34,492 bases of DNA from a virus: positions 1 through 34,492 of the IMG/VR virus record IMGVR_UViG_3300037139_000203. One strand, 5' to 3'. Shown here piece after piece: positions 1-34,492 of this stretch. Position 1 is the stretch's first letter. Each line of letters begins with the position of its first letter. The position numbers and the translations under genes were made by a program. A model generated the notes under the pieces. The model was given only the letters and a program-made list of their open reading frames with translations. It did no database searches and was not told the origin of the DNA.

Positions 1-69
1 TCCGCTCTGCTCTTGTTGCGCGATCAGCTTACGCCAGAACTGGCGCCGTTCTTCTTGAGTCCTCGACAT
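1..69 (-). CDS. IS66-type accessory transposase (TnpA-like), N-terminal fragment
   Basis: An open frame starts with ATG at 69 and is cut by the window edge after 23 codons. It begins MSRTQEERRQFW and continues RKLIAQQEQSG. The pattern of charged residues, then a W, a basic helix and 'EQSG' is like the start of the small IS66 orf A product, in which the helix leads into a helix-turn-helix ('SGLS...FC...'). The rest of the protein is outside the window, so the DNA-binding region cannot be checked. No convincing ribosome binding site is visible in front of it. Confidence 0.45.
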   Translation of the reverse strand, partial: MSRTQEERRQFWRKLIAQQEQSG

Positions 70-126
70 CCCGCCAGTATCGGCGACCTGAAGCGGATCG
101 CCAAGTGGTGTTCATGTGATGCTTAC
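1..126 (-). mobile_element. Partial IS66-like insertion sequence, one terminus
   Basis: Read on the minus strand, the sequence entering from position 126 begins GTAAGC, the kind of terminus I recall for IS66-family inverted repeats. A small orf resembling the IS66 accessory transposase begins 57 bases further in and runs off the window edge. Just outside is CCTGTACA (127-134), the place where an 8-base target duplication would lie; the other copy is not in the window. The flanking reading frame is a different transposase remnant, so this looks like an element inserted into another element. The family call comes from the terminus plus a 23-residue peptide and is moderate. Confidence 0.45.
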
Positions 127-207
127 CCTGTACAGCTTCAATCCCTTCGACTGAGGCCGCACGCCGTTCTACCCAAGTGGAACTATACGATCTCACCCAA
201 TCTGTAA
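127..207 (+). pseudogene. ISAzo13-like transposase, C-terminal remnant
   Basis: The frame ending with TAA at 205-207 encodes a short tail containing LRLRPHAVLPKWNYTISP. ISAzo13-type ('Rhodopirellula transposase') proteins typically end with a His followed by 'WNYTI.P', which matches here. The frame is cut at 126/127 by the IS66-like terminus and only the last 26 residues remain. The bases after the stop (about 205-226) would hold the element's terminal repeat, but its limit cannot be fixed. The call rests on one short motif and is moderate. Confidence 0.35.
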
Positions 208-226
208 AGTTAATTTTGCGTCGGCC

Positions 227-406
227 CTAAGGCTTTTCGGCGTGTAAGCTATCCGTAGGGAACACTCCAAACCGAAGCTCATACGGCGTTGTAGCGTTCG
301 CCACGAACCACTGGCATTTCAGGGTCTCGCCAGAAGCCTCCTCTTGAACCGTCATCAGCGGCCCACCGGAATTTAATTTAACCGTATCTCCAACTTTGAA
401 TTTCAT
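227..406 (-). CDS. DUF2158 / YodC-like small protein
   Basis: The 59-residue protein starts MKFKVGDTVKLNSGGPLMTV and has CQWF near residue 31 and FPTDSL near residue 49. This is the pattern of the DUF2158 (YodC) family: 'F..GD.V.LKSGGP.MTV', a central CxW, and a hydrophobic 'F....L' end. Family members are compact beta-barrel-like proteins of 55-75 residues with no established biochemical role. The start is supported by AGGAGAG four bases upstream. A perfect TATAAT on the same strand (445-440) would serve as its -10. It is divergent from the + strand phage genes and beside the insertion-sequence debris, so it may be a host or accessory gene. The family call is quite safe. Confidence 0.75.
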   Translation of the reverse strand: MKFKVGDTVKLNSGGPLMTVQEEASGETLKCQWFVANATTPYELRFGVFPTDSLHAEKP

Positions 407-421
407 GTTCTCTCCTGTGTA

Positions 422-449
422 TTGACTAATCTACCGCAAATTATATCAT
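422..449. promoter_or_regulatory. Candidate divergent promoter pair
   Basis: On the + strand TTGACT (422-427) is followed after 16 bases by TATCAT (444-449), suited to the gene at 475. On the minus strand a perfect TATAAT covers 445-440, about 35 bases ahead of the DUF2158 start; its -35 is poor. The spacer is clearly AT-richer than its surroundings. Sigma-70-like spacing is assumed; no start site is known. Confidence 0.35.
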
Positions 450-474
450 TAACCTAAATCATTTATCTACGAAA

Positions 475-978
475 ATGTTACGAGCAATATCCCGATGGCG
501 TGCGAAGCGGATGTCTATATGGAATCAGGAGCTAACGGCGTCGCTCCACGAGCTGAACGCGAAGGCGTCGCAACGGCGCGGCGACGAGAAGCGCAAGGCC
601 GTGGCGCAGATGAACGCCGATGCCGACGTTATCGAGAAGAACATCGCCGAGGTGGATCAGAAATATGCGGACGGGTTTTGGGAGTGCGAATGTGGGAGGG
701 AGAACACCCAAGCTCCCGCTGTTCCACAGGACGAAGGTCACGTGATCTCTTGCGAGTGCGGCAAGCCGATGAAGCTCATCAGCCGCGCAAGGACGACCCC
801 GCAGGAGCGGTACGAAGCGGACAAGGAGAAAGGCGAGGCGCAGAAGATTGCCGCGAGCAAGCGCCAGGAAGCAGCGGCGCTCGAAGAGGCGATCACCGTT
901 CATACCGATACGGCTACGCAATTCATGAAGCAGGCGGCTCAATGTCGAGAGCACGCGGACTTGCTGAGGAAACTATAA
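475..978 (+). CDS. Small protein with CxC...CxC zinc-binding motif and helical flanks
   Basis: A 167-residue protein of unrecognised family. Residues 13-65 and 106-167 are rich in A, E, K and Q and look helical or coiled-coil. Between them lies a compact Cys motif: C71-x-C73, then 19 residues, then C93-x-C95, each pair followed by G (CECG). This resembles a zinc ribbon and suggests a structural or nucleic-acid-binding role. A second possible start is ATG at 511 (MSIWNQEL); neither start has a Shine-Dalgarno sequence. It is the first + strand gene after the divergent promoter region, upstream of the terminase genes. Opposite-strand frames here are R/L-rich shadows. Confidence 0.6.
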   Translation: MLRAISRWRAKRMSIWNQELTASLHELNAKASQRRGDEKRKAVAQMNADADVIEKNIAEVDQKYADGFWECECGRENTQAPAVPQDEGHVISCECGKPMKLISRARTTPQERYEADKEKGEAQKIAASKRQEAAALEEAITVHTDTATQFMKQAAQCREHADLLRKL

Positions 979-1033
979 CGGAAACGGCGCGTACAGGTCG
1001 GCGCGGCCGGAAACAAAAATAACATTTACGAAC

Positions 1034-1288
1034 ATGGATTACATTGCAACAGCAGACGGAATGGCGGACAAGGCGACCGTGAACGCGCAGCCGAAGGTTC
1101 AGGACGTGAAAGCGCCGGAGACGAAACCGGAGGAATCGACGATGGGACCGGCGAATTCGGACTTGGCTTCGACGACGGTTTCAGACAGCGAGGCGTCGGA
1201 AACGGCAGAGGAAGCAGCGGCAGAGGTTGAAAAGCCAGCCGAGGAAACGACGGAGGAAGAAGAGAAAGGAACTGACGGCGGGGAGTAA
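1034..1288 (+). CDS. Small acidic low-complexity protein
   Basis: The 84-residue product is very rich in E, A, T and S and ends in a strongly acidic run (EKPAEETTEEEEKGTDGGE). It has no aromatic core and is probably disordered. Function is not recognised; acidic tails of this kind occur in DNA mimics, scaffolds and linkers, but nothing here decides among them. The start ATG follows an A-rich stretch without a ribosome binding site. A minus-strand frame covering the same bases is P/S/R-rich and looks like a shadow. Confidence 0.45.
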   Translation: MDYIATADGMADKATVNAQPKVQDVKAPETKPEESTMGPANSDLASTTVSDSEASETAEEAAAEVEKPAEETTEEEEKGTDGGE

Positions 1289-1302
1289 GTTCAAAAGCCG
1301 GG

Positions 1303-1413
1303 ATGACCGAGCCGGAAACCGTTGCGGAAAACCGCAATGACGAAGCGGACGAAGACGTTGCCCGAGCCGGCAGAAGAGCAGGAGCAGACAGACGCGGAGT
1401 AGTTTTCGTCTAA
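1303..1413 (+). other. Possible acidic micro-ORF in the 1289-1409 gap
   Basis: An ATG at 1303 opens a 36-codon frame beginning MTEPETVAENRNDEADEDVA. A one-base shift near codon 20 would continue acidic as PEPAEEQEQTDAE with a stop at 1400-1402. Both parts have the same acidic composition as the preceding gene. This may be a tiny gene, a frameshifted remnant of that gene's tail, or chance in GA-rich DNA. Nothing else is seen in this gap. Confidence 0.15.
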
Positions 1414-1775
1414 AGGCGGAGATCTCGTTGAAGTTGTCGTGCGCTGTTCCTGCCCTCTTTGAGGCGGATTAGGTCTGCCGAGATGTCAACGATCTCGTAC
1501 ATTTTAGCTTCGATTTTAAGGTCAACTTTCAGGTACTTCACTGTCCCTTGTGCCACGATTTCATAGGTACCGCTATAGGATGTTCCGCCTGACGTTTGAA
1601 TACATGTCCCATCAGCGAAGAACTGCATTTCTATTAGTGCGGCTGGTCCCAACCATTTCCCTACGAATGGCGCTCGGCTTGAAGAATTGGCACATCCCAA
1701 TTCAACCGCGAGTAGCAGAAGAGTAATTGTCCCAACAAAAGTCAAAAAGGGCTTCGTATACAGGTCAACGCGCAT
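1410..1775 (-). CDS. Small exported protein or lipoprotein, lipocalin-like beta pattern
   Basis: The product is 121 residues from the preferred ATG at 1775. That start has GGAGG (1785-1781) five bases upstream, and TATAAT lies at 1802-1797. An upstream TTG start at 1793 is less likely. The N-terminus is a signal sequence (TKPFLTFVGTITLLLLAVEL) ending in GC, so a lipoprotein is possible although the lipobox is not canonical. The mature part has the rhythm of small lipocalin-like or DUF5640-like proteins: GKW early, then FADGT, YSGTYEI and a final beta-strand. It is antisense to the phage operon and looks like a moron-type accessory gene. Function unknown. Confidence 0.6.
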   Translation of the reverse strand: MRVDLYTKPFLTFVGTITLLLLAVELGCANSSSRAPFVGKWLGPAALIEMQFFADGTCIQTSGGTSYSGTYEIVAQGTVKYLKVDLKIEAKMYEIVDISADLIRLKEGRNSARQLQRDLRL

Positions 1776-1815
1776 GGGCGCCTCCAATGGCAAATCATTA
1801 TAGCAATAATTTTCA

Positions 1816-2004
1816 ATGATCGAACGCTACACCATAAAATTCGGCCCCGCCGTGAGCCAGAAGGAGCTGGAGAAGGCTTTGCACGAACCCGGCGAAACGC
1901 CCGTCCAGTCCCAGCTTAACAAGATGAAGGCGCGGATCGAGATCATTGCGGATTTTGAGGAGTTGAAGAAGATCGCGGCGTTTTTGAAAGAGATGAAGGG
2001 CTAA
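1816..2004 (+). CDS. Small helical protein, unknown
   Basis: A 62-residue protein with an initial beta-like segment (RYTIKFG) and a K/E-rich helical second half ending KKIAAFLKEMKG. No known family is recognised. It starts with ATG after an AT-rich stretch and has no Shine-Dalgarno sequence, like the other + strand phage genes. The overlapping minus-strand frame (1813-2085) is less protein-like and was left out. Confidence 0.45.
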   Translation: MIERYTIKFGPAVSQKELEKALHEPGETPVQSQLNKMKARIEIIADFEELKKIAAFLKEMKG

Positions 2005-2030
2005 TTGGTTATGGTAAAATACACACGCAT

Positions 2031-2618
2031 ATGCTAGGCGCGTGGAACCACCGACACTTCGTGTTTTATGCTGTTGTCTCAGCAACCTTGGGTGCGGTAC
2101 TTATCGTCTGTTCGTGTTCACAGATTTCGCCTGAGGCTGATCTGCAAGCGCAGCATTTTTGGAAGAGCACATTCGCGAAGTGCGGTGACGCATACTTTCA
2201 ACTAGGCTTTGGCGTGACGGAGCTACAAGATGCTTCGTACACGGTACACAATTTTCCTCTAAGCGATGCCGACAAGCTGAATGGCCTAGAGTGGAATGGA
2301 CGGATAGAAATTCATTCCAAGGCGCATCGGGATTGGTGGGGTGGCAACGGCCGTCCGGGTGTCTACGTCGGCTCGACGAACCTGAAATATTGGACCAGTT
2401 GGGAGGATGGTGATCCTACCGACCGGGTTTCCGCTCAGGCGCCCATGTTCATATCATTAACTAAAAAGAAGGGCCTTTGGTACTTCGCATCCTCTTCTCG
2501 ATCTCCATTGACCAATAATGATCCTGGTAATTACCGCCTCATTGTTCCACCCAACGAAATCGAAGCGAGCAAGTACAATCCGATTCCTGTAGACTGCTCG
2601 CAGATGCCGCAGTCGTAG
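2031..2618 (+). CDS. Putative lipoprotein, unknown
   Basis: 195 residues. Positions 10-30 form a hydrophobic signal segment (FYAVVSATLGAVLIVCSCS) with Cys residues that fit a lipoprotein processing site. The mature part is rich in W, N, D and G with two further Cys and a basic/aromatic centre (AHRDWWGGNGRPGVYVG). No family is recognised. A TAAAAT box (2015-2020) lies 11 bases ahead of the ATG and no ribosome binding site is present. Its base composition is more AT-rich than the terminase genes, which fits an acquired accessory gene that might alter the host surface. Confidence 0.6.
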   Translation: MLGAWNHRHFVFYAVVSATLGAVLIVCSCSQISPEADLQAQHFWKSTFAKCGDAYFQLGFGVTELQDASYTVHNFPLSDADKLNGLEWNGRIEIHSKAHRDWWGGNGRPGVYVGSTNLKYWTSWEDGDPTDRVSAQAPMFISLTKKKGLWYFASSSRSPLTNNDPGNYRLIVPPNEIEASKYNPIPVDCSQMPQS

Positions 2619-2705
2619 TAGGAACGTATTCGATATATCGCGCCCTTTGCACTTAATGCCAAATGGCCTACGATTATCTTGAAACCCACCAATAACCGAT
2701 TTTTT

Positions 2706-3224
2706 ATGCCACGCATTTCGCAGGAACAGAAGCAATATTACAAGTCCCGCATCCGCAGCGTCATCGCGCAATCCCCCGCGATTACGCACCGCGCATTGCA
2801 GGAACGACTCAAGGCAGACGGTCTCGAACTTGATCGCGAATACGTCGGCACCCTGCTCAAAAGCATCCAGGTAGAGCGCGTCAAGCGCCTGAACACGCTT
2901 ACGCTGAATTACGCGCTCTCCGCGTTCCAGGACGTGATGCTCGAAATATCCGCCGTCGCGTGGGAGATCGCCAACGACCAGTTCGCCCGCAAGCAGGATC
3001 GCGTCATGGCGTTGCGCGAAGTGCGCGAGGCGCACAAGGACATGTTCGAAAAGCTGTTTGATGCCGGCGTGTTCGAACGCAAGCTCGGTACGCTCGATGC
3101 TACGATTCGCAACACGCCGCTCGCAGAAGACCGCAAGCAGGCGATCCGTGCCGTATTCGAGAACTGGGGCTTGCTAGAAGCCCCCAAGGAGGATGCAGAG
3201 CCAAGCACTACAACGCCTTCCTGA
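2706..3224 (+). CDS. Putative small terminase subunit (TerS)
   Basis: 172 residues from ATG 2706 (MPRISQEQKQYYKSRI); a TTG at 2679 would add nine residues but is less likely. The N-terminal 60 residues are basic and helical with a plausible helix-turn-helix (ITHRALQERLKADGLELD), as expected for pac/cos recognition. The middle is a long helical segment suited to oligomerisation, followed by a Pro/Ser/Thr tail. It lies directly before the large terminase and overlaps it by 32 bases. Small terminases are poorly conserved, so the call rests on position, size and the HTH-helical layout. No Shine-Dalgarno sequence is present. Confidence 0.65.
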   Translation: MPRISQEQKQYYKSRIRSVIAQSPAITHRALQERLKADGLELDREYVGTLLKSIQVERVKRLNTLTLNYALSAFQDVMLEISAVAWEIANDQFARKQDRVMALREVREAHKDMFEKLFDAGVFERKLGTLDATIRNTPLAEDRKQAIRAVFENWGLLEAPKEDAEPSTTTPS

Positions 3225-4680
3225 TTCTCCATTCGACACGTTCGAAGCCCGCAAAGAGAGCCGCAAATCCCTCCTTGGCTTTTCGCTCGTTTATTTAAGC
3301 GGCTATTTTACCGACCCGCCCGCGACGTTCCATCCTCAGCTCATCCACGCGCTTGAGAGCGAAAGCGAACGGCGTGTTTTGATATTAGGCTTCCGTGGCT
3401 CCGGCAAAAGCACGTTCGGCTCACTGGCGCTTCCGCTCTGGGCTGCGCTGGAGTACCCCGAAAAATATCCGTTCATCATTCTCGTCGCCGATTCCAGCCG
3501 CCAAGCGACGCTCAACATTTCGTCCATCAAGCACGAGCTCGAAACGAACGACCTCATCAAGCAGGACTACGGCGAGATCAAGGGCAACGTCATCGAGGAC
3601 TTCACGCTCCAGGGCGAAGGCGAGGAGTGGCAGAAGCAGAACATCGTTTTGTCGAACGGCGTGCGCATCCTTGCGCGATCGCGCGGCCAGAAGGTTCGCG
3701 GACTTCGCCATCTCCAGCACCGGCCGAAGCTCGTGGTGGTTGACGACCCCGAAGACGGCGAGTGGATTCGCACAAAAGAAAATCGCGATAAAACGGCGCG
3801 ATGGCTCCATTCCGAAATCATGGGCGGCTTGGACGCGCGCAAGGGAAAGCTCATCGTCATCGGCAACCTGCTCCACATGGATGCGCTGCTATCGCGGTTG
3901 CGTGCGCCCGGCTCCGGCTTCAAAGCGCTCGAATTCCCGCTGATTGACGCGAAAGGCGTCTGCACGTGGCCTGCGATGTATCCCACGGCGCAATCGCTCA
4001 AGGATAAGGAACGCGACATGGGGCCGGTCGCATGGCAGCGGGAAATGCTGCTCAAGATCGTCGCCGACGAAGGTCAGATAATCACGCCGGAGGACATCCA
4101 CTACTACGACGAGATCCCGCCGATGAACGAAACGACCAACGACAAGGGCGAGAAGATACGGATTCCGATTCTCGCGTCCATCAAAGGCCATGGCGTTGAC
4201 CTTGCCATCTCTGAAAAGGAGAGCGCCGACTATACCGCCATCGTTTCCGGCGACGTGTATTACGTGAACGACGCGCCGAAGATATACGTCCGCGCGAACC
4301 CGTACAACGAGCACGTCACGTTCCACGAGACGATGAAGCACGTCCGGGGAATCCCCGGCGAGCGTGGCGGCGCGAACATCTTTTTCGTTGAGGACATCGG
4401 TTACCAGAAAGCCGCCGTGCAGGAGATGGAACGCGCCATGCTTCCGGTGGTGCCCATGAAGCCGACCACTGATAAGCGTTCACGGCTCCAGGTCGTCGCG
4501 CCGTACATCAAGAACGGCATCGTGCTGTTCCCGCGCGCCGGATGCGAACAGTTGCTAGGCCAGATATTCAACCTTGGCGTGGAGAGCCATGATGACCTTT
4601 GCGATGCTATGGTGTGGTTGATTCAGGGGTTGGTGGAGCAGGGGCTTGACCTGCCGAAGATTCACTGGATAGAGGGCTAA
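3193..4680 (+). CDS. terL: Large terminase subunit (TerL), DNA-packaging ATPase-nuclease
   Basis: 495 residues, typical for the family. The ATPase domain has Walker A GFRGSGKST at 66-74 and Walker B LVVVDDPED at 180-188, followed by a coupling-like motif (IVIGNLL, 221-227). The RNase H-like nuclease domain shows GVDLA with D336, then FFVED with E400/D401, then SHDDLCDA with acidic residues D467, D468 and D471. The enzyme pumps DNA into the prohead through the portal and cuts concatemers. AAGGAGG (3186-3192) touches the ATG with no spacing, which is too close to act normally; no better downstream start is seen. It overlaps TerS and is convergent with the next gene, one base apart. Confidence 0.95.
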   Translation: MQSQALQRLPDSPFDTFEARKESRKSLLGFSLVYLSGYFTDPPATFHPQLIHALESESERRVLILGFRGSGKSTFGSLALPLWAALEYPEKYPFIILVADSSRQATLNISSIKHELETNDLIKQDYGEIKGNVIEDFTLQGEGEEWQKQNIVLSNGVRILARSRGQKVRGLRHLQHRPKLVVVDDPEDGEWIRTKENRDKTARWLHSEIMGGLDARKGKLIVIGNLLHMDALLSRLRAPGSGFKALEFPLIDAKGVCTWPAMYPTAQSLKDKERDMGPVAWQREMLLKIVADEGQIITPEDIHYYDEIPPMNETTNDKGEKIRIPILASIKGHGVDLAISEKESADYTAIVSGDVYYVNDAPKIYVRANPYNEHVTFHETMKHVRGIPGERGGANIFFVEDIGYQKAAVQEMERAMLPVVPMKPTTDKRSRLQVVAPYIKNGIVLFPRAGCEQLLGQIFNLGVESHDDLCDAMVWLIQGLVEQGLDLPKIHWIEG

Positions 4681-4681
4681 G

Positions 4682-5179
4682 CTACTTCTTCCCCAGCTTG
4701 ACCGCATACAGTCGGTCGGGAGTCCCGAGCGGCATATGGATGTATATGCACACAAATCCGGTAGCGTCGCGTGGAAGGTCGGAGATAGAAACTTTGTAGA
4801 TCGCGTCCCTCACGTTTTCAATGCTCGATTTGATAGGTTGAGGACTCTTCTGTCTTTTGGATTCATACCATCGTGCGTCCTCCAAACGGTCTAAGAGATA
4901 TACTGCAGAAGCGCTGATAGCGGCTTCAGGAACGTTGACTATGAATGCCGTTGGAGTCGCGCTCTGCGGCTCGTTGGCGAAGCGGTAGACGCTGGATACG
5001 CCCTGGTTGATCGAATCCTCCATCTCTTGGTTGGCGAAATCGGATACTTCGACCAGCCCGCCGGAAGTCTTCGCAAAGACTCCAAGACGCTTCACCTCGT
5101 CTGCGGTCTGGCCGAAACCGCATCCGGCAAGCAAGCAGGCGACGACGGCGATGCCGGCAGGACGCATTTGTATTCTCAT
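4682..5179 (-). CDS. Lipoprotein, antisense accessory gene
   Basis: 165 residues from ATG 5179, chosen because AGGAGG (5194-5189) lies nine bases upstream; upstream codons to 5215 are unlikely. The N-terminus is a textbook lipoprotein signal: basic start, hydrophobic core and lipobox LLAGC at about residues 16-20. The mature domain has mixed alpha/beta character and no recognised family. It carries its own promoter and lies antisense between the terminase and the next + strand gene, ending one base from the TerL stop. This is typical of a moron expressed from a prophage, possibly altering the cell envelope, for example in superinfection exclusion; that role is inference. Confidence 0.75.
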   Translation of the reverse strand: MRIQMRPAGIAVVACLLAGCGFGQTADEVKRLGVFAKTSGGLVEVSDFANQEMEDSINQGVSSVYRFANEPQSATPTAFIVNVPEAAISASAVYLLDRLEDARWYESKRQKSPQPIKSSIENVRDAIYKVSISDLPRDATGFVCIYIHMPLGTPDRLYAVKLGKK

Positions 5180-5218
5180 AAGGTAAATCCTCCTATGGAC
5201 AGTTTTTCGGAACACCTC

Positions 5219-5246
5219 AGTATAAAGCCGACAATTGCCTTTTCAA
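5219..5246 (-). promoter_or_regulatory. Promoter for the antisense lipoprotein
   Basis: On the minus strand TTGAAA (5246-5241) is followed after 16 bases by TATACT (5224-5219), about 40 bases ahead of the start codon at 5179. This is a good sigma-70-type match and is the clearest promoter in the window. It implies expression independent of the + strand late operon. Confidence 0.5.
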
Positions 5247-5383
5247 CCTCTTTTCTTTCGCTATTTTCGCTTGCGTTATGCACACCATGCCTCATTGCTA
5301 ACTTGTTGACCGCGCGTATACTTACGAGTAAAGCCTCACCGCATTTTCTAATAGTTTCGACAACTCGAATTACCACGCGTATA

Positions 5384-5779
5384 ATGACCGAAACAAACGC
5401 TCCTATGGAGGCACTTGAAGTCCGGCGTGTCCAACATTCGGAAGACCTCGCGAAACCAGGCGAGTACGTTTTCATTGCGAAGCGCGACCCGAAGGTAACC
5501 GTCGAAAGCAATCCGCTCATGCCGCCGTCCGGCTTCTGGCGTTCGCTTTGGTGGAGCGCGTTCGGCAAGAAAGTTGAGCTGAAGCAGATCGTCGAAGTCC
5601 AGTGGCCGGCGTACGACGCGATCATCATAGACTGCCCGCAGTGCAACCAGCCGTGCGCGACGACGGCGAAGCACGCCATCGTAAGCGTCGAACCGCTCAC
5701 CATCGAAACGGCGGTCACCTGCCCCTACTGCCGCACGATCACGTTCAAGGTCACGGATGGAAAACTCATAACCGCGTAA
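5384..5779 (+). CDS. Small zinc-ribbon protein
   Basis: 131 residues from ATG 5384. The open frame runs further upstream, but those codons overlap the antisense lipoprotein and its promoter, so the internal start is preferred. Two Cys pairs, CPQC (84-87) and CPYC (113-116), form a rubredoxin-like zinc ribbon. Before them is a short aromatic segment (SGFWRSLWWSAFGKK) that could touch a membrane or a partner protein. Function is unknown; small zinc-ribbon proteins near portal genes may be head-assembly accessories, but that is inference. TATAAT overlaps the start codon, so a leaderless transcript is possible. Confidence 0.65.
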   Translation: MTETNAPMEALEVRRVQHSEDLAKPGEYVFIAKRDPKVTVESNPLMPPSGFWRSLWWSAFGKKVELKQIVEVQWPAYDAIIIDCPQCNQPCATTAKHAIVSVEPLTIETAVTCPYCRTITFKVTDGKLITA

Positions 5780-6016
5780 ATGAAAATCGGCGTCCTGCAC
5801 GGGCAACTGGACAAGTGGCAATCCGGCATCGCGTGGGGACGAATACCGGCGTGGCAAGGTAGCGACGGTTTGTTCATCCACCTTTGGTGCATGAAACTGC
5901 GTTCGCTTCCCCAGCGAGCCGAAATGATATCGAAGCAGAACTACACCGGCGTCAGATTCTTCAAAGCGTTCTATCCGCAAACAATGTTCACCCGCACTAA
6001 ATCCAACGTACGCTAA
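5780..6016 (+). CDS. Small hypothetical protein upstream of portal
   Basis: 78 residues beginning immediately after the previous stop codon and overlapping the portal start by one base (TAATG). The product is basic and aromatic (W13, W19, W25, W36), with a basic C-terminus. No family is recognised. Tight coupling on both sides supports it as a real gene of the packaging and head operon. Confidence 0.5.
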   Translation: MKIGVLHGQLDKWQSGIAWGRIPAWQGSDGLFIHLWCMKLRSLPQRAEMISKQNYTGVRFFKAFYPQTMFTRTKSNVR

Positions 6017-8379
6017 TGCCAACCCCTTCCCTCGACGCAAGCAATAAGCCATCGTGGCGCGCACGCCTCACGCGCGGCATTGCGGCGGCAATCCATCCCG
6101 AAACCTATGAGCAGGAGCAGGGCATGTACATGACGCGCTACGGCATCATAAAGCGCGTCGTCGGCAAATCGGGCGTATCGCAATTCGGCGAGATCAACAG
6201 CGGCAACCAGTTCGTCATCGAGCGGCCAGGCGCAGGCATACCGGTTGACCCGTCGCGCGCGCTTGCGGCATTCAAAGGCTTCGTGTACGCATCCGTGAAC
6301 GCCAAGGCGCGCGAAGTGATGACGATTGACTGGCGGATGTTCGCGGTTGACGGCGATGAAACGGAGGAAGTGAAAGACCACGACCTCCTCAGCCTGCTCG
6401 ACAGCCCGAACGACAACATGAACGGGCTTGAGCTGAAGTACCTCACGTCGGCATTGCTCGACCTTACGGGCAACACGTATTGGTGGCTTGAGGGCGTGAA
6501 GAACGATACCGACCAGCCGACCGCCATCCACCTGATGTCGTCCGACCGCGTGCGCCCCGTCATCGACCGGCGCTCATGGCCGTACCAGCTCGTCGGCTAC
6601 AAGATGAAGCTTCCGAACGTGGAGGTTACGTTCAAGTCGTACGAAATCGTCCACTTCCGCTCACCGAATCCTAGCGAGTTTTTCGAAGGCTACAGCCCGG
6701 TCATGGCCGCCGCCGCGTTCATCGACAACGACGACGATGCGACGAAGTTCAACAGCAAGTTCTTCAGGAACGGAGCGCGGCCGGTTGGGTTCCTCGAAAG
6801 CGAGTTCGTTGCGGAAACACAGCTCGATGCCTTGAAGACCGGATTTGAGGACATGCACGGCGGCATTGACAATATGCAACGCATCGGCGTACTGCCGAAG
6901 GGCGTGAAGTGGGTTCCGAGCGGCTCAACGCCGAAGGATATGGACTTCAAGAGCATGTCTGTCGAAATGCGCGACCGCATCCTTTCGATGTTCGGCGTGA
7001 GCAAAACGATTTTGGGAACCGCGGAATCAGATACCAATCGTGCGACCGCTGAAACAGCGGACTATGTCTTCTCGAAGCGCGTCGTCAAGCCGCACATGAT
7101 CGCCATTTGCGGAACGCTCAACGACCGGCTTGTCGGACGGTACGGCGACAACGTTTACATCAGCTTCATTGATCCCGTGCCGGAGGACAAAGCCGCACGT
7201 AACACCGAGATGCAAACGGTCGTCGGCAGTATGCCCGTGCTTACGGTGAACGAAGCGCGCGACGAGTTCATGGGTTTGGGACCGGTGGATGGCGGCGACG
7301 TTTTGATGAAGCCGACGATGATGGGTCCGGCGACTGAATCGCCCACTGATGCCGCGCCAGCGAAGCCGGATGCAGGATCACCACAGCCGCAGGACGATCC
7401 GAATTCGAAGCGCGTGAGCAAGCTCATGGCAGGCAATCGCACGAAGGCGGCGAATGGCGTTCGCGTCGGCTACCGGCCGTCACGCACGAAGTTCCAGAGC
7501 TTGACCGCGAAGCGCACGACGCAAGCGAAGTCGTTGGCCGATAAAATCGTCGCCGACCTCAAAGCGAAGCTCAGCGTCAAGACCAAAGCGTTTGCATCCA
7601 CGAAGGAGCAGGACGAAGCCGCGTACAGCCAGGCCGCAGAATACACGCACGCCGCAGAGAGCGACCTCACGGCGACGATGCGGAAGATGAACGCCGAACA
7701 GCAAAAGGAAGTGATGGCGAACCTGCCGACTGCAATAGAGAAAGGAATTGATCCGACCAAGCTATTCGACCTCGACAACTGGATTTCGATAACGACGAGC
7801 GCCGTCCTTCCGCTTATGGAAACGCTTTCGGCGCGCCAGGCCGCTGAAGCGTTGGCCGCGATCGGCGATGTTGACAGCACGCCGTACAGCGACACGCTCA
7901 AGGCATCCGTGCATGAATCGGTGCAGATGATGGCCGAAAGCTATCAGCAGACGACCTTGAACGCGCTGGAGAGCAAGATCAACGACGGCTTGCAGGCGGG
8001 CGAATCGCTTGCCGACATCACAAAGCGCGTAGAGGAAATTTACGAATGGAGCAACGACAGCCGCGCGGCGATGGTGGCAAAAACCGAATCGTTCCGCACG
8101 ACGAACGACGCGCTGAAGACGGCGTGGAAGCAGTCCGGCGTCGTGAAAACGGTGCGATGGTTCACGAGCGAGCTCGATAATGTATGCCCGTTCTGCCTCG
8201 ACATGAATGGCAAGACCGTGGGCATTGATGATGTATTTTTCAAAAACGGCGATTCGATAACGGCCACGGACACCGAGGGCACGGCCAAGACGATGTCGCT
8301 CGATTACGGCGACGTTGGCGCGCCTCCCCTTCATTGTAATTGTTGTTGTTTTATAAGGCCGTCCAGCGTTGAAATCTAA
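6016..8379 (+). CDS. Portal protein fused to a MuF-like minor head domain
   Basis: 787 residues, nearly twice an ordinary HK97-type portal. Residues about 80-430 match the portal pattern: ASVNAKAREV, DSPNDNMNG, LTGNTYWWL, the clip/stem region IHLMSSDRVRP, and 'G.SP...A' then KFFRNGARP. A Pro/Ala/Asp-rich linker follows at about 440-475. The last 100 residues are MuF-like: a helical stretch with TESFR, then CPFC with D and GK (about 735), and a closing PPLH-CNC. The portal forms the ring through which DNA enters; MuF proteins are minor head proteins ejected with or bound to DNA. The canonical end PPLHPNCRC is changed to PPLHCNCCC, right beside an HNH gene. Confidence 0.88.
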   Translation: MPTPSLDASNKPSWRARLTRGIAAAIHPETYEQEQGMYMTRYGIIKRVVGKSGVSQFGEINSGNQFVIERPGAGIPVDPSRALAAFKGFVYASVNAKAREVMTIDWRMFAVDGDETEEVKDHDLLSLLDSPNDNMNGLELKYLTSALLDLTGNTYWWLEGVKNDTDQPTAIHLMSSDRVRPVIDRRSWPYQLVGYKMKLPNVEVTFKSYEIVHFRSPNPSEFFEGYSPVMAAAAFIDNDDDATKFNSKFFRNGARPVGFLESEFVAETQLDALKTGFEDMHGGIDNMQRIGVLPKGVKWVPSGSTPKDMDFKSMSVEMRDRILSMFGVSKTILGTAESDTNRATAETADYVFSKRVVKPHMIAICGTLNDRLVGRYGDNVYISFIDPVPEDKAARNTEMQTVVGSMPVLTVNEARDEFMGLGPVDGGDVLMKPTMMGPATESPTDAAPAKPDAGSPQPQDDPNSKRVSKLMAGNRTKAANGVRVGYRPSRTKFQSLTAKRTTQAKSLADKIVADLKAKLSVKTKAFASTKEQDEAAYSQAAEYTHAAESDLTATMRKMNAEQQKEVMANLPTAIEKGIDPTKLFDLDNWISITTSAVLPLMETLSARQAAEALAAIGDVDSTPYSDTLKASVHESVQMMAESYQQTTLNALESKINDGLQAGESLADITKRVEEIYEWSNDSRAAMVAKTESFRTTNDALKTAWKQSGVVKTVRWFTSELDNVCPFCLDMNGKTVGIDDVFFKNGDSITATDTEGTAKTMSLDYGDVGAPPLHCNCCCFIRPSSVEI

Positions 8380-8385
8380 CCGTCC

Positions 8386-9036
8386 ATGCAAGACTTTATC
8401 CGAATCGAATATCCATGGCGTGGGCGCATCATAAAGCAGAAGCGCGTTCACGTTCCCTGTGCCCAATGTGGCGCTGACTTATTGCGAAGCGTGACCCGTG
8501 CCAAACGAACCTGCTTCTGCAACAACGCACATATGCTGCGCTTCAAATATGACAACGGGCTGTTTGATCCGCAACACATAATCAAGAAAGCGCATGAGGC
8601 GATGGCTAAACGGAATTGGAATCGAGGCGGAACCAACCTTGCGGTCCGCGGCGCAAATAATCCGGCGAAACGCCCGGAATCGCGTGCAAAAATCAGGGCG
8701 GCAAAGCTCGAACGCAACTGGATGCGTGGTAGAACCGGCGCGTTGCATCATAACTATCTAGGCGGCAAGATTTGGTGGCGCGGAGCCAACTGGGATGCCA
8801 TAAAACTTCGTGTCAAACAGCGAGACGCTTTTATGTGCGCTCAATGCGACATGACCGAGTGGCAGAACTACGAAAAGTTTGGGATGCCGCTTTCCGTTGA
8901 CCATATCGTCATGTATCGCATCTCTCACGACAATGCGATGCAGAACCTCCAGACGCTCTGCTCGATCTGCCACGCCAAAAAGATTCCTGAAGAAAAATCG
9001 CTCGTCTTAGCGGTGCAACAAATTCTAGCCGCCTAA
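8386..9036 (+). CDS. HNH endonuclease, probably a free-standing homing nuclease
   Basis: 216 residues. The N-terminal part has a Cys cluster (CAQC at 25-28, then CFC and a His) that may bind zinc. The C-terminal part is a clear HNH domain: CAQC, then LSVDHI, then NLQTLCSICHAKK, with paired CxxC zinc ligands around the DH catalytic motif. The middle region (NNPAKRPESRAKIRAAK) resembles a NUMOD3-type DNA-binding repeat. Such genes move by cutting an uninterrupted allele and being copied in. It starts six bases after the portal-MuF stop and is followed four bases later by a structural gene, as expected for a later insertion. No Shine-Dalgarno sequence. Confidence 0.85.
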   Translation: MQDFIRIEYPWRGRIIKQKRVHVPCAQCGADLLRSVTRAKRTCFCNNAHMLRFKYDNGLFDPQHIIKKAHEAMAKRNWNRGGTNLAVRGANNPAKRPESRAKIRAAKLERNWMRGRTGALHHNYLGGKIWWRGANWDAIKLRVKQRDAFMCAQCDMTEWQNYEKFGMPLSVDHIVMYRISHDNAMQNLQTLCSICHAKKIPEEKSLVLAVQQILAA

Positions 9037-9040
9037 ATCA

Positions 9041-9598
9041 ATGCTTGATCCCGTCGCCAACCTAATCAACTTGACCCTTAGCACTGGCTACGGCTCGACC
9101 GACACGTCCATCGTGCTTGCTTCCGGTGGCTCAAGCTTGCCGTCGCCTAGCTTTAATTGTGTTTGGTGGAACAGCACTGATTACCCCGATCCGTCCAAAG
9201 ACCCGAACGTCGAGATCGTGCGTGTGACGAACGTCAGCGGCAACACGCTTACGGTGACGCGTGCGCAGGAAGGCACGAGCGCATCCACAAAGAACACCGC
9301 AGGCAAAACCTACAGCCTCATCCTTGCGCTCACCGCGAAGATGATTACGGACATCGGCAACAATCTTCAGAAGCCGTGGCGCTTGGTGACGGTAAACGGC
9401 ACGATCAACGGCAGTAATACCGTTTTTACGCTCAATGGCTCCATCGCGCCATTTGATTCCAACTCGCTCCAGCTCTCGCTTGCACGTCAGCCGCAGATTC
9501 AGGGGATTGACTACACGTTCTCCGGCGTTACGATTACTTACATCACACCACCCGACGGCAGTCTCAACGGCGAGCCGCACGTCGGGCAATATCAATAA
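9041..9598 (+). CDS. Virion surface or tail-associated beta-rich protein
   Basis: 185 residues, beta-rich, rich in S, T, N and G, with no signal peptide. Residues about 60-85 (EIVRVTNVSGNTLTVTRAQE) form a small beta-motif often seen in phage fibre and decoration proteins ('E.v.Vt..sgntlTvtRg..GT'). A second beta-region follows with a hairpin-like TVNGTINGSNTVFTL. Function is not proven; likely a fibre or head-surface component. It opens the 8-kb block of surface-type proteins between the portal and the protease. Confidence 0.55.
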   Translation: MLDPVANLINLTLSTGYGSTDTSIVLASGGSSLPSPSFNCVWWNSTDYPDPSKDPNVEIVRVTNVSGNTLTVTRAQEGTSASTKNTAGKTYSLILALTAKMITDIGNNLQKPWRLVTVNGTINGSNTVFTLNGSIAPFDSNSLQLSLARQPQIQGIDYTFSGVTITYITPPDGSLNGEPHVGQYQ

Positions 9599-9616
9599 AT
9601 TAACTCGCACCACTTG

Positions 9617-12600
9617 ATGAAACAAGTTCTTTGGTTCCTAGGTTCTGCCTTCGCCCTCGCAATCGTCGGCCAAATTCTCACGGTAAACGCCGCGCCGTAT
9701 CCCGCAGCATTGGGCGGCACCGGCACGAGCCAGATTCCCGCATCCGGCACGATTCCGATCGGCAACGGCGCAGGGAGTTACACGCCGGCATTCTTGACGC
9801 CAGGCTCGAACGTGACCATCACGAACGGCTCAGGCACCGTCACGATTTCAGCGACAGCCGGTTCCGCTTCTGGCACCGTGTTTCTCATTACGGCAGGCCA
9901 CGGCATCTCGCTCTCACCGGCTTCGATCACGGCTTCCGGCACAATCGCCGTGAACACTTCCACCATCATCCAAGACGTTGTTGCGTCCGGCCAATTATTG
10001 CCGTCAAGCACGACGTACGTGGCGAGCGTGAACGGACAATCTGGAGCTGTGACGTTCGGCATACCCGCGACGACGACCGTGAACGGCACTCAGGCGACCA
10101 TCTTCAAGCTCATCGGCGACGGGACGACCGTCACCTCGACGGTGAACGGAAGCACCACCATATTTTCAATCATCACGACGGGCAACTGGTCAGGCACCTG
10201 GCAGAACGCAACATCAGGTACCTATTACCAGTCCAGCAACCCAAGCGGCTTTATTTCCGGCAACCAGACGATCACGTTCAAGGCAACGGGCGACGCGACC
10301 GGAACCGCGACCGGCGCGACTTCGATCACGGACAGCTTGACCATAACCGGCCTTCAGGGAAAAGCCCTCCCGTCGCTTGCGACCGGCACGCTCACCTATA
10401 CGGGCGGGGCATGGACGTTCAACAACAATACGTACCTGCTCTCCGGCGTGAACGTCACGACGACCGCGCCGCTTTCTGGTGGTGGCGCACTCACGACCGC
10501 TGGGCTCACGCTCACCTGCGCGACGTGCCTTACCGCGAACCAGACGATAACGCTCACGGGCGCGGTCACCGGATCGGGCGCGACCTCGATTGCAACGACC
10601 TACACGACCAGCACGCTGTACGGCTTTTTCTCAGCAACGGGTCCGATCGTGTACAACTCATCCACGGGCGCGTTTAGCTGGACGAATTCGAACAATTATA
10701 TTTCGACGATTTCAATCAACGGCAATTCCGGCACGAGCTTTCAAGTTCTTGCAGGCTCAGGCGTGACCTCGACCGTAGCGGGAACGAACACAACGCTTTC
10801 GCTGAACTTGAGCGGCGGTTGCAATGGCTCGCAATTCGTTTCAAACATCACGCCGTCCGGCGTTATCTCTTGTGCCACGCCATCGGGCGGCGCAAGCTCG
10901 ACAAACGTGTACGGCATCGAACCGATTTTAGTGGCTCAAACTGGCGTGAATGCCACGACGAGCTACGACACGACCTATCCCATGTCGCTCAGCGCACTCT
11001 ATACGTTCCTCAAAGGCGCGACCATTGACGGAACGACGACGCTCGCTTCAACGACGAACGCGATCCTGCTCACGAACGGAAGCGGAACCGTGGCGGCCTA
11101 TGCTGGCACGACCTGTCCAGGCGGCGAATCTCCGAACGCCTTCTCCGCGACCGGCACGTTCACCGGCTGCCTCACGTTCCTCACCGGCAACCAAAGCATC
11201 ACGCTCACGGGAGCCGTGACGGGCAACGGCGCGACGACCATCGCTACTGCCTTCACGACCTCGACGCTCTATGCGCTTTTCTCGGCATCAGGGCCAGGAC
11301 TCTCGTATAGCAGTGCCACCGGCCAGTTCACGTATTCATCGTCATCGCTCAATCTTGGTTCGGCGGCGTATCATCCGGCGAGCGACTTCCTCGCATCGAG
11401 TACGAACCTTGCGCCAAGCACAACGATTCCGACCGCTTACGTTTCGACTTTCAATGGTGCGACTGGAACGGTAACCGGCGTCAGCTCTTTAGCGAACAAC
11501 GCGGCGGCGGGCGGAATCAACTTCTCGGCGGCAACCGGATCGGCAATCACGGCCGTTCTCAATTCACTGGCGCTTTCGCAGTTCACCGGCAATATCGTGA
11601 ATACGTTTAACGGTGCAACGGGGACGATAACCTACGCACCATCGACAACCATTCCGACGGTCTATGTGACGAGCTTCAATGGTTCGAGCGGCGTAGTGAC
11701 CTATGCGCCTTCGACAACCATCCCGACCGTTTACGTGGTAAACAATCTCGGCAACTGGGCTGGAACGTGGCAGGGCGTGAACAGCTCGACATTTTATCTC
11801 GCATCGAATCCATCAAGCTACATCACGACCACAACCTATCAGTCCCTGAACGGTTGGAGTGGATTGTCATGGAACGTCCTCGGATCGGGCAACGTGACAT
11901 CGAGCGTGACGAACGGCAGCACGACATTTTCACTCACGGGCGTCATACCCGCATCGAACGGCGGCACGGCGACGACGACCGCGCTCGGTTCTAACGCGTT
12001 CACATCAACGGCTATCCCGACCGTCTTTGTTTCCTCGTTCAACACTCGCACAGGCGCGGTGACGCTTTCAAACGGCGATGTCCTGACCGCCCTCGGATAT
12101 ACGCCTATCAATGCTTCAACCTCAGCGACATCAACGTGGCTTTTGACCTCGAACGGCACGAACTGGATTGCGAGCGCGCCGCCTCAGGGAGTCACCTCCT
12201 CGACCATCTGGGGACTGTTCTCAAATTCAGCGACGGGACTGACCTACACCAACACCACGGGCGCGACCGCTTTGACCTCCGGCTACTTCATTCCCCTCAC
12301 CGCAAGCGGGACGCAATGGAACGCGGCATACGCTTCATCGTCGCTCATAACGTCGGCTTTGGGGACGAACGCGTTTAATTCCACGGCGTTCATCACTACT
12401 TCCACCTACAACGGAAACTTCGGTACGGCTGCCAGTCATCCTGCTACCGACTTCATCGCTTCAAGCACGAACATGGTGAATACGCTGAATGGTGCGACGG
12501 GAACGGTGACTATTTCATCTTCATCTCTCGGCGTGATCTATAACCCTTCGTGGATCACGACCTCGACCTACAACGCTTCAATGACGATAGCGACGGCCGG

Positions 12601-13528
12601 CCCGCTTGGCGGCGGCGGTTCGCTCACGAATGGCAGTACGATTTCCCTTACGTGTGCGACCTGCATCGCGGCGAACACCGGCAACTGGGCGGGGACATGG
12701 CAAGGGGTTAATTCTTCGACCTTCTATCTCGCCACGAATCCATCGTCTTACGTCACGGCATCTGTTGTGAACGGCTATGCAACATCATCAGCGGGTGGCG
12801 CAGGTTCCTACACAAACGCGAACATCACGGTGAACGCGAACGGCATCGTGACGGCGGCGGCGAACGGCTCTGGCGGTTCAGGTTCGGGCGTTGCCTCAAC
12901 AACGCCGTACACCGCAGGCTATATCCCTGTGGCAAGCACCTCGCTCGCGCTCACAAACTCGCCAATCTTCGAACAGGCCAGCACGACGAATCTCGGCATC
13001 GGCACATCAACCCCAGCGCATACGCTTGTCGTCACGAACGCTTCGGGAACCTCGCAGATGAGCATTGACACTTCAACGTCAACGCCGAATTACTATCTGC
13101 AAATTCAGAACTCATCCACGGCGAATGTCTTTAGCGTTGCTTCAACGAGCCAAGCAATCCTCAACGGCCAACTCTCTGAGCCAGTCTATGACAATGGCAC
13201 TTCGACCGCAGGTTCAGCCACGATCAATTGGAACAACAGCAACAAGCAGCAGATCGCGCTTGCGACGACAACGACCGCGCTCTCATTCTCGAACGTGCAA
13301 TCAGGCGGTTCGTACACGCTCTGGGTTGAGCAGGACACGACCGGCTCACGAACCGTGACATGGCCATCATCCGGCCCAGGCGAAGTGCAGTGGGCAAGCT
13401 CAACGGTTCCGACGCTCACAACGACCGCGAACAACATGGACGTATTCAGCTTCCAATGCTTCGCGCCGCACACGACAACGACGATTACCTGCTTCGGGCA
13501 ATATGGAAATGGGAACTTTGTCCAATAG
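9617..13528 (+). CDS. Giant Ser/Thr/Gly-rich repetitive fibre or adhesin with Sec signal peptide
   Basis: 1303 residues from ATG 9617; the TTG three bases earlier is not preferred. The N-terminus is a Sec signal: MKQ, a hydrophobic core of about 20 residues, and cleavage site VNA-AP. The rest is beta-repeat material almost without K or C. It contains 'FNGATGTVT'-type units known from phage tail fibres, GAVTGSGATSIATT units, three GNW-GTW units and, near the C-terminus, LGIGTSTPAHTL followed by a beta-domain ending in CFGQYGNGNF. Phage fibres normally lack signal peptides, so this could be a fibre carrying an odd hydrophobic anchor or a protein exported by the infected cell. The other-frame open stretches here are composition shadows. 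Confidence 0.75.
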   Translation: MKQVLWFLGSAFALAIVGQILTVNAAPYPAALGGTGTSQIPASGTIPIGNGAGSYTPAFLTPGSNVTITNGSGTVTISATAGSASGTVFLITAGHGISLSPASITASGTIAVNTSTIIQDVVASGQLLPSSTTYVASVNGQSGAVTFGIPATTTVNGTQATIFKLIGDGTTVTSTVNGSTTIFSIITTGNWSGTWQNATSGTYYQSSNPSGFISGNQTITFKATGDATGTATGATSITDSLTITGLQGKALPSLATGTLTYTGGAWTFNNNTYLLSGVNVTTTAPLSGGGALTTAGLTLTCATCLTANQTITLTGAVTGSGATSIATTYTTSTLYGFFSATGPIVYNSSTGAFSWTNSNNYISTISINGNSGTSFQVLAGSGVTSTVAGTNTTLSLNLSGGCNGSQFVSNITPSGVISCATPSGGASSTNVYGIEPILVAQTGVNATTSYDTTYPMSLSALYTFLKGATIDGTTTLASTTNAILLTNGSGTVAAYAGTTCPGGESPNAFSATGTFTGCLTFLTGNQSITLTGAVTGNGATTIATAFTTSTLYALFSASGPGLSYSSATGQFTYSSSSLNLGSAAYHPASDFLASSTNLAPSTTIPTAYVSTFNGATGTVTGVSSLANNAAAGGINFSAATGSAITAVLNSLALSQFTGNIVNTFNGATGTITYAPSTTIPTVYVTSFNGSSGVVTYAPSTTIPTVYVVNNLGNWAGTWQGVNSSTFYLASNPSSYITTTTYQSLNGWSGLSWNVLGSGNVTSSVTNGSTTFSLTGVIPASNGGTATTTALGSNAFTSTAIPTVFVSSFNTRTGAVTLSNGDVLTALGYTPINASTSATSTWLLTSNGTNWIASAPPQGVTSSTIWGLFSNSATGLTYTNTTGATALTSGYFIPLTASGTQWNAAYASSSLITSALGTNAFNSTAFITTSTYNGNFGTAASHPATDFIASSTNMVNTLNGATGTVTISSSSLGVIYNPSWITTSTYNASMTIATAGPLGGGGSLTNGSTISLTCATCIAANTGNWAGTWQGVNSSTFYLATNPSSYVTASVVNGYATSSAGGAGSYTNANITVNANGIVTAAANGSGGSGSGVASTTPYTAGYIPVASTSLALTNSPIFEQASTTNLGIGTSTPAHTLVVTNASGTSQMSIDTSTSTPNYYLQIQNSSTANVFSVASTSQAILNGQLSEPVYDNGTSTAGSATINWNNSNKQQIALATTTTALSFSNVQSGGSYTLWVEQDTTGSRTVTWPSSGPGEVQWASSTVPTLTTTANNMDVFSFQCFAPHTTTTITCFGQYGNGNFVQ
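10185..12753 (+). repeat. Degenerate coding repeats in the giant fibre gene
   Basis: A unit reading GNW-(S/A)-GTWQ, then a Tyr, then SNPS-(G/S)-(F/Y) occurs at about 10188-10260, 11747-11823 and 12677-12753. The latter two are nearly identical as protein but differ at many synonymous positions. FNGATGTVT-like and YAPSTTIPTVYV-like units alternate between them. The pattern suggests old duplications kept by protein-level selection, not recent DNA copying. Confidence 0.65.
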
Positions 13529-13529
13529 C

Positions 13530-14636
13530 ATGAAAAAGTATCTCCTCATCGTCCCGTTGCTTTTATGCTTCGCCGGAAAAGCAAACGCCTTCACGCTTGT
13601 GCAAGTCAAAGGTGCGGCTTCCACGACACTTGCCGTATCATCCACTGCCGCAGGAGATGCGATGCTTTGTGCGCTCAACGGAGAGGCAAACACTAACTTC
13701 ACTATCACGAGCATTTCAGATAACCAAGGGACACAATACACTACCGGAACGTATTATCTTTCCTCTAATAATGCTCCAATCACTCAGATGTTTTATGGAC
13801 TTAACGTCGCCTCAGGGATTACTTCCATTACTGTATCCAAAACTGGCACTTTTAATTTTCCCAGTCTTATTTGTCAGGAGGTATCGGGGATCGCCACGTC
13901 AAGTGCGCTCGACGTGCAATCAACGGGAGCGAACTCGACGGGTTTGACGGTTTCCGTGACGACCGCTATGACGACAAATGCCAATGATTATTTGTTTGGT
14001 TCCGCGGTTACTGCTGCTAATGGTCAAACATGGACAGGACTTTCTGGTTTCATCGTTGAAACAAGCACTGCGTCCATTATACTTTCTCCCGTCACCGTCC
14101 ATGCGGCAACTTCGACTATCTCAACAGTCTCTAATTTAGCTTCATATACGGGAACAAACAGCCTTTGGGCAGCGGCGTTCGGGGCTTTTAAGGCGACTGG
14201 TGTTACCCCCACCTGCACCCCCACCTCCATCACCCTCGACACCTCGACCTATTCGACCACCATCGGAACGCCCGTGTCCGTCACCGTCACGCCCGTCTCG
14301 ACTTCAACGGGCGCGATGTGTACCTCGACGCTCGAAAGCAATTACTCCGGCTCATATTTGATCATCCCCACGACGGGAACGAAGATTGATTGTCAGGGAG
14401 CGACCTGCGCGGCTTCAGCGACCTCAACAGCTTCAACCTACTCCATTGGGTGCGATGCGACAGGGACGTACAATCTCATGGGCTTTCTCACGAGTGGTTC
14501 TACCTCGACCGTGGCGAACTCGGCAACGTCAACCCTTACCTGTTCCGCCGCGTCGACGGCGAATTCCATAACAACCTTCCTCGACCAAGCGGCCGCCCTC
14601 ATCATTAGAGGCGCGTCATTCATCATCCATGGCTAA
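13530..14636 (+). CDS. Exported beta-rich surface protein
   Basis: 368 residues from ATG 13530, one base after the giant fibre stop; the start at 13503 would bury the signal peptide. The N-terminus MKKYLLIVPLLLCFAGKANA is a clear Sec signal with an AxA site before FTL. Residues about 25-225 follow a surface-protein domain pattern: 'AGD.ML', 'ITSISDNQG..Y', 'M.YGLNVASG.TSITV', 'QEVSG', 'TNANDYLFG' and 'WAAAFGAFKA'. I recognise it as a recurring beta-sandwich module without an assigned function. A second beta-domain with four Cys follows, probably disulfide-bonded after export. The last 20 residues are hydrophobic and basic and could be membrane-active. Confidence 0.65.
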   Translation: MKKYLLIVPLLLCFAGKANAFTLVQVKGAASTTLAVSSTAAGDAMLCALNGEANTNFTITSISDNQGTQYTTGTYYLSSNNAPITQMFYGLNVASGITSITVSKTGTFNFPSLICQEVSGIATSSALDVQSTGANSTGLTVSVTTAMTTNANDYLFGSAVTAANGQTWTGLSGFIVETSTASIILSPVTVHAATSTISTVSNLASYTGTNSLWAAAFGAFKATGVTPTCTPTSITLDTSTYSTTIGTPVSVTVTPVSTSTGAMCTSTLESNYSGSYLIIPTTGTKIDCQGATCAASATSTASTYSIGCDATGTYNLMGFLTSGSTSTVANSATSTLTCSAASTANSITTFLDQAAALIIRGASFIIHG

Positions 14637-15783
14637 AAAGGACCTCATCATCCTCGCGCTCGGCTTTCTCTTCCTTCTCCCGAAGCATAGTTTTGCCTCA
14701 TATACGTACTATCGAAGCATTACCGTGACGAGTACGACATCAATCGCTTCCGGCACAAATAGCAATTTCCCGATGCTTGTTTCCTCAACGTTAGGCACGT
14801 TTGCATCAGTGGGGTGGGGCGGCCATGTCCAGAATCTTACGACCGCGCCAAGTGGCGGACAGGAACCGGCAGACTTGGTATTCGCCACGTCATCGGCGAA
14901 CTGCGGGACGGCGAACCTCAACTTTGAAACGGAAAGCTATACCTCTTCCACGGGAGCATTGGTTGACTGGGTGAATGTGCCAAGTGAATCAGCCGGAAGC
15001 GTTATCTATGCCTGCTATGGCAACAGTGCGGTTACGGCCGACCAATCACATCCCAGCTCGACGTGGAACAGTAATTACGTTAATGTAACTCATTTCCCCA
15101 ACGGAACGAGTTTAAGTCTAAATGACTCAACTTCTAATGGTGATAATTGGGTGAACTATAATGCTAATTCAATTCCAACTGCTGTTACTGGACAAGTTGA
15201 CGGGGGTGCGGGATTTCCTTTTGTCTCTGGATCTGGTAATCCACAACTAAATGATGCCAATAACTATGGATACAATGTCATAGGTATAGAAATATGGGTA
15301 AAGATTTTATCTTCGGGGAGTACAGATACTACCATAATAACTGACCCTGGTCCGTATTATGCACTCCGTATAAATAGTTCTAACCAAGTCTATGGGATTT
15401 TTTATAGTGGTGGTACTCAAACTACGGGAAATACTTCTGCTTTATCCGCGGGTTGGCATCAAATCGTTTATACGATAGATGGAAGTAATGGTAAAATCTA
15501 TGTTGATGGCTCTTTTGCTACTTCGGCAGCTGGTGGAACGATTGGACCACCAAATAGTCAAAATCAAATTAACCAATATGGATTCGCCGGTTATGCTGTT
15601 CTTAATTTGGATGAAGTTAGAATATCTAAATCACCAGCGATGCTTTCCGCCAACTGGATTCTCACCGAATACAATAACCAGAACTCACCGAGCACGTTCT
15701 ATTCGATGGGAAGCGAGCAAGGCGGAGGCGGAGGCGGGATCGTAAAGCGGCTTCTCGATATGTTGTTTTTTTCTTCCGACTAA
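14629..15783 (+). CDS. DUF2341-LamG surface protein with signal peptide
   Basis: 384 residues, overlapping the previous gene by eight bases. Signal peptide: MAKKDLIILALGFLFLLPKHSFA before SYT. Residues about 25-145 match DUF2341: YYRSITV, the 'NFPMLV' strand, ETESYTSSTGALVDWV and the IYACYGN motif. Residues about 160-360 form a concanavalin/laminin-G fold ending in the typical DEVRISKSPAMLSANWI and TEYNNQNSPSTFYSMG. LamG folds often bind glycans or surface proteins. A hexaglycine linker and a short hydrophobic C-terminus (IVKRLLDMLFF) follow. The central third (about 15060-15640) is noticeably AT-richer than its neighbours, suggesting a separately acquired domain. Confidence 0.8.
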   Translation: MAKKDLIILALGFLFLLPKHSFASYTYYRSITVTSTTSIASGTNSNFPMLVSSTLGTFASVGWGGHVQNLTTAPSGGQEPADLVFATSSANCGTANLNFETESYTSSTGALVDWVNVPSESAGSVIYACYGNSAVTADQSHPSSTWNSNYVNVTHFPNGTSLSLNDSTSNGDNWVNYNANSIPTAVTGQVDGGAGFPFVSGSGNPQLNDANNYGYNVIGIEIWVKILSSGSTDTTIITDPGPYYALRINSSNQVYGIFYSGGTQTTGNTSALSAGWHQIVYTIDGSNGKIYVDGSFATSAAGGTIGPPNSQNQINQYGFAGYAVLNLDEVRISKSPAMLSANWILTEYNNQNSPSTFYSMGSEQGGGGGGIVKRLLDMLFFSSD

Positions 15784-15809
15784 AGGTCATAAACCAACCA
15801 ACAACCACC

Positions 15810-16028
15810 ATGCCAACATTCATCAAAAATAACGACGGTTCGTACAGTGAGCAGACGCTCGCGCCATTCGACCCCGTAGCAACGGCGGCTCAAATCGTTA
15901 CCTTGCAAGCACAGTCGGTAGCCGCAGTACAGCTCGCAAGCGACAACGTGAGCGCATCGTTTACAGAGCAGATAGCCGCGCTTCAGGCGTTGCTCGACGC
16001 GTTCAACGCACAATTCCCGCAGTCGTAA
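15810..16028 (+). CDS. Small helical protein, unknown
   Basis: 72 residues beginning MPTFIKNNDGSYSEQ, followed by an Ala/Gln-rich amphipathic helix spanning about residues 22-68. It probably oligomerises as a coiled coil. It has no signal peptide or known family. The start follows a CAACAACCACC leader without a ribosome binding site. Confidence 0.55.
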   Translation: MPTFIKNNDGSYSEQTLAPFDPVATAAQIVTLQAQSVAAVQLASDNVSASFTEQIAALQALLDAFNAQFPQS

Positions 16029-16048
16029 AACACAGCAATCTAACACGA

Positions 16049-16246
16049 ATGTACGCATTTCATGGCTACGGAACAAATGAATATGCCTCACGACGCCCGC
16101 TTGTGAGCAATATTGTCGGCCCCATCGTGAAATTGGCGATGCGGGTTCTCTTGTCCACCTATGGCGTGGCGAATGGCCTGATGCTACGATTCAGGAACAC
16201 CACGCTCAGCAATCCTCAAAGCAACAATACAACGCTCGAACTATGA
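16049..16246 (+). CDS. Small hypothetical protein
   Basis: 65 residues with a hydrophobic middle (IVGPIVKLAMRVLLSTYGVANGLML) that could be one membrane or buried helix. The stop overlaps the start of the next gene (ATGA), which supports translation coupling. No family is recognised. It is kept mainly because it fills the gap and has a coupled end. Confidence 0.35.
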   Translation: MYAFHGYGTNEYASRRPLVSNIVGPIVKLAMRVLLSTYGVANGLMLRFRNTTLSNPQSNNTTLEL

Positions 16247-16584
16247 TCCAGCCCATCCAAATTGTGCAGAACGATTACGGCTACCAGCTCCCCTTCACGC
16301 TCGAAGACGGCAACGGCAACGCCGTCAATCTCTCTGGCGCTTCGCTTACGCTTTCGGTGCAGTCCGCGCAAGACCCGACGCAGACGCTCCTCACCCTCAC
16401 CGGCGGAATGTCAATAGACAGCGCATCGGCCGGAACGTGCCACTACACCGCCGCCGCAGGCGACTTCCCGAATCCCGGTACGTTCCTTGCATCCATCACG
16501 GCCGTGTGGAGCGGGACCGAAAGCCTCACGTGGTCCGGCATCCAGATCATTGTCATTCCCGCCCTGCCGCAAGCAATAAATTAA
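16243..16584 (+). CDS. BppU N-terminal-like Ig-fold virion protein
   Basis: 113 residues with the pattern of phage baseplate BppU-type N-terminal (DUF2479-like) beta-sandwich domains: an initial strand (IQIVQNDYGYQLPFTL), EDGNGNAVNLSGASLTL, a variable middle, a Gly/Tyr turn (GTCHYTAAAGDFPNPGTF) and a last strand ending in 'I.IIVIP'. Such domains attach receptor-binding proteins to the virion. It has no signal peptide, unlike several neighbours. The family call is made by pattern only. Confidence 0.55.
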   Translation: MIQPIQIVQNDYGYQLPFTLEDGNGNAVNLSGASLTLSVQSAQDPTQTLLTLTGGMSIDSASAGTCHYTAAAGDFPNPGTFLASITAVWSGTESLTWSGIQIIVIPALPQAIN

Positions 16585-16595
16585 CGACCGCGCCC

Positions 16596-16769
16596 GTGAT
16601 CGCTGAACAGAAATCAAAATCTTACGTATCGGTTCGATGCGTCGGTTGCCGCATGAAGCTGAAGCGTCGCCGCGGCGTCACGAATCCGACGTGCTTCGAT
16701 TGCAAGAAGAAGCGGGCGAAGGCGCGAAGTTATGCACATATTCAAAATCCAACTGCCGCTCTAGGATGA
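16596..16769 (+). CDS. Tiny zinc-finger protein
   Basis: 57 residues from a GTG start; the frame is open further upstream but would overlap the previous gene. It contains CVGC (about residues 16-19) and CFDC (about residues 33-36) separated by a basic loop KLKRRRG, then a basic tail (KKKRAKARS). This is a typical small treble-clef or zinc-ribbon layout that could bind nucleic acid. Function unknown. The start codon is uncertain because no ribosome binding site is present. Confidence 0.45.
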   Translation: MIAEQKSKSYVSVRCVGCRMKLKRRRGVTNPTCFDCKKKRAKARSYAHIQNPTAALG

Positions 16770-16773
16770 AGGC

Positions 16774-17319
16774 ATGAACAAATACATCGCATGGGGATTG
16801 GTAGCGTTGGTTGCAGTGGTGGGCGTCGGTTTCTTGTTTGCAAATAAACCACAACAGACCGGCCAAGACTTTCCAGGCGGCATCACGCCGACGAACGTCA
16901 TGACGGCGAGCGCGGGAGGTGGCCTTACCGGCAACGGCTATGTGGCTCCGGTGGGATCGCTTGCGGTCAATGCGCAGAACGGCCTTTCGGTCGGCGGCTC
17001 TGACCAGTATCATGGCCTGAGCGGATACGTAACCGCATCCGGCACCCCGTCCGCCGCCGTGACGCTCGGTGCGTTTGGCAACACGACTTCATCCGCGACG
17101 ACCACGGTGACGTTGCCTGAATCGGCAGGCCTCTCCATTGGCGCGATCTGTTCCGGCAGCACGGCAACGACAACGGTCTACGTTTCGGGATGCGTCCTCA
17201 CCTCGACGAACGGCGTGACAGGAACGGCAATGGTAGCCTACTCGAACCTAACGGGCGCGACCCTCGCCGTCCCAACCTCGACGGTTTTGCGAATCTCGTT
17301 CGACCAGCTCCCTTATTAA
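16774..17319 (+). CDS. Membrane-anchored or exported Thr/Ser/Gly-rich protein
   Basis: 181 residues. The N-terminus MNKYIAWGLVALVAVVGVGFLF is one hydrophobic segment without a clear AxA site, so it is probably a signal anchor. A Gly-rich linker and a compact beta-domain with two Cys (CSG..., CVL) follow, ending in VLRISFDQLPY. No family is recognised. It is the fourth protein with an export or anchor signal in the 9.6-17.3 kb block. The next gene's GTG follows its stop directly. Confidence 0.6.
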   Translation: MNKYIAWGLVALVAVVGVGFLFANKPQQTGQDFPGGITPTNVMTASAGGGLTGNGYVAPVGSLAVNAQNGLSVGGSDQYHGLSGYVTASGTPSAAVTLGAFGNTTSSATTTVTLPESAGLSIGAICSGSTATTTVYVSGCVLTSTNGVTGTAMVAYSNLTGATLAVPTSTVLRISFDQLPY

Positions 17320-18882
17320 GTGGCAACCAACAAGCAGGCGATGAATGAAGCACTAAAACAATTCTCTGCCGACCTTGGGAAAGAACTCCAAAAGAAACTC
17401 GAAACGTCTGAAGTAAAGGAGTTCATCTCGAAGGTCAAGGCGTCCGGCGATGACCGGACGTTTGAGGTTGTGATGAGCACATCCGATGAGGATCGCCAGG
17501 GCGATTCGCTCGACCAGTCCACGTGGGACTTTAAATACTTTGACATGAACCCCGTGGTGCTGTTCGCGCACGATTATTCGAGCTTTCCGATTGGCATCAT
17601 TACCGACATTGAGATCAAGGGCAACGAAGCGGTTGCAACGGGCAAGTTCGCGCCGGAAGGCATCAATCCCGCCGCCGACATGGCGTGCGCTTTGTACCAA
17701 CAGAAAATCCTTCGCGCCGTCTCCCCTGGCTACATCCAGAATGACGATGGCAGCCGTGAATTGCTTGAAGTGAGCTTCTGTCCCGTTCCGGCCGGACGTT
17801 ATGCGCTTTCCATGCGGCAGGTGCGTGCGCTTGGCGTTTCGACGCGGGAACTCGTGACCAAGGGGTTTTTCTATAACGAAAAGAAAGCGGAACAGGCCGG
17901 CGACCCGTGCGAGCTGGAAGACGGCTCGCCAGGCGTCCTAGCCGACAGCGGCGGTGATGGCAAGCTGGTGTGCGTTCCGACCGAAGACAAATCACAAAAA
18001 TCAACCGAAACACAAATGAACGAAATGGAGAAACAACTGAAAGCGGAACACGAGCGGCATGGCACGGAAGTCGCCAAGGCCATTGACGAGTTTTCCGAAA
18101 AGTGCATGAAGTGCGAGAAGGCCGGCGACAAGTCGGAGTTCGAAAAAGCGATTGACGAATACACGAAGGCGATGGACGGCGAACAGGCCGACCACCTCAC
18201 GAAGTGCATGAAAGCCATTGACGACAGCTACGACACGATGGGCCGCGAGCCGAACAAGCCGGAGAAAGCGCACAAGAAAGACATCGAGGAATTCAAGTCT
18301 GAGATGACCGGCGAGCATTTGACGCATGTCAAGGCTTGCGACAAGGCGATTGACGAGTTTACGAAGGATTGGCAGGACGGCGATCCGAAAGAAGACAAGA
18401 AGAAAGCCATTGACGAGTTTACGAAGTCCATGGGCGATGAGCTTGACCGCCACGAGAAATCCCATATGGAGATGGTGAAAGCCGAAGCTGACCGCATGGG
18501 CGCGGATGAAGACGAAAAGAAAGCCGCTGCTGAAGTTGAGCAGAAATCAGGACGTGCCATTTCAGCGGTGAACGGAGAAAAGATCAAAGCGGTCATAAAA
18601 GCGCTTGAAGAGCATCACGAAGCGCATGGAGTTGCTACTCAGAACGTAATCGCCAGCCTCAAAGAGCTTTCGAGCTCTCCACAGGATGACGAGGGGGAGG
18701 AACAGAAGCCTGAGAAAAAGGCTGCTGCCCTGAAACCAAGGTCGAGCACCTCGGGAGCAAACGCTGAAATGGAGACTTACATCTTCACCCAGCGGCTCGT
18801 GAGGCAGGTCAAAACTGCCAGTGAAGGTGCTCTTCGCCAGATCAACGAAAAGATCAAGGAGACGCGCTCTTCCGGCAGATAG
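17320..18882 (+). CDS. Prohead protease (HK97 U35-like) fused to a scaffold domain
   Basis: 520 residues; GTG at 17320 is used, with ATG 17341 as an alternative. Residues about 45-165 are the protease: F.VVMSTSDEDRQGD, then NPVVLFAHDY with catalytic His84, an IG/ATGKFAP strand, AVSPGYI with likely nucleophile Ser135, and LLEVSFCPVPA. A Cys pair (197, 218) follows. Residues 230-400 are highly charged and helical with five KAID(E/D) repeats and look like the scaffold (delta) domain that shapes the prohead before being degraded. The C-terminal 90 residues are again helical. Protease-scaffold fusions are known in other phages, but the repeats are unusual. Confidence 0.88.
   Translation: MATNKQAMNEALKQFSADLGKELQKKLETSEVKEFISKVKASGDDRTFEVVMSTSDEDRQGDSLDQSTWDFKYFDMNPVVLFAHDYSSFPIGIITDIEIKGNEAVATGKFAPEGINPAADMACALYQQKILRAVSPGYIQNDDGSRELLEVSFCPVPAGRYALSMRQVRALGVSTRELVTKGFFYNEKKAEQAGDPCELEDGSPGVLADSGGDGKLVCVPTEDKSQKSTETQMNEMEKQLKAEHERHGTEVAKAIDEFSEKCMKCEKAGDKSEFEKAIDEYTKAMDGEQADHLTKCMKAIDDSYDTMGREPNKPEKAHKKDIEEFKSEMTGEHLTHVKACDKAIDEFTKDWQDGDPKEDKKKAIDEFTKSMGDELDRHEKSHMEMVKAEADRMGADEDEKKAAAEVEQKSGRAISAVNGEKIKAVIKALEEHHEAHGVATQNVIASLKELSSSPQDDEGEEQKPEKKAAALKPRSSTSGANAEMETYIFTQRLVRQVKTASEGALRQINEKIKETRSSGR
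18076..18432 (+). repeat. KAIDEF repeats in the scaffold domain
   Basis: Five copies of KAID(E/D)(F/Y/S) at residues 253, 276, 298, 342 and 362. Spacings are 20-23 residues, with one of 44, so one copy may have been lost. Each unit includes a following basic/acidic helix with H, C or K. Codons vary between copies, so the repeats are old. Confidence 0.7.
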
Positions 18883-18904
18883 ACCTATCCCAACAATTGA
18901 ATCA

Positions 18905-20143
18905 ATGGATAAAACAAAAATCTTAACTGCGGTCAAAGAGACCGTGGAAAAGGGTTTCAACGATGTGATGGAGAAATCCCTCACGCAGGTTGATGAAATC
19001 TCCCGCAAAGCCGCCCGACAAGTCGTCGAACAGATGGCCATCGAGCGCGCGATCAAGGGCGCTGACATCACCTTCCTTTCCGATGAGCAGAAAAAGGACT
19101 TCGCAATCCAGGTAATCGAGGCGTTCAAGGGCCATGAAAGCAAGGCCGTGCGCGTCACGATGAAGGCGAACGAAGCACTCATCGAAGAGCAGGACAACCG
19201 CGGCGGATACCTCGTACAGCCAGAAGTGGCTGCGGCGATCATGCGTATCGCGGCTTCCGTGGGAACGATCATGAAGCAGGCCCAGAAGTGGAACATGAAG
19301 ACCGACCAGCTCGGTATTCCGAACTACACTGGCAGCTTCTTGACCGGTTCTTACGTCGGCGTGGACTTGCCGGGAACGATCACCGGCCTCACGTTCGGTC
19401 AGGCAGTGCTTGTCGTCAAGAAGTGGCAATTGGCATTCGCCGTTGGCAACGACCTTTTGGCCGATGCCTCTGTCGAACTCGGCAATTGGCTCATCTCGCT
19501 CGCAGGCGAAGCGCTTGCGAACATGGTCGACCAGCAAGGATTTATCGGCGGCACGGCAACGACCGCCCCTGGTCCTTTCATCGGTATCTTGAACCTCCCG
19601 ACAGGAGCAACGAACACGTATACGATGCCGTCAACGATGACGACGTACGCGAAGTTCAACCCTGTCACGGATGCTTTGAACGTCATTGCGACCTTGGAGG
19701 AATCAGTCTTGGATGGAGCCGCATGGTACATGCACCGCACCGTCTGGGCTTCGATCTCTTCAGCGCTCGCTTCGACCTCAGGTATTCCGTTCTTGTTCCT
19801 CGGTGCATTCGCGGCAAACCAGTCCGGCCTTGAAAAAGACCCGCTGGGCGGCCCGATCCGCAACGCTGGACATATGGGCGGCTTCCCTGTCTTCACGAAC
19901 CGCTGGCTCCCTGCTACGACCGTAGCATCGCAGGCTGGCACCGCCTTCATGATCTTCGGAAACATGAAAGCGATGGCGTTCGGCGACAAGGGCGATATCC
20001 GCGTAGGCAACTACGCATCCGGCTCGTTTGGCGGCAAGGAAATCGCGCTGTCAGACCAGTCCGGCATCGTTTACAAGCATCGCCACGCACTCGTGGTAGT
20101 GCTTCCCAAGGCTTTCACCGTCGTCATCACGGCGACATCTTAA
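18905..20143 (+). CDS. Major capsid protein, HK97 fold
   Basis: 412 residues from ATG 18905 (MDKTKILTAV); upstream in-frame codons overlap the protease gene and are not used. The first 85 residues are a charged helical delta-like region probably cleaved during maturation. The HK97 start signature DNRGGYLVQPEV is at 97-108. P-domain and A-domain features follow: GIPNYTG, a SWV-like strand region, GNDLLADASVELGNWL, a GG/GP-rich E-loop part, and C-terminal KGDIRVGNY, SDQSG and RHALVVV. It forms the icosahedral shell. No Shine-Dalgarno sequence precedes it, although it should be the most highly translated gene. Confidence 0.92.
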   Translation: MDKTKILTAVKETVEKGFNDVMEKSLTQVDEISRKAARQVVEQMAIERAIKGADITFLSDEQKKDFAIQVIEAFKGHESKAVRVTMKANEALIEEQDNRGGYLVQPEVAAAIMRIAASVGTIMKQAQKWNMKTDQLGIPNYTGSFLTGSYVGVDLPGTITGLTFGQAVLVVKKWQLAFAVGNDLLADASVELGNWLISLAGEALANMVDQQGFIGGTATTAPGPFIGILNLPTGATNTYTMPSTMTTYAKFNPVTDALNVIATLEESVLDGAAWYMHRTVWASISSALASTSGIPFLFLGAFAANQSGLEKDPLGGPIRNAGHMGGFPVFTNRWLPATTVASQAGTAFMIFGNMKAMAFGDKGDIRVGNYASGSFGGKEIALSDQSGIVYKHRHALVVVLPKAFTVVITATS

Positions 20144-20287
20144 GCCTTTTGAGCCTGCAACCGGTGAGCGCCCATTCCTAAGCGCTTGCTGGAGGCGGGC
20201 AAAGGGTCATTAACCGCCCGTCGAATCGAAAGATTCGTCCTTTCCGAATAAAGTCGAAGGAAAGCAGGGGCCAATTCAACCAATGCA
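20144..20287 (+). promoter_or_regulatory. Multi-hairpin spacer between capsid and decoration genes
   Basis: A 144-base non-coding stretch, one of the longer gaps in the late operon. Four successive stems can be drawn. AGCGC (20167-20171) pairs with GCGCT (20182-20186). GGCGGGC (20194-20200) pairs with GCCCGTC (20216-20222) using one G-U. CGAATC (20222-20227) closes a GAAA tetraloop with GATTCG (20232-20237). CTTTCC (20240-20245) pairs with GGAAAG (20259-20264). There is no U-run, so it is not a simple terminator. It could protect or process the capsid mRNA or be a structured RNA of its own. Base pairing is seen directly; the function is inference. Confidence 0.5.
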
Positions 20288-20932
20288 ATGCGTAACACCA
20301 TTTACGACAACGTACAGCTTCAGGGCGGCGTAAGCCTTCCTCCGCAGTCGTTTTCGGGTTCTACCGCAGTGAATGGCAACGTCGTCCCGACTGCTGGATT
20401 TTCCAGCGGCGCGATCCGCGCTTATGGCGCAACTCCAAGCAACGTCGGAACGGTGGCGAACCTCGTTGTGACTCTTCAGGAGTGCGCAACGTCGAGCGGC
20501 ACGTTCGCGAATGCGCTTGACAACACGGGTACGGTCATCGGTTTCACCCTCACGGGTGTCATCAGCGTGACGGGAACCAACGCGGTTGGCTCGAATGTCT
20601 TAACGGCAGTATCGAGCGTCACCGGCCTCTATGTTGGCCAGGCAATCGCAGGCACGGGCATTCCGGCAGGCGCAGTCATCACGGCCATCGGAACGACCAC
20701 GCTGACGATCAGCGCGAACGCGACCTCGGCGAACACCAGCACGGCTTTGACCTTCTCTGTTGAAGGAGAAGCCCGCATCGAAGGCCTCAACCTTAATCGG
20801 AAGCCGTACCTTCGGGCGGTCATCACTCCGTCGTTCACTGGCGGCTCGTCTCCGGCGATTCTCGGCTTTGCCGAAATCATCATGGGCGGGGCTGCACAGT
20901 TACCGACTGACTCCGCTGTCAGCAATACGTAG
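20288..20932 (+). CDS. Capsid decoration-like protein with inserted beta-module
   Basis: 214 residues placed right after the capsid gene. The outer parts (residues 1-90 and 158-214) read like a small head protein: NLVVTLQECATSSGTF, then RKPYLRAVITPSFTGG, then ILGFAEIIMGG. Residues about 90-157 form an extra beta-rich module with GTGIPAGAVITAIG and TLTISANATS that recurs in the connector and tail-tube genes of this window. Removing it leaves a continuous short protein, so it looks like a surface-loop insertion. The role as decoration or head-stabilising protein is inferred from position. Confidence 0.6.
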   Translation: MRNTIYDNVQLQGGVSLPPQSFSGSTAVNGNVVPTAGFSSGAIRAYGATPSNVGTVANLVVTLQECATSSGTFANALDNTGTVIGFTLTGVISVTGTNAVGSNVLTAVSSVTGLYVGQAIAGTGIPAGAVITAIGTTTLTISANATSANTSTALTFSVEGEARIEGLNLNRKPYLRAVITPSFTGGSSPAILGFAEIIMGGAAQLPTDSAVSNT

Positions 20933-20950
20933 GTTCAGAACCTTCGCACG

Positions 20951-20981
20951 CATGGCCTCTTCCGGTGAGGTAGGGGCCATG
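20951..20981 (+). other. Hairpin upstream of the NUMOD3-HNH gene
   Basis: CATGGCC (20951-20957) is a perfect complement of GGCCATG (20975-20981), with an inner CCTC/GAGG pairing option. It lies in the 72-base gap before the endonuclease. It may mark the insertion junction or limit endonuclease translation, as reported for some phage homing nucleases; this is inference. Confidence 0.35.
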
Positions 20982-21004
20982 AAGCGAGGATTATCTCAAC
21001 TCAA

Positions 21005-21598
21005 ATGACCGAGGAACACAAGAGAAAAATTAGTGAAGCACAAAAAGGTAGGGTCTTCACTCCAGAGCATCGCAGGAAGCTAAGTGAATCTCACAAAGGG
21101 AAACCGACGTGGGATAAGGGTATTAAGCGCGGTCCATTAACGCCGGAGTGGCGGCTCAAGATTTCACTTGCTGGCAGCGGCAAAATTAGATCCGAAGAAA
21201 CTAGACGCCGCATAAGCGCCGCTCAGAAGGGCAGAACGTTGACAAAAGAGCAACGTAAGAAGCTCAGTGACGCGCACATTGGAAAACAGGCTGGACCGAT
21301 GAATCCAAACTGGCGTGGAGGTACAAAATCAGAACGCCAACGCGCGATGGGCACTGGTTTATATAGGCAATGGCGCAACGCCGTATTTGAAAGAGACGAC
21401 TATCGCTGTTATTCGTGTGGCAAGCGGGGTGCCCGACTTGAAGCGCACCATCTCTACCCGTGGTCTGAATTCCCGCGCATCAGATTGGTACTCGAAAACG
21501 GAATTACGCTTTGTGATTCTTGCCACGATCTAATTTCACCAAGACTTAAAGGTCCCGATTCAATTGTTGCCCCGGCTGGCATGATCCTCTGCCAATGA
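21005..21598 (+). CDS. NUMOD3-HNH homing endonuclease
   Basis: 197 residues. The N-terminal 100 residues hold four NUMOD3-type repeats of the form 'E..RK.S.A.KG', beginning at about residues 3, 22, 48 and 67-80, which bind DNA in modular fashion. NPNWRGG follows, then an HNH domain: RDDYRCYSCGK, the LEAHHLYPWSEFP catalytic motif, then the NGITLCDSCHDLI zinc and Asn part. Its stop overlaps the start of the connector gene (ATGA). It is a free-standing mobile nuclease sitting between head genes, typical of intron-less homing. Confidence 0.9.
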   Translation: MTEEHKRKISEAQKGRVFTPEHRRKLSESHKGKPTWDKGIKRGPLTPEWRLKISLAGSGKIRSEETRRRISAAQKGRTLTKEQRKKLSDAHIGKQAGPMNPNWRGGTKSERQRAMGTGLYRQWRNAVFERDDYRCYSCGKRGARLEAHHLYPWSEFPRIRLVLENGITLCDSCHDLISPRLKGPDSIVAPAGMILCQ

Positions 21599-22512
21599 CA
21601 ACCCTCGAAAAAGTCTATCCATACGCGCTCACCACGCTATCTCGCGTTAAAGCGAGGCTCCAGCTCACGAATAACGATAGTGATCCGGTTTTGACGCGCA
21701 TCATAAATTCCGTCACGGACAACATCGAACGTATGTGCGGCAAAGCAGGAATGGAAGCGTATCCGAACGACTGTCATTTCGTGCAGAAGGTCTACCTCAA
21801 TGAGATCTACACCGTGAACGGCAGGCGACAGGAAAAGGTTATTCTCCGTAACCAGCCGGTCTTAAACGCCGTCGTTTCAGCCACGGTGACGCAGGGGACT
21901 GGCATCTATTCCGCCGCGCTCCAGACGATGCTCACGCCCGCTTTGATGAACACGGTTTCGCCGCTCATCAGCGCGACCAATTTCATTTACGGCCTTCCGA
22001 TCTTGGGAGCAGGAATCGCGCAGGGCAGCTATATCACCGGCACGGACGGGGCAGGGAACTTTACGCTCAACGTTCCGCCGCAAGTGAGCGGAACGAACGT
22101 CATCGTTGAAGTGAGCGGCCTCTTGAGCTTCCAGTGGCGCTCCGGCACGCCGTCAAATCCCGTTTGGACGCCGTTCATCCAAGACCAGTCCGAAATCATC
22201 GAGCAGGGACGCGCAGGTATTATCCGCGTTTACGGCCAGCTCCCTTTTATCTATTCGAACATGCTTCGCGCGACTTACATCGCTGGATATCCCACGGATT
22301 GGCAGAACGCGGGCAACGGCACGACGCACCGGCTTCCGGCCGACCTCACGAACACGTGCGAAAACATCTGCGTTCGGACGTTCAAGCGCTTGAAGCTTGC
22401 GGGACAGGCCAGCGAATCCCTTCAAGGAGCAACGCTTTCGTGGAGGAACGACTACGATGCTGAAGATAAGGCCGTGATAGCAAATTACACCCGCGTAGGG
22501 CAAGTCTTTTAA
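21595..22512 (+). CDS. Head-tail connector (gp6-like) with inserted beta-module
   Basis: 305 residues. The N-terminal helical part (LTTLSRVKARLQL..., DPVLTRIINSVTDNIERMCG) and the C-terminal helices (LPADLTNTCENICVRTFKRLKLAG...) fit the HK97 gp6/gp15-type adaptor that forms a ring under the portal. The family is usually 100-200 residues; here the middle is expanded. Residues about 118-174 (IYGLPILGAGIAQGSYITG...) repeat the module seen in the decoration-like and tail-tube proteins. It follows the endonuclease with a four-base overlap. Confidence 0.7.
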   Translation: MTTLEKVYPYALTTLSRVKARLQLTNNDSDPVLTRIINSVTDNIERMCGKAGMEAYPNDCHFVQKVYLNEIYTVNGRRQEKVILRNQPVLNAVVSATVTQGTGIYSAALQTMLTPALMNTVSPLISATNFIYGLPILGAGIAQGSYITGTDGAGNFTLNVPPQVSGTNVIVEVSGLLSFQWRSGTPSNPVWTPFIQDQSEIIEQGRAGIIRVYGQLPFIYSNMLRATYIAGYPTDWQNAGNGTTHRLPADLTNTCENICVRTFKRLKLAGQASESLQGATLSWRNDYDAEDKAVIANYTRVGQVF

Positions 22513-22515
22513 ACC

Positions 22516-22983
22516 ATGGGAACATTCCTCGTTCAAATTCCAAACCTTCCAGCACTTCAAGACATGATGGCTTCATATCCGTCCATTTCCGCGCCGATCA
22601 TCCAAAATGCAATCGTCGCCGCACAGGCGATCTTAGCGAAGTTCACGAACGCGTCGACTGTTCCCGTGAAGACCGGTTATCTTGTCCAGAACTGGGGCTT
22701 CGATATCGGCACCTTCATGGCACGCTGGTATCCGCTTGCGACGTACGCGCCCTATGTGGAGTTCGGCACCGCGCCGCACATCATTCGCGCAGTCAATAAG
22801 AAGGTACTTGCGAATGCGGCGACCGGACAGATATTCGGACCTGTAGTGCATCATCCAGGCACGAAGGCCAACCCGTTCATGGAACGCATCATTGCTTCGT
22901 CGCAACCGGAGATTAACGACCTCTTCGGACAGGCGCTTGAAACCATCACCCAAACCATAGCTTCACAACCCAATATGTCTTGA
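22516..22983 (+). CDS. HK97 gp10-like neck / tail-completion protein
   Basis: 155 residues. It shows the typical order of this family: an N-terminal helix, VPVKTGYLVQNW, then YAPYVEFGTAPHII, and near the end VHHPGTKANPFMERI followed by a helical tail. These proteins join head and tail during siphovirus assembly. Size and location after the connector agree. Confidence 0.82.
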   Translation: MGTFLVQIPNLPALQDMMASYPSISAPIIQNAIVAAQAILAKFTNASTVPVKTGYLVQNWGFDIGTFMARWYPLATYAPYVEFGTAPHIIRAVNKKVLANAATGQIFGPVVHHPGTKANPFMERIIASSQPEINDLFGQALETITQTIASQPNMS

Positions 22984-22988
22984 ACTCT

Positions 22989-23456
22989 ATGTCATCGCTT
23001 TCCCCAGCACAACTTCAAAAGAACGCCATTCTCACGGACTTGCAGACGCTCGTCACGTCGGGCGTATTGGGTTCAGCATTTGCCGATGAGCTTACTAAGG
23101 TCAGCCCGTTCGACAGGGTTTGGTCAAGTTTCCCATCAGCCGTAGTAATCCCGCCGATCATCTCCGGCAACGAATTCGAAGACCAGGCGAACAACCTCCG
23201 CGAATATACCTGGTACGTCATGGTTGTGACCACGCCAGAGAACATGCCCGCCAATAATCCTATCTACATCGAGGGACTTGTGGACAGCGTAGTTGCGTTG
23301 TTCGATATGGATGCTACGCTTCAAGGGACGGCGAATGCCGGTATCTACCCCACCGTCATCGCCCCACCTGGTCCGGTGATTTCGAACAGCGTGACCTACG
23401 TCGTTTTCTACTGCACGTTCAAGGCACGGGTCCTGTGTCCGGCGGCAGTCCAATAA
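22989..23456 (+). CDS. Putative tail terminator protein
   Basis: 155 residues from ATG 22989; a TTG nine bases earlier overlaps the previous stop and is not preferred. It has an alpha/beta pattern with an N-terminal helix, the 'FDRVWSSFPSAVVIPP' strand-loop, a central strand 'REYTWYVMVVT', a helix (YIEGLVDSVVALFDMD) and a last strand (YVVFYCTFKARV). This is the layout of tail terminator (gpU-like) rings that stop tail-tube polymerisation. Identified by order and pattern. Confidence 0.6.
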   Translation: MSSLSPAQLQKNAILTDLQTLVTSGVLGSAFADELTKVSPFDRVWSSFPSAVVIPPIISGNEFEDQANNLREYTWYVMVVTTPENMPANNPIYIEGLVDSVVALFDMDATLQGTANAGIYPTVIAPPGPVISNSVTYVVFYCTFKARVLCPAAVQ

Positions 23457-23476
23457 ATTAACCAACAATATGTTTC

Positions 23477-23725
23477 ATGATTGATGAAGCGCAAAACAAA
23501 ATGATGGACGGAAGCTCGTCCAAAAATAAATCAGCCGACATGCCGACGACCATCTTGGCCGTCTCAGTTGTCGAGAGCGATTACTTTTTTCCCGGCGGCG
23601 GCGTGTGGAAGCCGATGACTGCTCGCGCAGCGACGATCCAAGACGCTGAAGAACTCCACCGAGTGAAACGCGAGCCGGTAACGGCGGAACCCAAGGTCGA
23701 AGAATCAGAAACCAATAACGAATAA
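23477..23725 (+). CDS. Small hypothetical protein before tail tube
   Basis: 82 residues with a short beta-core (TTILAVSVVESDYFFPGGGVW) and a charged C-terminus (KVEESETNNE). It may be a small tail-assembly factor. No family is recognised. The stop codon is two bases ahead of the tail-tube start, showing an operon arrangement. Confidence 0.5.
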   Translation: MIDEAQNKMMDGSSSKNKSADMPTTILAVSVVESDYFFPGGGVWKPMTARAATIQDAEELHRVKREPVTAEPKVEESETNNE

Positions 23726-23727
23726 AC

Positions 23728-24924
23728 ATGGCATCACAAAAAGGAATCGGGCGGCTCGTCTCTTACGGATATGCAAAGGAAACTACGCGCGGCACAGCTA
23801 TTAGCTCCGCCGCCGCATGGTCACCATGGGACTCTCTCGACTTCGACGAGAAGTTTGACAACGTCGTTGCTGACCAGGCGGTGGGCGTCATTGAAGACAA
23901 TATCGCCGAGTATCGCGTAAAGAACTATGCGGATGGCAGTTTCAAGATGCCACTCACAGATCAGAGTTCAGCGCTTCTCCTTCTCTCGATGATGGGCGGT
24001 CAGTCGGTCTCGACGCCCGCAACAGGCGTCTATGCCCACAAGTTCACCGTTGGCGAAACGGCACAGCACCAGTCGCTCACGATGTTCGTGCATGATCCTC
24101 TCGGCGGCACCGACTTCTCGCACGCGAACGGCGTGATCCACAAGATGGACATCGACGTTCAGCTCAAGAAGTTCGTCCAACTCTCGCTGTCGGTTCGCGC
24201 ACAGAAGGGCGTTTCGCAGTCCGCGTTCACCCCTTCGATAATCGCGGAAAACCGCTTCATCCCGCAGTACATGACGTTCGCCACCGCACCGTCATTGGCA
24301 GGCGCGGCCGGAACCCTTACGGCGACCGGAACCGCGTCAACCACGACCGCGCTCACGGGCTTGAGCATTAGCACCACGCTCTTGCGCATCGGCATGACGG
24401 TCACCGGCACGAACGTCGCGGTCGGCACGACGATCACGGCAATCGTATCGGCAAGCGCAGTGACGCTTTCGACGGCGACAACCGGAAGCGCAACGTCGTT
24501 CACGTTCGGCGGCGCAGTAATTGCGCTCAAGAACTTCAAACTTTCCCTTGATGCAAGCATCGAGGACCAGGAAGTGCTTGGCAGCGTCGCACCCGCGGAT
24601 TACCTCAACAAGGAATTCAAGGTCAGCGGAACGCTCGAAGCGATCTACCAGAACCTCACTGACTTCAAGAACTTGTCAATGGCTACGCCCTACGTTGCGC
24701 AGGCGATGCAAGTCACGTTGGTAAACACCGATGTCACGATTGGGACTGCATCGAACCCAACGCTCACGATCCAGCTCGACCAGTGCAACTTCAAGGATTT
24801 GGGCATCAAGAAAGACCCGAAGGGCGTCGTATACCAGTCGCTCAAGTTTTCCGCTTCATATTCGCTTGCGAATTCGGAAATGATCAACATGTCGCTCCAG
24901 AACACAACTAGCGGAACCTATTAG
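23728..24924 (+). CDS. Major tail tube protein with inserted beta-module
   Basis: 398 residues. The N-terminal part 'GRLVSYGYAKETTRGTA', the WDSLDFDEKFDNV strand and the middle 'ADGSFKMPLTDQSSALLLLSMMGG' and 'HKMDIDVQLKKFVQLSLSVRAQKG' follow tail-tube patterns of siphoviruses. Residues about 195-262 (IGMTVTGTNVAVGTTITAIV...) are the beta-module shared with two other virion proteins, probably an outward-facing Ig-like decoration. The C-terminal half returns to tube beta-strands. It polymerises to form the tail lumen. The frameshift chaperone pair follows, as expected. Confidence 0.8.
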   Translation: MASQKGIGRLVSYGYAKETTRGTAISSAAAWSPWDSLDFDEKFDNVVADQAVGVIEDNIAEYRVKNYADGSFKMPLTDQSSALLLLSMMGGQSVSTPATGVYAHKFTVGETAQHQSLTMFVHDPLGGTDFSHANGVIHKMDIDVQLKKFVQLSLSVRAQKGVSQSAFTPSIIAENRFIPQYMTFATAPSLAGAAGTLTATGTASTTTALTGLSISTTLLRIGMTVTGTNVAVGTTITAIVSASAVTLSTATTGSATSFTFGGAVIALKNFKLSLDASIEDQEVLGSVAPADYLNKEFKVSGTLEAIYQNLTDFKNLSMATPYVAQAMQVTLVNTDVTIGTASNPTLTIQLDQCNFKDLGIKKDPKGVVYQSLKFSASYSLANSEMINMSLQNTTSGTY

Positions 24925-24957
24925 GTCAGTTAATCAACAAAAATCCTCACCACCAAA

Positions 24958-25251
24958 ATGGACGAAAATAAGACAAATACCGTAACGACGCCATCGGGCG
25001 TAACGGTTGTTCTCAAAGGCTATATTTCAGGAGGCGACTTCATTGACGCGAGCGACACGCCGGATGGCAAGGAACTCACGAAGATACAGCTCGCAAAGCG
25101 CCTCATGGATACTGTAGTCGTATCGGTGAACGGCTCGACGGACAATATCCCAGCGATGCTCCGCGCACTTCCGCTCGCTGATTACGTTTTCCTCAGCAAG
25201 GAAGTCGCGAAGCTCACGGATTTTACGGTGGCGAAGACTCAGGAGGCGTAG
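24958..25251 (+). CDS. Tail assembly chaperone, short form (gpG-like)
   Basis: 97 residues, soluble alpha/beta protein between tail tube and tape measure. In lambda-like phages this position holds gpG, which coats the tape measure during tail assembly and is not in the virion. The C-terminal part KEVAKLTDF contains the probable slip site for the longer GT form. No Shine-Dalgarno sequence is present; the ATG follows CACCACCAAA. Confidence 0.75.
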   Translation: MDENKTNTVTTPSGVTVVLKGYISGGDFIDASDTPDGKELTKIQLAKRLMDTVVVSVNGSTDNIPAMLRALPLADYVFLSKEVAKLTDFTVAKTQEA

Positions 25252-25442
25252 ATGTTTTATGGCATGAGTTTTTCGCCCTCGGGCGCGCATATCTAACGCC
25301 GAAGATGAGAGCCGCGATGCTGTGCCGCGAGATGGGCTGGAGCTGGCAGGAATACTGTTCTCAGCCCCAATGGTTGGTATTCTCCCTGCTCAGCATGATG
25401 CAGAACGAAGCGGAGCAGGCGAACAACAAACAGCAATCGTAA
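24958..25442 (+). CDS. Tail assembly chaperone, frameshifted form (gpGT-like), -1 fusion
   Basis: join(24958..25224,25224..25442), 161 residues. After the TAG at 25249-25251 an open -1 frame without its own good start continues to TAA 25440-25442. It encodes VLWHEFFALGRAYLTP, MLCREMGWSWQEYC and a helical Gln/Asn-rich end, typical of the T domain that contacts the tape measure. The last stop in the -1 frame upstream is TGA at 25179-25181, so the slip must lie between there and 25251. Best candidate: TTTT at 25221-25224 (codons GAT-TTT-ACG), where the Phe tRNA can re-pair one base back. GTT-TTC further upstream is an alternative. Confidence 0.75.
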
Positions 25443-25443
25443 C

Positions 25444-25472
25444 TTGACGGATTGCCCCAGTTCCCGCATAGT
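25444..25472 (+). promoter_or_regulatory. Candidate promoter before tape-measure genes
   Basis: TTGACG (25444-25449), a 17-base spacer, then CATAGT (25467-25472). It lies in the 71-base gap after the chaperone genes and would drive the small membrane protein and the tape measure. The match is fair at -35 and weak at -10, and chance is possible. Confidence 0.25.
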
Positions 25473-25513
25473 TCACAAAAAGGTCGAGGTAAACAAAAAT
25501 CGAGAAAACAATC

Positions 25514-25654
25514 ATGGCAGCAGTAGTACTCATCATCATCTTTATCCTCGTGGTCATCTCAGCGGTCCTCTTCGCGGCAGCAATGCAGGTGAGGCGCTTC
25601 AAGAAGATCAACTGGATCATTGACCAAGAATACGAAAAGAGGCATCAGAAATAA
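25514..25654 (+). CDS. 46-residue single-pass membrane protein
   Basis: Starts MAAVVLIIIFILVVISAVLF, one transmembrane helix of about 22 residues, then a basic/acidic tail (VRRFKKINWIIDQEYEKR). It is too short for most automatic gene calls but fills the gap between the tail chaperone and tape measure with a proper start and stop ten bases before the next gene. Function unknown; a membrane protein in the tail operon could help tail assembly or act in lysis. Confidence 0.6.
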   Translation: MAAVVLIIIFILVVISAVLFAAAMQVRRFKKINWIIDQEYEKRHQK

Positions 25655-25663
25655 AAACAGCCG

Positions 25664-27601
25664 ATGGCCGATTCGAACTCAAACCTTGAGATTCTCATTA
25701 CCGCCGTAGACGAAGCGTCTGCGGCGTTTGAGTCTGTGGGGGAATCAATGGCGGGCCTTTCCGAAGATGCTGCGGCGGCATCCGGTTCGGTAGACACGTC
25801 GCTGGAGTCTGTCGGCCTCACGATGAACTCGGTGACGGGCGAAATCACGAACGCGATTCTCACTCAGGAGCAATCGTTCAACCAGCTTGCCGACATCGTT
25901 TCCACCGATTCGGAGGAAATCCAGAACCTCATGCTTGACGAAGGCTTGTCGTTCCAGGATGCTTCCGCAGTCGTGGAGGAGGCGAATGCGGCGATAGCGT
26001 CGTCATCGGCGGACACCGCTGACGAGGTTGCGGCATCATCGGGAATATCAAAAGGAAGCCTCATGGCGATTGGCGTTGCGGCTGGAATCGCGTTCGGGCT
26101 GGTGGAAAGCGCTGTGAGCGGAGCAGTCTCTTCGGCGATGTCGTGGGACGAGAGTTCTGCGGAGATCGCCAACAATTTAAAAAATATCGGCTCGTCAATT
26201 TCCTTGTCGGCGGTTCAGGCTTACGCCGAACAGATACAGAACACCACGCTTTTCAGCCAGCAACAGGCACTTTCCGCCGAGGCTGTCGTCACCGGATACA
26301 AGAATCTCGCCCCCCAGTATCAGAACATCTCGTTGCTTTCGGCTGACTTAGCGACGAAGATGCAACAGTTCACCGGCTCCGCGACCGCCGACATGCCGGC
26401 GGCGATGAAGATACTCACGAACTCCCTCAACGACCCCGTCGCGGGCTTGAGCCAGCTCCAGCGGCAGGCAGGCATTGATATCCCGGCATCGGTCGTGACG
26501 ATGATAAAGAACCTTGCCAACGCGGGCGATACTGCGGGAGCCGATTCCGTCATTTTGAAGGCGCTGAACGGGCAGGTCGGCGGACTGGCCGAGGCAGCGG
26601 CAGCCGCGAATGGCGGGGCGCTCGTCGAGCTGGAGAACCACCTTTCGGCAATGGGCACGACGATAGGGAACATTCTCCTGCCCGCGCTCGATTCCATGGC
26701 CACTGCACTTGAACCGATTGTTGCGGACATAGCAGCTTGGGCTACGGAGCACCCGAAGCTTACAGAAGCGCTCATCGTCGGTGTGATCGTGTTCACTGGC
26801 TTGCTGGCTATCCTGACGGTGATCGCCATCATTGTCGCGGCCGTCGGCGCTGCGTTCGCTGGGCTGGCCGTAGTCATAGCCCTTGCCGTAGCAGTGATAG
26901 CGGGAATCGTCATCACCAACTGGACAGCGGTCAAGAATGCCACCGAAGACACGATGAATTTCATTGAAAGCATCTTCGTGGATACCTTCCTCAGCATCGG
27001 CGTCATCACCCGCGAGGAACTCGACCTTATCGTAGACATCTTCACAGGACATATTGCCATTATCGACACGGCGGGCACGGCCTTCGGTACATGGCTGAGA
27101 AACGAGATCAAAACGCTCATGACGGATGTGGGCGTGGCGTGGAACACCGGATGGACGGACGCAAGCAACTTCGTTCAGACAATTTGGAACACTATCCAGA
27201 ACACCGTCAAGACCGGCGTGAACGACGTCATTTCCGCAATCAATGGCTTTATCAACGCGCTCGATTCCATCCATATCAACATTCCCGCGATCCAGATTCC
27301 TGGCACGAAAATCGGCACGCCCGCGCTTGACCTCGGTTTCAATATTCCCGATATCCCTATGCTTGCGGCAGGCGGCATCGTTTATAACCCCGTTCTCGCC
27401 ATGATTGGTGAGCAGGGGCCGGAAGCCGTCGTGCCGTTGTCATCGCTCGGCTCCGCGGGCGGCGGATTCGGCGGCGGCCAGCCGATCAATATTTATATTC
27501 AAGGAGGCAACTACCTCGACCAAAACGGCGCGACCATGATCGGCAACGCGCTTGCGAAGCAAATAGTACAACAATTGAGAGTTTCAAATTATCGCTCCTA
27601 G
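25664..27601 (+). CDS. Tail tape measure protein
   Basis: 645 residues. The N-terminal 110 residues are acidic and helical, then comes an Ala/Ser-rich stretch with a hydrophobic region, a central helical domain (AVQAYAEQIQNTTLF..., 'MPAAMKILTNSLNDP') and at about 365-420 a strongly hydrophobic block (LIVGVIVFTGLLAILTVIA) that may insert in the host membrane. The end LAAGGIVYNPVLAMIGEQGP and AVVPLS is a hallmark of tape measures. It sets tail length; by the usual ~1.5 A per residue this would give a tail near 100 nm. Confidence 0.92.
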   Translation: MADSNSNLEILITAVDEASAAFESVGESMAGLSEDAAAASGSVDTSLESVGLTMNSVTGEITNAILTQEQSFNQLADIVSTDSEEIQNLMLDEGLSFQDASAVVEEANAAIASSSADTADEVAASSGISKGSLMAIGVAAGIAFGLVESAVSGAVSSAMSWDESSAEIANNLKNIGSSISLSAVQAYAEQIQNTTLFSQQQALSAEAVVTGYKNLAPQYQNISLLSADLATKMQQFTGSATADMPAAMKILTNSLNDPVAGLSQLQRQAGIDIPASVVTMIKNLANAGDTAGADSVILKALNGQVGGLAEAAAAANGGALVELENHLSAMGTTIGNILLPALDSMATALEPIVADIAAWATEHPKLTEALIVGVIVFTGLLAILTVIAIIVAAVGAAFAGLAVVIALAVAVIAGIVITNWTAVKNATEDTMNFIESIFVDTFLSIGVITREELDLIVDIFTGHIAIIDTAGTAFGTWLRNEIKTLMTDVGVAWNTGWTDASNFVQTIWNTIQNTVKTGVNDVISAINGFINALDSIHINIPAIQIPGTKIGTPALDLGFNIPDIPMLAAGGIVYNPVLAMIGEQGPEAVVPLSSLGSAGGGFGGGQPINIYIQGGNYLDQNGATMIGNALAKQIVQQLRVSNYRS

Positions 27602-27604
27602 CTC

Positions 27605-29098
27605 ATGGCGAACCCTGTCAAAATTCTTGATAACGGGACTGACATATCCTCCCTTTGCGACTGGAAATCCGTTGACGCAATTTCGGTATTGACGAAGGAG
27701 TCAGGGGTTTTCACCTTTTCAATCAGGGTCAACGTCGCAAATCTCGCTTCGCTTCCGCAGATCGGCGACACCATCGAGCTCTACGATTCGAGTGGCCTCA
27801 TTTGGGGCGGCACGCTCACGGAGCAGGAGCCGACCATCGCGGGCTTGATGGCAACATTTTCTTACACATGCCAGGACTGGGGCTTCCTCATGGACGGAAC
27901 ACTGGTCAAGAAGAATTATTCCGGCGTCGATCCATCCGCCATTGCCATAGACATCATCAACACCTTCTGCGCCGGGAAGGGAATTAACGCCGCGACCGTC
28001 GCCGACGGTGGCCACGTGCAGGTGGGCAACTTCGATGTTCCCACGATACAGTTCAATTACCAGCAACCTTCGAAGGCGTTGCAATCCCTCGCCAAGCTCA
28101 TCGGGTGGGATTGGTTCATCGACGCAAACAAGAATCTCTATTTCTTCCTTGGCGACGTGGATGATGGATCGGGCGGTGGCGCAGTCGGCGACGGTGGCCT
28201 TGCGCCGATCATCATCGACGGCGCAACGGGCGACATCTTCTGGAACTCGCTCGACATTGACCTTCAGATAACGAACATGCAGAACAGCGTGTACGTGATC
28301 GGTGGCACGTATCTCAAGATATTCACCGCGGGCAATACGATTGATTCGTACCTCACGGACGGCGTTCAACAATCCTTTCCAACGTCGTACGCCTACACGG
28401 AGAGCACGATTGTCGTCGAACTCGACGGCGTGCCGCAGACCGTCGCCATTCTGAACCAGGTCACTGACCCGATGGATTACGATGTGCTGTACGACAGCGC
28501 GGCAAGGAACATCCAGTTCCAAGCCGGCGCACCAACCGCAGGCCAGACGGTCCTCATCTTTGGCTATGCGCAGGTTCCCATCGTGGCGAACGCGACCGAT
28601 GGAGCCAGCATCGCCGCCTATGGCCTCCGTGAAGGCGTCATCGTCGATTCCAAGATTACGAGCGTGCCGGAGGCATTGCTCCGCGCGCAGGCGCAGATAG
28701 GGCAGTTCGGCCATCCCGTGTACGACCTCAAGGTCACGACCCTCGTGCCTGGTTGCAGGATCGGCCAGACGATCATAGCGAACGTCCCTTCGATGGGCAT
28801 TACGAACTATCCCCTGGTCATCAAACGCGTCGAAGCAACCGTCTTTGTGCCGGGTGCGAATGGCCAGCTCCAATACCAGCTTGAGTGCATTGGCTCGGAC
28901 ACGGTGACATTCACCGACCTCATGACGACGATCCTCCAGCAGGAAGCGGTCCAGACCCCCATCGATGGCACGACGATCCTCGAAAACATTGTCGTTGTGG
29001 ATGAAGACCTCGTGCTTGCGGATACCGTGACGGCCACCGGAGGAACCAGGCCGTATACCTGGGGCCATTTCCGCTGGGGATTTTTCAGATGGGATTAG
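27605..29098 (+). CDS. Tail hub / tail-associated baseplate protein
   Basis: 497 residues following the tape measure. The first half (DNGTDISSLCDWKSVDAIS..., GVFTFSIRV, GDTIELYD..., LIWGGTLTEQ, FSYTCQDWGFLMD, then QSLAKLIGWDWFIDANKNLYF) reads like gp27/gp44-type hub domains that form the threefold tip ring. A middle segment (DSYLTDGVQQSFPTSY to QAGAPTAGQTVLIFGY) is an inserted beta-domain. The tail has the LRAQAQIGQFGHPVYDLKV and 'PGCRIGQTI' strands of hub proteins. The Trp/Arg-rich end (GHFRWGFFRWD) is unusual and may anchor the next protein. Confidence 0.78.
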   Translation: MANPVKILDNGTDISSLCDWKSVDAISVLTKESGVFTFSIRVNVANLASLPQIGDTIELYDSSGLIWGGTLTEQEPTIAGLMATFSYTCQDWGFLMDGTLVKKNYSGVDPSAIAIDIINTFCAGKGINAATVADGGHVQVGNFDVPTIQFNYQQPSKALQSLAKLIGWDWFIDANKNLYFFLGDVDDGSGGGAVGDGGLAPIIIDGATGDIFWNSLDIDLQITNMQNSVYVIGGTYLKIFTAGNTIDSYLTDGVQQSFPTSYAYTESTIVVELDGVPQTVAILNQVTDPMDYDVLYDSAARNIQFQAGAPTAGQTVLIFGYAQVPIVANATDGASIAAYGLREGVIVDSKITSVPEALLRAQAQIGQFGHPVYDLKVTTLVPGCRIGQTIIANVPSMGITNYPLVIKRVEATVFVPGANGQLQYQLECIGSDTVTFTDLMTTILQQEAVQTPIDGTTILENIVVVDEDLVLADTVTATGGTRPYTWGHFRWGFFRWD

Positions 29099-29173
29099 TT
29101 TTGCACAACGTCGCCTATGGCTTTGCGCGGCTTTCGTGATTATAGTTAGTGCAACAATCCACCTACCTGTTTC

Positions 29174-29731
29174 ATGCTCAAAAAAGAAGGCTTAACCGTT
29201 TCTGGAAAGATAACCATCCGCTCGCATTCGGCCGGAACCATTGACCGCTACAACTGCCTCAAATCAGAAGGGCGAATTGCTGAGGCGCAGGCACTCATCC
29301 GCGCCGGAAAGATCGAGGTAGAGCAGAAGAACCTTGTCGTTGATTCCTCGAACTACGGCATTGACATTTTGGTTCAGTACCTCATCAGCGCCTATAACGG
29401 CACGTTCAACTTTCCGCTGGGGATTGCGTGGGGAGAGCTTGGCACGGGCGCGACGACGCCGACCGCGGGCGATACTGCGCTGACGACTCCGATCAACCGC
29501 GCGCCGGTGGCTTATGCGGCGGACAACGGGTTTAATACCGCGCAACTCCAGTTTTTTTTCCCCGATGCCACGCTCACGAACACAACTTATTACGAGTGCG
29601 GCAGTTTCGTGGGTGGCACGTCAAGCGTTGGAAGCGGCAATATGTTCAACCATGCCTTGTTTGCAACTCCGTATTCGAAATCTTCAGGGACGGATACGAC
29701 TTTAGAGATTGATATTCAAATTACGAATTAA
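29174..29731 (+). CDS. Distal tail / receptor-binding accessory protein
   Basis: 185 residues. The second half matches a recurring phage-tail pattern: GELGTGATTPTAGDTALTTP with an R, then a FFFPDATLTNTTYYECG strand and SKSSGTDTTLEI at the end. Proteins with this motif sit at the tail tip or on fibres. It begins after a 75-base gap containing a TATAGT box (29141-29146) and a TTGCAC/GTGCAA inverted repeat (29101-29106, 29149-29154), a possible weak promoter or operator. Confidence 0.6.
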   Translation: MLKKEGLTVSGKITIRSHSAGTIDRYNCLKSEGRIAEAQALIRAGKIEVEQKNLVVDSSNYGIDILVQYLISAYNGTFNFPLGIAWGELGTGATTPTAGDTALTTPINRAPVAYAADNGFNTAQLQFFFPDATLTNTTYYECGSFVGGTSSVGSGNMFNHALFATPYSKSSGTDTTLEIDIQITN

Positions 29732-29733
29732 AC

Positions 29734-31179
29734 ATGAAAAGCAAGCCCACCGGATCAGGCGAGGTTGGTCTCCCCTCACAATACAATTCAGCCCACGACG
29801 ATGCGAAGGGCGGCAGCTTCCTTTTGGCGCATCAGCAGCTCGGCGCATTGGTGCTCGGCACGTTGCCATCGAACGGCCAAGTAATCCCGATAGTCGTGAA
29901 TGGCACGACGATAACAGTCACCGCGGTCAGCGTGATCGGATCAACCGCGAACAATATCCTTATCCCCGGAACCGCAGCGGCGTTTGCGGCCAACGTCTTG
30001 AACTTCGTCCGCCGCCCCGACCTCACGACGGCCAACCAGGTGGCCGCGACTTCAGCAAACCAGCAGCTCTTGCAATATGTCGGCTGGTCATTGCCGGTAG
30101 GCGGCACGACGATAACGCCCTACTCGTTAAACAAGAACGTCAACGGCGCATCATCGCCGCTTACGAGCTTCAATATCACCGGCATCACGGTCACGAGCGC
30201 AACGTGGACAGCACAAACGATGCAGCTCTATATCGAGGAAGGCGCGTATTACATCGGCACGACGCGCGTGCTTTTTCTCGGTTCTTCAACGCCAACGTTC
30301 ACCGCACCGGTTTCAAATCCCCGAATTGACCTCGTCACGGCGGATTCGAGCGGCACGATAGCGATTGTCGGCGGCACCGAAAACGCCTCGCCCGTCGCGC
30401 CATCCTATCCGGCGAACAAGATCGTTCTAGCGGAGATTTATCACGTCGTCAGTGAGACCGCGATTTATGACAACGAGTACCAGCAATCGGGACAGGGTTA
30501 CGTTTTGAACGACGTTCGCACGTTCCTCGCGCAGGCTGGCTACATTTCGAGCTCTTCGCAAATTGCCGCGAATATCGTCATTCCGTGGATTTCGAGCCCC
30601 GCTCAGGGCGACATCATGTATTACAGCGGATCGGCGTGGGTACGGCTTCCGGCAGGAACATCAGGCTATTTCCTCCAGACCCAAGGTGCATCAGCGAATC
30701 CCGCGTGGGCAGTTGGAATTCCAAATTCGTTCGCTCCGATCGGCGGAACCGGTACGGTGATACAGGACGCAACGAATGTTGAATCGCAAACCGGCACCAC
30801 GCCCGTAAAAAAGAAAACGCTCACTTGTGCCGTAGCTGGATTCTACACATTTAACGTCAACCTTGAGTCGGTAACTGGTTCGGCGCCAGCAGATGCGGCG
30901 CTCTATCAAAACGGCAGTTCTGTGGCGACGGTCAGCACCGGCTCCTTTAGCTACGGACGGCAATCCTTCGGTACGTTCTATGCCAACATCGGCGATACGT
31001 TCGATCTTTATCTATACGTAGGATCGGGCGCAGGCGGCTCTTCGCAAACAAACAGCTTCCAGGTGACTTCCAATATGGGACTCATTCTATTCGTAGGCGC
31101 GACGCCCATGGGGATTGCGGCCAACGCCGGAAACGTCGGAACTCCGCCAACTTCGAACTTTACGATCACATTGAACTAA
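29734..31179 (+). CDS. Tail fibre / receptor-binding protein
   Basis: 481 residues. Residues about 120-260 have a fibre attachment pattern: YSLNKNVNGASSPLTSFN, YIEEGAYYIGTTRV, NPRIDLVTADSSGTIAIVGG, SPVAPSYPANKIVLAEIYHV. Then comes a linker with 'GDIMYYSGSAWVRLPAG' and 'GYFLQTQG', a common fibre unit. The last 130 residues form a C1q/TNF-like beta-sandwich (GFYTFNVNLESVTG, VATVSTGSFSY, GDTFDLYLYVG), a fold often used for receptor binding. It starts two bases after the previous stop. No host specificity can be inferred. Confidence 0.72.
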   Translation: MKSKPTGSGEVGLPSQYNSAHDDAKGGSFLLAHQQLGALVLGTLPSNGQVIPIVVNGTTITVTAVSVIGSTANNILIPGTAAAFAANVLNFVRRPDLTTANQVAATSANQQLLQYVGWSLPVGGTTITPYSLNKNVNGASSPLTSFNITGITVTSATWTAQTMQLYIEEGAYYIGTTRVLFLGSSTPTFTAPVSNPRIDLVTADSSGTIAIVGGTENASPVAPSYPANKIVLAEIYHVVSETAIYDNEYQQSGQGYVLNDVRTFLAQAGYISSSSQIAANIVIPWISSPAQGDIMYYSGSAWVRLPAGTSGYFLQTQGASANPAWAVGIPNSFAPIGGTGTVIQDATNVESQTGTTPVKKKTLTCAVAGFYTFNVNLESVTGSAPADAALYQNGSSVATVSTGSFSYGRQSFGTFYANIGDTFDLYLYVGSGAGGSSQTNSFQVTSNMGLILFVGATPMGIAANAGNVGTPPTSNFTITLN

Positions 31180-31183
31180 CGCC

Positions 31184-31561
31184 ATGGAAGAAACCCAAGA
31201 CACGATCAACAAGATCGCAGCAGCCGCCGCCGTCGCAGCCGCCGCCGCAGCGGTGACTTCGAATGCGGCGATCATGAAAGAGCTGTCGGCGATCCAGGTC
31301 CAGCAGGGAAAGAACGACACCAATATCATAAATATCAGCAAGAACGTCGACGACATCCGCTCCGACGTTAAGGAAATCAAAGCACTCTACGTCACCCATG
31401 CCGAGCTCTCCGTGTTTCAGAGTGCAGTGAACGATATGGATAAAGATCACGAGAAGCGCCTGCGGAACCATGACAGCATGATCAAATATGGCGTGGGGGC
31501 ACTCTACGTGCTGAACATCATCATTGGGTGGTACCTGATCATCCACTTCAACAACCGCTAA
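31184..31561 (+). CDS. Coiled-coil membrane protein, possibly XhlA-like lysis factor
   Basis: 125 residues: an Ala run (residues 12-23), a coiled-coil region (about 40-100) with DIRSDVKEIKAL, and one C-terminal transmembrane helix (about 102-121, VGALYVLNIIIGWYLIIHF). The coiled coil plus terminal TM layout is shared with hemolysin XhlA-type phage lysis proteins. The GC-rich codon run for Ala could vary in length. The terminator lies directly after it, so it is the last gene of the tail transcript. Confidence 0.55.
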   Translation: MEETQDTINKIAAAAAVAAAAAAVTSNAAIMKELSAIQVQQGKNDTNIINISKNVDDIRSDVKEIKALYVTHAELSVFQSAVNDMDKDHEKRLRNHDSMIKYGVGALYVLNIIIGWYLIIHFNNR

Positions 31562-31609
31562 GGCGGCATAGACAACCACACTCCCCCGAGCCACGGGTCT
31601 CTCGTTTTT

Positions 31610-31670
31610 AGCCCCACTCCCCTCTTATAGCCGGAAAATCGAGACATCTTGAAGAGGGGAGCGGGCTTTT
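31610..31670 (+). terminator. Intrinsic terminator with overlapping hairpin
   Basis: CTCCCCTCTT (31617-31626) is a perfect complement of AAGAGGGGAG (31652-31661). The outer AGCCC (31610-31614) pairs with GGGCT (31663-31667), followed by TTT. The loop is long (25 bases). A second hairpin, GCGGGCT (31661-31667) with AGCCCGC (31677-31683), overlaps the 3' side and could compete. It separates the tail genes from the peptidase gene. The rest of the 31562-31728 gap has no gene; a short CGAG/CTCG stem with a U-run (31587-31609) is a weaker possible terminator. Confidence 0.6.
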
Positions 31671-31728
31671 GTACACAGCCCGCACTCGACAAATCCCGCG
31701 CACCGCGCATAATTCAAACAACGCTCAC

Positions 31729-32679
31729 ATGGAATTTATCCACCCCCATAATGCAGGCAAAATACTCGGCGTCATCCGCGACTATTCAGCCGACTTGCAC
31801 CCGATTGACCTCGTTCGTTCCGCAACACCGCCGCAACGACCGGCGCAGTATCTCATAGACCAGAACGGCGCGTTCTTTAAGCTCATCGCGCTTATGCAAG
31901 GGTACTGCCCTAGCTGCGGCGGATATTCTCTCGCCCAGCTCGTTAACCTCCTTGGCGTACTGAACAAAGCCAAGGCATCCGCCCAGCTCTCCGGCAGTTT
32001 CGATTACGCGTTTGAAAAAACGGTTGACGGCGTTCCGAACCAGGAAGGCACGTTCATCTCAGCTCTCGGCAAGGCGGGCAGTCTTGTAGGCTCATGTCTC
32101 GATTCCCTTTTTCCCGACGACGGCACACTTAGCACGGACCCGCAGCATGTTATAACAACGCCGTACTCATCCGCGAACGCGCAGGCAGTCGCGGATGCGG
32201 CGACGCGGGTGCTTGGCACACCGTTCTTGCTCACCGATCTTTCGATGGGCGGCATTCACCAGGCGTGCTTCGAATACGGCGCGGTGATCCTCGAAGTGCA
32301 GGTTGGCGCTGAATGGTACACCGCACGCGATGGCGCTGAATCGTGGGAAGCCGAGGACGTACTCCCCATCCGTCCGCCGAAGAAAGTTATTGATTCCCAT
32401 TTCATCATGGTGAGCGCGTACGACGAAACGGTTGACAAGACCTTCTTCTGCAATTCGTGGTCGCCGACATGGGGACAGAACGGCTTTGGCTGGCTGAATT
32501 CGAACTACGCGCCCTACATCGTATCCGGCATCGCATTCAAGCAGGTTCCCGCCTCTGTTACGCAAGTCCTGAACAGCCCAACCATCGAGACGCCCCAGAA
32601 GCAGGCGATCATTCAGGCGATTCTTCAGGACATTGACCAAGCGCTCGGACTCGTCAGCAAAGAGCTCGGGCAACTATAA
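31729..32679 (+). CDS. Papain-like (C1A) cysteine peptidase, candidate lysis enzyme
   Basis: 316 residues from ATG 31729; upstream in-frame codons overlap the terminator. The C1A signature is clear: QGYCPSCGGYS (57-67) with oxyanion Gln57, Cys60 and nucleophile Cys63; SHFIMVSAYD with His224; CNSWSPTWGQNGFGW with Asn242 and Trp244. Spacing fits papain. There is no signal peptide, so it is cytoplasmic or needs a holin. It sits between two membrane-protein genes, the usual position of an endolysin, which is otherwise missing. It may cleave peptide cross-links or a surface protein, or act on host or virion proteins. The C1A fold is well supported; the role is inference. Confidence 0.85.
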   Translation: MEFIHPHNAGKILGVIRDYSADLHPIDLVRSATPPQRPAQYLIDQNGAFFKLIALMQGYCPSCGGYSLAQLVNLLGVLNKAKASAQLSGSFDYAFEKTVDGVPNQEGTFISALGKAGSLVGSCLDSLFPDDGTLSTDPQHVITTPYSSANAQAVADAATRVLGTPFLLTDLSMGGIHQACFEYGAVILEVQVGAEWYTARDGAESWEAEDVLPIRPPKKVIDSHFIMVSAYDETVDKTFFCNSWSPTWGQNGFGWLNSNYAPYIVSGIAFKQVPASVTQVLNSPTIETPQKQAIIQAILQDIDQALGLVSKELGQL

Positions 32680-32705
32680 AAGGTCGAAACCAACAAATCC
32701 TCATC

Positions 32706-32939
32706 ATGAACACTTCGAAATTGAGCGCAGATGCGAAGCTCGTTTTGCACGCAATCGTTAGTTTGGGCGGCAATACGGCGATCATCGCCATTTTGCCGAC
32801 GTTGCTTCCAACATGGGCAGTGGCGATCGTTTTCCTCGTCTTCAACCTAGCGCAAGTCGTGACAGCATTCATAGACCCGACGTTCGCCATCCACTTGATC
32901 CAAACCGGCCAAATGGCCGCGCCGACGAAAGACCAGTAA
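32706..32939 (+). CDS. Putative holin, two transmembrane segments
   Basis: 77 residues with two hydrophobic helices: about 13-32 (VLHAIVSLGGNTAIIAILP) and about 36-56 (TWAVAIVFLVFNLAQVVTAFI). A short charged N-terminus and a polar tail (QMAAPTKDQ) follow class II holin topology. It lies just after the peptidase gene, supporting a lysis role. Holins have no catalytic motif, so the call is by size, topology and position. Confidence 0.65.
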   Translation: MNTSKLSADAKLVLHAIVSLGGNTAIIAILPTLLPTWAVAIVFLVFNLAQVVTAFIDPTFAIHLIQTGQMAAPTKDQ

Positions 32940-33006
32940 CGCCTTCATCAGCATGAAAAGAGCAAAGAAGACGTGTTTCCGAAAAAAAGAACATAAAAAC
33001 ATCAAT

Positions 33007-33213
33007 ATGAAAGACTTAAACACCATCGTTTCCGAAGCGCAGGGATTGGATACGACATCGCTCGATGCGGTCGTTGCGGGAATCAATCAGCTCGTCGCCG
33101 ACTTGCAGGCGTACATTGCGGCTAATCCGTCAGCGCCGGTTGCTGATCCGGTTGTCACCGTAACGCTCACCACGGAAGGCGGTGTTGCAACCGTTTTCGT
33201 TCCGCAGGCCTAG
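33007..33213 (+). CDS. Small helical-beta protein, unknown
   Basis: 68 residues from ATG 33007 (MKDLNTIVSEAQ); a start at 32953 would add a very basic 18-residue leader that looks like non-coding A-rich DNA. Residues 1-40 are an amphipathic helical segment; the end is a short beta-hairpin (VTVTLTTEGGVATVFVPQ). No family is recognised. It is the last gene without a Shine-Dalgarno sequence before the structured leader. Confidence 0.5.
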   Translation: MKDLNTIVSEAQGLDTTSLDAVVAGINQLVADLQAYIAANPSAPVADPVVTVTLTTEGGVATVFVPQA

Positions 33214-33221
33214 TCCTCGGT

Positions 33222-33330
33222 CAGCTCTCTAGGGAACCACGCGGTTCCCGAACTGGAGGGGTTGAGAGCAAAGGTTTACTCGACATTTTCCCAGCTCTCT
33301 ACTGCCTCTCCAGTTCGGGCATCACGCCCG
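33222..33330 (+). promoter_or_regulatory. Structured leader with mutually exclusive hairpins
   Basis: Three stems can be read. Stem A: GGGAACC (33232-33238) with GGTTCCC (33243-33249), loop ACGC. Stem B: CCCGAACTGGAGGGG (33247-33261) with CCTCTCCAGTTCGGG (33305-33319), 15 pairs with one G-U, extended by GAGAGC (33264-33269) with GCTCTC (33294-33299). Stem C: CGGGC (33316-33320) with GCCCG (33326-33330). A and B share 33247-33249 and B and C share 33316-33319, so B excludes both. CAGCTCTCTA occurs twice (33222-33231, 33292-33301), giving GAGAGC two partners. The ribosome site of the next gene follows at once, so an attenuator-like switch is plausible. Confidence 0.55.
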
Positions 33331-33360
33331 TACTTTAAAAACTGAACAAGGAGATTTCCA

Positions 33361-34083
33361 ATGGAGAACGCAACGCTTATGGCGCACCGCGACACTCGTA
33401 AAATCGGCTACGAAGAACTGGCCCTGGTACCGACGCCGCTTGGCACCGATACCCACCGTCCCGTTCCGCACCACGAGGTCGTGAACGCGCTCATCGAAAC
33501 GCTTGGCTTCCGGCACATCGCCGTCCACCGCTCGGAATTCGCCGTCTCAGATGACGGCAACAAGATGTTCGGCCTGCTCGAACTCGAAGAAGGGTTCCAA
33601 GGCTGCCGCTTCGCGCTCGGCTTACGCAACAGCCACGACAAGTCCATGCGCCTCGCCATGACCGTCGGTTATCGCGTGTTCGTATGTGACAACATGGCAT
33701 TCCACGGCGACTTTACGCCCGTGCTCGCCAAGCACTCAAAGCACTTCAACATCCTCAATGCCCTTTCCGTGGGCGTTGATATGATGCAAAGGAGTTTTGA
33801 ACCGATGGTCCAGGCCGTTGATCGTTGGAGAGAATCACAACTCACCGACGTTTCGGCGAAGCTCCTGATCTATCAGGCGTTCATCGAAGCCGATCTGGAC
33901 GTTCCCCGTCACCTGGCGCGGAATGTCCACGACCTGTATTTCAATCCGCAGATCGAGGAGTTCCAGCCTCGCACCGTGTGGTCACTCTCGAACGCTTTTA
34001 CGAGTGCCTTCAAGGCTCTTGATCCGATTCCTCAATTCAAGGCTACGGCGAAACTCGCCGGATTCTTGGAAGGCCGTATGTAA
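33361..34083 (+). CDS. DUF932 phage/plasmid-like protein
   Basis: 240 residues preceded by AAGGAG (33348-33353) at normal spacing. The family pattern is present: an N-terminal HHEVVNALIE helix, FRHIAVHRSEFAVSDDGNKMFG, the core 'GLRNSHDKSMRLAMTVGYRVFVCDN' region with the conserved Cys-Asp-Asn, then a helical C-terminal half. DUF932 proteins are widespread in phages and plasmids; some are linked to DNA metabolism or anti-defence, but no activity is established. Its leader is structured and its translation signal differs from the virion genes, so it probably belongs to another expression group, perhaps early genes. Confidence 0.85.
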   Translation: MENATLMAHRDTRKIGYEELALVPTPLGTDTHRPVPHHEVVNALIETLGFRHIAVHRSEFAVSDDGNKMFGLLELEEGFQGCRFALGLRNSHDKSMRLAMTVGYRVFVCDNMAFHGDFTPVLAKHSKHFNILNALSVGVDMMQRSFEPMVQAVDRWRESQLTDVSAKLLIYQAFIEADLDVPRHLARNVHDLYFNPQIEEFQPRTVWSLSNAFTSAFKALDPIPQFKATAKLAGFLEGRM

Positions 34084-34092
34084 GGAGATGAC

Positions 34093-34416
34093 ATGAAACA
34101 ACTCATTTGCTTGCTCGTTTCCGGCCTCTTTCTCCCCATGCTGGGAGAGGACAAGCCGAAAGATGCATGTGCGTTTGCACATGTCGAATGGCAGGATGCG
34201 GGGCTTTATAGCAAGACCGCAGGCATCGAACTATCCGAGATCGACAACCTCACGATTCCCGTGATGTCCGTCGGTTGCGTCCGCGTCATGGAGAAGTCCG
34301 TACTCGTTGTCTTCCACTTTGTGGATGGCAAGCCGGATGTCTACATGGCCATACCTAAACAGTGGGTCATCAAGATCACCCCGCTCACATCCGTTGTTGA
34401 AACGGCGACAAAGTGA
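34093..34416 (+). CDS. Small exported protein, unknown
   Basis: 107 residues with a good AAGGAG site (34083-34088). The N-terminus MKQLICLLVSGLFLPMLGED is a short signal peptide; cleavage near residue 18 is possible, and Cys6 is inside the hydrophobic part, so lipidation is unlikely. The mature domain has two Cys (26, 61) and beta-strands (VLVVFHFVDGKPDVYMAIP). No family is recognised. It starts nine bases after the DUF932 stop, so the two are co-transcribed. Confidence 0.6.
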   Translation: MKQLICLLVSGLFLPMLGEDKPKDACAFAHVEWQDAGLYSKTAGIELSEIDNLTIPVMSVGCVRVMEKSVLVVFHFVDGKPDVYMAIPKQWVIKITPLTSVVETATK

Positions 34417-34429
34417 AAAGGAGGCTACT

Positions 34430-34492
34430 ATGCCGGCTACAAACAAAACGTCTTATTGCCCGCATTGCCATCTTGCCCTTGCGCTTGCGGCT
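34430..34492 (+). CDS. Cut-off gene with Cys motif
   Basis: ATG 34430 follows AAAGGAGG (34417-34424) at good spacing. The visible 21 codons read MPATNKTSYCPHCHLALALAA and run off the window edge. CPHC suggests a zinc-binding or redox motif near the N-terminus. No family can be assigned from so short a piece. Confidence 0.5.
   Translation, partial: MPATNKTSYCPHCHLALALAA

Follow-up and report, generated by a model that had tools for sequence, protein, structure and literature searches.

In the present study, we compared the genes lying between the portal and prohead protease genes in a group of related uncultured phages, and show by this sequence comparison that in all cases examined the gene for a conserved protein (FibN) is directly followed by that for Rep, a protein with a fibre-like shaft and tip, a predicted cleavable Sec signal and paired cysteines. 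We propose that the locus encodes a split fibre, in which FibN is the cytoplasmic base and Rep is an exported, disulfide-bonded shaft that would join the virions at lysis. This is the explanation that we prefer, and it is held tentatively, at somewhat less than an even chance.

The window, that is the whole stretch of DNA that was analysed, is a 34.5-kb viral record with the usual order of terminase, portal, protease, HK97 capsid and tape measure, and its phage is an HK97-type siphophage. An integrase was not seen in the window, which is a fragment. The block and its borders are as follows:

6016..8379, + strand: portal protein with C-terminal MuF-like part, left border (phrog_2662 portal, E=1.7e-109; in 29/31 related records)
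8386..9036, + strand: HNH-type gene (similar ORF in L048 and L060; absent from most other relatives)
9041..9598, + strand: FibN, putative cytoplasmic fibre base or adaptor, 185 aa, no signal peptide (alignment, PHROG tail-fibre matches, model)
9617..13528, + strand: Rep, exported repetitive fibre-like protein, 1303 aa (predicted signal peptide cut after VNA)
13530..14636, + strand: cassette protein 1, exported, beta-rich, 8 mature Cys (predicted signal peptide cut after ANA; relatives at 30-34% identity in L050 and L058)
14629..15783, + strand: cassette protein 2, exported, LamG domain, 2 mature Cys (PF13385, E=1.7e-11; signal peptide by sequence)
15810..16028, + strand: small cytoplasmic protein, 72 aa (weak PHROG match)
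16049..16246, + strand: MYGFSGYGTN-type small cytoplasmic protein (most relatives have a homologue in the same position)
16243..16584, + strand: 113-aa cytoplasmic protein, kept in the block (phrog_1084, E=0.001; homologues in nearly all relatives)
16774..17319, + strand: TM181, N-terminal membrane anchor and beta-rich ectodomain with one Cys pair (alignment, Cys parity, model)
17320..18882, + strand: prohead protease with scaffold-like C-terminal part, right border (weak TIGR01543 match, E=0.0093; in 28/31 records)

The start of Rep was taken at 9617, against one codon earlier (TTG) by the ORF caller, and that of cassette protein 1 at 13530 (MKKYLL), against 13503. The first-pass annotation had described four genes between the portal/HNH genes and the protease (repetitive, beta-rich, LamG and signal-anchored), and all of them were found there. 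The block is larger than it had reported, starting with FibN at 9041 and including the small cytoplasmic genes. The second cassette protein, which had been named a DUF2341-LamG protein, has the LamG domain listed above, and DUF2341 was not recovered by Pfam at E<=0.1. At window positions 15001-16000, which cover most of the LamG cassette, the GC content is 0.45 against about 0.55 around it, as expected if the segment were recently acquired. Further downstream, 31669-32679 may encode a papain-like cysteine peptidase (weak match to 3ois, E=0.011; no Pfam match); it lies at the expected endolysin position and has matches in several relatives. A DUF932 gene (PF06067) at 33361-34083, near the end of the late region, is kept in most of the relatives examined in full.

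The terminase scan gave 42 related viral loci at 46-90% identity, and relatives at 74-80% identity are in Acidobacteriota MAGs; the viral contigs and the MAG binning are fragmentary. One of the MAG relatives (G032) is a full prophage on a 232-kb contig, with the block inside. It lies beside tRNA-Met and an integrase, and a 23-bp repeat of the 3' end of that tRNA flanks it at 116013 and 168104; therefore, the phage group is temperate. Acidobacteriota are presumably diderm. Patescibacteria, first taken as the host from the style of the repeats, were ruled out by these close relatives; Patescibacteria MAGs held distant relatives only, and no such portal-protease block was seen there. These distant relatives (L093 in a Kaiserbacteria MAG, L097 in a Peribacteria MAG, and L099-L101) have a similar head and tail gene order, which suggests a phage lineage across two phyla. 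The portal is at most about 30% identical to those of known phages, and the known phages searched gave no relative of TM181 or of the LamG protein. In several relatives the large terminase reaches about 800 aa through an insert with intein domains (PF14890, Hint), as in L004:10001-12445, L025:4053-6437, L027 and the G032 prophage. The portal gene of G003 (L046) is interrupted near query residues 343-350 by an open reading frame of about 1 kb, possibly another intein.

Portal-to-protease intervals were read in 30 records and one prophage. The block proved to be kept, in the same order, in most of the relatives: FibN, Rep, zero to several exported cassette proteins, the MYGFSGYGTN-type protein, the 113-aa protein and TM181. 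Four genomes (G009, G020, G023 and G030) lack most of the block between portal and protease. Of these, G020 retains TM181 in the interval and encodes an exported Rep-like protein in its tail module instead, without FibN. Exported proteins are found at the portal-protease spot in more distant relatives (terminase 46-50%) also. In the closest annotated named phages (GBK2, phiKM1, 1N2-2 and mu1/6), portal and protease are adjacent or have one or two genes between them, none of them fibre-like. The earlier expectation that head modules rarely hold fibres at this place does not apply to this group, which does carry a fibre-like gene there and, in one relative, a spike-like protein.

FibN is well conserved (64% mean identity in a 19-sequence alignment), has no signal, and most members contain one cysteine or none. 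In its predicted model (pLDDT 82.7), the N part resembles the phage GP4 tail fibre 8jov (Z 11.2 over 103 residues) and the C part resembles the attachment N-domain of T7 gp17, 7boz (Z 8.0 over 69 residues). Hence, the predicted fold of FibN is that of the virion-attachment domain of tail fibres. Where sequence downstream of FibN was available, the Rep module follows directly in 30/30 distinct cases, with a 4-base overlap in 11; 28 were matched automatically, and the remaining two (L013 and L025) are Rep genes with a GTG start. A frameshift joining FibN and Rep into a single protein was ruled out, as each Rep has its own start and signal at a spacing of -32 to +173. A fusion of the two in L059 was also ruled out; there the FibN N part is joined to a different, long spike-like body (pectate-lyase-like by eye), and an exported Rep is present as well.

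The Rep proteins of the relatives are 369-1540 aa long, with about 80 N-terminal residues kept and a variable part beyond, and they have fibre-like repeats. The C-terminal 70 aa of the window Rep match the tail fibre end of Synechococcus phage S-SM2 at 40%. The alignments show that Rep and the neighbouring cassette proteins vary by module exchange, with the surrounding head genes constant. Between G006 and G021, the Rep body is 42% identical over 31%, against 91-97% for head genes (portal, FibN and capsid 94-96%); between L069 and L071, the portal is 98% identical and the cassette 32%.

Export of these proteins was examined in two ways. Signal peptides, called by our own heuristic n-h-c rule, were predicted for 21/45 genes of the portal-protease interval in 11 related phages, against 15/475 elsewhere (p=7e-16). 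Thus the hydrophobic or signal N-termini that had been noticed in the four proteins are not a matter of chance. The AxA sites noticed with them are present in the sequence as VNA|APYP, ANA|FTLV and SFA|SYTY. By the same heuristic, the signal peptides of Rep and the cassettes have an n-h-c layout with an AxA-type site, mostly without Cys, and a lipobox with Cys at the cleavage site was not found in them. In the Rep alignment, the signal peptides are divergent and end at a conserved junction, AAPYP-x-x-x-GGTGT, and all the Rep proteins found keep a hydrophobic N-terminus, the loss of which in homologues the first-pass annotation had named as grounds against its reading.

The second way, cysteine parity, makes no use of the N-terminus: proteins that are disulfide-bonded outside the cytoplasm tend towards an even number of cysteines (PMC7678975). 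Mature Rep has an even number in 22/22 complete distinct proteins with a predicted signal, and in 25/25 when the window Rep (10) and two Reps with non-ATG starts (10 and 6) are added. The cysteines stand in local pairs, a median of 17 residues apart within pairs and 98 between them. Even numbers were also found in 13/14 cassette proteins that contain cysteine and in 32/32 distinct TM181 ectodomains, in some of which the partner cysteine is at the C-terminus instead; non-exported proteins gave 115 even and 165 odd counts. These counts are not fully independent, coming from related sequences, yet parity is kept over cysteine numbers from 2 to 30. In L048, L061 and L074 a cysteine lies within the signal peptide; the full count is odd there and becomes even once the signal peptide is left out, in agreement with its cleavage. 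Host genomes encode a homologue of the disulfide-forming VKOR. Sec export of Rep and the cassette proteins is therefore well supported and very probable, because the n/h/c layout is conserved, the mature cysteines are even and locally paired, and the host has VKOR.

The hydrophobic N-termini could instead be virion features, such as membrane-inserting segments of fibres or of ejected proteins. We regard this as very unlikely. The genes do lie in a late structural operon and TM181 has no consistent cleavage site; however, the conserved Rep junction comes just after an AxA-type site, the even and locally paired cysteines have no counterpart in the non-exported proteins, and variable binding proteins of phages studied elsewhere are without signal peptides (PMC6199706). 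The related suggestion, fibres anchored by hydrophobic segments, could hold for TM181; it does not suit Rep, in which the conserved AxA-type junction and the cysteine pattern indicate cleavage and oxidation.

Since no consistent cleavage site follows the hydrophobic N-terminus of TM181, an uncleaved anchor is more likely. Its beta domain was modelled with pLDDT mostly 77-91, and the fold search gave no confident match. TM181 and Rep often co-occur; an obligate partnership was ruled out, TM181 being absent in G013 and G017 and present in G022 without a Rep module found, and no co-evolution being seen. TM181 as a host gene was ruled out too: a strong match was found in 1/396 Acidobacteriota genomes, inside a prophage, and one other genome gave weak matches in long ORFs only.

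The block proteins could be adhesins that an infected or lysogenic cell displays or secretes and that bind other cells, particles or glycans; display at the cell surface is what the first-pass annotation had suggested. Its Sec export part stands on the signal peptides, paired cysteines and VKOR, and host-cell display is at most possible and, in our judgement, unlikely. Signal peptides and disulfides would suit adhesins, as would the temperate lifestyle and the domains found among the cassettes (LamG, SPRY and glycine-rich). Against this, the block is located inside the late head operon and shares its strand. No promoter or terminator signals above chance were found in the block region; therefore, expression with the late genes is favoured, and the block is probably silent in the lysogen. 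No signal for outer-membrane export or anchoring was seen either.

Rather improbable, though a stronger candidate than adhesion, is receptor masking. Here Rep and the cassette proteins would be exported, fibre-derived binders that cover the phage receptor or glycans of the envelope while infection proceeds. By analogy with T5 Llp and the mEp structural-cluster lipoproteins, they would prevent superinfection and keep progeny from re-adsorbing to cell debris. The export evidence from signal peptides and cysteines is in line with masking, and the variation resembles that of receptor-binding proteins. T5 Llp blocks FhuA (PMC9586334), and exclusion lipoprotein genes of tested activity lie in the structural gene cluster (PMC11893012). 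L059, with both a spike and an exported Rep, also fits masking better. However, the precedent exclusion proteins are small lipoproteins, whereas the present ones are of 250-1540 aa without a lipobox, and masking leaves the strict coupling of Rep to FibN unexplained.

In the split fibre that we prefer, Rep and the cassette proteins would leave through Sec late in infection, and would fold and become disulfide-bonded in the periplasm, perhaps held by membrane-anchored TM181. Once lysis has released the virions, mature Rep would dock on their FibN by its conserved N-terminal module, and the outcome would be a rugged, exchangeable fibre. The docking is the uncertain part of the proposal, and one that we infer, because within the main clade the Rep N-terminal module showed no sign of co-evolving with FibN or TM181. 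The accepted view is that tailed phages put their virions together entirely in the cytoplasm; Rep and FibN would therefore come into contact only once the cell has lysed, and we know of no precedent in tailed phages for fibre parts that do so. The one-piece FibN spike beside an exported Rep in L059 and the Rep-like protein without FibN in G020 also count against the split fibre, and the fibre reading alone leaves the cassette proteins and TM181 unexplained. In searches of the open-access literature we found no exported fibre described for a tailed phage, and a study of cultured Acidobacteriota phages (PMC11924767) is without virion proteomics.

Fibres of viruses are not normally exported and locked by disulfides. 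An exported Rep beside a virion fibre base would either break the rule of cytoplasm-only assembly or represent a new class of phage proteins, large and exported, in the Acidobacteriota, abundant soil bacteria that have been little studied. The former, in which part of a tailed-phage virion is built outside the cytoplasm from a Sec-exported shaft and tip with periplasmic disulfides, FibN attachment at lysis and exchangeable tips, is a possibility that we consider doubtful. The cysteine-parity test is cheap and can be applied to all phage genomes.

Among known systems, the locus resembles T7 gp17-type and GP4-type fibres in the predicted fold of FibN, in the fibre-like repeats of Rep and in the C-terminal piece that it has in common with the S-SM2 fibre. 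It differs from them in that base and shaft are separate genes between portal and protease, and in that the Rep shaft has a Sec signal and paired cysteines. The exclusion lipoproteins (T5 Llp, Cor and mEp Lpp) are likewise phage-encoded and exported, some from within the structural gene cluster, but they are small and have a lipobox, whereas Rep and the cassettes are large, hypervariable and fibre-like and lack it. PblA and PblB of streptococcal phage SM1 are reportedly structural-type phage proteins for which an action on the surface of the host cell has been proposed; they are likened here by description, and unlike Rep they are said to be without signal peptides. CwpV of Clostridioides difficile, which blocks siphophage infection (PMC4737114), is also a large exported repetitive protein with variable C-terminal repeats. 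CwpV, however, is host-encoded, phase-variable and anchored in the cell wall, and the likeness is one of description, with no sequence relation claimed.
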